A stretch of 51,786 nucleotides of DNA from Varibaculum cambriense (lineage in GTDB: Bacteria > Actinomycetota > Actinomycetes > Actinomycetales > Actinomycetaceae). The notes below the pieces were generated by a model. That model was not told the DNA's origin, searched no databases, and was given only the letters and a program-made list of their open reading frames with translations. A program made the position numbers and the translations under genes. Below, piece by piece: positions 1-51,786 of this stretch (positions are counted from its first letter, which is position 1; every line of letters begins with the position of its first letter). The stretch is taken from contig NZ_JAKNHJ010000018.1 in assembly GCF_022133705.1 (NCBI RefSeq), forward strand, positions 1 to 51,786, in the 5' to 3' direction.

Positions 1-39
1 ACACTAAACCAACCCGACACGCCCGAAAAATACACACAA

Positions 40-57
40 TTTGGGTATTAACCCAAA
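40..57. repeat. Small inverted repeat beyond the phosphorylase terminator
   Basis: TTTGGGT (40-46) and ACCCAAA (51-57) form a perfect 7-bp stem around ATTA. It follows the main terminator hairpin on the minus strand and may reinforce it or act for a gene to the left of the window. Confidence 0.4.
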
Positions 58-60
58 AAT

Positions 61-93
61 CGGGTGGGTGGCATTGTTCATGCCACCCACCCG
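61..93 (-). terminator. Terminator of the GH112 phosphorylase gene
   Basis: Positions 61-74 and 80-93 are a perfect 14-bp inverted repeat with a 5-nt loop. On the minus strand it is followed directly by ATTTTTGGG, so it has the stem plus U-tract of an intrinsic terminator, about 30 bp after the stop codon of the upstream gene. Confidence 0.85.
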
Positions 94-126
94 AAATGCT
101 TAGGCGAACCCGTTAAATCGGGCTAC

Positions 127-2289
127 TTAAATGTTCCGCCAAGCAATACCACTACCAGGAAGATCGAAGCTTTCCTCGCGACCTCCCGGCAAATAAACTA
201 CCGTTGATTGCGGATTCTCGGTGTTGTTGATGACGCAGTACTTGCCGGCCTTAACGAACTCTGCCACCTCACAATGAGGATTAGAAGAACTCCAGGCAGC
301 ATATTTTTCCTCGTTATGAGAAGCGAAGAACAAGACCCGCTCCAACAAACGAGCATTAGCAGCCGAATAGGGAAGACCGGAAATATAAACCCCGCGACCT
401 TTACCGTACTCGTTAGCTGCCAACTGTACCTGCCCGTCCTCAGCGCAAATCAAAGTGGTGTCTTCGCTGATGGGGAAAGTATTTTGAACCGGTTCGCCAA
501 AATCAATCGCCGCCCCCTTATCCAAATCAGCGGTCACGAAATGCTCAGAAACGACCTCGGGGAAATACTTATCGACCGAAAGAGTGTGGTAGCGTTCCTC
601 GTCAATGCCGAGCACATCCGCTAACTGGAAGAAGCGGCCGGGACGGTCACTAGAAGTTGGCTGACCAACCCCCACAAAAGCGCCCCCCTGGCGTACCCAG
701 GAGCGAATAATGGAAACCAGGCGACCATCATTCCACACGTCCCCGCCAGTAAACGCAGTATTGTAAGGGCCGGCGTTAATTAGCACGTCAATATCGCTGG
801 CAATCCCATCACTCAACACGTCCTCGAAACTGATAAAACGCACATTAACCCGCATCCCGGATAGTGCTTCCAAAATGCCGTAATAGGAATGGTTGTATTT
901 ATTAGGTAGGGCGTGTGCCACCGTAAATGCTTGCCAAGATCGCATCTTGCCCCAGGCATTCACAATCGCCACGTTCAAAATCCCTTGAGCAGGTTCACTG
1001 TCGGTTTGCTCGTGAATATCGCGGAACTCGTTAGCAATATCGGTTACCGTGTCCACAAACTTCGGGAATTTGGCGGCCAAGCTCAAATAACCGCCATAAC
1101 CCATGCGGGCAATCGGGCTACGCAAAATCGCGCGCCGTGCCTTCCGCCAGTTATCCAAGGCTTCAATACTAGGGTCATTACCCTCGTAGAAAGTATCGGG
1201 GAAGAAATAGGGGAGGAAACGACCCTCGGTGTATTTAACCCCGGGAATATCAGAAATCATGCGGGTGGTAGTGCCATCTCCAATCGAACCCACCACTGCG
1301 TCTAAACCAAGCTTTTCAAAACCATCACGATAGGGCTCGGTGCCCAGCCACTGATCCCCCAAGAACATCATGGCCTCTTTACCGGCATCATGAGTGTCCT
1401 TGACCATGGTTTTCACGTTTTCATGGACGAAATCAGAGACGAAATCAATCCAATCTAACTGCGCCTTGCTGGGGATACAGAAAGTCGAATTATAGGTTCC
1501 GCCATTTACGAAATCTTCAGGGCGAATCTGGTATCCCTTGGCTTTTTCAAACTCGGCCAGAGCTTCCGGTGACACGGTTGCCGCATAGCCAAACCAGTCC
1601 ACAATTTTTTCCCGATGTTTCTCATCAAAAACCAGGGTGAACTGGTAAAAGAAAGTGGTAAACCGTACCACATCGGTTTGGGGATTATCCTTTAGCCACT
1701 TACGGAAAGTGTCCATCACGAACTGGTGGGTTTCGGGGTTACGAATATCGAAAGGAATCTCGTGTTCCTTGTCCCCCCAATCATTAGTCAGGTGGTTATA
1801 CATTTCCACCGGATCCCAAATGATATAAGCCAGGAAAGTCACTGTGTATTCGTGCATCGGCTTGGCATCAGAAATCTTCACTACCTGCAAGGTGAAATCA
1901 ACATCCCAGTTGCCAGGATCAACAACCTCACCAGTGGTACGGTCAATAACTTCCCAGTATTTCTTGGGATCTGCGTCTTGGTTAGCCTGCAACTGTTCGC
2001 TATAGAAACGTTGCATATAGGGAATAGACACTGAATCAGCTTCCGCTAGTACCCGCTGAGATAGCAGGTAAATCTGCGGGGTCTGCTCCATATGTTTACT
2101 GATGAACTCGTTATGTCCACGGGTGGGGAAATATGCCGAATAGACTTTTTTCCCGAGCTTCAGCACGTCCTCGTCAAGGTGAGTACCATCTGCGTTACGG
2201 ATGGCGTCAGCGCCCCAAAGTTCGCCGATACGTGCGGTTTCTTCTGCAAAGTTTTCTTCACTGGGAAGAGTAAAACGACCGGTTGTCAT
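127..2289 (-). CDS. lnpA: 1,3-beta-galactosyl-N-acetylhexosamine phosphorylase (GH112)
   Basis: Cytoplasmic enzyme of 720 residues. The family phosphorolyses lacto-N-biose or galacto-N-biose to alpha-Gal-1-phosphate plus GlcNAc or GalNAc, the entry step for type-1 milk oligosaccharides and mucin core glycans in bifidobacteria. The N-terminus (TTGRFTLPSEENFAEETARI) and segments such as WDPVEMYNHLTNDWGDKEHE strongly resemble bifidobacterial LnpA from memory. D312 in MFLGDQW (residues 308-314) corresponds to the known general acid. There is no signal peptide. The start is an ATG with an A/G-rich ribosome-binding region (AGAAAGAAAAAG). It is 111 bp downstream of the response regulator on the same strand and ends in a strong terminator. 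The rest of the bifidobacterial lnp operon (lnpB, lnpC, lnpD) is not visible here. A GH112 member acting on galactosyl-rhamnose is the alternative, but the similarity favours LNB/GNB. Confidence 0.93.
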   Translation of the reverse strand: MTTGRFTLPSEENFAEETARIGELWGADAIRNADGTHLDEDVLKLGKKVYSAYFPTRGHNEFISKHMEQTPQIYLLSQRVLAEADSVSIPYMQRFYSEQLQANQDADPKKYWEVIDRTTGEVVDPGNWDVDFTLQVVKISDAKPMHEYTVTFLAYIIWDPVEMYNHLTNDWGDKEHEIPFDIRNPETHQFVMDTFRKWLKDNPQTDVVRFTTFFYQFTLVFDEKHREKIVDWFGYAATVSPEALAEFEKAKGYQIRPEDFVNGGTYNSTFCIPSKAQLDWIDFVSDFVHENVKTMVKDTHDAGKEAMMFLGDQWLGTEPYRDGFEKLGLDAVVGSIGDGTTTRMISDIPGVKYTEGRFLPYFFPDTFYEGNDPSIEALDNWRKARRAILRSPIARMGYGGYLSLAAKFPKFVDTVTDIANEFRDIHEQTDSEPAQGILNVAIVNAWGKMRSWQAFTVAHALPNKYNHSYYGILEALSGMRVNVRFISFEDVLSDGIASDIDVLINAGPYNTAFTGGDVWNDGRLVSIIRSWVRQGGAFVGVGQPTSSDRPGRFFQLADVLGIDEERYHTLSVDKYFPEVVSEHFVTADLDKGAAIDFGEPVQNTFPISEDTTLICAEDGQVQLAANEYGKGRGVYISGLPYSAANARLLERVLFFASHNEEKYAAWSSSNPHCEVAEFVKAGKYCVINNTENPQSTVVYLPGGREESFDLPGSGIAWRNI

Positions 2290-2400
2290 CTTTTTCTTTC
2301 TGGTAGTAACTGGAAAATAAACGATTGGTATAGGTAGCTAGCAAAGCACTTAATTATAAGATTTGATAGCCGTGATATACCCCAAAAATGCAGGGAAAAA

Positions 2401-3072
2401 TTACATCACTACCAGGCGGTATCCCATGCCACGGACGGTTACGATGCGTTCCGAACCAATCTTGCGGCGCAGGTAACGTACATATACATCCACCACATTC
2501 GAGCCGGGGTCGAAATCGTATCCCCAAACCATATCTAGTAGTTGGGAACGAGAAAGAACCTGGTCAGGGTGTTCCATGAAGGCTTGTAGCATCGTGAACT
2601 CGCGGGCTGAGAGCTCTACCGGTTCCCCGTCAATGGTGGCGCAGCGGGTACGCAAATCCAGGTGCAGACCCCCCACATTGATTTGCACCATATTGGTGGG
2701 ATCTTCAGAATTGGCGGTCTTCAGCCGCAGCCGGATCCTCGCTAGCAGCTCCTCGAAACGGAAAGGCTTCGACATATAATCGTCAGCACCCTGTTCCAGA
2801 CCGGAAACAGTGTCCTCTACCGATGAACGGGCGGTCAATACAATAATCGGTAAAGTGGCTCCCTGACCGCGAATCTGCTCTAGTACTTCGAAACCGTCCA
2901 TATCGGGAAGGCCGATATCGAGGACGATTAGGGAATAATCGCCGCCTAGAGCCCCCGAGATCGCGTCTGCACCTTTGTCGACTACAGTCACGTTGTATCC
3001 GGCGGAAGTTAGTCCTTTAGCGACAAAAGAGGAGATGCCGGGCTCGTCCTCTACCACCAAAATACTGGTCAT
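2401..3072 (-). CDS. OmpR/PhoB-family response regulator
   Basis: DNA-binding response regulator of 223 residues. The receiver domain (1-118) has acidic pocket residues in VVEDE (6-10), phosphoacceptor D52 in LIVLDIGLPDMDG, T80 in IIVLTA and K102 in SKPF. A winged-helix effector domain (about 127-222) ends in RIVTVRGMGYRL. Its ATG is 3 bp from the stop of the histidine kinase, so the two are co-transcribed as a cognate pair. The target genes cannot be deduced; the downstream lnpA on the same strand is a possible but unproven target. Confidence 0.93.
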   Translation of the reverse strand: MTSILVVEDEPGISSFVAKGLTSAGYNVTVVDKGADAISGALGGDYSLIVLDIGLPDMDGFEVLEQIRGQGATLPIIVLTARSSVEDTVSGLEQGADDYMSKPFRFEELLARIRLRLKTANSEDPTNMVQINVGGLHLDLRTRCATIDGEPVELSAREFTMLQAFMEHPDQVLSRSQLLDMVWGYDFDPGSNVVDVYVRYLRRKIGSERIVTVRGMGYRLVVM

Positions 3073-3075
3073 GTT

Positions 3076-4896
3076 TTATTCTCCTTGTAATTCATCTTTG
3101 CAATCATCATTTGAAATCGGCAGGCTGATATTAAAGACCGAACCAACTGAAAGCGCGGATCGGACTTGCAGAATTCCCCCATGGGCTTGCGCTATGGCGT
3201 TTACGATGGAAAGCCCCAGACCGGATCCCGCATAGGAGTGATTGACCCGCATGAAACGGCTAAAGACTTGCTCTTGATCTTTGGGGTCAATACCGATTCC
3301 CTGGTCACGTACCCACAGGTTGAGGCGGTGGGTGCCTTCCACCGGGGGAACTTGCGAGAGCATCTGCAGGCTGGGAGCGGTGATAGTGTCGGCGGGCACC
3401 GGATTACCTTGCTGATCCAGTAGGGGTTGCTGATAATCAATCCCCGCCCCCAGAGCAATTACGGTGCCGGCGGTAGCAAACTTAGAAGCATTTTGGGCGA
3501 GGGCGAGTAATGCTTGCTGCAGGCGTTGGGGATCAGCGGTGGTGGGGACGATGGTGAGGTTATCGATTCGCCAGTTGAAATTGCCTAATTGGGTGGCATT
3601 TTCGAAGACATCCATCAGTAAATCGCCGATATCTACCCGTTCGGGACGGATAAAGTCGGGGCGATCACTCTTGGCAACGGTAATCAGGTCTTCGGTTAGC
3701 CGGTGCATTCGCGAGAGTTCTTCTAAAGCCAGTTCGCGGGTGCGGGCAGTATCTTGAGGGTCGCCAGGGTTTAGCAGTTCTAGATGCCCGCGAACCACGG
3801 TTATGGGGGTGCGCAGCTCATGCCCCACATCATTTAGCAGATCGCGTTGCTCGTCGAAACTGGACTGCAGGCGGGCAATCATCGAGTTCATCTGCCGGGT
3901 AACATCTGCTAGGTCATCATCACCTTCTACCGGCAAACGCTTAGTTAGATCCTGTTCGCTGGTAATAGACGCCATCAAATTTCGCAACCTGCCAATAGGG
4001 GCAAGCAGTGACTGGGAAGCGCGTACATTTACCAAACCCACCAGGGCTAAGACCAAGAAGGAAATGCCAGCAAACAATAACAGTTGGGTTTGAGTCGGGG
4101 TAATATCAGCCGAATAGTTAGAGACGATCGCCAGCAGGGCATCATCGGTATCGGCTGCGCTAATCGGCACCATTCCCACCGCATAGGTGGCCTGATCGGT
4201 GCGGAGCATAAACATTCTGGCCGAGTTGATATCGGAATAGCTGGCTAGTTCTGCCAAAAGTTGCGCATCTTGATGGGCGGCGGAATCGCGCGCACCTTTT
4301 TGCCCAATTAATTGCCCGGCCGAAAATCCCAACAGACTACCGTTGTAGGGCGCATCTTCGGCAGCAATGAACTTACTTAAGGCATCTTTGGCTGAAACTA
4401 TTCCTCCGTTTGATTTGCCACTTTCGGCTTTTACGAAATTGCGCAGATCATTGGTGATTAGCTCGGTTTGAGAACGCTCGGCGTGGGAGATTTGAAACAT
4501 TCCACTGACCAACATAATCAGCCCTACGATGGTGAGTGCGAATCCGGAAATCAATACCGAATGCACCAGCATCCGGTTACGCAGGTTAGTAATCCGCAAC
4601 TTGGGGGTATTGCTTTGAGGCTTGATAGTTTTTTCCACTACCCGCCGGGGACGACTTTGATAGGCGGCGCGTTCCCCAGAGGGCGGCGGGGTGGTTGCTA
4701 CGGGCGGTAGGGAGGGGGAAAGAGGGGAAGGTGGGGCAGCGTTGGCAGGGTTGAGGATCTGCGGCAAGGGCTGATCCCCAGGTAATTGCACGGCAGGACG
4801 AGGCTGACTAGCCGCCAGCGTAGGGGGAGCCGGAACTGGGGAACCGCTAGAGCCTCCGGGATAGCTATTGCCCGGGTAGCTGAGTTTCTCACTCAT
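3076..4896 (-). CDS. Sensor histidine kinase with HAMP domain and proline-rich N-terminus
   Basis: Membrane histidine kinase of 606 residues. I chose the ATG at 4896 because it overlaps the preceding stop (ATGAGTGA) after a GGGGGACAGCC site; the frame stays open upstream but looks non-coding. Order: a cytoplasmic Pro/Ser-rich N-terminus (1-100), TM1 (about 111-133), an extracellular sensor loop of about 135 residues, TM2 (about 270-290), HAMP, H-box with phosphoacceptor H359 in DVGHELRTPI, N-box (LALAQNASKF), G1 (DQGIGID), F-box (FSRFMRVN) and G2 (GSGLGLSIV). All catalytic boxes look intact. The signal is unknown. The roughly 100-residue Pro-rich tail ahead of TM1 is unusual for this family. 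Confidence 0.92.
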   Translation of the reverse strand: MSEKLSYPGNSYPGGSSGSPVPAPPTLAASQPRPAVQLPGDQPLPQILNPANAAPPSPLSPSLPPVATTPPPSGERAAYQSRPRRVVEKTIKPQSNTPKLRITNLRNRMLVHSVLISGFALTIVGLIMLVSGMFQISHAERSQTELITNDLRNFVKAESGKSNGGIVSAKDALSKFIAAEDAPYNGSLLGFSAGQLIGQKGARDSAAHQDAQLLAELASYSDINSARMFMLRTDQATYAVGMVPISAADTDDALLAIVSNYSADITPTQTQLLLFAGISFLVLALVGLVNVRASQSLLAPIGRLRNLMASITSEQDLTKRLPVEGDDDLADVTRQMNSMIARLQSSFDEQRDLLNDVGHELRTPITVVRGHLELLNPGDPQDTARTRELALEELSRMHRLTEDLITVAKSDRPDFIRPERVDIGDLLMDVFENATQLGNFNWRIDNLTIVPTTADPQRLQQALLALAQNASKFATAGTVIALGAGIDYQQPLLDQQGNPVPADTITAPSLQMLSQVPPVEGTHRLNLWVRDQGIGIDPKDQEQVFSRFMRVNHSYAGSGLGLSIVNAIAQAHGGILQVRSALSVGSVFNISLPISNDDCKDELQGE

Positions 4897-5092
4897 GGCT
4901 GTCCCCCTTATTGGGAGCGGGAGCACTGGGGGGAAGCTGCGGAGCTTGCTGGGTAGCAACCGGAATCTGGGGTTCAAAGTTGACTGCCGGGCCCAAATCA
5001 TAGACTCCGTTTAGCACCATAGCCCGCGTTCCGATTAAAACCGCAAGACAAAGGGCGGTACAGACAATTGCCACTGCTGCAAACTTGCGCAC
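4889..5092 (-). CDS. Small single-pass membrane protein upstream of the kinase
   Basis: A 67-residue protein with a GTG start. It has one hydrophobic segment (about residues 4-27) followed by a Pro/Ala/Gln-rich tail. Its stop overlaps the kinase start by 8 bp, which suggests translational coupling and a role linked to the two-component system, perhaps as an accessory or sensing subunit. I do not recognise a named family. The tight overlap and the plausible membrane segment argue that it is a real gene rather than a chance ORF. Confidence 0.6.
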   Translation of the reverse strand: MRKFAAVAIVCTALCLAVLIGTRAMVLNGVYDLGPAVNFEPQIPVATQQAPQLPPSAPAPNKGDSHE

Positions 5093-5140
5093 TTCGCCGC
5101 CCTCTCTGGTGATAGCCGTTCGGTTGGGGCGTTCAGGCGC

Positions 5141-5174
5141 CCCTCTCTCTAATCATTATAGATTAAAGAGAGGG
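5141..5174 (-). terminator. Hairpin terminator of the aminotransferase gene
   Basis: CCCTCTCTCTAATC (5141-5154) pairs with GATTAAAGAGAGGG (5161-5174) with one mismatch around a 6-nt loop. It sits 14 bp past the aminotransferase stop and before the GTG of the small membrane protein. No U-tract follows on the minus strand, so it is of the tail-less type common in actinobacteria. Confidence 0.6.
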
Positions 5175-5187
5175 TAGTAAGGACAAC

Positions 5188-6405
5188 CTATTTTACTTGA
5201 TTAAGAAAATCGACTATGCGGCCGACGCCTTCTTCTAGATCTTCATCGCTTAACGCGTAGGAAAGCCGGAAGAAACCGGAAGGGCCAAAGGCCTCGCCAG
5301 GAACGACCGCCACTTCGACTTTGCGGAGCATTAGATCAGCCAATTCGGCGGAAGTCTGTGGGGTTTCGCCCGCGATTTCGCGTCCCAAAATACGTTCTAC
5401 ACTGGGGTAACAGTAAAAAGCGCCATGCGGCATAGGGACTTCGAGGTCTGGGACCTGGCGTAGTAGCTCCACCATCCGCTGACGCCGCCGATCGAAGACC
5501 TCTCGCATCTGCTGAACTTTGTCGAGCGGACCGCTCACGGCCGCCAATGCCGCCCGCTGCGCAATATTCGAGACGTTCCCGGTGGTGTGGGATTGGAAAG
5601 CGGCGCAGGCTTTGATTACATCCGGCGGAGCTATCATCCAACCGACTCTCCAGCCGGTCATGGCATAAGTTTTGGCTACCCCGTTTAGCACCAGAGTTTG
5701 TTTTGCCAGTTCCGGAACCAGTTTCACAATATGTTCGGCATGAATCCCGTCATAGATTAGGTGTTCGTAGATCTCGTCCGTGATCACCCAGATCCCGTTG
5801 TCTAATGCCCACTGGCCAATAGCTTTTAGTTCATTCGCGTCATAGACCGCGCCGGTGGGGTTAGAGGGGCTGACTATTAAAAGAGCTTTAGTCTTCTCAG
5901 TTTTAGCGGCGTCTAGTTGTTCGACCGTCACCTTATAGTGTTGATCTGCTCCAGCCATTACCGAAACCGGAACCCCGCCGGCGATCTTGATAACTTCCGG
6001 GTAAGTCGTCCAATAGGGGGCGGGCATTAGGACTTCGTCGCCGACCTCTACTATGGCCGAGAAAGCCTCGAAAACTGCCTGTTTGCCACCGTTAGTAACA
6101 ATGATTTCGGTATTGGGGTCAACTTCGTAACCAGAATCCCGCAGGGTCTTCTTCGCGATCGCTTCCCGCAACTGGGGCAGGCCTTTCCCCGGGCTGTAAT
6201 GATGCATAACGGGATCCGCGCAAGCAGCCTGTGCGGCCTCAACAATATAGTCAGGGGTAGAAAAGTTGGGTTCCCCGGCGCCAAATCCGATTACCGGGCG
6301 TCCCTGAGCTTTGAGTTCTTTCGCGGCCGCATCCACTGCCAGAGTGGCAGAAGGAGATATTTGCGCAAGACGATTCGAGATTCTGTGTTCTAGCTGTTTG
6401 TGCAT
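5188..6405 (-). CDS. aspC: Pyridoxal-phosphate aminotransferase, aspartate type (class I/II)
   Basis: Cytoplasmic aminotransferase of 405 residues, most similar to subgroup I-gamma aspartate aminotransferases, which interconvert aspartate/2-oxoglutarate and oxaloacetate/glutamate. Visible features are GAGEPNF (42-48), a SNPTG motif (181-185) with the conserved cofactor-contacting Asn, [10 protein letters not shown] (210-219), the Schiff-base lysine K245 in [17 protein letters not shown], and a C-terminal FRLSYA substrate-carboxylate Arg. The start is an ATG with GGGGAT close upstream. It is a single gene with its own terminator. Substrate preference among related aminotransferases cannot be fixed from sequence. 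Confidence 0.88.
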
Positions 6406-6616
6406 ATCCCCATTTTGCCACGTCTGGCGATTGTTTACCTGCTACGACCAAAATGTGTAGTTGATTGTGTCCGGTGTGGTTGTCAGTAGTAGCCGCTAGC
6501 TTGCCGAGGGGAGTCAGAATATGCGTTTTTCCCCACTATGTGCCCGTAGGTTGGACGTGACCAGTAAAACCCCATAAACTTATTTAGCACCGTATTCGGT
6601 CAGCCTGATGGCTGGA

Positions 6617-6689
6617 AGGGCAGTGGCGCAATTGGTAGCGCAACGGTCTCCAAAACCGTAGGTTGTGGGTTCGAGTCCCGCCTGCCCTG
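6617..6689 (+). tRNA. tRNA-Trp (anticodon CCA)
   Basis: A 73-nt cloverleaf: acceptor AGGGCAG/CTGCCCT, D-stem GCGC/GCGC, anticodon stem ACGGT/ACCGT with loop CTCCAAA (anticodon CCA), T-stem GTGGG/CCCGC with TTCGAGT loop, and discriminator G. The 3' CCA is not encoded. A Trp tRNA directly before secE is a common actinobacterial arrangement. Confidence 0.97.
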
Positions 6690-6774
6690 CAAATTTGAAA
6701 CCTGTGCCGGGCCCGGTACAGGACGAAATAGGGGCTTCGACGGGAGCTCCAAGACAGCAAGTGAGGAAACGATC

Positions 6775-7023
6775 TTGGCACCTAACGAGGGCGCAGCCTC
6801 CGTAGAGGCAGACGCAAAAGCGACAAAAAATGGTTTTTGGGGTCGCATCGTGCAGTTCGTGCGACAGGTCATTGCCGAGTTAAAAAAAGTTGTTTGGCCC
6901 ACCCGCGATGAACTCACCACTTTCTTTGTGGTTGTGATTGTGTTTGTGCTGGCAATGATGGCTTTTTCAGGAGTTGTCGACGTCATCACCGCCTGGCTAG
7001 TAACCAAGGTATTTGGCGGTTAA
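6775..7023 (+). CDS. secE: Preprotein translocase subunit SecE
   Basis: An 82-residue membrane subunit of the SecYEG translocon. The short actinobacterial type has a cytoplasmic N-terminus, the conserved amphipathic stretch [20 protein letters not shown] (28-47) and one transmembrane helix (about 49-75). The start is TTG at 6775 preceded by a GAGGAAACGATC site; no ATG in frame fits. It is followed 14 bp later by nusG, the near-universal neighbour. Confidence 0.95.
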
Positions 7024-7037
7024 TTAAGGAGCAAGAA

Positions 7038-7946
7038 TTGCAAACAGGCAATAAGGAGCAGGAAGAAAACACTGTGAGCAACGATCCCGTATTCTCCTCA
7101 GAGGCAGGTGCCTCCGCTGAAGTGAGTGCACAGGCTGCTGATAATGAGCAACCGGTGGCAGCAGAAACCGAGGCCAGGGTAGAAAACACCCCAGAAGAGC
7201 CGGCCGCTCCCGCTGAAGAAGCTTATGCCGAACCAGCAACCGTTCCCGCACAGATAGAACTCACGGATACCCCCCAAGATCAAGAGCTCGCCCCCTCGGC
7301 TACTGCGGAAGAGCTTTCTAAGGCTGAACAAGACAAGTTGCGCGAGGAACTTGAGTTTCTGCCCGGCTACTGGTACGTTCTGCATACCTATTCCGGATAT
7401 GAGCGGCGGGTGAAAGCCAATCTGGAACAGCGAATCGTTACTTTCAATATGGAAGATCAGATCTACCAGATTGAAGTACCGATGGAAAAAGTCGTCCAGG
7501 TGAAATCCACTGAACGTAAAGTGGTGGATCGGGTACGGATTCCCGGTTACGCCCTCGTGCGGATGGAAGCAGTCGAGGACGCCCCCGATGCTTGGCGGGT
7601 AGTTAAGGACACGCCCGCGGTCACCGGATTCGTGGGTGATTCGCAGCATCCGATGCCTTTGACCGAGGACGAAGTAGTTTCCATGTTGGCGCCTACTCCT
7701 GCCTCCATTAAGGCTGCGGAACTGCAAGATGAGCGCGCCAGCCAGGCCAAGCAGCCGGAACAGCCAGTTATTGAGGTTGATTTCGAGGTCGGAGAGAACG
7801 TAACTGTTACCGACGGCCCGTTTGCGACTATGCCGGCTACCATTTCAGAGATCATGCCTGACCAGCAGAAACTTAAAGTTCTGGTGGTTATCTTTGATCG
7901 CGAAACTCCGGTAGAGCTTGGATTTAACCAGGTAGCAAAGATTTAA
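7038..7946 (+). CDS. nusG: Transcription termination/antitermination protein NusG
   Basis: RNA polymerase-associated elongation factor of 302 residues. It has an acidic Ala/Glu-rich N-terminal extension (about 1-105) typical of actinobacteria, an NGN domain starting at [20 protein letters not shown] and including GYALVRM, and a C-terminal KOW domain with [15 protein letters not shown]. Two starts are possible: TTG at 7038 (AAGGAG 6 nt upstream) and GTG at 7074 (GGAAG 8 nt upstream, giving 290 residues). The choice only affects the disordered tail. It sits between secE and rplKA as expected. Confidence 0.95.
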
Positions 7947-8052
7947 TTGCTCACAGTGAGCAGTCCTAATTGGTTGTAAGGACGGGTGCGCCCTTAGAAT
8001 GGACGACTGTGCTGGTAGTTTTTCTACGGAAAAATTGCCAGACCGCAAAGAG

Positions 8053-8073
8053 TTTCCGGCAACCGCCGGGAAA
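8053..8073 (+). promoter_or_regulatory. Leader hairpin before rplK
   Basis: TTTCCGGC (8053-8060) pairs with GCCGGGAAA (8065-8073), with one bulged G, around an AACC loop, in the 162-bp gap between nusG and rplK and about 35 nt before the rplK start. L11-L1 operons are classically autoregulated by L1 binding the leader mRNA. Whether this hairpin is that site is inference. Confidence 0.35.
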
Positions 8074-8108
8074 GTAAAATCAAGAAATTATATTGAGAAG
8101 GACCCTAT

Positions 8109-8543
8109 ATGCCTGCCAAGAATAAAAAGGTAATCGGCCTGATCAAGTTACAGATCGAGGCCGGTGCTGCAAACCCGGCGCCTCCAGTAGGCCCCGCGCT
8201 TTCGCAGCACCAGGTAAATATCATGGAGTTCTGCAAGGCCTACAATGCGGCTACGCAGGATCAACGCGGGAACGTGATCCCGGTAGAAATCAGTGTCTAC
8301 GAAGATCACTCCTTTGACTTTGTTCTCAAGTCCCCGCCGGCTGCCCAGTTGATTAAGAAAGCTGCTGGGATCGCTAAGGGCTCTGGTACTCCGAACACCA
8401 ATAAGGTGGCAAAGCTGACCATGGCCCAGGTTAAAGAGATTGCCGAGCAAAAGAAGGATGACCTGAACGCGAATGATATCGATGCGGCCGCAAAGATTAT
8501 CGCGGGAACGGCTCGTTCAATGGGAGTTGTCGTCGAGGGCTAG
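8109..8543 (+). CDS. rplK: 50S ribosomal protein L11
   Basis: A 144-residue protein that binds the GTPase-associated region of 23S rRNA and takes part in factor-dependent GTP hydrolysis and the stringent response. The N-terminal domain has [20 protein letters not shown] and the rRNA-binding C-terminal domain ends in [13 protein letters not shown]. The start is an ATG after a GAAGG site. Length is normal for the family. It is followed by rplA. Confidence 0.98.
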
Positions 8544-8622
8544 CCTGGCGAACAGCTAAAAAAGACTATAAACCGTGGAGGGGAATGTGCGCCCTCACCA
8601 CAACCTGCAAGGAGAAAAGCAG

Positions 8623-9339
8623 ATGAAAAAGCACTCGAAAGCCTTTAACCAGGCTGCTGAGAAAGTTCATAAGGATCGTCTCTACCAACCGCTAGAGGCT
8701 TTCCGCTTGGCCAAGGAAATTTCTTCCACCAAGTTCGATTCCACCGTTGACGCGGTTTTCCGGCTCACGGTTGATCCGCGTAAATCGGATCAGATGATCC
8801 GGGGCACCGTTTCTTTGCCTAATGGCACTGGTAAGACCGTTAGGGTCCTGGTTTTTGCCAATAGCCCCAAGGACAAGGAAGCGTTAGAGGCTGGAGCCGA
8901 CGAAGCCGGCGGCGATGAACTGATCGAAAAAGTGCAAGGTGGATACTTGGACTTTGATGTGGCGGTAGCTACCCCGGACATGATGGGTAAAGTGGGACGC
9001 CTCGGTCGCGTTCTCGGCCCGCGTGGCTTGATGCCGAACCCTCGTACCGGCACCGTCACTATGGATGTTGCTAAGGCAGTTAAAGAGATCAAGGGTGGTC
9101 GTATCGACTTTCGGGTTGATAAGCACGCCAACCTACACGTAGTGCTGGGTAAGAGCTCTTTCGATGCCGAGAAGCTGGCAGAGAACTATCAGGCAGTTCT
9201 GGATGAGATCCTGCGTCTGCGTCCGGCAGCCCTAAAGGGTCTGTACATCAAGAAGATCGCCGTTTCTACTTCGATGGGGCCGTCCATCCCCTTGGATAGC
9301 TCGCTGACGAAAGATCTAGCGACTGACGATCCTCGCTAA
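8623..9339 (+). CDS. rplA: 50S ribosomal protein L1
   Basis: Large-subunit L1-stalk protein of 238 residues, and the usual translational repressor of its own operon. I chose the ATG at 8623 because it follows AAGGAGAAAAGCAG; 16 codons further upstream are open but carry no better site. The family block [20 protein letters not shown] is intact, and the C-terminus has the [20 protein letters not shown] block. The gene ends in a strong terminator. Confidence 0.98.
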
Positions 9340-9385
9340 GGATTGCATGCCCGCCTTAGGGCAAAGGCACAATAGCTGAAAATCA

Positions 9386-9432
9386 AAGGGATCCCGCCGG
9401 TGGAAAAATCCACCGGCGGAACCCCTTTTTTT
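9386..9432 (+). terminator. Intrinsic terminator of the rplKA operon
   Basis: CCGCCGGTGG (9394-9403) and CCACCGGCGG (9410-9419) form a perfect 10-bp stem. AAAGGG and CCCCTTT extend it, and it is followed by TTTTTTTG. This is a textbook rho-independent terminator about 50 bp after rplA. Confidence 0.95.
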
Positions 9433-9468
9433 GCTGTCCACGGATTAGCGCTAGATGTGAGGCTGGCT

Positions 9469-9541
9469 CGGTAAAAGCGCTCGGGGGACCCCGGTGACCC
9501 TCGCTTCGCTCGGCTCAAGCCCCCTCTCGCATCTTTTACCG
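9469..9541. repeat. Long imperfect inverted repeat between rplA and feoA
   Basis: CGGTAAAAG (9469-9477) pairs with CTTTTACCG (9533-9541). Inside it GGGGG (9483-9487) pairs with CCCCC (9520-9524), and the loop carries the iterated motif TCGCTTCGCTCGG. There is no ORF. It lies between convergent operons, so it may be a bidirectional termination structure or a dispersed palindromic element. Confidence 0.4.
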
Positions 9542-9604
9542 GCCACGCCCCCAGGTAGGAAAATCGGCCGAAGTAGCAGTTATCAAAGGTGCTCTGCCGG
9601 CGCG

Positions 9605-9817
9605 CTAAATCATAATGGCTGCGGCAATTTGATTATCGATACTGTAGCGGCTGTCTTTGATCACCACGATGCACATTTTCCGTTTACGGGAAATAACCGT
9701 GATTTCTTGGCCACTGTAGCATCCTAAGCGAAACAGGAAACTATCCATCTCGGGGTCATCGGTAGCTATATCTTTGACGATATAGGTTTGACCTTCGATA
9801 GCTTCCAGAAGATTCAT
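9605..9817 (-). CDS. feoA: FeoA-domain protein
   Basis: A 70-residue SH3-like FeoA-domain protein that supports FeoB-dependent Fe(II) uptake in the cytoplasm. The ATG at 9817 is chosen because it follows a strong TAAGGAAAGA site; 18 further upstream codons are open but repeat a CQTKE peptide and overlap nothing useful. The fold is suggested by YIVKDIATDD, FRLGCYSGQEITVISR and a final DSRYSIDNQIAAAIMI. It lies last in the operon feoB - Cys-rich protein - feoA, whereas feoA more often precedes feoB. Confidence 0.8.
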   Translation of the reverse strand: MNLLEAIEGQTYIVKDIATDDPEMDSFLFRLGCYSGQEITVISRKRKMCIVVIKDSRYSIDNQIAAAIMI

Positions 9818-9855
9818 TCTTTCCTTAGTCTGGCAGGCCTCTTTTGTCTGGCACG

Positions 9856-10077
9856 CTAGTGACAGTGACATTTCGGTTCACCTGCTTGGTTAGTGATACC
9901 TACTATTTGCAGATTATGACGGTTTCCGGAGCTGGGTGCAACCTCGGGATTGAAAGTGCAGGAGGAGGAAATCGGGCAACCGATACATTTGGTGCCTTTG
10001 CGCTTCTCTTTGACGATATAGGTGATGGCTCCACTGACAATCGCCACTAGTGCCAGGCTGGCAATAATTGTACTCAA
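9856..10077 (-). CDS. FeoB-associated Cys-rich membrane protein
   Basis: A 73-residue protein with one N-terminal transmembrane helix (about 2-22), a basic turn (KEKRKGTK) and a CIGCPISSSC cysteine cluster (about 31-40), plus CHCH at the C-terminus. Small proteins of this layout are known next to FeoB and are thought to assist Fe(II) uptake, but their biochemistry is unclear. The start is TTG with AGAGGAAGCGAA upstream. It starts 15 bp after the feoB stop. Confidence 0.78.
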   Translation of the reverse strand: MSTIIASLALVAIVSGAITYIVKEKRKGTKCIGCPISSSCTFNPEVAPSSGNRHNLQIVGITNQAGEPKCHCH

Positions 10078-10092
10078 TTCGCTTCCTCTTTC

Positions 10093-12105
10093 TTAGGCGG
10101 CTTTCTCAACTTGTTGGTGCAGGTTGTATTGAGCGGAGAAATTGGCGTGAATCTGCCGGGAGATTAGGGTAATCACCCCGGCCATTATGGCTACTGCCAG
10201 TAGCCCCGGGAGGAATCCGGCCGCCAGGTGCCCGTACACCACCAGCGTTCCCACTTGATTGACCAGGAAGGCAATGGTGTAACCGGTGCAGAACTGCAAT
10301 CCGATGGCGCTCCACAACCAGCGACGATCGCGCATCTCGGAGTTCATGGCGCCGATAGCGGCGAAGCAGGGCGGGGTGTACAGGTTAAAGAACAGGTAGG
10401 CGAGGGCGCTTACCGAGGTAAGCCCCATAGTGGCAGCAACGGTGTTGGCTCCACCAGTCATTGCTAGTTCATCGGTATCGATAAAGCGGGTTAGACCATA
10501 TACCACCGCCAAGGTGCCGACTACGTTTTCTTTGGCGATAAACCCAGTGACCGCAGCCGCTGCCAGCTGCCAGGTGCCAAAACCTAGTGGAATGAGCAAG
10601 AAGGAGAAGGGGGTAGCAATAGAAGCCAGGATCGAAGTGTTTTCCGCACCCTCTTCGACTACTTGGAAACTCCAATTGAAGGTTTGCATAAGTTGGACTA
10701 CCAGGTTACACACCAAAATGATGGTAGCGGCCTTAATAATGTAAGCCTTCGCCCTTTCTAGCATCGACAAGGTGGCATTCCACAGGGAAGGAACCCGGTA
10801 ACGAGGTAGTTCCATGATGAAGAAAGTTTTCCGGAACTTGTGTCCGGTGACCATCTTTACCAGTAGTGCCCCCAGGAAAATCAGGCACAGCCCTACAAAG
10901 TAGCTGACCCAACTCACCCAAGCAGACCCGGCAAAGAAGGCTCCACCAAATAGCGCAATCACCGGGATTTTTGCTCCACAGGGTATGAAGGAAGCTAGCA
11001 TCGCGGTGGCGCGACGTTCGCGTTCATCGCGGATGGTCCGGCAGCTCATAATCCCGGGAATGGCGCAACCGGTGCTGATGACGATGGGGATTACAGATTT
11101 ACCGGATAGCCCCACCCGCTTGAAGATGGGATCTAGAACGGCACTTACCCGTGCCATATATCCGGATTCCTCTAATAGTGCCAGCAGGAAGTACATCACC
11201 ATCACTAACGGGAGGAATCCGATTACCGCACCTACCCCGCCAATGAGACCGTCGGCAATGATGGTGCGTAACAGGGCAGGAGAATCCGCCATTTGTTCGC
11301 TGACCCAGTCTTGGAAGGCTTCGATCCAGCCGACTAACCAGTCGGCGATAAGGGGGCCAAGATAAGTTTGAGAAATCGCAAATACCGCCCACATAATCGC
11401 CGCGAAGATTGCTATCCCCGCAAATTTGTTGGTTAGTACCGCGTCTAGGGTGTCTTGACGAGTGTGAGCGGCAACTTTCACTTTCCGGGTTTCGACCGCG
11501 TCCACTACCGAGTCTACGAACTGGTAGCGGCGCCGGTCTTCTATATCGACTGCCTGCTTATCGGTAAGATCAATATCTGCTTGCAGGTAGGGGGCTTTTT
11601 GTTTTTTCCCTTCCTGAGTAAAAACTGCGCGCAGAACCTGATCTAGGCCGTTGTTCTCTTTTGCGGTGGAAACCGTAGGTATTACCGGGCATCCCAGTTC
11701 ACGTTGCAGCTTCTGGGCGTCAATCTGGGTCTGTTCCTTATCGTTAATATCGCTCTTATTGAGGGCGACTACGATAGGAACCCCTAACTCCAGCAGTTGG
11801 GTAGTAAAGAATAGCGAGCGGCGCAGATTGGTGGCATCAACGATATTGACAATAGCGTCCGGGGCCGCGTCATGAACGTATTTACTGGTGATGGATTCTT
11901 CCGGGGTAAAGGGGGACATGGAGTACGCACCGGGCAAATCCACGGCCGTGGCATCGCGATTACCGCTGAGCTCATTTCTTAGTTTAGCCTCAGCTTGTCC
12001 GACGGTAACCCCACCCCAGTTGCCTACCTTGGCCTTTTTCCCGGTTAATGCATTAAACATAGTGGTCTTGCCGCTATTAGGATTGCCAGCAAAGGCGATT
12101 CTCAT
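10093..12105 (-). CDS. feoB: Ferrous iron transporter FeoB
   Basis: Inner-membrane Fe(II) permease of 670 residues with a cytosolic GTP-binding domain. G1 is GNPNSGKTT (7-15), G3 DLPGAY, and G4 NKSD. The membrane core contains the two Gate-type repeats, with GCAIPGIMSCRTIRDERERR and SFIPCGAKIPVIALF. I chose the ATG at 12105 (AGAGGACTGGG upstream), which places the G1 loop at the normal distance from the N-terminus; the 17 extra codons upstream are atypical for the family. It is the first gene of a feoB-orf-feoA operon with a candidate metal-responsive operator upstream. Confidence 0.95.
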   Translation of the reverse strand: MRIAFAGNPNSGKTTMFNALTGKKAKVGNWGGVTVGQAEAKLRNELSGNRDATAVDLPGAYSMSPFTPEESITSKYVHDAAPDAIVNIVDATNLRRSLFFTTQLLELGVPIVVALNKSDINDKEQTQIDAQKLQRELGCPVIPTVSTAKENNGLDQVLRAVFTQEGKKQKAPYLQADIDLTDKQAVDIEDRRRYQFVDSVVDAVETRKVKVAAHTRQDTLDAVLTNKFAGIAIFAAIMWAVFAISQTYLGPLIADWLVGWIEAFQDWVSEQMADSPALLRTIIADGLIGGVGAVIGFLPLVMVMYFLLALLEESGYMARVSAVLDPIFKRVGLSGKSVIPIVISTGCAIPGIMSCRTIRDERERRATAMLASFIPCGAKIPVIALFGGAFFAGSAWVSWVSYFVGLCLIFLGALLVKMVTGHKFRKTFFIMELPRYRVPSLWNATLSMLERAKAYIIKAATIILVCNLVVQLMQTFNWSFQVVEEGAENTSILASIATPFSFLLIPLGFGTWQLAAAAVTGFIAKENVVGTLAVVYGLTRFIDTDELAMTGGANTVAATMGLTSVSALAYLFFNLYTPPCFAAIGAMNSEMRDRRWLWSAIGLQFCTGYTIAFLVNQVGTLVVYGHLAAGFLPGLLAVAIMAGVITLISRQIHANFSAQYNLHQQVEKAA

Positions 12106-12181
12106 AACCCAGTCCTCTCGTGAATTCGTAATATTAATTCGGGAACTTATGTTCACCTAACGAATTACGACAATAGTCATT

Positions 12182-12197
12182 GTAAGGTAAACCTTAC
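12182..12197. promoter_or_regulatory. Candidate metal-repressor operator upstream of feoB
   Basis: GTAAGGT and ACCTTAC form a perfect 7-2-7 inverted repeat 77 bp upstream of the feoB start. The half sites (AAGGT/ACCTT) resemble parts of DtxR/IdeR-type iron boxes, but the half-site spacing is shorter than the classic 19-bp box, so the cognate regulator is uncertain. Confidence 0.45.
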
Positions 12198-12274
12198 TAG
12201 GACGTAAAGCCCGGAATATACCTGAGGCAGCAATAAAACAGCACCGCCAAGGGGAGAGGGATTCTAATAAATTA

Positions 12275-12742
12275 CTATCCTGAATCCTTTAAGGAACCTT
12301 TTTGCTCTGGCAAGCTCAATGCCACGCAGGTAAGTTTGCGTTCGCTCTTATCCTGCCAAGTAGTTTCGGTAGGGGTTAGTGGATACAAATCCCACTTGGA
12401 ATCGCGATAACTAATCCCCACAAAACCTTCGAACTCTCGGGCGCATTCTTTAAGCGCCAGGTCGTAAAGCTGCTTTTGTCCCGGGTAGCTATTGCCCGAT
12501 AGCTTCTTTATGCCCACCACTTGTGAGTTATGGGAGTGTTGGCAATCTACCCGTTCCACCTGTCCAGCGGGTTGCGCACCGGTGAGCACTTCCTCTGCCA
12601 TGTTAAAACAGTCGCCCACTTTAAGATCAGAAGTGGCAACTGGTTGCGAAGCGCATCCGCTCAAGAATCCGCAGTTTGCTAGAGCCAGGGCACAAAAAAG
12701 GGTAAGGTACCGTTTCAACTGGGCAAACGGATAGGCACTCAT
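12275..12742 (-). CDS. Septum-formation-family lipoprotein
   Basis: Predicted surface lipoprotein of 155 residues. The signal peptide ends in a lipobox LSGC near residue 30; an earlier LANC is a weaker alternative. The body matches the actinobacterial septum formation domain in layout: LKVGDCFNM, VDCQHSHNSQVVGI, SYPGQKQL, CAREFEGFVGISY and a final KLTCVAL, with Cys residues likely paired. The domain name comes from family annotation; its molecular role is unclear. The start may be ATG 12742 or the adjacent GTG 12745. It follows pit by under 20 bp and is probably co-transcribed. Confidence 0.72.
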   Translation of the reverse strand: MSAYPFAQLKRYLTLFCALALANCGFLSGCASQPVATSDLKVGDCFNMAEEVLTGAQPAGQVERVDCQHSHNSQVVGIKKLSGNSYPGQKQLYDLALKECAREFEGFVGISYRDSKWDLYPLTPTETTWQDKSERKLTCVALSLPEQKGSLKDSG

Positions 12743-12759
12743 CACTTACAGATTATCCC

Positions 12760-13806
12760 TTAATAGGGGAAAACTGCGTGGATCAGGAAATAACTGATAG
12801 CGCCAATGAGTGCGGCGCCGGGCAAAGTCAGCACCCAGGCAATCGCAATATTGCCGGCAACTCCCCAACGTACTGCAGAAAGGCGCTTAGTGGCTCCCAC
12901 CCCCATGATGGCGGAGGAAACCGACTGCGTAGTGGAAATCGGAGCGTGCCAAACGAATGCGGTCAAATAGAGAATGGTAGCGGAAGTAGTTTCTGCCACG
13001 AAGCCGTGGGCGGGAGTAACGTCAATAACCTTCGATCCTAAGGTGTGCATGATTCGCCCACCGCCGAAGTAGGTGCCCAGAGAAATCGCACCGGCGGCAG
13101 CCAGTTTTACCCAAAAAGGAATCTGCATGGAGCCATTGGCGTCGGTAGCATGATAGCCGGCAGCTAGTAGCGCCATAGTAATAATTCCCATGGTTTTTTG
13201 GGCGTCCTGCAAACCGTGACCAAGCGCCATCGCTGCCGCGGAAAAGCGTTGCAGGAAACGGAAGTTGTTCATAGTGCGGTGATAGCTGGCTCGTTGGAGC
13301 GCCGAAAGTAAAAACCGCATGACGAAATAAGCCGTGAAAAACCCGATTAGAGGCGAAACTACCATAGGAATTAGTACGTGATTGACTATCCCCATCCATT
13401 TCACAGTGATAGTCGCGGCCAGTCCCACTCCCGCCATGCCTCCGATCAGGGCGTGGGAAGACGAAGATGGCAGCCCGAAATACCAGGTGATGATATTCCA
13501 GGCGATTGCCCCGACCAGCGCCGCCAGAATTACCACCAGCCCATGGTGGCGGTCAGCCAGCGAAGTGGATTCGGTGAAATGGGAAATATCAATAATCCCG
13601 TTACCGATGGTTTGGGCTACGCCGGTGCCTAGCATCGCCCCGATAATGTTCATGATTGCCGCCATTAAAAGAGCGGCTTTAGGGCGCATTGAGCGGGTAG
13701 AAACACAGGTAGCGATGGCATTAGCGGCGTCATGGAAGCCATTGGTGAAATCGAAGATTAAGGCAATGGCGACGACCGCGATCACCAACCCCAAGGTGAT
13801 ATCCAC
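12760..13806 (-). CDS. pit: Low-affinity inorganic phosphate transporter (Pit family)
   Basis: Polytopic membrane transporter of 348 residues. The family carries phosphate as a metal-phosphate complex with protons. The two PHO4 signature repeats are visible: DFTNGFHDAANAIATCVSTR near the N-terminus, and GHGLQDAQKTMGIITMALLA in the middle. SSSHALIGGM and APISTTQSVSSAIMG are the paired conserved loops. About ten membrane segments are apparent. It lies 3 bp after the DUF47 gene, the typical accessory partner. Confidence 0.92.
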   Translation of the reverse strand: MDITLGLVIAVVAIALIFDFTNGFHDAANAIATCVSTRSMRPKAALLMAAIMNIIGAMLGTGVAQTIGNGIIDISHFTESTSLADRHHGLVVILAALVGAIAWNIITWYFGLPSSSSHALIGGMAGVGLAATITVKWMGIVNHVLIPMVVSPLIGFFTAYFVMRFLLSALQRASYHRTMNNFRFLQRFSAAAMALGHGLQDAQKTMGIITMALLAAGYHATDANGSMQIPFWVKLAAAGAISLGTYFGGGRIMHTLGSKVIDVTPAHGFVAETTSATILYLTAFVWHAPISTTQSVSSAIMGVGATKRLSAVRWGVAGNIAIAWVLTLPGAALIGAISYFLIHAVFPY

Positions 13807-13809
13807 GGT

Positions 13810-14433
13810 TTAAGACTCCTTGATGTAGATAGCCTCAACCGCGTTGGCTAAGGTTTCAAAGGAATCACACGCGGTTTCTAGCGACTCGATTACGTCCTTA
13901 ATCTTGATTACGTATATAGGGTCAGTTTCGGAAGCAAATACTTCTGCCAGCATCTTCCGGTACTGTTTGTCGCCCTTGTTCTCTAGGCTGTTAATGTGCA
14001 CCGTGAAATCTTTAAGGTCGCGTCCTCCCCGCAGCTTGGGAATGGCGAGAGCTGTTTCCTGGGCGCATTCACGCAAAATATTTGCCTGCTTTTCTAGCCT
14101 GCGAGGAATATCCTGAATCTCGTAGAGGACGATTAAGTCTCCGGCCTCATCGATTCCGTCCATGCAATCATCCAAGGCGCCGGTTAGCAGGGAGATATCT
14201 TCCCGATCCATGGGAGTAACGAAAGTTGCATTCAGCATGCTCATGGTGCGGTGAGTAATCACGTCTGAGTCATGCTCTAGATCGTGGAGTTGGGAGCGTA
14301 GCTCCTTGCGTTCCTCGAAAGAATCAACCTGGGTGATTTTCAACAATAGTTCGGATGCGGCATCTAAGTTTTGTGCCGCTTTCGTGAATAGGTCGAAGAA
14401 ATCTTCTTCTTTCTGCTTCTTCTTGAACAGCAT
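13810..14433 (-). CDS. DUF47/PhoU-like Pit accessory protein
   Basis: Helical cytoplasmic protein of 207 residues of the DUF47 family, structurally related to PhoU. It has the family pattern LRSQLHDLEHDSDVITHRTM with acidic metal-binding residues, MDREDISLLTGALDDCMDGIDE, and a second half ending in ESLETACDSFETLANAVEAI. Such proteins are nearly always encoded with Pit and are thought to modulate it. ATG start. It is the first gene of the DUF47-pit-lipoprotein operon. Confidence 0.9.
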   Translation of the reverse strand: MLFKKKQKEEDFFDLFTKAAQNLDAASELLLKITQVDSFEERKELRSQLHDLEHDSDVITHRTMSMLNATFVTPMDREDISLLTGALDDCMDGIDEAGDLIVLYEIQDIPRRLEKQANILRECAQETALAIPKLRGGRDLKDFTVHINSLENKGDKQYRKMLAEVFASETDPIYVIKIKDVIESLETACDSFETLANAVEAIYIKES

Positions 14434-14887
14434 TCGTGCCTCCTTGGCGAAGAACCATCCGCCTTTAGAGTATCCAACTTTTGTTCGTAATCTAAAATTC
14501 TACTTCCGTTAACTTTTTGGGGAAATAAATCTGGATTTAACTGCAAAAATACTAACGAGAGGTGGTAGTGTATCTGGGGTTTTGCTGGCCAAGGGGCGGT
14601 AATCAAATGGGAGTTTAAGCACCGGATAACCGGCGATGTTGGTAGGGAGCTAGAAACTGAAGGAAAAATGCGGACTAACGGCCTAAAAAGGGTATCTTCC
14701 CAAATTTGTTTACTTGCGAAAATGGGGAAGTAAGGTCAGGGTAATAGGACAGGAAAGCCCCGGTAGGCTTTATCCTGCATTATGACTTTTTATTAGAGAA
14801 CGGCAATGCTAAATTGGTTGATATATAACGACACATAGTTAGATAAAATGATGCTAGTTTTCCCTCCGACTATGTGATGAGGTAGCC
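14434..14887. other. Divergent intergenic region between DUF47 and the surface protein
   Basis: A 454-bp non-coding stretch holding the promoters of two divergent units. I see no convincing ORF or RNA gene. An AT-rich segment lies at 14790-14850 (TATATAACGACACATAG and neighbours) before the surface-protein start, and one hairpin is listed separately. Confidence 0.5.
14750..14794 (+). terminator. Hairpin plus T-tract upstream of the surface protein gene
   Basis: CAGG-AAAGCC (14750-14759) pairs with GGCTTT-AT-CCTG (14766-14777) around a CCGGTA loop, followed by GACTTTTTATT. On the plus strand this looks like an intrinsic terminator or attenuator. No gene precedes it on that strand, so it could end a short RNA or attenuate the leader of the surface protein gene. 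Confidence 0.45.
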
Positions 14888-17734
14888 GTGAAACGCACAG
14901 GAAGTAACATGAACGGTAAAAATGCTGATTTGAACACTGCGGATAATGACATTCAGCCTAGTCAGCTAGCTGCTGATCATGGAAACACCGGCACTGCTAC
15001 TAGCGAAAGCGGCAAAGTTTCGGTTCTTAATAGACGTACCCTAGGGGTGGCTTCGGTTCTGGGGCTACTGTTCGCGTCCTTGTTGGCGGGCACTTTATTT
15101 TTTACTTCCGCAGATGATTCCGCTTCCCCGGCTCCCAAGGTTGACGCTAATACTGTTTCCGACAATACCGTGTCTGCGCATGCTCAGATAAAACCGGCGG
15201 AGTTCTCTACCGCTAACAGCTTTTACCATTCAGTTCTAGACCCTGTTAATGTTTCCGCTAGCCCGAAGGCAGGGAGGGCATTGGCAGCTTCCCGCAATCA
15301 GGGAGCTGCTGAAACTTCCGCGGCTCAAAGTACCTCTGCGAATAGCGCGCGCTCGCAATGCTCGGGCGCTGCTTGCCTATCCCCCAGGCGCGCCCCGGTA
15401 GCTACCGGAGTGAAGTTGAAGTTGTTTAAGTTGGGGGTTGCGGATTCTGCGACTGTGACTAGGTGTACGCGTAGTAGGCTTTGTACTGCTGCTGATGGTG
15501 AGATTGTTGGTGGTGCTAGGTTTGCCTTGTATGAGGGTAGGACTGTTGATGAGACTAAACTGATAGATACGTATACCGTTGGTGAGGGCGGGTTTGAGCT
15601 TCCTGGTTTGCAGGCGGGTAAGAATTATACGTTGAAAGAGGTTGCGGCTCCTGCGGGGTATATTTTAAATCCTAATTCTTATACGCTTATGGTTGGTGCT
15701 GATGGTCGTGTTGGTTATCGGACAGGTAAAATAATTAGGTATCCCAATGGTGAGTTCTACATCCCGAACCTGAAGGCTCCGGTTCCTGAGGTTTGGTTGT
15801 TTAAGTTGGGGGTTGCGGATTTAGCGGTTTGTTCGTGGGGTTCTTGTTCTGCCGATGTTGCTGGTAGTGAGATTTTGGGTGGCGCTACGTTTGCCTTGTA
15901 TGAGGGGACTGCGGCTGATGAGGCTCATAAGGTTGGGGAGACTTTTACTGTTGGTCAGGATGGTTTGAAGATTCCTGGTTTGCAGGTGGGTAAGACTTAC
16001 ACGTTGAAAGAGGTTGCGGCTCCCGAGAATTATGACATTAATCCTGCTACGTACACGTTTGAGGTTGATGCTGATGGTAAGGCTAAGTATCAAACGGATA
16101 ATGGTTCGGAGTTTTTTGTAGATAATAAGATTTATTTCCCTAATAAGAAAGCTGCGCCTCCTGCGGTGAAGTTGAAGTTGTTTAAGTTGGGGGTTGCAGA
16201 TTCTGCGCTTGTGAGGAAGTGTATGACTCCTAGAACGTGGTGTTCTGCTGGCGATGGTGAGCTGGTTGCGGGTGCTAAGTTTGCCTTGTATAAGGGTTCA
16301 GTGAGTGAGGCTAATAAGGTTGGGGAGTATACCGTTGGTAAGGACGGTCTTGAGCTTTCTGGTTTGCAGCAGGGTGCTAATTATACGTTGAAAGAGGTTG
16401 AGGCTCCGGCGGGTTATGAGCTGAATCCTGATACTACAGTCTTTAAAGTCTTTGCTGATGGTAAAGTCGGGGGCCTGAATGGTAAAAGGTATAAATACTT
16501 CGATAATAACGAGTTCTACTTCCCGAACCTGAAGGCTCCGGTTCCTGAGGTTTGGTTGTTTAAGTTGGGGGTTGCGGATTTAGCGGTTTGTTCGTGGGGT
16601 TCTTGTTCTGCCGATGTTGCTGGTAGTGAGATTTTGGGTGGCGCTACGTTTGCCTTGTATGAGGGGACTGCGGCTGATGAGGCTCATAAGGTTGGGGAGA
16701 CTTTTACTGTTGGTCAGGATGGTTTGAAGATTCCTGGTTTGCAGGTGGGTAAGACTTACACGTTGAAAGAGGTTGCGGCTCCCGAGAATTATGACATTAA
16801 TCCTGCTACGTACACGTTTGAGGTTGATGCTGATGGTAAGGCTAAGTATCAAACGGATAATGGTTCGGAGTTTTTTGTAGATAATAAGATTTATTTCCCT
16901 AACCAGAAGAAAGCTGCGCCTCCTGCGGTGAAGCTTAGGTTGTTTAAGTTGGGGGTTGCGGATTCTGCGACTGTGACTAGGTGTACGCGTAGTAGGCTTT
17001 GTACTGCTGCTGATGGTGAGATTGTTGGTGGTGCTAGGTTTGCCTTGTATGAGGGTAGGACTGTTGATGAGACTAAACTGATAGATACGTATACCGTTGG
17101 TGAGGGCGGGTTTGAGCTTCCTGGTTTGCAGGCGGGTAAGAATTATACGTTGAAAGAGGTTGCGGCTCCTGCGGGGTATATTTTAAATCCTAATTCTTAT
17201 ACGCTTATGGTTGGTGCTGATGGTCGTGTTGGTTATCGGACAGGTAAAATAATTAGGTATCCCAATGGTGAGTTCTACATCCCGAACCTGAAAGTACAGA
17301 CAATCGATATTTCTCTAAACAAAGTATCCGATAAAGATACCCCCCTAGAGAACGTAAAATTCGATCTATACGAAGCCGATAACCCGGACAAACCATTACA
17401 AAACATAACCACCGGAAACGACGGGAAAGCCAACTTAACAGTTATGCCCGGAGGTAAATATCGGTTAGTAGAAACCGCAACCGCCCCCGGATACGCCCTC
17501 CTGCCACAGGCAATAGAATTCCAGGTGGATGCGAACGGCACGGTAACAATAGATAAACAAAACGGAAACGTAAACACCGTAACCGGGGGAGACAAAACCC
17601 TGAAAGTGGTCAACTATCCCGAAGGAAAACTGCCCTTATCAGGGCAGTCCGGATTCCTGGTTGTATTGCTTAGCGGATTATCCTTATTGTTGGTGGGCGT
17701 GGCCATATCCCTCGTGGGAAGAAAACGAAACTAA
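14888..17734 (+). CDS. Cell-wall-anchored Cna-B/SpaA-like repeat surface protein
   Basis: Predicted surface adhesin or pilin-like protein of 948 residues. A long N-region precedes a hydrophobic signal segment (about 50-72). A Ser/Ala-rich stretch follows, then five tandem repeats of 125-128 residues (from about 175) and a sixth, divergent Cna-B domain (about 803-920). Each unit has the isopeptide-type layout: Lys in KLFKLGVAD, Glu in YTLKEV.AP..Y and Asn near FYIPN or YFPN. This predicts intramolecular Lys-Asn crosslinks. Each repeat also carries a Cys pair in a short loop (CTRSRLC, CSWGSC, CMTPRTWC). The C-terminus has LPLSG, a hydrophobic helix and RKRN, a sortase-type signal. The start is GTG 14888 (GAGGTAGCC) or ATG 14909 (AGGAAG). 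No sortase gene is in the window. Confidence 0.85.
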   Translation: MKRTGSNMNGKNADLNTADNDIQPSQLAADHGNTGTATSESGKVSVLNRRTLGVASVLGLLFASLLAGTLFFTSADDSASPAPKVDANTVSDNTVSAHAQIKPAEFSTANSFYHSVLDPVNVSASPKAGRALAASRNQGAAETSAAQSTSANSARSQCSGAACLSPRRAPVATGVKLKLFKLGVADSATVTRCTRSRLCTAADGEIVGGARFALYEGRTVDETKLIDTYTVGEGGFELPGLQAGKNYTLKEVAAPAGYILNPNSYTLMVGADGRVGYRTGKIIRYPNGEFYIPNLKAPVPEVWLFKLGVADLAVCSWGSCSADVAGSEILGGATFALYEGTAADEAHKVGETFTVGQDGLKIPGLQVGKTYTLKEVAAPENYDINPATYTFEVDADGKAKYQTDNGSEFFVDNKIYFPNKKAAPPAVKLKLFKLGVADSALVRKCMTPRTWCSAGDGELVAGAKFALYKGSVSEANKVGEYTVGKDGLELSGLQQGANYTLKEVEAPAGYELNPDTTVFKVFADGKVGGLNGKRYKYFDNNEFYFPNLKAPVPEVWLFKLGVADLAVCSWGSCSADVAGSEILGGATFALYEGTAADEAHKVGETFTVGQDGLKIPGLQVGKTYTLKEVAAPENYDINPATYTFEVDADGKAKYQTDNGSEFFVDNKIYFPNQKKAAPPAVKLRLFKLGVADSATVTRCTRSRLCTAADGEIVGGARFALYEGRTVDETKLIDTYTVGEGGFELPGLQAGKNYTLKEVAAPAGYILNPNSYTLMVGADGRVGYRTGKIIRYPNGEFYIPNLKVQTIDISLNKVSDKDTPLENVKFDLYEADNPDKPLQNITTGNDGKANLTVMPGGKYRLVETATAPGYALLPQAIEFQVDANGTVTIDKQNGNVNTVTGGDKTLKVVNYPEGKLPLSGQSGFLVVLLSGLSLLLVGVAISLVGRKRN
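15422..15774 (+). repeat. Surface-protein repeat A, first copy (353 bp exact)
   Basis: Identical by eye over 353 bp to 16940-17292, offset 1518 bp. It encodes the unit with the CTRSRLC loop. The identity ends exactly where the downstream domain changes. Confidence 0.9.
15762..16143 (+). repeat. Surface-protein repeat B, first copy (382 bp exact)
   Basis: Identical by eye to 16521-16902, offset 759 bp. It encodes the unit with the CSWGSC loop. The end-to-end identity includes synonymous positions, so the duplication is recent or homogenised. Confidence 0.9.
16521..16902 (+). repeat. Surface-protein repeat B, second copy
   Basis: Exact second copy of 15762-16143. It follows the unique middle unit C, which begins near 16178. 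Confidence 0.9.
16940..17292 (+). repeat. Surface-protein repeat A, second copy
   Basis: Exact second copy of 15422-15774. It is the last of the five homogeneous repeats; base usage changes directly after it. Confidence 0.9.
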
Positions 17735-18026
17735 AACGGCAACGTAGTATTGCCAAACGCGACCCTGTTGGCGGTTTTGGGTAGTAGCTGAGGATCGCGA
17801 GGTGAGGGTACTCTGCCCGGGGCTAATAGTTATTTGAGCAATAGTCCTGCGACGCTTCCCTTCCAATTCTCGCTTAACCTAAACCTTGTAAAACTACTTC
17901 TCAGCGAACACCGAGCCATGCACGTTCCATAACCATGCCCGGAACTGGTAACAACCACGGTTAGGGGAAAATCTGGTGGCTCAAAAACAGGGCAGTAGGC
18001 CGTCATTAGCCCCAAAATAAGCATTT

Positions 18027-18074
18027 ACGGGTTAGTCCCTCCCATTGAGGTATTAATACTATTAACCCGTTTTT
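18027..18074 (+). terminator. Candidate terminator with T-tract
   Basis: ACGGGTTA (18027-18034) pairs with TAACCCGT (18063-18070) around a loop that contains a small palindrome GTATTAATAC. It is followed by TTTTG. It could end transcription of the surface protein gene, although it lies about 290 bp past the stop. Confidence 0.5.
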
Positions 18075-18089
18075 GCCCCCCCACGAATG

Positions 18090-18134
18090 AATCTGGGGTT
18101 GGTAAGCGGAGATTCCGCTTACCAACCCCAGATT
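18090..18134 (-). terminator. Perfect 21-bp hairpin after the GH20 gene
   Basis: Positions 18090-18110 and 18114-18134 are perfectly complementary, with a 3-nt loop (GAT). It lies 15 bp past the GH20 stop and has no U-tract on either side. It most likely acts as a tail-less, possibly bidirectional terminator between convergent genes. Confidence 0.75.
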
Positions 18135-18148
18135 AATGATTAGCTACT

Positions 18149-21100
18149 CTAGAGACGTCGGCGCTTAATCGCCACTGCCCCTGCGGCTATCAATACCAAG
18201 GCTGCAGCTAGCGCGATTGCCGCATTCGAACCGGTGCCTTCCAAAGCAGGACTGCTGCCTTGAGCATTTGCGTTCCCAGTGGACGCACCGCCGGGCGCTT
18301 TCCCTTTACCGTCACCACCGGCGTTTCCATCCGGGGCAGGCTTATCGGAAGTACCCGGTTTACCAGTATCACCCGGCTTATCGCTACCGCCTGGCTTGTC
18401 AGTATCCCCAGGAGTATTTTCCTCGGTAACCGTAATCGTGAAAGCTGCGGTCACTGCTTCTTCATCCGGGTTCTCCGCGATAACCTGTACCGAGTATTTT
18501 CCAGCTTTAGCCGGTTTCCCGCTAATCACCCCAGTTTGCTTGTCAAAGACTACTCCCGCCGGAAGACCTTTAACTTCCCGAACTGTGCCGTTAGCTACCT
18601 TCACCGGTATATCTTTAATCGCCGCGCCTAGCTGCAGACTCTGGTCAGCTATGGGCGCGATTGACGCAGCCGGAGCTGCCGGATCAGCAGTTGGCCACGG
18701 ATTAGCTGGGGCGCTTTGAACTTTAACTGCTGGCGAAACCGAAATTGGGTTCTCGGGTTGGGCTGGCGCAGTCAAGGTGACAGGCGGCATCTGTGAAGAT
18801 ACACAGATAGCAGCCGCGGACGCGAACTGGTCTTCCCTACCTGCAACCTCATCCCACACGTCGGTAATCAGCAGTTTCACATATTTAGCTTTTACCGGAT
18901 TGTCATAGTAGGCACGCTGCCAATCGGTTCCATTTTCCCACTGACCCTCTTTTTGCAGCGTCCAACCCGTGATCGCATTGCCGTCTTTCGTGGTGTCAGA
19001 GGTGTAAATCTGGTAACTCTTGATGCGACCGTTCACTTTCCCTTGCCGTGAAAGGTACTCGACCGAGAGCATATTGTTAATAGTGCCATCGGGATTAGTT
19101 AGTGCCTGTTGCGGACTAAATACCAGCCAGTGAGGCAAACGATCTACTCCGCCAGCCCATTTACTGTGCCAGAAAGTATTGGATTTACCTGATTCGTCTA
19201 CGCCATCAAATGCGGCTTGTACGCGACCATTATTAGGGCCTTCACCGGTTTTTTCTTCCGAGTCTGCGCTTAAATCGGTAAATCCATCACATACGCGAGG
19301 TCCGAGCATTCCGCTCAAATTAACAGTAGTGCTTAGCTCCTCATCCCCCATCTTCCAGGTAAAGGTAGCTCTACCAGTCGTTCCGGTGGTATTTACCAGC
19401 TTAAATTTAGCAGTTCCAGTGCCACGCGCAGGTAGCTCAGCCATTTGAACTGTTTCCGGCAGAACCTTCCAGCCTTCACTCACGGTGGCTTTAATTTCTG
19501 AGGGCGCGACTTTGGCATTATCGGCAGCTGAGACTGTTACCGTAACTTCCCGCGGTTCAGAGGGATTCACGTCCTTAATCTCTGGCTGATCAACGGTAAT
19601 CGATTTTTCACGTACCAGGGAGAACAGAGCTTTATCAGCCAGTTTTCCTTTGGTGGCCACCAAATCTTTCGGGAATTGCGCAACCTTGCCGGCGGCTAGA
19701 TTATTTCCACTCCCAGATAATGATTTTTCCAGCAAAGTGGCGTCAGCCTTTACTTCCGCAGCCGAAACTCCCTGAATATCTACATGTTTCTCGCTGCCGT
19801 CAGCTACTGCCAGGTACTGGATTGAAACCGCGTTCCGCAAAGAAACCTTATTATCGGCTTCTACCACTACCTGCCATTTCTGTTGGTTTCTTTCCCGACC
19901 GCTAGCAAAAGCATTCTTATAGGTTTCACTGAGCGGGCGGCAAGATACCAAGGTAGGCTGGGCACCAACTTCGCTGACCGCACCTAAATGCTTTGCACCT
20001 TCGCTCATCGTCAAGCATTGGCCGGTAGCAGCATTGGAAATCTGATAGTAACCATCATAGGTTTTTGCCAGCTTCCAAGGTCCCTTGGCTACCGGATCCA
20101 ATTCTGGCAGACCGTATACCCCATCGGGAACCATAGCCGCCTGAACCTTAGAACGGGTAGTAGGATCGCCCAGAGAGTCGATGGTAGCTTTCATACCGTC
20201 AGCGCCCTCCCATTTAGGCCAAGGACGAGAAGCTGACCAGGTCATTTGGGCTAAGAACCGCAGAGAATCAGCCGTTATCATCTGGACTTCGTTCTCGGTT
20301 TCATTGATGTTATCGGGCCATAGCGATACCCGCGCCCCCAGGAGTTTGTCGTAGTTAGGGTCTATCTGGGCGCCACCATCAAAAGTGCCCACGTTCCAAT
20401 TTTTATTGTTATACAGGTTATTTGGCTTCATGGCATAGGTGTAACCAGCCGGATCAAAGGCGCGAGACCAATACATTGCTTGGGGAACATTTGTTAGTTG
20501 ATATCCCCGTTCCGCGAGCTGTTGCGGAGTTAGCGTACCGCCCTTTTTGAACCAATAGTCAATAACAATATCTTTATCCAGCTGGACGTTTGCGGTGTCA
20601 TAAAGACCATCATTGAAAATCCGCAGATTCTTGCCTTTACCTTTTACATAGGTGTTAATTTCGTTGATAAAGGCGGTAAAAGCATCATTGGCGTTGGCGC
20701 TGGGGCCAAAAGCGTCTTGCGCATACTTCGTTAACTGGGGATATAGCTGGTAGCCACCAGTCATGGTGTATTCGTCAGCGCCCATGTGCCAGAATTTCGA
20801 GTCGAAAGCCCCGTCATATTCATCGATTAGCTTCTTGATGAAAGCCCGGGCTTTAGGGTTGGAAATATCTAGCTGATCGGGGTGATATCCGCCGTTCTTA
20901 TCTACCAGTTGGTACTGGGGAGCGTTCTCCAACCAGATATTCATATGGCCTGGTGAGTTGATTTCGGGAATAACGTCAATATTTAGACTCTTCGCTTTAG
21001 CGACAAACTTTTTAACGTCCTCGGGGGTGTAGTATGACCAGGTCTGAGTGTCAGGATAGGCATCAGACTTTAGTTTCATCTCTAGGACAATGTTATTGAT

Positions 21101-21784
21101 ATGCAAGTCAGCAGCATCATCCAAGAAACGCTCAATCCATTCGGTTGAGATATTGAGCTGGCAGGCACACAGAGTTACCCCCCGTTCTTTATATTTAGGT
21201 ACTGATACTACCGAGCCTGCCGGTAAGGTTAGCTGTTTTTGACGCATCAACTGGGAAAAGGAACGAGTCCCATAAAACACGCCCGCATCAGTCGCGCCGA
21301 TGATTTGCACGCCCGAGGAGCCAATCTTTAGCTCAAAGCCTTCTGCCCCTAAATCTTTGCGCATCCTATCTTGCAGTAATTGCACATCAAATTCGGTAGT
21401 GCGCTTACCTATTTTCGCGGGAACCGACGAACCTAAATAGGCGCTGAGCTCTGTAGCTAATGCTTTAGCCCGCGCGTTAAGCGCCTGGGTGGAAACTACC
21501 CGCGCGCCCTCGGCTAACGTCCAGGTTCCGCCACTAGTTTTCCAAGCATCCAGACTGGGAATAGTTTTCGGTAGGGTAGCGGAGCCGTCAGCTTTATAGG
21601 CTCCGAGAGGTTCGGCCGCAGCCGTGGGAGCTGGAAGCGATATCGACAGAGCCAACGCCCCACTTACTAGGGCTACCCCTAAAGGTTTCAATAGTTTTGA
21701 GCCTATTCGCTGCCGGCGCTTACTGGCCTTATCAGCTTTGACCCAGGAACATAAAGATGGATTTTTTCGTTTTTGAAGCAACAC
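18149..21784 (-). CDS. lnbB: GH20 lacto-N-biosidase-like extracellular enzyme
   Basis: Secreted, surface-attached glycosidase of 1211 residues. Signal peptide about 1-57 with a long basic N-region; GH20b-type domain (about 70-195); GH20 catalytic barrel (about 200-540) with catalytic pair D337-E338 in WHMGADEYTMTGGY. The GADEY form and RGVTLCACQ resemble Bifidobacterium bifidum LnbB more than ordinary hexosaminidases (usually GGDE), which suggests release of lacto-N-biose from type-1 chains. Then come a lectin or Ig-like region, a sugar-binding-like domain with NTFWHSKWAGG (about 880-1020), a He_PIG-type Ig domain, a Gly/Pro/Lys-rich stalk, a hydrophobic helix and KRRRL. The C-terminus has PALEGTGS rather than a canonical LPXTG. 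GTG start with AGGTG upstream. Hexosaminidase activity remains the alternative. Confidence 0.82.
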   Translation of the reverse strand: MLLQKRKNPSLCSWVKADKASKRRQRIGSKLLKPLGVALVSGALALSISLPAPTAAAEPLGAYKADGSATLPKTIPSLDAWKTSGGTWTLAEGARVVSTQALNARAKALATELSAYLGSSVPAKIGKRTTEFDVQLLQDRMRKDLGAEGFELKIGSSGVQIIGATDAGVFYGTRSFSQLMRQKQLTLPAGSVVSVPKYKERGVTLCACQLNISTEWIERFLDDAADLHINNIVLEMKLKSDAYPDTQTWSYYTPEDVKKFVAKAKSLNIDVIPEINSPGHMNIWLENAPQYQLVDKNGGYHPDQLDISNPKARAFIKKLIDEYDGAFDSKFWHMGADEYTMTGGYQLYPQLTKYAQDAFGPSANANDAFTAFINEINTYVKGKGKNLRIFNDGLYDTANVQLDKDIVIDYWFKKGGTLTPQQLAERGYQLTNVPQAMYWSRAFDPAGYTYAMKPNNLYNNKNWNVGTFDGGAQIDPNYDKLLGARVSLWPDNINETENEVQMITADSLRFLAQMTWSASRPWPKWEGADGMKATIDSLGDPTTRSKVQAAMVPDGVYGLPELDPVAKGPWKLAKTYDGYYQISNAATGQCLTMSEGAKHLGAVSEVGAQPTLVSCRPLSETYKNAFASGRERNQQKWQVVVEADNKVSLRNAVSIQYLAVADGSEKHVDIQGVSAAEVKADATLLEKSLSGSGNNLAAGKVAQFPKDLVATKGKLADKALFSLVREKSITVDQPEIKDVNPSEPREVTVTVSAADNAKVAPSEIKATVSEGWKVLPETVQMAELPARGTGTAKFKLVNTTGTTGRATFTWKMGDEELSTTVNLSGMLGPRVCDGFTDLSADSEEKTGEGPNNGRVQAAFDGVDESGKSNTFWHSKWAGGVDRLPHWLVFSPQQALTNPDGTINNMLSVEYLSRQGKVNGRIKSYQIYTSDTTKDGNAITGWTLQKEGQWENGTDWQRAYYDNPVKAKYVKLLITDVWDEVAGREDQFASAAAICVSSQMPPVTLTAPAQPENPISVSPAVKVQSAPANPWPTADPAAPAASIAPIADQSLQLGAAIKDIPVKVANGTVREVKGLPAGVVFDKQTGVISGKPAKAGKYSVQVIAENPDEEAVTAAFTITVTEENTPGDTDKPGGSDKPGDTGKPGTSDKPAPDGNAGGDGKGKAPGGASTGNANAQGSSPALEGTGSNAAIALAAALVLIAAGAVAIKRRRL

Positions 21785-21886
21785 TGCTACACCTGCTCTG
21801 ACTTAGATAACTAGCATGAGGAATTATCAGATTTCACAATAGCATATCTCAACAGCTAAAACGTTAAGATTTATTAAGATAATGTC

Positions 21887-21926
21887 CGCGGGCGGGGTGC
21901 TCACTTTGGGGAGCACCCCGCCCGCG
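21887..21926 (-). terminator. Terminator of the GH136 gene
   Basis: CGCGGGCGGGGTGCTC (21887-21902) and GAGCACCCCGCCCGCG (21911-21926) form a perfect 16-bp GC-rich stem with an 8-nt loop, 20 bp after the GH136 stop. It separates that gene from the GH20 gene, which therefore probably has its own promoter. Confidence 0.85.
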
Positions 21927-21946
21927 ATTTACTGTTTGTAATCGGT

Positions 21947-24900
21947 CTAGTTTGTGCGACGTCGAAGAGCTACCGCCAAACCTGCTGCCACAAATCCTAG
22001 CCCTAGTAGTGCAATCATTCCTGCTTGCGAACCAGTGCTAGCGGTTTGCTGATTTGAGCTTCCAGGAGTTTTCTTCCCGCCAACAGCAGGCTGACCCGAG
22101 TTATCTTTACCGGGTTTAGTCTCACCAGTTCCGGGTTTAGGTTTATCAACGCCAGGTTTACCGGGTTTATCCGTACCGGGTTTGTCACCCGGCTGTTGCG
22201 GATTGTCCCCCGGTTCCTGCGGATTCACTACCGGAGGCTGCTGGTTAGCTTTAAACACGTGAGTGAAAGGAGTAGCTACCCCTGCTTCGTATCCCTCACA
22301 GGTGGAAGCCACGCTTACTTGTACCGTCACGTCCTTGTCCGAATCGGCAACCGTTACCTTACCAGCTTTAGCGACTTTTGCCTCTTGATCGTCTACTTTC
22401 ACCGAATATTCCAGGCAAGTAGGGGCATCAGGCACGGTATAGGAACGGTCATTATCATCGAACGTTACCGCAGGAGCAGTCAGTTTCTTTTTAACGACCG
22501 TCATCGTAACCATAGTGGTCTCCCGTTTCCCGTCGCCACTGTCAGCGACTAGCTGAACTTGTTGCGCGCCCAACTGTAAAGAGTTGGGATGCGGATATCC
22601 CCAGGAGTATTCCACTGCGTCCTGCGGCTTTACTACTTTGCTTTTTGCCTCAGGTACCGCGTCAGAATACTCAACGGTAAAATCTGTGCCACTAAGCTGT
22701 GGTTTTTCCGCAGCTGGAGCATTCGGATCGTAAACTGGCTGCCCAGCAGGGTTATATTCAGTCTCCACATATTTGATTACTGGGCTGATGTGAACCGAGT
22801 TCGCCTTGAGACTACCCTCATTGTGGGATACTACCCGCAAATAATCGCCAGCTTTCAAAGCAATCTGCTCATTGAAAACAAAGTCGCCTTTCTGCCTGGA
22901 AATTTTTAAATCCACGCTCTTGAGCACTTTGTTATTGAGCATCAGGGACACAGTTACCGTGGCATTTGGGTCATGATTATTTTGACGCAGATACGGTTCA
23001 TCGTCCTTAATCTTGAAAGTTACTTTTCCGCTAGCAGGAGCCTTAAAAGCCATCGCAGTATCGGGAGTTTCACTGGAGAGTAGACCGTGAATATTTCCGC
23101 GCTGATCTGGAGCTTTCAAAGCGCCCTGGTTGTGATCTAGACCAGGACCGTAATACTGGTTATACGCCCAGTTATGCCAACCGTCATTATCATAGGTGGT
23201 CATATTTGCCCAGGTGTTACCCTGTTTAATCTGTGCAAACCAATATGGTCCTTGCACGCCCATCCATTTATTATTTCCAGCCGGAGTCTCCCGATAGTCT
23301 CGCACCCAGTCAAAATCGGAAACTACCTTGACAGTATATTCACTGGCTTGCGCGCCCTCTCCGATAATGACTTTCGCGCCCTCGGTAATCGGATCATCCA
23401 TACCTAGCTGAGTGTTACCGGACATAACTTTGGCTTTAACCCCTGCTGGCAACCCTAATTGGGCGAGGAAATTCTTTACCAGCGGAGCTTTGTTACTACC
23501 TGCCGCTGCAATCGCCACGGTTATCGTCTTCGCTTTATTATCAATTTGATAGGGCGAAGCAGTCGGATTCGGAGCAGGTACTGGTATTTCCGCTGCTCCT
23601 ATAGTAGGTAGACCAGAAATAGCCGTCCCAAAGAAGTCGTGTTCTACCGTATAACCATTCGCGTCAGTAATGGTTTTGCCGTTCCCGATAGCGGCGGATC
23701 CCGCTACCGGCTTGAATCCATCAAAAACGGTGGTGGCAGTAGAACCATCATGGATGCGAGCCTGGTGATTACTCGCCATCTCAACCGCAGCTGGGTTCTG
23801 CAGAACCGGTGTACCTTTAGCTACTACCTGCTTATTGGCATCTTGAGGGGTAGTAGCAAAGTTGTAATACAGGTTATGGTCATAAATCTGGTTTCCGGGC
23901 TTCCAGTTCTCTTCAACTTTAGTAACCCCATCTGGTTTATAGAAGATATTGTTTTCTATTCTGGTGGGGGCATGACCACGGGTAATAATTTTGGATCCTT
24001 CACCCATAATGAAGGTGTTGTTGTAGACGTGAGCATCTTTCTGATCGGGGATATCTAAAGCTCCCCGGACATCACTGTGGGCTATGTTGTAGCGGAACGT
24101 GTTATGCAAAGAACCGTTATTACAGAACATAATGGTAGCGCCAGTATTGGCATAGGAATAGTTGTATTGATATACAGTGCCATCCCCAAAGTCGGCATCC
24201 CAGGGCTGACCGTCGCCATTACCGGTAAAAGCGTGACGGGTGTTGAAGGCCTCGTTGTATTGGAAGATGGCATTCTTGCAGCGCCAAGGCCAGATGCCCG
24301 CGGCTACCCGCCCCCAGCCAGAACCGGCTGGGCCATTAATGTTATGGGGATGCAGGTAATCCGTGGTATTCATGTGACGTGCCGCCCCATCGGAAACGTT
24401 ATATTCAATTAAGGGACGGTCACAATACATAGTGGTGATGGAATCGCCACCCGCGTCCTTAATATAGTTGCCGCGAATGACCACTTTACTAGAACCGTAT
24501 TTAGCGATTATTTCATCAGAGATAGGTCCGTTTTGCGGACGGTCGATAATGTTTTGGTAAGCGGTATAGCCAGCTGCAATCCCCCAGCGGCTAACGGTTT
24601 CAACCCGGTTATTTAGAATCTGTAAATCATCGAAGCGAGCAATTTTATCTGCTTCGGTGGCGGGCTTACCACTTTCTGGGTAATGGGCCATGAAATAGAT
24701 GCCCCCATTAGCCAGATGCTTATCGTAGATATTGCCGTCAATATCGTGGATATACATATCAGCCACTACAATATGGCGCATCGGCCCATTCTCGGCAATC
24801 CCGGCTACCCCGGTACGTTCCAAAGCTAAACCGTCATTGTACGCTTTAGGGTCAGCCTCCGGATTCATTTCCCGGTCATTTGTTACTTCCAACCCCGAGA

Positions 24901-25384
24901 TTTCCAAATAATTAACGTCTTTAAGTAAAACCGCACTGGAAATCTCTGCCTTATTGCGGTGAGATTCGATTCGGGCGTGGTAATCCTGATTCCAGCGTCC
25001 CGCACCATTGGTGTTAATCACCGGACGAGCACTACCATCCCCATAGGGTTTGATTTGAATCGGGGCATCTTTAGAGCCACTAGAACCTGTCGTTACGTGT
25101 ATTGCTTGACCATTCCAGGTGTCACCACGTTTAAGCAAGACCTTATCGCCCGGCCCTAACTTTATTTCATTTATTTTTGCCAGAGATTTGAACGGCTTAT
25201 CCTGGCTGGTACCGGAATTTTGGTCGTTTCCAGCACTGCTGGATACGTAGTAGCTGGTGCCTCTTACCTTATCCATATTAGCCCCCCCATCTGCTGCAAA
25301 GGAGCTGGCGGAACTGAGAACCAGACCCGCCGTTAACGCCATGGAAGAACCGAGGATAGTTGCTCGCCGTAGAGCTTTCAACAT
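21947..25384 (-). CDS. lnbX: GH136 lacto-N-biosidase (LnbX-like), surface anchored
   Basis: Secreted protein of 1145 residues. Signal peptide about 1-30, then YYVSSSAGNDQNSGTSQDKP, the start of a right-handed parallel beta-helix to about residue 610, rich in N-x-F and N-x-I turns. Blocks such as NDGLALERTGVAGIAENGPM, NIYDKHLANGGIYFMAHYPE, DSITTMYCDRPLIEYNVSDG and GRVAAGIWPW recall Bifidobacterium longum LnbX, which releases lacto-N-biose from lacto-N-tetraose. The Asp cluster D396, D398 and D401 (WDADFGDGT) is the likely active-site region. It is followed by Ig-like or sugar-binding modules, a Pro/Gly/Lys-rich stalk, a STGSQAG sequence, a hydrophobic helix and RRRTN. ATG start after GGGGAAGGTA. 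The LnbY-like gene lies 70 bp upstream. The family call is from recalled similarity. Confidence 0.8.
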   Translation of the reverse strand: MLKALRRATILGSSMALTAGLVLSSASSFAADGGANMDKVRGTSYYVSSSAGNDQNSGTSQDKPFKSLAKINEIKLGPGDKVLLKRGDTWNGQAIHVTTGSSGSKDAPIQIKPYGDGSARPVINTNGAGRWNQDYHARIESHRNKAEISSAVLLKDVNYLEISGLEVTNDREMNPEADPKAYNDGLALERTGVAGIAENGPMRHIVVADMYIHDIDGNIYDKHLANGGIYFMAHYPESGKPATEADKIARFDDLQILNNRVETVSRWGIAAGYTAYQNIIDRPQNGPISDEIIAKYGSSKVVIRGNYIKDAGGDSITTMYCDRPLIEYNVSDGAARHMNTTDYLHPHNINGPAGSGWGRVAAGIWPWRCKNAIFQYNEAFNTRHAFTGNGDGQPWDADFGDGTVYQYNYSYANTGATIMFCNNGSLHNTFRYNIAHSDVRGALDIPDQKDAHVYNNTFIMGEGSKIITRGHAPTRIENNIFYKPDGVTKVEENWKPGNQIYDHNLYYNFATTPQDANKQVVAKGTPVLQNPAAVEMASNHQARIHDGSTATTVFDGFKPVAGSAAIGNGKTITDANGYTVEHDFFGTAISGLPTIGAAEIPVPAPNPTASPYQIDNKAKTITVAIAAAGSNKAPLVKNFLAQLGLPAGVKAKVMSGNTQLGMDDPITEGAKVIIGEGAQASEYTVKVVSDFDWVRDYRETPAGNNKWMGVQGPYWFAQIKQGNTWANMTTYDNDGWHNWAYNQYYGPGLDHNQGALKAPDQRGNIHGLLSSETPDTAMAFKAPASGKVTFKIKDDEPYLRQNNHDPNATVTVSLMLNNKVLKSVDLKISRQKGDFVFNEQIALKAGDYLRVVSHNEGSLKANSVHISPVIKYVETEYNPAGQPVYDPNAPAAEKPQLSGTDFTVEYSDAVPEAKSKVVKPQDAVEYSWGYPHPNSLQLGAQQVQLVADSGDGKRETTMVTMTVVKKKLTAPAVTFDDNDRSYTVPDAPTCLEYSVKVDDQEAKVAKAGKVTVADSDKDVTVQVSVASTCEGYEAGVATPFTHVFKANQQPPVVNPQEPGDNPQQPGDKPGTDKPGKPGVDKPKPGTGETKPGKDNSGQPAVGGKKTPGSSNQQTASTGSQAGMIALLGLGFVAAGLAVALRRRTN

Positions 25385-25454
25385 TACCTTCCCCTTTTTT
25401 GCTTTATTGTTATTTTCTATTCACTTTTTCAAACTATGGTTATTACTAAAATCG

Positions 25455-26270
25455 TTACTTAAACTCTTTTTCAATCAATTTAGCTGCTCCTTCAATCGAA
25501 AAATCTTGTACTAGCAGTTTTTCTACCCGCTCAGTAATCAGCTTGGTTAGCTTTTCTTCGCGAAGTGTTTTAACAGCTTGCGGGCGCACTTGTTCAAAAC
25601 CAGCTTTTCGCCCTTGCTTATCCGTCCACTGCCGGGAAGCATAAAAGCTACGCAACTCGTCCTCGGAAAATTCCATACCAGGATTCTTGGGATTGATGAC
25701 ATATTGCTGAGTCAAGGATGAAATCCGATAACTAATAAAAGTGGCCAGGTCATAGCTTTGCAAGCCATAGACTGGCTGCCCTAAGTCAATCTTTTGCTTA
25801 TTTTCCTGGTTGGTTCGCTCAAGATCGCGCTGTAATCCCGTAAAAGACGCATCCTTGATCAAACCAGCTTCTTGGAAAAGAGAGAATGCTGCCCGCCAGT
25901 TTTTAAGCTGCGCTAAAGCGGAAGTTGCCGCTTCTCTGCTCGGAATATGTCCCTGATAGCTCCGAGACCAAAAGTCCTCGTCCTCAAGGCGAGCACCATA
26001 TTTACTCACGCATTCCCCCTGTACCTGTTGCTTCACCGCCCGAGCAGCCTGAAGATACTCGGCGTTACTAACTGGGTCGCCGGAGAGCTTAAACATAGTT
26101 GCTTCCCCGGTGGAGGAGGTAGTTTTTGCAAAGGAAGAGTGCATATATTTCCAAATTCCGATGCCGATTCCTAACGCCGCCACCAGTGCCGTAACCACTG
26201 CTATTACCCATTTACGTGCCGAAAACTTTGCGGGGTGGTGCTGGTTTCTCGTCTTAGCACAGTTCTTCAT
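25455..26270 (-). CDS. lnbY: LnbY-like folding partner of the GH136 enzyme
   Basis: Membrane-anchored extracytoplasmic protein of 271 residues. I chose the ATG at 26270 (AGGTGTCCCT upstream); the 59 codons further upstream read as non-coding. One transmembrane helix (about 21-43) is followed by a helical domain with FKLSGDPVSNAEYLQAARAV, YGARLEDEDFWSRSYQGHIP, LRSFYASRQW and FEQVRPQAVKTLREEKLTKL. This resembles SurA/PrsA-type chaperone segments. In B. longum the GH136 enzyme LnbX needs a dedicated partner, LnbY, for active folding, and the 70-bp spacing here suggests the same pairing, with the order reversed. The match to LnbY is inferred from layout and position; a generic SurA-like protein is the alternative. 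Confidence 0.65.
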   Translation of the reverse strand: MKNCAKTRNQHHPAKFSARKWVIAVVTALVAALGIGIGIWKYMHSSFAKTTSSTGEATMFKLSGDPVSNAEYLQAARAVKQQVQGECVSKYGARLEDEDFWSRSYQGHIPSREAATSALAQLKNWRAAFSLFQEAGLIKDASFTGLQRDLERTNQENKQKIDLGQPVYGLQSYDLATFISYRISSLTQQYVINPKNPGMEFSEDELRSFYASRQWTDKQGRKAGFEQVRPQAVKTLREEKLTKLITERVEKLLVQDFSIEGAAKLIEKEFK

Positions 26271-26563
26271 AGGGACACCTAAAGACTGAAATGCCGAATG
26301 GGAAACAGAGGACGTTGGGCAAGACCCGAAATAGTTCGCCGTCGTCTGCTGAGTGGTAGGAACAAGGCAGGATACAGAATGAGACCTCTTCTTTGAAGTA
26401 GAAACGATAACTAGCTTGACTTTATAAAAGAAAACCCACACATTCAAGATTGAGAATTATTCCTTATGTAAAGACTCCGGCAATTTCTCCAAAACCAAAA
26501 CATTAGAGTATTACAAGCTATTGCTGCTGGTAAAACTATTTCATTATTGTTAATCTAAATTTT
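26271..26563. promoter_or_regulatory. Divergent promoter region of lnbYX and the sialidase gene
   Basis: 293 bp of AT-rich DNA between divergent starts. On the plus strand the sialidase ATG has no purine-rich ribosome-binding site; TTATTGTTAATCTAAATTTT precedes it, with TAATCT or CATTAT as possible -10 elements. No palindromic operator stands out. Confidence 0.45.
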
Positions 26564-29500
26564 ATGAGCGCAAAGAAGCACCCCATTTTAAAACCAGTAA
26601 TCAGTATCTTGTTTGCCCTAGCCCTAGCAATTGGGGCAGGCCTAGCCACCCCCTTAAGTGCCTATGCGGCAGAGCCTACTTTAGTAGCTACCAAGGACAC
26701 TCCGCAGGCGAAAATAGAGCTATACCTAGTATCCGGAAATCCTAAAGCAGCCGGTCAGACCGTTGAATACCGGGTAAAACTAACCAATAAAACCGCCAAA
26801 GCTGCCTCCTTTGAGTCAGTGAACTACAACTTAGCAAATGCGGAAGGTTGCAAATGGCGCAACGCTGCCCCCAATCAAGTGCAGGAATGTTATATAGCGG
26901 GAATCACGAAAAAACTAACCCACGTAGTTACCCCAGCTGAGGCTACGGCAGGCGGATTTGTCCCCTACGTTACTTTCCGGATGTATTCCGAGGTGGAATA
27001 TGGCGGTGAAAAAACCAGTCTGGGCGGAATCAACGAAAATAAAATTCCGACCACCCTTACCGTTACCAACCCGAAACCAGCCGGTCAAAAATGGACGTTA
27101 GGAGAACGCATCAACTTCAAAGCCACTTTGATTAACCAGACTGGCAAAGCACGGGCACTGTCCGCTAAAAGCTCCAACCTGACAAATTGGGAAGGCTGCA
27201 AATGGTCAAATATGCCAGTTAATCGAGAAATGGATTGCGCTGCCCCCTACCATGTAGTCACGGAAGCTGACGTTAAAGCCGGTAAATTCACCCCCGAAAT
27301 AGTTTGGCAGTATTACCCCAATGCCGGATACACGGGGACAGCCACCTATTATGCGACCACCGAAGCCGAGGCGCTGCCGGTTGCCAACAACTATCTAAAG
27401 TTGGATAAGTTTGAGCTGGCTCCCGAGTCGCAAAAAGCTCACTACCAGGTGGGGGAGGTTCTGAAATTCGCGGTAGAAGTTAACGCTAACGGGGACGATG
27501 CTTTGAAAGTAGCACCCGTAACCGACACCGCCCTAACTAACCTGACTGACAGCGCCGCCAGCAGCTGCGAGCGTGAAAGTCTGGCAGTCGGGACAGTTCA
27601 CCGCTGCCAACTGACCTACACCATCACTGAAGCGGATTTAACCCGCGGTGAAGTGGAAGCCAAGTTAGCTATTGACGGGAAAATGGAGCAGCAACTACTT
27701 AATCGCATTACTGCCACAACTTTTGTATATACCCAAAAGCAATATCCGCAGGCAGACACGGGCACTAAAGCTAAAGACGCAGATCCGGCAGCGGAAGCTA
27801 AAATCAGTGAATTGCACACTGTAGCTACCAGCTCCAAACAGGCGAATATCCGTATTCCGGCAATCGCCGTTGCCCCGAATGGAGATATATTAGCCTCTTA
27901 CGATTACCGCCCGAAGAACGGCAGCATGAATGGAGGAGACTCCCCGAACGAAAACTCGATTATGCAGCGCCGTTCTACCGATAATGGCAAGACTTGGCAG
28001 CCAGAAACAGTGATTGCCCGCGGAATCGTGGGCAGCAACATTGCCGCCCCAAGAGGCTACTCCGACCCGTCGTACGTAGTAGACCATGAAAGTGGCACTA
28101 TTTTTAACTTCCACGTGTACAGCCAGGTATCGGGAGTATTCGCCAAGAATCCTGCCTATACTTTCACTCCAGACGGCAAAATTGATGAAACTAGCGAACA
28201 CGCCATGAACTTAGGGCTGTCTGTATCTACCGACAATGGTCACTCTTGGACGCAACGAGTAATCACTGACCAGGTGTTAGGGGAAAAAGCGCGGGAATTG
28301 CAATCTTGCTTTGCTACCTCCGGTGCCGGTACCCAAAAAATGACTGCTCCTAACAAAGGACGGCTGCTACAGCAGATGGCCTGCGTCCCGAAGAGCGGAG
28401 GGATTGTTGCCTACACGATTTATTCGGATGACCATGGTAAAACCTGGAAATCTGGTAACCCCACCCCAGCAGTAGTTGCGGGTAAAAAGTTTGACGAGAA
28501 CAAAGTTACTGAACTAAGCGATGGGAGCCTAATCCTGATTTCGCGCTCCCAAGCTGGTGGAGGCCGCATTATCTGTAGCTCTATCGATTCCGGGGAAAAC
28601 TGGAAAGATTGCCACGTTAGCAATGATTTAGCTGATGAGAACAATAATGCGCAAGTGATTCGAGCTTTTCCAAATGCGAAACCCGGCACTTTACGTTCAC
28701 AGGTGCTGCTGTTCTCGGGAACCGATAATGGGCGTAAGAATGGATATGTTTGGGTCTCATTTGATGACGGTAAAACCTGGCCGGTAAAGAAACAGTTCAA
28801 GACGGGCGGCACGGGCTATACCACTATGACCGTGCAGAAAGATGGCAATATCGGGTTATTGATGGAGCCCAATGGGGGCGGATGGGCAGACATTGCCCAC
28901 CTCAGTTTTAATCTACGCTGGTTAGAGGACGATTTCCGCACCGAACTTAAAGGGAAAGATGCCGCTGCTAGCGGGCAGGTTGGCAAAGAAATCACCCCGA
29001 TTTCAGTGACCGATTTATTTGAATGCAACGATCCGGTGCTAGCAGACACTTTCGAGGTAACTGGACTGCCCGAGGGCCTGGTATTCGATAAAGAAACCGG
29101 TCAGATTAGTGGCACTCCCGTTGGAAAACTTGAGGCAGACAAAGATTACGAAGTAACCGTTAGCCTCAAGGAAGCCGAAGACGGAACTGGATACCCCAGA
29201 GCCGCGCAGGCTAAGCTCGCCCTCAAGATTTCCCCGCGAGATGCCGCCACTCCAGCGCCTACCCCGCAGATCAGTCCGATAGCCGACCAAACCGTAACCG
29301 CGGACTCGATGATTACTCCTATTAAGTTAGAGGTTAAAGACGGGGCTATTGGAGCAGTTACCGGACTGCCTGAAGGAGTTAGTTTTGACGCCGCTACTGC
29401 AACCATCTTAGGGACTCCCAAGAAAGCGGGCTCCTATGAAGTCACGGTTACGGCTTTGAACGTGGATGGGGAGGAGAAAGCTACTGCTACCTTCACCATC

Positions 29501-29824
29501 ACCGTTGAGGAAGCAACGCCGACCCCCGGAGGCGATCCGGAACCGGGCACGAATCCAGATCCCGGTACAGATCCAGGAACTACCCCTGATCCAGGTACTT
29601 CCCCCGGCGATTCCACCCAACAGCCAGGTCAAAGCGGTAAAGACCATAAGAACCTGAAGCCCCAAGCGAGGGGCAAAGCGGCAAACCAGAAAGCTCAAAC
29701 CGCTACCCCGCAGCGAAAGGGACTAGCGAGAACCGGCGCAAATATGGGAGCCGAGTTGTTGGCGGTCTCGCTATTAATGTGCGGACTGGGTATCGCCACG
29801 CTTCAGCGCAGGAGGCGTGGATAG
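26564..29824 (+). CDS. nanH: Cell-wall-anchored sialidase (GH33)
   Basis: Secreted exo-sialidase of 1086 residues, predicted to remove terminal sialic acid from host glycoconjugates. Signal peptide about 1-36 (ending LSAYAAEP). Three N-terminal Ig-like repeats (about 37-395), each with a Cys pair. The GH33 six-blade propeller starts near ANIRIPAIAVAPNGDIL, which holds the RIP arginine, followed by five Asp boxes: STDNGKTW, STDNGHSW, SDDHGKTW, SIDSGENW and SFDDGKTW (about residues 470, 555, 621, 673 and 732). Then two He_PIG/Ig-like domains, a Pro/Gly/Thr-rich stalk, LARTG (about 1053-1057), a hydrophobic helix and QRRRRG. LAxTG is a known variant sorting signal in actinobacteria. Linkage specificity cannot be read. 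A strong terminator follows. Confidence 0.93.
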   Translation: MSAKKHPILKPVISILFALALAIGAGLATPLSAYAAEPTLVATKDTPQAKIELYLVSGNPKAAGQTVEYRVKLTNKTAKAASFESVNYNLANAEGCKWRNAAPNQVQECYIAGITKKLTHVVTPAEATAGGFVPYVTFRMYSEVEYGGEKTSLGGINENKIPTTLTVTNPKPAGQKWTLGERINFKATLINQTGKARALSAKSSNLTNWEGCKWSNMPVNREMDCAAPYHVVTEADVKAGKFTPEIVWQYYPNAGYTGTATYYATTEAEALPVANNYLKLDKFELAPESQKAHYQVGEVLKFAVEVNANGDDALKVAPVTDTALTNLTDSAASSCERESLAVGTVHRCQLTYTITEADLTRGEVEAKLAIDGKMEQQLLNRITATTFVYTQKQYPQADTGTKAKDADPAAEAKISELHTVATSSKQANIRIPAIAVAPNGDILASYDYRPKNGSMNGGDSPNENSIMQRRSTDNGKTWQPETVIARGIVGSNIAAPRGYSDPSYVVDHESGTIFNFHVYSQVSGVFAKNPAYTFTPDGKIDETSEHAMNLGLSVSTDNGHSWTQRVITDQVLGEKARELQSCFATSGAGTQKMTAPNKGRLLQQMACVPKSGGIVAYTIYSDDHGKTWKSGNPTPAVVAGKKFDENKVTELSDGSLILISRSQAGGGRIICSSIDSGENWKDCHVSNDLADENNNAQVIRAFPNAKPGTLRSQVLLFSGTDNGRKNGYVWVSFDDGKTWPVKKQFKTGGTGYTTMTVQKDGNIGLLMEPNGGGWADIAHLSFNLRWLEDDFRTELKGKDAAASGQVGKEITPISVTDLFECNDPVLADTFEVTGLPEGLVFDKETGQISGTPVGKLEADKDYEVTVSLKEAEDGTGYPRAAQAKLALKISPRDAATPAPTPQISPIADQTVTADSMITPIKLEVKDGAIGAVTGLPEGVSFDAATATILGTPKKAGSYEVTVTALNVDGEEKATATFTITVEEATPTPGGDPEPGTNPDPGTDPGTTPDPGTSPGDSTQQPGQSGKDHKNLKPQARGKAANQKAQTATPQRKGLARTGANMGAELLAVSLLMCGLGIATLQRRRRG

Positions 29825-29844
29825 AATCCAGTAACTAAGTAAAG

Positions 29845-29886
29845 GTTTTGTCTGGTGATGGATTGGTTTCCATCACCGGACAAAAC
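29845..29886 (+). terminator. Terminator of the sialidase gene
   Basis: An 18-bp inverted repeat (29845-29862 with 29869-29886, one G-T wobble) around TTGGTT, 20 bp after the stop. The stem is symmetrical, with A-rich and T-rich ends, so it could work in both directions. Confidence 0.85.
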
Positions 29887-30132
29887 AATTCTAGGCAATG
29901 GGATTAATGGGGATTAAGCACTCACGGAGCCTATTAGATCACGTGGGCGATTGGGGAACGCCGGACCGAGAAGCGCCAGTCGGCGCTAAGGCCGCTCGTA
30001 GCGGCAATTTTTGGAGCCCGGGGCTAAACGGCCCGACGCCCTTATAGTCTAGCGAAAGCCCTCCACCTGTGCATCTGACCTGGTAGAAGCCGATGATCGC
30101 AGATTTAGCCCGGAAAGGGTTTATTATTCTCT
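29887..30132 (+). promoter_or_regulatory. Leader/intergenic region with tandem hairpins before the lysozyme-like gene
   Basis: 246 bp without an ORF. AGCGCC/GGCGCT (29972-29987) and GCCGCT/AGCGGC (29991-30005) are adjacent hairpins, and the second is followed by AATTTTTGG. This is the layout of a terminator or attenuator in a 5' leader. GC-rich complementary blocks continue to about 30045. I cannot assign a riboswitch class. Confidence 0.45.
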
Positions 30133-31161
30133 TTGCCCTGCGAACCTAAATCTAGCGATAATGGGAAGGTGATTAATACTGCCCGAAAATATCGTTTGCG
30201 CCGTCTAGCAGCGCTTTTGATATTGGTTGTTCTGGTGGCAGTAATCGCCCTGGTGGTGAACCTGATTTATGGGTTTATCCGGCAAGAAGAATCCGCTGAT
30301 TCCATTCCCGAACCCACTATGCCTCCGGTTAGTGCTCAGGGTTTTAATGCTACCGATTTAATCAGCGAAACAGAGTTTACGCGCTGGGATTCCCTGTCCG
30401 CCTCCCAGATTCAAGATTTTATTACGGACTGGGGATACGGATGCCGCACAGGTAAAGCTAAGGCCATGCCAGAAAGCACCGGAATGACGCAGGCGAATGA
30501 TGACAGCAAAAAGCAAGAGGTGGAAGTTCCCTGTTTGAAAGATTTTCGCGCTAGCCTGCCTCCTCATGATCCTGACCGGTTTTGCCCGCAAGCGGTACCG
30601 GGTGGAGATAATCTTAACGCCGGTGAGGTTATCGCCCAGGTTTCTCGCAGCTGCCAGATTAACCCGAAAGCAATTCTGGTGACCCTACAAAAAGAACAGG
30701 GGCTGATCACCGTTTCTTCTTCCCGGCTTACCCCACGGAGATACGAAATAGCGATGGGCTATGGATGCCCCGATCATACCCAATGTGACCCCCAGTTCTA
30801 CGGGTTTGGCACACAGGTGTACTACGCGGCGCGCCAGTGGCGACGTTACCAGGTTGATTCCGGTTTATACGATGTGCAAGCTGGCAAACCGGTTACGTTA
30901 GGTTACGGCCCGGATTCACGCTGCGGCAGTAAAGAAATAGTTCCGAAAAATTGGCCGACCGCCGCCCTCTACAACTACACCCCCTACTTGGCTTCAGCCG
31001 ATGCCCTCGCCGGACTCAGCGACGATTGCGCCCAGCCGGGGAATCTGAATTTCTATCAATTTTATAAAGCCTGGTTTGGTGATCCCCGCCAGGGCGGGGG
31101 AGAAGTGCTGACCCGCAAAGCTTTGGCTGGGCGGCAAGATCAGCAAAAAGCAAAGCAGTAA
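30133..31161 (+). CDS. Membrane-anchored lysozyme-like (hemagglutinin-annotated) protein
   Basis: A 342-residue protein with a basic N-terminus, one transmembrane helix (about 26-51) and an extracytoplasmic domain. ILVTLQKEQGLITVSSSRLT (about 178-197) contains a Glu placed as in lysozyme/transglycosylase folds, and IAMGYGCPDHTQCDPQFYGF is a conserved Cys-containing block. Actinobacterial relatives are often labelled hemagglutinin without good evidence. A role in cell wall cleavage is inference. The start is uncertain: TTG 30133 has only a distant AAAGGG, and GTG 30169 has GGGAAG directly next to it. The gene has a hairpin-rich leader and is followed by a structured RNA candidate. It may be a pseudo-enzyme. 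Confidence 0.6.
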   Translation: MPCEPKSSDNGKVINTARKYRLRRLAALLILVVLVAVIALVVNLIYGFIRQEESADSIPEPTMPPVSAQGFNATDLISETEFTRWDSLSASQIQDFITDWGYGCRTGKAKAMPESTGMTQANDDSKKQEVEVPCLKDFRASLPPHDPDRFCPQAVPGGDNLNAGEVIAQVSRSCQINPKAILVTLQKEQGLITVSSSRLTPRRYEIAMGYGCPDHTQCDPQFYGFGTQVYYAARQWRRYQVDSGLYDVQAGKPVTLGYGPDSRCGSKEIVPKNWPTAALYNYTPYLASADALAGLSDDCAQPGNLNFYQFYKAWFGDPRQGGGEVLTRKALAGRQDQQKAKQ

Positions 31162-31231
31162 TAATAAAAAATAGGATTTTGATTGACAATAATCCTTCAT
31201 TGTTTACGCAGGAAGATGCTAAAATTACGGG

Positions 31232-31380
31232 GAGCGTTTGCAAGTTGACGCTCTGGCGAAGGATGTTATGGGAGGTATCCTCCGCCTAGGGGAGAATGCC
31301 AGGTATTTTCCCCTGACTCGGATCCCTACCGAGGACTGTTAGGGACTTGGGGGCTCAGGTAGGAAGCCTGAGCCCCCAAG
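31232..31380 (+). ncRNA. Candidate structured small RNA, family unknown
   Basis: Five consecutive stem-loops in 149 nt: GAGCGT/ACGCTC (31232-31253); GGCGAAGGAT/ATCCTCCGCC (31255-31286, one mismatch); AGGGGAGAAT/ATTTTCCCCT (31288-31314); CTCGG/CCGAG (31317-31333); and a 14-bp terminator stem (31346-31380). The loop TCCCTA of hairpin 4 (31323-31328) is complementary to TAGGGA (31340-31345), which would make an H-type pseudoknot next to the terminator. TAAAAT at 31220 could be a -10 element. I tested it mentally against tmRNA, RNase P, SRP, 6S/6C and common riboswitches and see no match. Orientation is set by the terminator position and the TAAAAT; the minus strand is possible. Confidence 0.6.
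31346..31380 (+). terminator. Terminator of the small RNA candidate
   Basis: CTTGGGGGCTCAGG (31346-31359) and CCTGAGCCCCCAAG (31367-31380) form a perfect 14-bp stem with a 7-nt loop, followed by CAATTCCTTT. It could also serve the lysozyme-like gene 185 bp upstream. Confidence 0.75.
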
Positions 31381-31454
31381 CAATTCCTTTCCTTACCCCT
31401 GAATGCCTGTTGTCGGTGTGCTTACCTGTTCCCAGCTAACGCTGCCTCCCGCGC

Positions 31455-31557
31455 GTGCGGGCGGATTTTACCTCGCGCCCCGAAATCCGGAAAATGCTCT
31501 GGCATTTTCACGGATTTAGTGCCCGAAGCCTACCCCTCGGCATAAATCCGCCCACAC
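31455..31557. repeat. Nested inverted repeat, block 1
   Basis: Outer arms 31455-31468 and 31544-31557 (14 bp, one mismatch; core GGGCGGATTT/AAATCCGCCC) enclose inner arms AAATCCGGAAAATGC (31483-31497) and GCATTTTCACGGATTT (31502-31517) with a small bulge. The AAATCCG element recurs in both the outer and inner arms. Confidence 0.7.
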
Positions 31558-31614
31558 ACGCTCACCCTAGCCCCGCGCTTGGAGGTATCGCGCGCAAAGG
31601 TCGCGATTTCGAGA

Positions 31615-31718
31615 TGCGGGGAAAAGTTTTATCCGAGTGGGTGCGGTGGGCATAAGAATTCGGAAAACGCCGCTACGTTTTCCGAATTCTTGGGCGGGAG
31701 GAAAAACTTTTCCCCGCA
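31615..31718. repeat. Nested inverted repeat, block 2
   Basis: Outer arms TGCGGGGAAAAGTTTT (31615-31630) and AAAACTTTTCCCCGCA (31703-31718) are perfect over 16 bp. They enclose a second perfect 16-bp repeat, AAGAATTCGGAAAACG (31654-31669) and CGTTTTCCGAATTCTT (31676-31691). The layout copies block 1. Confidence 0.8.
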
Positions 31719-31772
31719 TATACCGTGTGCAGCAGAAACAATCGGAACCTCGGGATACTCACTTAGATGCAA

Positions 31773-32417
31773 TTAGTCAGCGGGGTCGGGGTTTTTTAGG
31801 GCGCTCAGAGGAGAATCTAAAACCAGTGCTTGCAGGTAAAGAACAAACCCGATGCCGAAAAGAGGCATTATGATCAGGGCGCTCCAGAAAAGGCTGGGAC
31901 GCAAGTAAAGCCCAGCTAGCGGTAAGATCGCGAAAAGTAGGGCGCTCAAGGTGCGCGGCAGGCGTCCGATGGCCAGCAACGCAGCGTTGCGCAAAGTTTG
32001 CTTAAACGAGGCCGAGAATTGGGAACTATAGGCAAAGAACCAGATTCCAATGGCGGTTATTACTGCCATGCCGAACAGTACCCCGGCGCGCATTACTAGA
32101 TGCCAGGTAGGAGAAGCTGGCAGATATTTAACTAGCTGAAGTTGGTAGGCTCCCACTAGTAGCAGAGCGACTAGCAATACTCCTCCGCCGAAGGCTGAAC
32201 GAAAATCGCTGCGAAAGTGACGCCAGAAAGTAAAACCGGGTCGCGCGCCCTCTTCCCGTACTATCTGTAATAAGACGTAGTAGCCTGCGCTAAGAGCAGG
32301 CCCGATCGTGATCACCGGCAGCGATGCTATACAGATAAAAAGGCTGATCATTGCGACATCAGCAATCAAGGTTAGCAGCGCGGCCAAGAAGCCGTAGTGA
32401 GAGAAAAATCGGTTCAT
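31773..32417 (-). CDS. DUF624 (YesL-like) membrane protein
   Basis: Polytopic membrane protein of 214 residues with about five helices. The N-terminal pattern SLPVITIGPALSAGYYVLLQ and the following VREEGARPGFTFWRHFRSDF are typical of the DUF624/YesL family. Such proteins usually sit with carbohydrate ABC importers whose role they may assist in an unknown way. ATG with CTGAGGAATT upstream. It lies 35 bp after lacI and is probably co-transcribed with it. Confidence 0.8.
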   Translation of the reverse strand: MNRFFSHYGFLAALLTLIADVAMISLFICIASLPVITIGPALSAGYYVLLQIVREEGARPGFTFWRHFRSDFRSAFGGGVLLVALLLVGAYQLQLVKYLPASPTWHLVMRAGVLFGMAVITAIGIWFFAYSSQFSASFKQTLRNAALLAIGRLPRTLSALLFAILPLAGLYLRPSLFWSALIIMPLFGIGFVLYLQALVLDSPLSALKNPDPAD

Positions 32418-32452
32418 AATTCCTCAGTTATTTCGTCAGCAGATAGGGGTAG

Positions 32453-33502
32453 CTAATCCGTGGGTGCCGGACCGGTAGAGTCTCCTATCAACAGACTGCC
32501 TCGCAATAATCTTTGCGGGCTTTCTAGTGGTTCCTTATTTATCTGGGCAAATAGTAGACGACAGGAAGTTTCTGCCAGTTGCTCAATGGGCTGCTCAACG
32601 GTGGTTAGAGCGGGGTTAGTGTAGCGGGAAAATTCGATTCCATCGAAACCAGTAATTGAAACATCTTCCGGTATTTTCAGTCCTGCATCTATCAAAGCCT
32701 TTTGGGCACCGAGAGCAATCACGTCACTAATCGCCACTACTGCCGTAAAAGGAATCTTACGGGCAAGCAGACGGGAAGCCATTTGGTATCCGTAACTAAA
32801 GGAGTAGGGATCATCGCCATCTCCCCCTCTTACAATCAGCTTTTCCTCAGCCGTGATTCCCTGTGCGTTTAATGCAGAAACAAAAGCCTTTTCCCGGATT
32901 GCTCCCACAGAGCGTTCGCTTTGATCAGGGCCGAGAAAGGCAATCCGATGATGCCCGAGACCAGTGAGGTGAGAGATGATCAGGGAGATTCCGTGTGCCT
33001 CGTCAACGCTAACCGCAGCCACGGAATTATCCCAGGCAGGTGCCGGTGGCACAGTGCAAAGGGTGAAGGGGAGGGGAAAGTTATTAAAAATCGCCGTTGA
33101 TTCGCGCGCTTCTCCTCCTAAGAAAAGCACTCCGGCGGCCTCGGAATCTTGATAGGCACCGCGTCCAATGTTTACCTCATCCGCTTCGTGGGGAACTCGT
33201 AATAGCGACATTTGGTAGCCGTGGGCACGGATTGCTTTTTCCAGGGGGTCAATTAGTGAAAGGAAGAAAGGATTGGATGGTCCTTTCATTACTACTGCAA
33301 TGTTATTGATATTTTGGCATCTTAGGTTCTGTGCGTGCCGATTGGGCTGGTAATGAAGATCTTGTGTAACTTGGAGGATTCGCGCACGAGTAGCCGGGGA
33401 TATTCCACTCTGATTGTTGAGGGCGCGAGATACCGTAGTAATCCCCACCTGTGCGGCAGCGGCGACATCCCTGATAGTCACGGCGGGTGGCGGTTGTGAC
33501 AT
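32453..33502 (-). CDS. LacI-family transcriptional regulator
   Basis: Sugar-responsive repressor of 349 residues. The N-terminal helix-turn-helix VTIRDVAAAAQVGITTVSRA is followed by the hinge helix NRHAQNLR and a periplasmic-binding-protein-like effector domain (SVTGFDGIEFSRYTNPALTT near the end). It sits between the ABC permeases and DUF624 and is the likely regulator of that operon. The perfect palindrome TCGGAAACGTTTCCGA upstream of the binding-protein gene is a typical LacI-family operator. The inducer is unknown. Confidence 0.92.
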   Translation of the reverse strand: MSQPPPAVTIRDVAAAAQVGITTVSRALNNQSGISPATRARILQVTQDLHYQPNRHAQNLRCQNINNIAVVMKGPSNPFFLSLIDPLEKAIRAHGYQMSLLRVPHEADEVNIGRGAYQDSEAAGVLFLGGEARESTAIFNNFPLPFTLCTVPPAPAWDNSVAAVSVDEAHGISLIISHLTGLGHHRIAFLGPDQSERSVGAIREKAFVSALNAQGITAEEKLIVRGGDGDDPYSFSYGYQMASRLLARKIPFTAVVAISDVIALGAQKALIDAGLKIPEDVSITGFDGIEFSRYTNPALTTVEQPIEQLAETSCRLLFAQINKEPLESPQRLLRGSLLIGDSTGPAPTD

Positions 33503-33550
33503 GGGAATAAATCCTTGATTCTATAAGTGTTTGACAGTAGTTAAAGATAA

Positions 33551-33594
33551 CAGGGATTGGGATGGAAGTGTTTTTCCTTCCGCCCCAATCCCTG
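33551..33594 (-). terminator. Terminator between the ABC permeases and lacI
   Basis: CAGGGATTGGGATGGAAG (33551-33568) pairs with CTTCCGCCCCAATCCCTG (33577-33594), 18 bp with one mismatch and one wobble. It lies 16 bp after the last permease gene, so lacI has its own promoter or is reached by read-through. Confidence 0.8.
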
Positions 33595-33609
33595 CTTGAT
33601 TTAAGGTTC

Positions 33610-34521
33610 TTAGCCTTTAACGGCGCCGGCGGCCACACCCTCGATAATGTACTTCTGCATGAAAATGTAGAAGATAACAATCGGGATGATCGCCAGCACT
33701 AGCATTGCCATGAGGGCACCCATATCCCGGTTGCCGTTAGAGCCCAGCAGGAACTGAACCACGATCGGGATAGTGCGATATTCGCTGCCTGGCCCCAAAA
33801 CCAGGTTGGGGAGTAGGAAGTCATTCCAGACCCACATGGTATTGAGGATGGCTACGGTAATCGCAGTGGGTTTTAGCATCGGCAGTACTACCCGGAAGTA
33901 AGTTTGTACCGGGTTGCAGCCGTCAATAGTGGCGGCCTCTTCAATATCAATCGGAATCGATTTAACGAATCCGGCAAACATGAAGACGCTAAGGCCGGCA
34001 CCAAATCCCAGATAGAGAACCATCATTCCCACAGGATTATCTAGGCCCAGGATGCTGGATACCTGCACCGTGGGGAACATAACCATCTGGAAGGGGATCA
34101 CCATCGAGAATACAAAAATGTAATACAGGGCGCTGGTCCACCAACGCTTTACTCGAGTTATGTAGTAAGCAGTCATCGCACATAGCATGACGATAATTGC
34201 TACCGATCCGATAGTGATTACGAACGACCACAATATCGAACTAAAGAAGTTCGATAGTTGCAGACCGGTTACGTAGTTCTCAAGCCCAACGAAGGTATCT
34301 CCCATAGGAAGAGCGAAAGGATTGTTTGACAGCTCGAACTTCGACTTGAACGAGTTCATAAGAACGAACAGGATTGGCCCTAAGAATATACAGGTCAAAG
34401 CAATCAAGACGATATAAATAATAACTTTGCCAATCGGGTTAATCCCGGACTTGCCGGTGTCTTTAACGGGTTTTTGCTTGGCAACAGGCTGCCCGGGGGC
34501 AGTAACGGTAGTGGTGCTCAT
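33610..34521 (-). CDS. Carbohydrate ABC transporter permease (MalG type)
   Basis: Inner-membrane permease of 303 residues with six helices and the EAA loop EEAATIDGCNPVQTYFRVVLPMLKP in its usual place; this contacts the ATPase. A cytoplasmic N-terminal tail of about 30 residues is Lys/Pro-rich. Its ATG overlaps the stop of the MalF-type permease gene by 4 bp. It probably forms a heterodimer with that protein. The ATPase must be encoded elsewhere, as is common for MsmK/MsiK-energised CUT1 systems. Confidence 0.92.
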   Translation of the reverse strand: MSTTTVTAPGQPVAKQKPVKDTGKSGINPIGKVIIYIVLIALTCIFLGPILFVLMNSFKSKFELSNNPFALPMGDTFVGLENYVTGLQLSNFFSSILWSFVITIGSVAIIVMLCAMTAYYITRVKRWWTSALYYIFVFSMVIPFQMVMFPTVQVSSILGLDNPVGMMVLYLGFGAGLSVFMFAGFVKSIPIDIEEAATIDGCNPVQTYFRVVLPMLKPTAITVAILNTMWVWNDFLLPNLVLGPGSEYRTIPIVVQFLLGSNGNRDMGALMAMLVLAIIPIVIFYIFMQKYIIEGVAAGAVKG

Positions 34522-35363
34522 GCTTCAATCTCCCTTGAACGAGTTGCCCGTAGCTGGAACATGGCGATAGCCACCACGACTACTACGAAGATCACTGCTT
34601 TGGCTTGTCCAACGCCTTCCATGCCTACCTGGTTAAACATCGAGTTAACGATATTGAGGGCGACCATTTCAGTTTTACCCGAAGGGGCGCCGGCGGTTAA
34701 CGCCAAGTTCTGGTCGAACATTTTGAATGTGTTCGACAAGGTTAGGAACAGGCAGATAGTGATAGAGGGCATCACCATGGGAATGGTGACGTTGCGCAAA
34801 ACCTGCCAGCGACCGGCTCCATCAATTTCTGCCGCTTCGGTGAGTTCTGGAGGAACGTTTTGCAGGCCGGCGATGTAGATAATCATCATGTAACCGATTA
34901 ACTGCCAGTTAATCAGAATAATTAGTCCTGCATAGCCGTATTTCCAGTCTGTAACTAGGGTCGCGCCGTAGTTCTGCAAAAAAGCGTTGATAATAATCTG
35001 CCAGGTATAACCTAAGACGATTCCGCCAATCAGGTTAGGCATAAAGAACACGGTTCGGAAGAAGTTAGTTCCACGTAGTTTGCGAGTTAATATCCAAGCG
35101 ATCGCAAAAGCAAACAGGTTCACGGTAATTATCGAGACTACTACCACCAATATGGTGAATAGGAAAGCAGAGGTAAAAGTATCTCGAGAATCAAAAACTT
35201 CTATATAGTTCTGAATTCCGACGAAGGTCGCATCGGTGATAGTGGTGAATTCGCAAAACGACAGGAAAAAACCAACGATGAACGGTATCAGAAAAGCGAT
35301 CAGAAAGGCTGCCAGAGTGGGCAGCACAAAAAGTGGAAAATAATATTTTAAATTCGACCTCAT
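34518..35363 (-). CDS. Carbohydrate ABC transporter permease (MalF type)
   Basis: Inner-membrane permease of 281 residues with six helices. The EAA motif region reads LTEAAEIDGAGRWQVLRNVT followed by IPMVMPS. It pairs with the next gene through a 4-bp start/stop overlap. It is separated from the solute-binding protein gene by 216 bp with a strong hairpin, which usually lowers permease expression relative to the binding protein. Confidence 0.92.
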   Translation of the reverse strand: MRSNLKYYFPLFVLPTLAAFLIAFLIPFIVGFFLSFCEFTTITDATFVGIQNYIEVFDSRDTFTSAFLFTILVVVVSIITVNLFAFAIAWILTRKLRGTNFFRTVFFMPNLIGGIVLGYTWQIIINAFLQNYGATLVTDWKYGYAGLIILINWQLIGYMMIIYIAGLQNVPPELTEAAEIDGAGRWQVLRNVTIPMVMPSITICLFLTLSNTFKMFDQNLALTAGAPSGKTEMVALNIVNSMFNQVGMEGVGQAKAVIFVVVVVAIAMFQLRATRSREIEA

Positions 35364-35487
35364 TGTCTATCCATTTCCTTTGGCCGGTGGATAAAAGAAC
35401 AAACAAGAACTGGGTTTACTGCTTTAAATCGAGCTTTAACCTAGTTGGTTTATGTCTTTGAAGACGGGGAATGTATTACTTAAGGTC

Positions 35488-35527
35488 AGGTGGCAGATAA
35501 GAACCGGGCGGTTCCTATCTGCCACCT
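35488..35527 (-). terminator. Intra-operon hairpin between binding protein and permeases
   Basis: AGGTGGCAGATA (35488-35499) pairs with TATCTGCCACCT (35516-35527). GAACCG/CGGTTC continues the stem after one mismatch, leaving a 2-nt loop. It is probably a partial terminator or 3'-end stabiliser that favours the binding-protein mRNA. Confidence 0.75.
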
Positions 35528-35579
35528 TGTCCCTGCTTGGGCATTCGCCCTCTTTTATCTAACCGAGGTTATATCTCAG

Positions 35580-36908
35580 TTATCTCTTTTCGGCGGCCCA
35601 GCCGTCTTGGAAATTCTTAACTACCTTGTCCCAGTCCAGGTTGCCAATGGCGTACTGTCCTAGATCCTGGCCAAAGTCATCTTTAAACTTTTGGGACGGG
35701 TAAGTGGTGAATATCCACGGCACCGTAGTCAGCTTGTCGCTGCTAAGGGAAGCGGCAACTTCCTTGGCCAACGGGTCATTAGGAATCTCGTCAGCAGAGA
35801 AAGCCTTGAACGGGGCAATAAAGCCAAGGTCTTCCACCACAGCCTTCTTGCCCTGGGGATCGGAGAAGAGCCAGTTGATGAAATCAATGGTGGCCTTCTG
35901 ATCCGCTTCCGAGGCCTTGGCATTAACTGCCATGAAAGCTTCGGTACCTACTGCCAGACCCTGCTTTTCTTCACCCTTGTGACCGGTGTAGATAGGCAGC
36001 ATCTTAATCTTGTCTTCCTTTACTACGTTGCCTTTCTCTTCGGCGACCTGGCTCCAAGCCCAGTTGCCGTTTTGCACCATAGCTGCTTTACCCTGTGCAA
36101 ACTCAGCCATAGAGTCGGCTACGTTCTTGTTAGGAGTTAGCTTGCGGTCAACAGTCGAGTTATCCAAGTAGAGATCAAAAATATTCTTGAATTCTTTATT
36201 GAACTTGAATTTCGCCTTGTCGGTATCGGTAACCTTATCCGCCTGATACTCGTAGTACATGGGGATATTCGATAGGTGGGTCTGCCAACGCCAATCTTCA
36301 CCTTTAGCCAGCGAAGTGGAGGCAAACACGCCCTCAATTCCGAGGTCGGCTTTGTGAGCTTGCATATCCTCAACAACTTCTTTCAGTTTGGCGAAGTTAT
36401 TGATTTCATCTACCTTAGTGGCTTTGGCGCCCGGCATTGCGAAATACTTGTCCAGAATCTCTTGGTTGTAGACAATGCCGTAACCTTCTACTGCCAATGG
36501 CACCCCGTAAATCTTGCCGTCCTCGCCCTTCAGTGCCAAGTTGGGATCATTGAGATCCTTGGCAAACTTAGTGTCGGTGAGATCCGCAGTGTATTTTTGC
36601 CAGCTCTTCAAGCCGACCGGACCGTTCACGTTGAACAGGGTAGGAGCATCAGATTTAGCGATTTCAGACTTTAGCTGCTGTTCGTAGTTTCCGGAACCTA
36701 CGGTTTGGACTTTGACCTCTACTCCCTTGTCTTTGGTGTAGGTCTCAGCAATTTTCTTAAAGGCTTTTTCCTGCTCCGGTTTCCAGTTCAACATATAAAC
36801 TTTGCCTTTACCGTCGCCCGCATCAGAGCCTGAAGAGCAGGCTGCCAAGCCGGTCAACGCAAAAGCGCTGGCAACAAAGGTTGCCAAAATACGAGTTTTC
36901 CTTGACAT
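35580..36908 (-). CDS. Carbohydrate ABC transporter substrate-binding lipoprotein
   Basis: Extracytoplasmic solute-binding lipoprotein of 442 residues of the CUT1 family. Signal peptide with lipobox LAAC (Cys24), then a mature domain starting near KVYMLNWKPEQEKAFKKIAE. FAQGKAAMVQNGNWAWSQV is the conserved family block. ATG start after AAGGGGGGACGTTA. It is first in an operon with two permeases, controlled by a LacI-type operator. The substrate cannot be read from sequence. Given the local glycan-degrading enzymes, lacto-N-biose/galacto-N-biose or another released sugar is a reasonable guess only. Confidence 0.9.
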   Translation of the reverse strand: MSRKTRILATFVASAFALTGLAACSSGSDAGDGKGKVYMLNWKPEQEKAFKKIAETYTKDKGVEVKVQTVGSGNYEQQLKSEIAKSDAPTLFNVNGPVGLKSWQKYTADLTDTKFAKDLNDPNLALKGEDGKIYGVPLAVEGYGIVYNQEILDKYFAMPGAKATKVDEINNFAKLKEVVEDMQAHKADLGIEGVFASTSLAKGEDWRWQTHLSNIPMYYEYQADKVTDTDKAKFKFNKEFKNIFDLYLDNSTVDRKLTPNKNVADSMAEFAQGKAAMVQNGNWAWSQVAEEKGNVVKEDKIKMLPIYTGHKGEEKQGLAVGTEAFMAVNAKASEADQKATIDFINWLFSDPQGKKAVVEDLGFIAPFKAFSADEIPNDPLAKEVAASLSSDKLTTVPWIFTTYPSQKFKDDFGQDLGQYAIGNLDWDKVVKNFQDGWAAEKR

Positions 36909-36963
36909 TAACGTCCCCCCTTGGACCGTCGATCAGTAGGTGCGGGGTAGCCCCCGCCCTTCG

Positions 36964-36979
36964 TCGGAAACGTTTCCGA
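36964..36979. promoter_or_regulatory. LacI-family operator upstream of the ABC transporter operon
   Basis: TCGGAAACGTTTCCGA is a perfect 16-bp palindrome with the central CG typical of LacI/CcpA-like operators, 56 bp upstream of the binding-protein ATG. I saw no other copy in the window. On the minus strand a TG-TACTGT extended -10-like element lies just upstream of it. Confidence 0.8.
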
Positions 36980-37088
36980 TGAACATCTCTACAGTACCAG
37001 TTAGTGCCTTAGAAAGGAAGAGCAAAATTAATAATTGTTATCTTTTTGTTAACTTTTGAGGATGAAATATCTGGATCCGCTGATAAAC

Positions 37089-37125
37089 GGCGGCGGCGCG
37101 GGGATTATCCTTCCGCGCCGCCGCC
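37089..37125 (-). terminator. Terminator of the NlpC/P60 gene
   Basis: GGCGGCGGCGCGG (37089-37101) and CCGCGCCGCCGCC (37113-37125) form a perfect 13-bp stem about 40 bp past the stop. No U-tract is present. Confidence 0.8.
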
Positions 37126-37165
37126 TGGCATTTTAATTTTTAGTTAATTACCGCGAGGTATCGAT

Positions 37166-38512
37166 TTAGAGCACTCGCACGTATACGGGATTTCCATAAA
37201 CCCGGGCGATCTTGACCCGATCTCCCGGTTTAGGAGCGTGGATCATATAGCCATTACCTAGGTAGATCCCAACGTGACTGGAGTAGTTCACCATATCGCC
37301 CGGTAGGGCTTGCGACTTAGAAACAAATCTTCCGGCTCCACGTTGGTGTTTTGCCCGCCGCGGCAGCGTGATCCCGGCAGCGTTCTTATATACGTAGGAG
37401 GTCAGTCCCGAGCAATCAAAGCCTTTGGGGGTGGAACCGCCCCATACGTAGGGAACCCCGATGAACTTCTTCGCATAAGAAATAATTTCGGAGCGAGAGG
37501 CGCTACCGCGCGAAGTCGATTTCTGATTAGTCGCCTTGTTTGCAGGCTTGTTGGTAGCTTTCGACTGGCTCTTTTTGGCGGGTTTGCTAGTAGAAGTTTG
37601 TTTCGGAGCCGGAGAACTATTATTGGTTTCCTTTTGCTCCTGGGCTTGCTTCTTAGCTGCTTCCTCCCGGGCTTTTTGTTGCTCTGCCTCTTTACGGGCT
37701 TTTTCTTCCGCAGCTTTCAGGGCAGCCTGGGCAGCAGCCTCTTCACGCGCCTTCCGCTCCGCTTCGATCTGCGCTTGGCGTTCTTTCTCAGCCTGCTCAG
37801 TCACTCCGCGCGCGGCCGCTAACTGCTTAATTAGCTCCTCACGCTGCGCACCCAAATCGGCAAGCTGTTTCTCAGAGGCAGCCTTAAGTTGGTCGGCTGC
37901 GTCCTTTTGAGTTTTAAGTTCGTTAGCCGCCTGCTCTCGATCCTGTTTCGCCTGGCTGGCACGTTCTTGCAGGACGCTGGCAACTTTGGCAATCGAATCA
38001 AAAGTCCGCATCTGGGAATCCGCCTTCGAGCCGAAGAGCTCGACGGAGACCTTCCTCATTTCCACAGTCTGCAGACCATCAGCGTTCAGGTAGGGAGTGA
38101 GCGAAGAAAGTGATCCTTGCGTGGTGTAAACAGTGCGTGCTAGGCCGGCTAAAGCCTTGCGAGCTTGCTCCACTTTTTCTTGTGCCTCTTGAGAATCCTG
38201 GGCAGTCTTATCTGCTGCCTGCTTGGCGACTACCAGGTTAGAGATGGCATCGTTGTAGCCGGCTTCAGCTTCCTCGGCTAGATCGCGGGCGTCCTGAGTC
38301 TGGGCACTGACCTGAGCAAGTTGTGCCTCGATAGCGGCTACCGAGTTAGCGGCATCAGTTTCTGCAGCCTTAGCTGCTTCCACCTTGTCATCTGCAGGTG
38401 AAGCAAATGCTACGGGTGCAAAAATTGAAGCGGAAGCTGTTAGAGCGAAACTGGCCGCAATGACCAATGCCCTTTTACCAGCTTTTTGTCCCGCAAAATT
38501 GTGGGGCTTCAT
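37166..38512 (-). CDS. Secreted NlpC/P60 peptidoglycan hydrolase with coiled coil
   Basis: Exported D,L-endopeptidase of 448 residues. I chose the ATG at 38512 because AGGAGGAAAGCT precedes it. Signal peptide about 1-37 (ending APVAFASPAD); a long coiled coil rich in Glu/Ala/Gln/Lys (about 40-280); a Lys/Ser/Thr-rich linker; and a C-terminal NlpC/P60 domain. Catalytic Cys lies in GFDCSGLT, His in SSHVGIYLG and the third polar residue His in YMIHAP. The layout matches RipA/CwlO-type cell-separation hydrolases, where the coiled coil controls activity, often through FtsEX. No partner gene is in view. Confidence 0.92.
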   Translation of the reverse strand: MKPHNFAGQKAGKRALVIAASFALTASASIFAPVAFASPADDKVEAAKAAETDAANSVAAIEAQLAQVSAQTQDARDLAEEAEAGYNDAISNLVVAKQAADKTAQDSQEAQEKVEQARKALAGLARTVYTTQGSLSSLTPYLNADGLQTVEMRKVSVELFGSKADSQMRTFDSIAKVASVLQERASQAKQDREQAANELKTQKDAADQLKAASEKQLADLGAQREELIKQLAAARGVTEQAEKERQAQIEAERKAREEAAAQAALKAAEEKARKEAEQQKAREEAAKKQAQEQKETNNSSPAPKQTSTSKPAKKSQSKATNKPANKATNQKSTSRGSASRSEIISYAKKFIGVPYVWGGSTPKGFDCSGLTSYVYKNAAGITLPRRAKHQRGAGRFVSKSQALPGDMVNYSSHVGIYLGNGYMIHAPKPGDRVKIARVYGNPVYVRVL

Positions 38513-38682
38513 AGCTTTCCTCCTAGAGCGACTTTGGGAGTTATAAGTCGGACTAACTGCCACAATACCGCGCTTTCGTACCTCTAACAACAAAATTCAC
38601 ATTAACAACAGGTGCAACAAGGGCTAGATCGGAGGAGATTTAGATTAAAAGTGCTACTTTTCAAGGAGGTATAGTTAATTTA

Positions 38683-38756
38683 CAAAAAGAAACACGCGGA
38701 AAATGCCGTAAAGTGAAATATATCACTATCTGAGGTTATCGGCGTTTTCCGCGTGT
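38683..38756 (-). terminator. Terminator of ppa with nested inner hairpin
   Basis: ACACGCGGAAAATGCCG (38692-38708) pairs with CGGCGTTTTCCGCGTGT (38740-38756), 17 bp with one wobble. AGTGA/TCACT (38712-38727) forms an inner hairpin in the loop. On the minus strand TTTCTTTTTG follows, so it is an intrinsic terminator 16 bp after ppa. Confidence 0.85.
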
Positions 38757-38771
38757 CTGGCAGGCAGGAAA

Positions 38772-39320
38772 TTACTCGGTTATCTGTCCGTCGAAGAAAT
38801 CAGCGACTAGGCCAAAATACTTCTTTCCATTTTCTGCTTCCCACTGCTTCATTCGCTCACGCGAACGCCGGATTTCTTCCTCAGCTTCTTTACGTCCTAC
38901 CCAATGGGCGCCCTCAACAGATTTACCTGGTTCCAAATCTTTATAAACCTCAAAGAAGTGCTGAATTTCTAGGCGGTGAAACTCAGAAATATCTTCAATC
39001 TCGGTGCGCCAAGAGGCGCGCTGATCAGCAGCAGGAACACATAAAACCTTATCGTCACCACCGTTCTCATCGCGCATCCGGAACATCCCCAGTGGCCGGC
39101 AACGGATCACGCAACCGGGGAAAGTGGATTCTTCTAAGACCACCAGGGCATCCAAAGGATCTCCGTCCTCGCCCAAGGTTCCATCAATAAAGCCATAGTC
39201 ATCGGGGTAGCGAGTGGAAGTAAAAAGCATACGATCCAGACGGATGCGGCCTGTACCGTGATCAACCTCGTATTTATTACGGTTTCCTTTCGGAATCTCA
39301 ATGGTCACATCAAATTCCAT
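38772..39320 (-). CDS. ppa: Inorganic pyrophosphatase (family I)
   Basis: Soluble Mg2+-dependent enzyme of 182 residues that hydrolyses pyrophosphate and so drives biosynthetic reactions. Active-site blocks are visible: [34 protein letters not shown] with the metal-binding DGDPLDALV, and [23 protein letters not shown] after GGGGAAAGACAC. It is a single gene with its own terminator, divergent from the dacB gene. Confidence 0.97.
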
Positions 39321-39446
39321 GTGTCTTTCCCCTTCCCGCCCAAATAGGCTAAGTGTGCGACAATCGGGGCAAAAGTATTACCGCCGAAGTCGTGGCATCT
39401 GCTTTATATTTAAGAATACGTGGAAAATTCATAAACGAGGGGAAGA

Positions 39447-40889
39447 ATGCGAAAATCTGTACTTTTACCGCTAATTCTCCTGGTAGCAATGGTGGCAAGC
39501 GGCGTCGGTTATGGCGTTTTGGACGCCTACAACCTAGTGCCAGGGATTCTAACCTTAGAAAATGAATCGGTAGACATGCCCGAAACCGTGGAGATTAGTC
39601 TTACGGATGCCGGCAATAAGGAAGTAATAGGAATAAATGAACACGCTGCGAAAATTACCGCGGCGCAAGTTCAGCCTCTAATGCAACAGCTGGTCGCCCA
39701 AGCGCAAAACGGTTTGCCCCCAAATCCTGATAGCAACGACCCGGCCGCCAATATGCCGGTGGCGACGGGAAGCAGAGTCGGCGCGATAGTAATAGACACC
39801 GCCAGCGGGAAAACTCTTGGCCAAGTAAACGCCGACCAGCTAATGACCCCCGCCTCTTCCAGTAAAATCGTGGCAGCGGCAACTGCCTTGAAAACTCTCG
39901 GACCCGATTACCGTTTCACTACTTCGACGCACTTGGCAGGCGAAAAACTATTCTTACGAGGAAACGGGGATCAGCTATTATCGGCAGGTTCTGGAAATCC
40001 CGCTGCCACTGCCGGACATGCCGGACTAGCAGACTTGGCGGCCCAAACCACGCAAAAACTCAAAGACAAGAAAACTACTACGGTGCAGTTATTCTTGGAC
40101 GAGAGTGCTTTCGGGGATCAAAATCCGCTTGCGAACTGGCAAGCCCAAGGCAATGACAATTACGAAACTAAGCCCACCCCCATCGCGATCAACAACGGAT
40201 TAGCTAACCCCGAGCTGTCATACGGATACTTGCCCGACCCCGGACTTTCGGCAGCGGAACAGTTCGCGGCACGACTAAAAGACCAGGGTATTAAGGTGGG
40301 ACAGATCCAGCGTGGTGCTACCCCCAACGATGCCCGCAAAATTGGGGAAGTAAAAAGCGCTCCCTTGCATGAAGTTATGCATGAAACCCTTAAAGAATCG
40401 AACAATATGCTGGCAGAAGTGCTGTGCAGAGCTTCGGCAGCGAAAGCCGGAACCGGTACGAACTTTTCCGGGGAAATAAAAATTGCCCAAAAGGTCTTAA
40501 ATGATCTAAAACTCGAGGGTGCAGCTTTTGCCAATCATGATTGCTCGGGACTATCCACTGAAAACCAGATCAAACCGCAATTATTAGCCGCGCTAATGCA
40601 ACAAGCTGCTCGCGGCGACGATCCCCAGCTGCGGCCGCTGGTCGCCTCCCTTCCTGTTGGAGCCCTAGATGGCACCTTGCACGATCGATATTTGCAAGCA
40701 AACGGCGCCGGTAATGTACGAGCAAAAACCGGGTCTTTGCAGAACTCGCGGGCGCTCACTGGTCTCGTGACCACTAAATCCGGTAGAACTCTCACTTTCT
40801 GTGTGATTGTTGATTCCTTCAAAGAGGGAACCGGCACAATCGCGCGCGGCGCCATCGATAACTTCGTAAACGGACTGGCAGGTCTGTGA
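39447..40889 (+). CDS. dacB: D-alanyl-D-alanine carboxypeptidase/endopeptidase (PBP4, S13)
   Basis: Secreted or membrane-bound penicillin-binding protein of 480 residues that trims peptidoglycan peptides. N-terminal hydrophobic signal anchor (about 5-25). The three active-site motifs of the S13 family are present: SSSK in MTPASSSKIV (about 136-145), SNN in LKESNNMLAE and KTG in VRAKTGSLQN. ATG after GAGGGGAAGA. It leads a long plus-strand run and overlaps tilS by 4 bp (GTGA), the standard actinobacterial order. Confidence 0.94.
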   Translation: MRKSVLLPLILLVAMVASGVGYGVLDAYNLVPGILTLENESVDMPETVEISLTDAGNKEVIGINEHAAKITAAQVQPLMQQLVAQAQNGLPPNPDSNDPAANMPVATGSRVGAIVIDTASGKTLGQVNADQLMTPASSSKIVAAATALKTLGPDYRFTTSTHLAGEKLFLRGNGDQLLSAGSGNPAATAGHAGLADLAAQTTQKLKDKKTTTVQLFLDESAFGDQNPLANWQAQGNDNYETKPTPIAINNGLANPELSYGYLPDPGLSAAEQFAARLKDQGIKVGQIQRGATPNDARKIGEVKSAPLHEVMHETLKESNNMLAEVLCRASAAKAGTGTNFSGEIKIAQKVLNDLKLEGAAFANHDCSGLSTENQIKPQLLAALMQQAARGDDPQLRPLVASLPVGALDGTLHDRYLQANGAGNVRAKTGSLQNSRALTGLVTTKSGRTLTFCVIVDSFKEGTGTIARGAIDNFVNGLAGL

Positions 40890-41971
40890 CCCGGCAACCG
40901 CAAGGCGCGCGAGGACGGATAGAAAGAGCCGTCCTCGCGCAGCTAAAACATCTAGAAAAACACCATGCGCGGGCAACCTTAGTAGTGGCTTGTTCGGGCG
41001 GCGCCGATTCCCTCGCCCTCGCTGATGCTATTATTCGTCTGGCACCTTCGAGGGAATTTAAACCAGTAGCAGTCACCGTTGATCATGGTTGGCGCGCAGA
41101 ATCGGGTGCGCAAGCACGAAAAGTGCAAGAAATACTGACGGGCTTAGGGTATAGACAAGTGGAGCTACTCACCCTTCCTGATGCGCAAATAGCCGGTAAA
41201 GGCAAAGAAGGTGATGCCCGCAAAAGGCGCTACCAGGCTCTAGAAGAAGCCGCCAGCAGGTACGGTTCTTTGGGTGAAAATGTTTTTATCCTTTTGGGGC
41301 ATACCCGTGACGATCAAGCAGAAACTGTGCTTTTGGGGCTGATACGTGGCAGTGGCGCGCGCTCGATTGCGGGAATGCGTAGCTGGGATGAGGGCGCCGG
41401 AGAACACAGTGCTAGACGCGCCGGCTATCTGCGACCACTCCTGGCGCTGCCCCGCCGCGACACCGTAGCTGCTTGCCACGAAGGGGGACTGTCTTTTATC
41501 GACGACCCTTCCAACTATCCCGAAGGACCAGTTAGAGCTGCAGATGGTACGGCTCTGCGGCGGTCAGCCCTGCGGTACCACGCCTTACCCGCCCTCGAAA
41601 AAGCCCTCGGGGTAGATCCGCGCCCCGCCCTCGCCCGCACTGCCGCCCTGTTGCAAGCAGACTTGGATGCCTTAGACAGCCTAGCTGCCGATTGGTTTGC
41701 CAAGACTCAGCGGGGTGAGGGAGAGAATGTAACGCTGGAAACCAAGGGGCTACTTGCGCAACCAGCGGCGATCCGCAAGCGGGTGTGGCGCCTGGCGGCG
41801 CTAAAGGCCGGGGCGCGAGCCTCAGACCTGCGGAAAGTTCAACTAGATGCCGTGGATTTTATGGCTACCCACCGCCGAGGTACCGGCCCGATCCAACTGC
41901 CTGGGAAAGTGACCTGCACCCGAGTGACAGGAACCTACGAACTTTACTTTCACGCGCAATCGAGAGGATAG
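40886..41971 (+). CDS. tilS: tRNA(Ile)-lysidine synthetase
   Basis: ATP-dependent enzyme of 361 residues that makes lysidine at the wobble C of tRNA-Ile2, needed for AUA decoding. PP-loop SGGADS (about 34-39) in VVACSGGADSLALAD, then HTRDDQAETVLLGLIRGSG and RPLLALPRRD. GTG start overlapping the dacB stop. The C-terminal part is shorter than in E. coli TilS, as is usual for actinobacteria. Confidence 0.94.
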   Translation: MTRQPQGARGRIERAVLAQLKHLEKHHARATLVVACSGGADSLALADAIIRLAPSREFKPVAVTVDHGWRAESGAQARKVQEILTGLGYRQVELLTLPDAQIAGKGKEGDARKRRYQALEEAASRYGSLGENVFILLGHTRDDQAETVLLGLIRGSGARSIAGMRSWDEGAGEHSARRAGYLRPLLALPRRDTVAACHEGGLSFIDDPSNYPEGPVRAADGTALRRSALRYHALPALEKALGVDPRPALARTAALLQADLDALDSLAADWFAKTQRGEGENVTLETKGLLAQPAAIRKRVWRLAALKAGARASDLRKVQLDAVDFMATHRRGTGPIQLPGKVTCTRVTGTYELYFHAQSRG

Positions 41972-41980
41972 ACTGGGAAA

Positions 41981-42532
41981 ATGGACGCAAATGATATGGG
42001 CGATGCGCTGGAGCGGATATTGATCAGCGAGCAGCAAATCGCGGACAAACTGCAAGAAATGGCCACCCAAATCGATCGCGACTATCGCGGCCGAGAAATC
42101 TTATTAGTCGGGGTGCTCAAAGGAGCCACGATGGTGATGGCGGATCTGGCTCGCCTCATTCACACCCCCCTAGAAATTGATTGGATGGCGGTTTCCTCCT
42201 ATGGGGCTTCTACCAAATCCTCTGGAGTGGTGCGGATTCTCAAAGACTTAGATTCCGACCTGGGGGGACGGGATGTGTTGATAGTAGAGGACGTGATTGA
42301 TTCCGGCTTAACTTTGGATTGGCTCACCCGCAACCTTTCTTCGCGGGGCGCGGCCTCGGTAGAAATTGCTGCCCTGCTGCGCAAACCGGAGGCGGCGAAA
42401 GTTGCAGTTGACGTGAAATACGTGGGATTTGATATTCCCAATGATTTCGTGGTGGGGTACGGCCTGGATTACGCGGAAAAGTACCGGAATCTCCCGTTCG
42501 TGGGAACCCTCGCCCCGCATGTTTACCAATAG
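41981..42532 (+). CDS. hpt: Hypoxanthine(-guanine) phosphoribosyltransferase
   Basis: Purine salvage enzyme of 183 residues converting hypoxanthine or guanine plus PRPP to IMP or GMP. The PRPP-binding motif is VLIVEDVIDSGLTL (about 104-117), and VGVLKGATMVMADL is the first substrate loop. It lies 9 bp after tilS and has the conserved position before ftsH. Confidence 0.95.
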   Translation: MDANDMGDALERILISEQQIADKLQEMATQIDRDYRGREILLVGVLKGATMVMADLARLIHTPLEIDWMAVSSYGASTKSSGVVRILKDLDSDLGGRDVLIVEDVIDSGLTLDWLTRNLSSRGAASVEIAALLRKPEAAKVAVDVKYVGFDIPNDFVVGYGLDYAEKYRNLPFVGTLAPHVYQ

Positions 42533-42702
42533 TGGGTCAAGCAGGTTCACTGAACCGCGCACTGGGAAGAAACGGTACCTCGCGAGGGTAAAATTCGGCT
42601 GAGGGTGACCAAAATAAGCAATTGGAGCCCAAAGCGTTTAGGCTTGTCTCTATGAAATAACGCCGCCTGGCGGCACCGGATAATAGGGTATGAAACCGAT
42701 AA

Positions 42703-44700
42703 ATGGCGAAGAAGAAAAAAGAAAATAAGAAATTTTGGCTGAAATGGGGGATCCCGGCGATAGTAATAATCGCTGTATTTTGGGTGATCTCCCTGGTAAT
42801 GGCGCCTACCGTTATTGACACCTCCGAGGGGATAGCGCTACTAAAAGGCAAAACCGTTGAGCGGGCGATAGTCAATGACGGCACTCAGCAGGTAAAGCTA
42901 GAATTATCGAAGAAGTACACCCCCAAAAACTTGGGGAAAGATGCCCAGATGATTCCGCAAGGCGCCACGAAAGAGGTCACTTTTACCTTTGTGCAATCCC
43001 AGGCGGAACAGGTAAATGAACTAATCCAGGACGGGAACCTGAAGAAGGGATATAACTCGATTTTCCCGACCGGTTCTTGGTGGTCAGCGCTTTTACAGAT
43101 GATGATTCCGCTGCTACTGTTCTTTGCCCTGATCTGGTGGGCGATGTCCCGAATGCAGGGCGGCGGCATGATGGGATTTGGGAAATCCAAATTCAAAAAG
43201 TTTGACGCCTCCGCTCCCAAGATTACTTTCGCCGATGTAGCGGGAGCCGATGAAGCGGTAGAGGAGCTCCGCGAAATTCAAGAGTTCCTGGCCAATCCCG
43301 CGAAGTTCCATAACCTGGGGGCGCGGATCCCTAAAGGCGTATTGCTGTGTGGTCCGCCCGGAACCGGTAAAACTTTGCTGGCCAAGGCGGTAGCCGGGGA
43401 AGCGAAAGTTCCCTTCTTCACCCTCTCCGGCTCGGAATTCGTAGAAATGTTCGTGGGCGTGGGCGCCTCGCGGGTGCGCGACCTATTTAGCCAGGCTAAA
43501 GAGTCCGCCCCGGCGATCGTGTTCGTTGACGAAATCGATGCGGTGGGGCGTCACCGCGGCACCGGTATGGGCGGTGGCAATGATGAACGCGAACAAACCC
43601 TAAACCAGTTGCTGGTAGAGATGGACGGGTTTGACGAAAACACCAACGTCATTTTGATCGCCGCCACCAACCGTCCCGATGTACTCGATCCGGCGTTGCT
43701 GCGACCGGGACGTTTTGACCGGCAGATAAACGTAGATGCCCCCGATATCAAGGGGCGGAAAGCAATTCTGCAGGTACACGCCAAAGGCAAGCCGATGACT
43801 ACCGATGTGGATCTAGAACAGATCGCGAAACGTACTCCCGGCTTTACCGGTGCTGACCTGGAAAATGTGCTTAACGAAGCTGCTTTGCTAACCGCTCGTT
43901 CTAATGCGGATCTGATCGATATGCGGGCAGTTGATGAGGCTATCGACCGGGTAATTGCCGGGCCACAAAGACGCACTCGGGTTATGAATGACCACGACAA
44001 ATTGGTTACCGCCTATCATGAGGGCGGACATGCGCTTTGTGCGGCTGCCTTGCGATATACCGATCCGGTTACCAAGGTTACGATTCTGCCGCGTGGGCGC
44101 GCCCTGGGGTACACCATGGTGATGCCGGTTGAGGATCGCTATTCGCGCACCCGTAACCAGCTGTTAGATGAACTGGTTTACGCCATGGGAGGGCGAGTAG
44201 CTGAAGAGCTAGTATTCCTGGATCCTTCCACCGGTGCCTCTAACGATATTGAAAAGGCCACCGCTACTGCTCGCCGCCTCGTAACCGATTTCGGTATGTC
44301 CGACAAGGTAGGGCCGGTGAAGCTCGGTAAAGATGATAGCGAACCTTTCTTGGGACGCGATGGTATCTCCAGTAGAAACTATTCCGAGGCAGTGGCCAGC
44401 ACTATCGATGAAGAAGTACGCAGCTTCCTAGATACTGCCAATCGTGAAGCCTGGGAGATCCTTACTCGCAATCGCGGGATTCTCGATGATTTAGCTGCCC
44501 GACTAATTGACAAGGAAACCCTGCTAGAAGAAGAACTAGAAGAGATCTTCTCTCCGGTTCAAAAACAGGCAGAACGCACCGTTTGGTCCTATGGTCAAGA
44601 AGGGGCAGTCCCCGGAGCGGTTTTTGGTAAACCGATTGCTGGTTCCCAAACTCCGGCTACGGCTCCGATTCCGGAAAATCTAGCGGTAGAGGGCGAGTAA
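42703..44700 (+). CDS. ftsH: ATP-dependent membrane zinc metalloprotease FtsH
   Basis: Hexameric membrane AAA+ protease of 665 residues that degrades membrane and regulatory proteins. Two N-terminal transmembrane helices (about 13-33 and 128-148) flank a periplasmic domain. AAA domain: Walker A GPPGTGKT (217-224), Walker [11 protein letters not shown], and second region of homology [20 protein letters not shown]. Zinc site HEGGH (439-443). The start follows a weak AGGG site. The C-terminus ends in a Pro/Ala-rich tail. The 170-bp gap after hpt suggests its own promoter. Confidence 0.97.
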
Positions 44701-44703
44701 CTC

Positions 44704-45270
44704 GTGGGTTACAACCAGGATGGAGTAGAAAAGGCGATTCGCGATTTGCTGATCGCGATCGGTGAGAACCCCGATCGGGAGGGACTGCAGGAAACCCCGG
44801 CACGGATGGGTAGAGCCTGGAAAGAAGTAATTTCTGGGATGCACTCAGATCCGGCAGCGCCCCTCGAAAAACAGTTTCACGTGGACGATGAGGAAATGGT
44901 GATGGTGCGGGGGATCCCTTTCTACTCCCTGTGTGAACATCATCTGTTGCCCTTCTTCGGGGTAGCGCACGTGGCCTATATTCCCCGTGAAGGCCGGATT
45001 ACGGGACTATCGAAACTAGCGCGAGTAGTAGAGGGATTCTCTCATCGTCTGCAGGTACAAGAAAGACTCACAGCACAGGTCGCCGATGCTTTAATGGAGA
45101 AACTGGATCCGCGGGGCGCCGCGGTAGTTATCGAGGGAGAGCATCTTTGCATGTCCATGCGCGGAATCAAGAAGCCGGGGGCGCGTACCACCACCTCAGC
45201 GCTGCGCGGGGTCATGCGTTCTGACCCGCGCTCGCGGGCGGAAGTGCTTTCCCTAATACGCTCAAACTAG
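44704..45270 (+). CDS. folE: GTP cyclohydrolase I
   Basis: First enzyme of folate synthesis, 188 residues, converting GTP to dihydroneopterin triphosphate. The zinc/active-site block is [12 protein letters not shown], the substrate block [14 protein letters not shown], and a second Zn ligand lies in [13 protein letters not shown] start only 3 bp after the ftsH stop, so it is coupled to ftsH. It is followed by folP. Confidence 0.97.
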
Positions 45271-45366
45271 TTAGTCTAGGCGTTTTATCGGGTTGAAGAA
45301 TGGAGAAATGCTACTTTTGCCCGCCTCCAGACCAAAAGCACGTTTAATGCCAGGTAGGCTAGAATC

Positions 45367-46251
45367 ATGACAATCCGCCAGATTCCTGACTTTTTAACGC
45401 CCGGACGCACCAGAGTTATGGGGATCATTAACGTCACTCCAGATTCTTTTTCTGACGGTGGCGATTGGTTCAATCCTGAAAAAGCGATTGCCCACGCCCT
45501 CGAGTTGGAAGCCGCGGGTGCCGATATCCTCGATATTGGGGGCGAATCCACCCGGCCGGGAGCCGAGTCTTTAAGTCCCGCGCAAGAACAACGTCGAGTG
45601 CTGCCGGTGATTGCCGGTTACTTAAAAGCATCTCGCAACCCGCTGCCAATTTCTTTAGATACTGTCAATGCGGAAACCGCTGCCGCTGGCATAGCTGCCG
45701 GAGTACAGGTCATTAATGATATTTCTGGGGGAACCCTAGATCCGGGGATGCTTAAGGTGGTAGCCGAAACCGATGCCTACTATATTTGCCAACATATGCG
45801 CGGTAACCCCAAAACTATGGATAGCCTGTGTGACTATGGCGGGGACGTGACCGGCGGGGTTTGTCAAGGGCTGAAAGAACGCATTGAGGCCTGCGAAAGT
45901 GCCGGAGTTAATCTGACGCGTCTGATTTTAGATCCTGGTTTAGGGTTCGCAAAAAGCGCTGAGCAGTCTTGGGAGCTGTTGGGTAACCTAGAGCAACTGG
46001 CAAAGCTGGGATATCCCTTGCTCATTGGGGCTTCCAGAAAACGGTTCTTAGAAATGGCAGTTCCCACCGGCTGGGACAATGCTTTGCCCGCGGGGATTAA
46101 GGCGGGAGCCAGACGGCGGGAGGACGCTACCACCGCGGTGAGTGCGCTTTGCGCCGAGAGTGGAGTTTGGGCAGTTCGGGTACACAATGTTGCGGCTTCA
46201 GCTAGTGCGGTCGCAGTGGGGCAACTGTGGAGGGAAGCAGCATGTCGCTAA
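45367..46251 (+). CDS. folP: Dihydropteroate synthase
   Basis: TIM-barrel enzyme of 294 residues joining p-aminobenzoate to dihydropterin pyrophosphate; the sulfonamide target. Signature loops RVMGIINVTPDSFSDGG and DILDIGGESTRPGAE are intact, as are LDPGLGFAK and IGASRKRF. ATG start with AGGCTAG upstream. Its end overlaps the folB/K start by 10 bp. Confidence 0.96.
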   Translation: MTIRQIPDFLTPGRTRVMGIINVTPDSFSDGGDWFNPEKAIAHALELEAAGADILDIGGESTRPGAESLSPAQEQRRVLPVIAGYLKASRNPLPISLDTVNAETAAAGIAAGVQVINDISGGTLDPGMLKVVAETDAYYICQHMRGNPKTMDSLCDYGGDVTGGVCQGLKERIEACESAGVNLTRLILDPGLGFAKSAEQSWELLGNLEQLAKLGYPLLIGASRKRFLEMAVPTGWDNALPAGIKAGARRREDATTAVSALCAESGVWAVRVHNVAASASAVAVGQLWREAACR

Positions 46252-48278
46252 CTCAAGAAGAAATCAGTGAACGTTTGCAATACCTCGACCACATTAGTCT
46301 GGTGGGGATTGAGGAACGCGGACGGCATGGGATGCTCGATCATGAACGCCAAGACGGTCAACTATTTCTAGTTGACGCCGATATTTACTTAGATCTGCAG
46401 GGTGCCGGGGCTAGCGACCGGATCGAAGATACCGTCGACTATTCGCAGATATCGGCGCTGATTAGCCGGATTATTACTGGCCCCCCCTGCGACCTGTTAG
46501 AAAAAGTTGCTACCCAGATTGCCGAAGAAACTCTGGAACTGGAAAACGTCCAGGCAGTGCGGATCTGTTTACATAAACCTGAGGCGCCTTTGGGTCTAGA
46601 AAAACAAGACGTAAAGGTAACCATTTGGCGGGGTCTGGAGAATCTACTTCCCGAGGAAGAAGAACCTTTGGAAGAGACCGCTCCCTTATCCCTGGCAGAG
46701 ATCGCGGCGGAGGGTGCCGCCGAACCGGGAGACACTTCCCCCGAGGAAGCAGATAATCCTTTAGAACAGGCTCCCACCTCCCCTAGGCAAGTGGTTGTGG
46801 CCATGGGAGGAAACCTAGGGGAAGTTTCTGCTACCTTCCGAGAAGTAGTTGCGCAATTGTCGCAAACTAGTGGGATCGGGGTAGTTGAAGTTTCTCCTCT
46901 GGTGAGGACGGCTCCGGTACTTAGCGAACACCAGGAAGAGCAACCAGATTACTTAAATGCGGTAGTAATCCTCTCCACTATGCTTTCTCCTTTAGCGCTT
47001 TTGCAGGTATTGCAAAATCTTGAGGACGAGCACGGCCGGGTGCGAAGCGAGCGCTGGGGGGCACGCACTCTGGATTTAGACATCATTGATTATCAGGGCG
47101 TTACCAGCAAGGATGAGCGTTTGATTCTGCCGCATCCGCGGGCTAGTCAGCGCGCTTTTGTGCTCTTACCCTGGTCGCTGGTAGCCCCGGCAGCCGAACT
47201 TACCGGGGTAGGCGAAGTGGTAGTTTTGGCAGACTATGCCCCGGATCGGGATGGAATAAAAGAGATCTACCCCGATTGGATAGACAATAACCATCCGCTA
47301 ACCGAAGCGGGGACGGGATCAATCCCCTTACCGCGTTGGTCGGCAATTTCTCGTCCTGCGGTTCCGCCGCGAGTATTAGACGATGCTCGAGAGTTGCATC
47401 CTACTGGAGAAGTATCGCAGGTGGATAAGCTTAGTTCGCCGCTTCCTGCAGCTGCCGAGGAGGCGCCTTCTGCGCAGGATCCCCCGCTTCCACTTCCTCC
47501 TACCTCCTCCGCGCAGCCCACTCCTCCCGCCCCCTCTTTACCCCTGCCGCACCTGGGTAATGATCGCCCCCAAGCAACAGTGATCTTAGATGAGGAACCA
47601 GAAGAAGTATTTGAGAAGCAAGAAAGGATAGCGCCAAAGCCTAAGAAAAAGAGCTGGTGGCAGCGGATTAAAGCTTTCTTTGTAGGGGAGAAAGCAGATC
47701 CCGAGCAATTTATGCCGGACTTTGAGCAAGCCGACCACCTGACGGAAATTGCAGTCGGATCTGAGCATTCCTGGCAAGCGCTGCCTAATCCTCCCGTACC
47801 CGCTCCGCCCTCCTCGCCAACGCAGACTGAAAGCGCCAAGACGGGCGCCGACGAGGAAAAAAATCCGGCTGCAGCGCAGAATACCGTCCCAGAAGCGGGA
47901 ACTACTAGCGAAACTAGGGAAGCTAATGACAGTCAGCAAGAAGATGCTGGTGACGCCTCCCAAGTTATGGAGGCAACCGAGGGAGCGAGCAACGAACAGC
48001 CAACTGAAACCATGAAGCGGGGCAGTGGCCGTCACGCCGGCAGGCTGGTTACCGGTCCGATTCCAGCTCCGGAGGACTCCCCGCAGCCGCTCCCGCTAGA
48101 TATTGAGGCGGGTAAAGTTAACGATAGTAGCGATGCTCGCGGGGAAGACGAATCTAGAGTGGAACGCAAATCGATTCTGCGTCCGACTACTACCGGAGCG
48201 ATCCCGGTGGTTAAGCCGGAAACAGACCGAACTGCACAACCTACTGCAGTTTTCGATCCGCTAGCGGATTCCAAGTAA
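46242..48278 (+). CDS. folKB: FolB-FolK fusion with long C-terminal extension
   Basis: A 678-residue polypeptide. Residues 1 to about 125 are dihydroneopterin aldolase (FolB; RGRHGMLDHERQDGQLF). An acidic linker (to about 175) is followed by HPPK (FolK; VVVAMGGNLGEVSATF and RSERWGARTLDLDIIDY, to about 340). Together they give two successive folate steps. I chose the ATG at 46242 because GGAGGGAAGCAGC precedes it. The remaining 330 or so residues are low-complexity Pro/Glu/Ala/Ser with a basic-aromatic patch KPKKKSWWQRIKAFFVG, match no domain I know, and are far longer than in normal FolK proteins. Confidence 0.9.
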   Translation: MSLTQEEISERLQYLDHISLVGIEERGRHGMLDHERQDGQLFLVDADIYLDLQGAGASDRIEDTVDYSQISALISRIITGPPCDLLEKVATQIAEETLELENVQAVRICLHKPEAPLGLEKQDVKVTIWRGLENLLPEEEEPLEETAPLSLAEIAAEGAAEPGDTSPEEADNPLEQAPTSPRQVVVAMGGNLGEVSATFREVVAQLSQTSGIGVVEVSPLVRTAPVLSEHQEEQPDYLNAVVILSTMLSPLALLQVLQNLEDEHGRVRSERWGARTLDLDIIDYQGVTSKDERLILPHPRASQRAFVLLPWSLVAPAAELTGVGEVVVLADYAPDRDGIKEIYPDWIDNNHPLTEAGTGSIPLPRWSAISRPAVPPRVLDDARELHPTGEVSQVDKLSSPLPAAAEEAPSAQDPPLPLPPTSSAQPTPPAPSLPLPHLGNDRPQATVILDEEPEEVFEKQERIAPKPKKKSWWQRIKAFFVGEKADPEQFMPDFEQADHLTEIAVGSEHSWQALPNPPVPAPPSSPTQTESAKTGADEEKNPAAAQNTVPEAGTTSETREANDSQQEDAGDASQVMEATEGASNEQPTETMKRGSGRHAGRLVTGPIPAPEDSPQPLPLDIEAGKVNDSSDARGEDESRVERKSILRPTTTGAIPVVKPETDRTAQPTAVFDPLADSK

Positions 48279-48282
48279 TAAT

Positions 48283-48777
48283 ATGCGGCCACTGCGAAAA
48301 GTTAGCCTGTTAGCCCTGGGGGCAACGGCGTTATTGGCGGGATTCTTCCTCAGTGATTTGGCAGTGAAAATGGGGGGCACGCCTTTGCAATTCAGCCCCA
48401 TTCTCACGGTGCTGATCTTTTGCGGGGCGGTGGTACTCGCAATTTTTGGGCAGGCCGTCAAGCGTTTGCGTGACGGGAAACCCTCCTGGATGCAGCTAGC
48501 GAAAGCCCCGATTGTAGCGCTGGTAGCCCAAGCCTCCGCGGTGTGGTCAGCTTTGTTCTTGGGGTACTTACTGTCCCAGTTGATCTTGGCGTTCCAGTTG
48601 CGTCATGCGGAAATAGCGGGTTCGTTTGCGGGAAACACTATTGCTTTAGCGCTGGTGAATCTGGCGCTACTAGTGGTCGCGCTGCTAGTTGAATCCTGGT
48701 GCATTATCGATGACGGCGATGACGGCTCACCGGGGGCAAATGTTGCTCCCGGTGGCGTTAATCCGGCTTCCCCCTAG
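48283..48777 (+). CDS. DUF3180 membrane protein
   Basis: A 164-residue protein with four apparent transmembrane helices and an acidic or Gly/Pro-rich C-terminus. A DUF3180 gene directly after folK is a conserved actinobacterial arrangement; its function is unknown. It starts 4 bp after the folB/K stop. Confidence 0.78.
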   Translation: MRPLRKVSLLALGATALLAGFFLSDLAVKMGGTPLQFSPILTVLIFCGAVVLAIFGQAVKRLRDGKPSWMQLAKAPIVALVAQASAVWSALFLGYLLSQLILAFQLRHAEIAGSFAGNTIALALVNLALLVVALLVESWCIIDDGDDGSPGANVAPGGVNPASP

Positions 48778-48799
48778 CGGCTTGGGGTAACCTAAGGGC

Positions 48800-49405
48800 A
48801 TGAGTCCAGACCAACGCCGACGCTCTCCCGAGCGGGTACGCCCTTCGCAAGCAACTTTTTGGGTACGCCGGCTAGTAGCAGTGCTAATTTTGGCGGTGTT
48901 GATTGCTCTAGTGGCATTAATTGTTCGTTTCGCCTGGTCGTGGATGCAGGCTGCCGATGATAGCAAGCAGCGTGCGCAAGCCGAACAAGCCAAAAAAGAG
49001 GTCGTAACGCAACCCACTACCTGTAAGCTGGCAAATATTAGCTACAAATTGGAGCCGGAAAAGACTGAAAACCAGGTGGGAGCGGGCGTTAACTTCAAAA
49101 TAGTTTTACATAACACCAAAGGTAATCAGCCTTGCACTATGAATGGGGCTATAGACAAGGTGGGCGTAAAAGTTATTACCGGTGAAGACACGGTGTGGGA
49201 ATCTTGGAAATGTCAGGGGAAGGTTCAAGAACAGCCACTGCTGCTGGGAACCGGCATGGAATATGACACCACCCTCAAGTGGGATGGGAAAACTTCAAAC
49301 GGTTGCGAGAAGGGCGATATGGCGCAGGCCGGCACTTACCGGGCTATTCCTGTTCTCTATGGGAAAGAAATCACCGACGCGAAAGCCGTCTTTACTTTGA
49401 AGTAG
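48800..49405 (+). CDS. Single-pass membrane protein of unknown function
   Basis: A 201-residue protein: basic N-terminus (about 1-22), one transmembrane helix (about 24-47), then an extracytoplasmic domain with four Cys residues (TCKL, PCTM, WKCQ, NGCE), which suggests two disulfides and a beta-rich fold. I do not recognise the family beyond conserved actinobacterial hypothetical proteins. ATG start at the end of the fol run. Its 3' end overlaps the convergent radA gene by 14 bp. Confidence 0.7.
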   Translation: MSPDQRRRSPERVRPSQATFWVRRLVAVLILAVLIALVALIVRFAWSWMQAADDSKQRAQAEQAKKEVVTQPTTCKLANISYKLEPEKTENQVGAGVNFKIVLHNTKGNQPCTMNGAIDKVGVKVITGEDTVWESWKCQGKVQEQPLLLGTGMEYDTTLKWDGKTSNGCEKGDMAQAGTYRAIPVLYGKEITDAKAVFTLK

Positions 49406-50792
49406 CCTCCCCCTCGGGCAGGGCGATCATTACTGCTTCTGCCAGGTTAGTTACCGGATGTAGTTTCATCCCTTTGGGGGCAGTAACTTCATCGGCTCCC
49501 AAGCGAGGTATCAGAGCGTGACGAAAACCTAGCCGCGCGGCCTCGGATAGGCGCTGCCCCACGCCCACGGTAGCGCGGATTTCGCCGGTTAAGGATACCT
49601 CCCCGATAGCCACCATTTTTTCTAGGGGAGGACGTGACTGGGTAGCGCTGGTAATGGCTAACGCCACCGCCAGATCTACTGCCGGTTCGCTGGTTTTGGC
49701 GCCTCCCACGGTGGAAACATAAACGTCACATTGGGAAAGGGCGAGGCGCAGGCGGGCTTGCAATACCGCTAGGGTCATTGCCACCCGCGAATAATCCAGT
49801 CCCGAGGTGGTGCGCCGCGCTGACCCCCCAGACACCAGTGGAGACACTAAAGCCTGGATTTCGGTAGGCATCGGGCGTCGTCCCTCGAGGGTTACGGTTA
49901 CGCAAGTCCCGGGTACCCGCGAGGAAGTCTGTGACAGGAATAGTCCCGAAGGGTCTGCTAACCCGATAATTCCTTTCTCTACCAGTTCAAAACAACCAAC
50001 TTCATCGGTGGCGCCATAACGGTTCTTGACTGCCCGCAGCAGCCGCAAGCGGGTATGACGATCCCCCTCGAATTGGGTAACTACGTCAACTAGGTGTTCC
50101 AGGACGCGCGGGCCGGCAATCCCGCCCGATTTGGTTACGTGCCCGACTAGCAGAATCGGGATTCCGCGGCTTTTGGCAACCTCGATTAAAGCCGAGCAGA
50201 CCGCGCGTACCTGGGTGACATTCCCGGCTTGCCCGCTGACCTGTCCGGAGGCAATAGTTTGTACCGAATCTGCAATCACCAGTGAAGGGGAGCATTGATC
50301 GATGTGCCCCAGGACACTTTCCAATTCGGTTTCCGCAGCCAGTAAGAGATTATCGGTCAGGGCGCCGATCCGCTCTGCTCGCAGACGCACCTGTGCGGCA
50401 GATTCCTCTCCGGTTATATACAGTACCGATTTGTTTGACCAGGTGGACGCCACTTTTCCGGCAACATCCAATAAGAGGGTAGATTTGCCGACTCCCGGTT
50501 CGCCCGCCAATAAAACCACTGATCCTGCCACTAGGCCGCCGCCGAGAACCCGGTCTAGTTCCCCGATCCCCGTGGGGATGAATCTAGCGTCAGCAATATC
50601 GACTTCACTGATGGGCAGAGCCTTATTTCGAGGAGTTTTGCCTGCGATCTTATTGCGAGAGGGTGCGGATTCCTCAGCCGGGACGCTTTCCTCTAGCGTT
50701 CCCCAAGCTTTACAGTTACGGCATTGCCCCAGCCACTTGCTAGATTGCCAGCCGCATTCGGAACATTGATAGCTTGTCTTTACCTTGGCCAT
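49392..50792 (-). CDS. radA: DNA repair ATPase RadA (Sms)
   Basis: RecA-like ATPase of 466 residues that helps branch migration during recombinational repair. N-terminal C4 zinc finger (CSEC...CRNC, residues 10-27); Walker A GEPGVGKST (about 97-105); Walker B LVIADSVQT; the RadA signature in the form KNRYGATDEVGCFE (usual KNRFG); and a C-terminal Lon-protease-like domain without an obvious active site. ATG start, divergent from the trkA-type gene. Confidence 0.95.
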   Translation of the reverse strand: MAKVKTSYQCSECGWQSSKWLGQCRNCKAWGTLEESVPAEESAPSRNKIAGKTPRNKALPISEVDIADARFIPTGIGELDRVLGGGLVAGSVVLLAGEPGVGKSTLLLDVAGKVASTWSNKSVLYITGEESAAQVRLRAERIGALTDNLLLAAETELESVLGHIDQCSPSLVIADSVQTIASGQVSGQAGNVTQVRAVCSALIEVAKSRGIPILLVGHVTKSGGIAGPRVLEHLVDVVTQFEGDRHTRLRLLRAVKNRYGATDEVGCFELVEKGIIGLADPSGLFLSQTSSRVPGTCVTVTLEGRRPMPTEIQALVSPLVSGGSARRTTSGLDYSRVAMTLAVLQARLRLALSQCDVYVSTVGGAKTSEPAVDLAVALAITSATQSRPPLEKMVAIGEVSLTGEIRATVGVGQRLSEAARLGFRHALIPRLGADEVTAPKGMKLHPVTNLAEAVMIALPEGEATSK

Positions 50793-50892
50793 GCCCTAAC
50801 TTTAGCGCGCCAAGCCTAGGAAGTATTCGAGCGGGGTAGGCTGGAAGCAGAACGCTTGATTATCTACAGTTGGGGATAAAAGGAGGACGCAG

Positions 50893-51561
50893 ATGGCGAA
50901 ACGGGATACTGGCGCATCTGGAGTGCTAGTTATCGGTTTGGGGCGTTTCGGTTCGGCGGTTGCCGCCTCATTAGAGAGCCTAGAGCGTGAAGTGTTGGCG
51001 GTAGAAAAGTCTCCGCGGATCGTTACCCAATGGCAGTCGCGCCTACCGGTGGTGCAGGCCGATGCTACCAGCGCTGAAGCCTTAGAGCAGCTGGGCGCCA
51101 CCGATTTTCAAGCCGCCGTAGTGGGAGTTGGGACTGCCCTAGAAGCATCGGTACTGATCACCGCGAACTTGGTGGATCTGGGGATCGGGTCGATCTGGGC
51201 TAAAGCCACTTCCTTAGAACATGGATCGATCCTAAAACGAATCGGTGCTCACCACGTGGTTTACCCGGAATATGATGCCGGGGTGCGCACCGCGCACCTG
51301 GTAGGGGGCAAGATGCTGGACTATATCGAGATGGATCGTAAGGGCTTCTCGGTAGTGAAAATGCGTCCGCCCAAGGCCTGTCACGGCTTTACTTTGGCGG
51401 AACTAGATACTCGCTCCAAATATGGGGTCACGGTGATTGGGGTGCTCTCTCCGGGCGAGCCTTTTGAATATGCTTCTCCCCAAACCCGGGTAGATGCTAA
51501 CGACATCATTATTGTTTCTGGGGACGCCGAACTTTTGGAGCAGTTTGCGCAAATGCCTTAA
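50893..51561 (+). CDS. trkA: TrkA/KtrA-type K+ uptake regulatory protein
   Basis: Cytoplasmic RCK protein of 222 residues that gates a Trk/Ktr potassium channel in response to nucleotide. RCK_N Rossmann domain with the GLGRFGSAVA loop (16-25) and an acidic residue at the end of strand 2 (VLAVEKS), then a TrkA_C domain (about 140-218). ATG after AAAAGGAGGACGCAG, a strong site. The membrane subunit is not in the window; it may lie past the contig end. Confidence 0.92.
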   Translation: MAKRDTGASGVLVIGLGRFGSAVAASLESLEREVLAVEKSPRIVTQWQSRLPVVQADATSAEALEQLGATDFQAAVVGVGTALEASVLITANLVDLGIGSIWAKATSLEHGSILKRIGAHHVVYPEYDAGVRTAHLVGGKMLDYIEMDRKGFSVVKMRPPKACHGFTLAELDTRSKYGVTVIGVLSPGEPFEYASPQTRVDANDIIIVSGDAELLEQFAQMP

Positions 51562-51613
51562 CCGGCTTTTGGGGTCAAAATCGAGTTTCGAGGTCTTTAG
51601 ACGATTGCAGAGG

Positions 51614-51643
51614 GCGCGGGGCGGCTAATCCCGCGCGGGTTTC
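51614..51643 (+). terminator. Candidate terminator after the trkA-type gene
   Basis: GCGCGGG (51614-51620) pairs with CCCGCGC (51630-51636) around a 9-nt loop, followed by GGGTTTCT. A short GC stem about 50 bp past the stop. Confidence 0.55.
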
Positions 51644-51755
51644 TAGCGTTTCTGCTACCCGGATTAGGAAGGTAAATCTTACGATCGGTGTAGTTAGGTT
51701 CTGACGCCAGAACTATCCGATGATGGGGCGTTCTTCGGGCATTCTGATTACCCGG

Positions 51756-51786
<31 letters not shown>

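Follow-up and report, generated by a model that had tools for sequence, protein, structure and literature searches.

A conserved, uncatalogued structured element between two convergent genes in Varibaculum

The window, i.e. the whole stretch of 51,786 nucleotides of Varibaculum cambriense DNA (contig NZ_JAKNHJ010000018.1) that was analysed, holds a conserved and uncatalogued structured element of an ordinary kind. It sits between two convergent genes, an upstream gene on the plus strand (30133-31161) and a MusI-family gene, musI, on the minus strand (31773-32417). Some 70 nt separate the element from the stop codon of the upstream gene, which has the same direction. The protein encoded by 30133-31161 matches no Pfam, NCBIfam or PHROGs family. 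Relatives of it occur in 97 out of 200 family genomes, six Varibaculum genomes included; the matches fall mostly between residues about 108 and 295 of the part that was searched, and their frame lengths are very different. Behind musI, and all on the minus strand, there are a LacI-type regulator, two permeases (one recognised by Pfam, the second by reading its translation) and a weakly MalE-like binding protein. Further upstream of the element, 26564-29824 encodes a sialidase-like protein with BNR repeats, the C-terminus of which reads like a sorting signal; its place is taken in another Varibaculum genome (G004) by frames that read like phosphate-transporter genes.

The features of the element were all assigned to the plus strand. 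An extended -10 box (TGCTAAAAT, 31217..31225) reads TGCTANAAT in all five copies that we found in the genus. It has no clear -35, and a sigma-70 scan that requires a -35 did not report it. The RNA would start near 31232, at the foot of hairpin 1 (31232..31253), which has an 8-nt loop (TGCAAGTT) that is invariant in the five copies (8/8 columns). Hairpin 2 (31255..31286) carries the invariant TGGGAGGT in its loop, where 8 out of 11 columns are invariant, and hairpin 3 (31288..31314) has 12 pairs, G-U included, and the triloop CAG. Hairpin 4 (31317..31333) would form stem S1 of a probable H-type pseudoknot. The loop strand of its second stem, S2, is TCCCTA (31323..31328, invariant in 5/5 copies) and the partner strand is TAGGGA (31340..31345), which is TAGGGG in one species with the wobble kept. 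The last hairpin (31346..31380) has 15 bp and is followed by a pyrimidine-rich tail (31381..31395), the likely 3' end region. The first-pass annotation called this hairpin a terminator; it is strong, but the sequence behind it, CAATTCCTTT, lacks a full T-run, and we therefore refer to it as terminator-like.

There is no gene-sized frame on the plus strand from the element to position 36000, where frames of 65-149 aa are found. The three nearest of these (31455-31873, 65-78 aa) lie mostly within a segment that is absent from V. cambriense DSM 15806, and the other plus-strand frames overlap minus-strand genes. In that strain most of the segment behind the element is missing and musI ends near the hairpin. 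In other words, the element leads into no likely gene.

The fold energy of 31200-31400 on the plus strand is -92.9 kcal/mol, as compared with -68.5 +/- 4.7 kcal/mol for shuffled sequences (z -5.2), and 0 out of 200 shuffles folded as well. The description of a structured RNA with successive hairpins, i.e. four hairpins and the 15-bp terminator-like one, is thus well founded. The minus strand of the region also folds well (z -4.5), which is expected from a set of inverted repeats. Standard pairs occupy 266 out of 270 pair cells when the copies are read as plus and 233 out of 270 when they are read as minus, the difference being 33 cells that are G-U on the plus strand. This makes the plus strand the better sense strand, in a comparison that leans to the plus strand because the structure had been drawn on it.

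The structure including the pseudoknot has 54 pairs in 6 helices, and 98.5% of the 270 cells are standard. When the partners were slid, 37-52% of the cells were paired, a control that leans towards a structure taken from these same sequences. Covariation in the alignment of the relatives is modest. Three pairs are changed on both sides (the mean of the shuffles is 1.0, and three were reached in 9 out of 500), two of them in hairpin 2, which is imperfectly aligned for two species. The clearest double changes are a G-C to T-A exchange in the terminator-like hairpin of one species, and T-A versus C-G in hairpin 2. Since 43 of the 54 pairs never vary among the five sequences, the power to detect covariation is low.

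The proposed pseudoknot has an S1 of 5 bp, an L1 of 1 nt, an S2 of 6 bp, no L2 and an L3 of 6 nt, and such stem and loop sizes are those of a standard H-type layout. S2 pairs in all five copies, with one wobble, no two-sided changes and energies of -7.6 to -9.9 kcal/mol. The copy of V. cambriense DSM 15806 has one S1 pair fewer and a seventh pair in S2, a shift that we find suggestive. Of the S2 columns 11 out of 12 are invariant, as opposed to 1 out of 6 in the linker (one-sided p 0.004, the linker having been chosen after seeing the data), and against all unpaired columns the contrast has p 0.08. The complementarity of loop 4 and the strand before the terminator, which had been pointed out in the first-pass annotation, is kept in every copy and fits the H-type layout, although a 6-nt complement as good as this one arose in 3337 out of 200000 shuffles of the loop and the downstream strand (about 1.7%). 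When the five copies are folded without pseudoknots, two of them (the window's copy and that of V. cambriense DSM 15806) form S2 instead of hairpin 4, two form hairpin 4, and a different middle fold wins in the remaining one (G005); within the longer fold of 31200-31400 hairpin 4 forms in the window's copy as well. Judged from these comparisons, a pseudoknot of loop 4 with TAGGGA is probable.

The variability of the element was compared with that of its neighbours in all ten pairwise combinations of the five carriers. The element itself (alignment columns 5-154) is 84.4-94.6% identical. For the same pairs, identity at four-fold sites is 46.9-75.4% for musI and 37.0-67.6% for the upstream gene, and the whole-gene nucleotide identities are 74.0-89.7% and 67.8-85.4%, respectively. 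The element changes less than its coding neighbours in 10 out of 10 pairs. A 30-column block around the -10 box is 70.0-93.3% identical versus 32.0-66.7% for the spacer before it, i.e. the sequence around them drifts but the element and its promoter box are retained. Such slow change relative to the coding neighbours makes it very likely that the element is functional.

One copy each was found in five out of six Varibaculum genomes, the window's own included, always between the same pair of genes; the matches span 156-175 bases of the 175-base query. The carriers include V. cambriense DSM 15806 and V. vaginae Marseille-P5644. In the sixth genome (G004) both neighbour genes are present, 99 nt apart, with no element between them, and a search at E up to 10 gave only 14- and 15-nt pieces elsewhere in that genome. 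Judged by the sequence of the neighbour genes, no other genome of the six is as distant as G004, so that the element may have been gained after G004 branched off, or lost in G004. The gene pair without the element constitutes a natural comparison.

The searches outside the genus were less rewarding. Blast against 151 family genomes gave matches at E up to 1 in 50 genomes, five of which are the Varibaculum copies; the remaining 45 genomes match parts of the query (best E 0.004). The full model R1 matched 15 out of 200 family genomes, again with five Varibaculum among them. By eye, the remaining ten have only the GC-rich terminator hairpin in common with the element and were rejected as relatives; the match in G100 was judged on the hairpin and the 60 nt before it. 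The core model R2, from which the terminator is left out, gave the five Varibaculum copies and three matches at E 0.11-0.88 in 213 family genomes (the six Varibaculum included), and the own copy and four matches at E 0.11-0.63 in 394 class genomes. The seven R2 matches outside Varibaculum are taken as chance. Both models were built from five close sequences (effective number 0.8) and score the best candidates of a strictly filtered first pass, a procedure that may overlook diverged copies. The hairpin-4/TAGGG region, sought as an exact pattern that would miss changed copies, was present in two records of an 84,980-genome collection, both Varibaculum, and in none of the viral contigs; the search for the element in plasmids and phages gave no match. 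The genomes searched thus hold nothing convincing outside the genus, to which the element appears restricted.

The element was also compared with catalogued RNAs. No Rfam 15 family reached its gathering score on the element, and the sole match in the window is a tRNA elsewhere, in agreement with the first-pass annotation, which had recognised no common family. At E up to 10 the element has nine matches, all of them below threshold (best E 0.23), among them five animal microRNA models and two bacterial sRNA models (Scr5676 at E 6.8 and BjrC68 at E 8.5). The preQ1-I riboswitch is built on an H-type pseudoknot, and the element shares this layout with riboswitches of the preQ1-I type. It differs from them in having no Rfam match and no co-directional gene-sized frame behind it; what comes next are the convergent musI and plus-strand frames of 65-78 aa. 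The element has a conserved structure, lies between genes and shows no coding signature, as one expects of a free-standing sRNA.

In the 6C RNA there are two hairpins with C-rich loops of six or more C. The element is like the 6C/B11 sRNA (RF01066) in being a stand-alone actinobacterial hairpin RNA with a C-containing loop, but it has only one such loop, loop 4, with three C that are probably tied up in the pseudoknot. RF01066 has no match on the element, strict or at E up to 10, and none in the six Varibaculum genomes, the latter being a weak test as 1 out of 14 control genomes was matched and none above the cut-off. B11 has two C-rich loops, which were mutated in order to test how a message that contains a six-G tract is repressed (PMC10470900). 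Loop 4 also carries UCCC, which is the contact motif of LhrC, RsaE and other sRNAs of the Firmicutes (PMC4132741). The Firmicutes are however another phylum, and the UCCC of the element has an internal partner in 5/5 copies and is therefore probably not free. The element resembles 6C/B11 and the UCCC-motif sRNAs in general style.

The interpretation that we favour, tentatively and at a little under an even chance, is that the element is a small regulatory RNA of some 150-160 nt that stands alone, is restricted to the genus, has its own promoter and acts in trans by base-pairing. Transcription would run rightward from the extended -10 promoter of the element, in the space behind the gene at 30133-31161, and would end at the strong terminator-like hairpin. 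The 3' half, i.e. the H-type pseudoknot stacked on the terminator hairpin, would most likely serve stability. Messenger RNAs would most likely be contacted by loops 1 and 2, the conserved free surfaces of the RNA. In favour of this interpretation are the conservation of sequence, fold, -10 box and position, and the lack of a convincing copy in the other genomes searched. Against it are the thin covariation, the unclear -35, the missing T-run, exact loop-1 complements no more frequent than those of a control pattern, a short frame common to all five copies (though with no coding signature), and the one member of the genus in which the element is absent.

Several other readings were weighed against this one. 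The distance of about 70 nt to the stop codon, the common direction and the fact that the gene adjoins the element in all five carriers would suit a structured 3' UTR of the upstream gene that protects its mRNA or is released by processing. We consider this unlikely, as the -10 block is conserved and the spacer between the gene and the block is not, and as the sixth species has the gene without the element. The conservation of hairpins 1-4 and of the -10 block, together with the slow change relative to the coding neighbours in all ten pairs, also makes it very unlikely that the element is a passive strong bidirectional terminator with incidental hairpins, even though a hairpin does lie between convergent genes and similar GC-rich hairpins occur in other family genomes. 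Loop 2 deserves separate mention since it reads GGGAGGU/GGGAGGUG, i.e. it is Shine-Dalgarno-like, and its TGGGAGGT is complementary to the 16S anti-Shine-Dalgarno. A ribosome-binding RNA, with a hairpin-2 loop that imitates a Shine-Dalgarno sequence and sits on the anti-Shine-Dalgarno end of 16S rRNA, would agree with the pairing of loop 2 and the 16S tail (-11.6 to -13.5 kcal/mol in 5/5 copies, no control sequences having been scored), and with the absence of ATG, GTG or TTG 3-11 nt behind GGGAGG in 5/5 copies. A loop this rich in purines could just as well pair with C-rich messages or with loop 4 (-6.4), and we find this reading improbable.

The first-pass annotation further suggested that the pairing of loop 4 switches the terminator. 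TAGGGA abuts the 15-bp terminator stem but lies outside it, so that the pseudoknot and the terminator can form together and the loop-4 pairing would not undo the terminator; whether or not the pseudoknot forms, the stem stays whole. With no gene-sized plus-strand frame to 36000 and a convergent gene next, a terminator switch would be without an obvious object, and this suggestion is not supported. A cis-acting switch, be it a riboswitch or an attenuator, whose terminator is under the control of the pseudoknot is highly unlikely for the same reasons and in view of V. cambriense DSM 15806, where most of the downstream segment is absent and musI ends nearby. On its side are the two possible partners of TAGGGA, since the tail after the terminator can also pair with it (-4.5 to -7.7 kcal/mol in 5/5 copies, at best about as strong as the pairing with loop 4), the fact that several riboswitches use H-type pseudoknots, and a 24-codon frame (31268-31342) ending on TAG just before the terminator, where the stop of a leader peptide would be. 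This frame bears on the claim that the element has no ORF. Several short frames do start within the element, and the 24-codon one is open, ungapped and of equal length in 5/5 copies; what holds of the claim is that there is no coding signature. A small messenger or dual-function RNA from which this frame is translated would fit the length changes falling before its start, and AGGA/GGGA about 4-5 nt upstream. The frame lies within hairpins, starts with ATG in two species and with TTG in three, and its stop is the TAG of TAGGGA. Its variable columns are spread evenly over the codon positions (6, 5, 5), and over the ten pairs 16 out of 57 differing codons are synonymous (28%) versus 27.6% expected of random changes. 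The conservation is therefore not of the coding kind, and translation of the frame appears very unlikely. A frame in hairpin 3, ATG CCA GGT ATT TTC CCC, is six codons long in three species but extends to 38 and 81 codons in the other two, and was likewise rejected as coding.

Returning to the small regulatory RNA, candidate targets were sought with loop 1. Its exact 11-nt complement has nine sites in the six genomes, five in the element itself and four outside, and a reversed control pattern has six sites in the same six genomes. The four outside loci show no mutual similarity by blastn or tblastx at 1e-5, i.e. they reveal no shared target. The titles that came up when open-licence papers were searched for small or noncoding RNAs of Varibaculum concern communities, cancer or semen, and none of them names such an RNA. 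A bolder version, to which we attach very little weight, is a new actinobacterial RNA class with a UCCC seed locked in a terminator-abutting pseudoknot and a GGGAGGUG loop facing the ribosome, i.e. a gated sRNA. A signal, a target or a translating ribosome that pulls TAGGGA away would then free the loop-4 seed. Should the pseudoknot indeed hold the UCCC loop, one could test whether a seed is gated within an sRNA.

Two other repetitive features lie downstream. A long inverted repeat (31440-31560) is situated between the RNA element and a nested near-perfect palindrome (31612-31722; DNA fold z -9.2). By eye, three relatives have another palindromic segment in the place of 31440-31560, and V. cambriense DSM 15806 has neither insert. 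The palindrome at 31612-31722 is part of a dispersed repeat, which we take to be a REP/BIME- or MITE-like family, with 38 to 59 matches in each of the six Varibaculum genomes and 58 in the window's genome.
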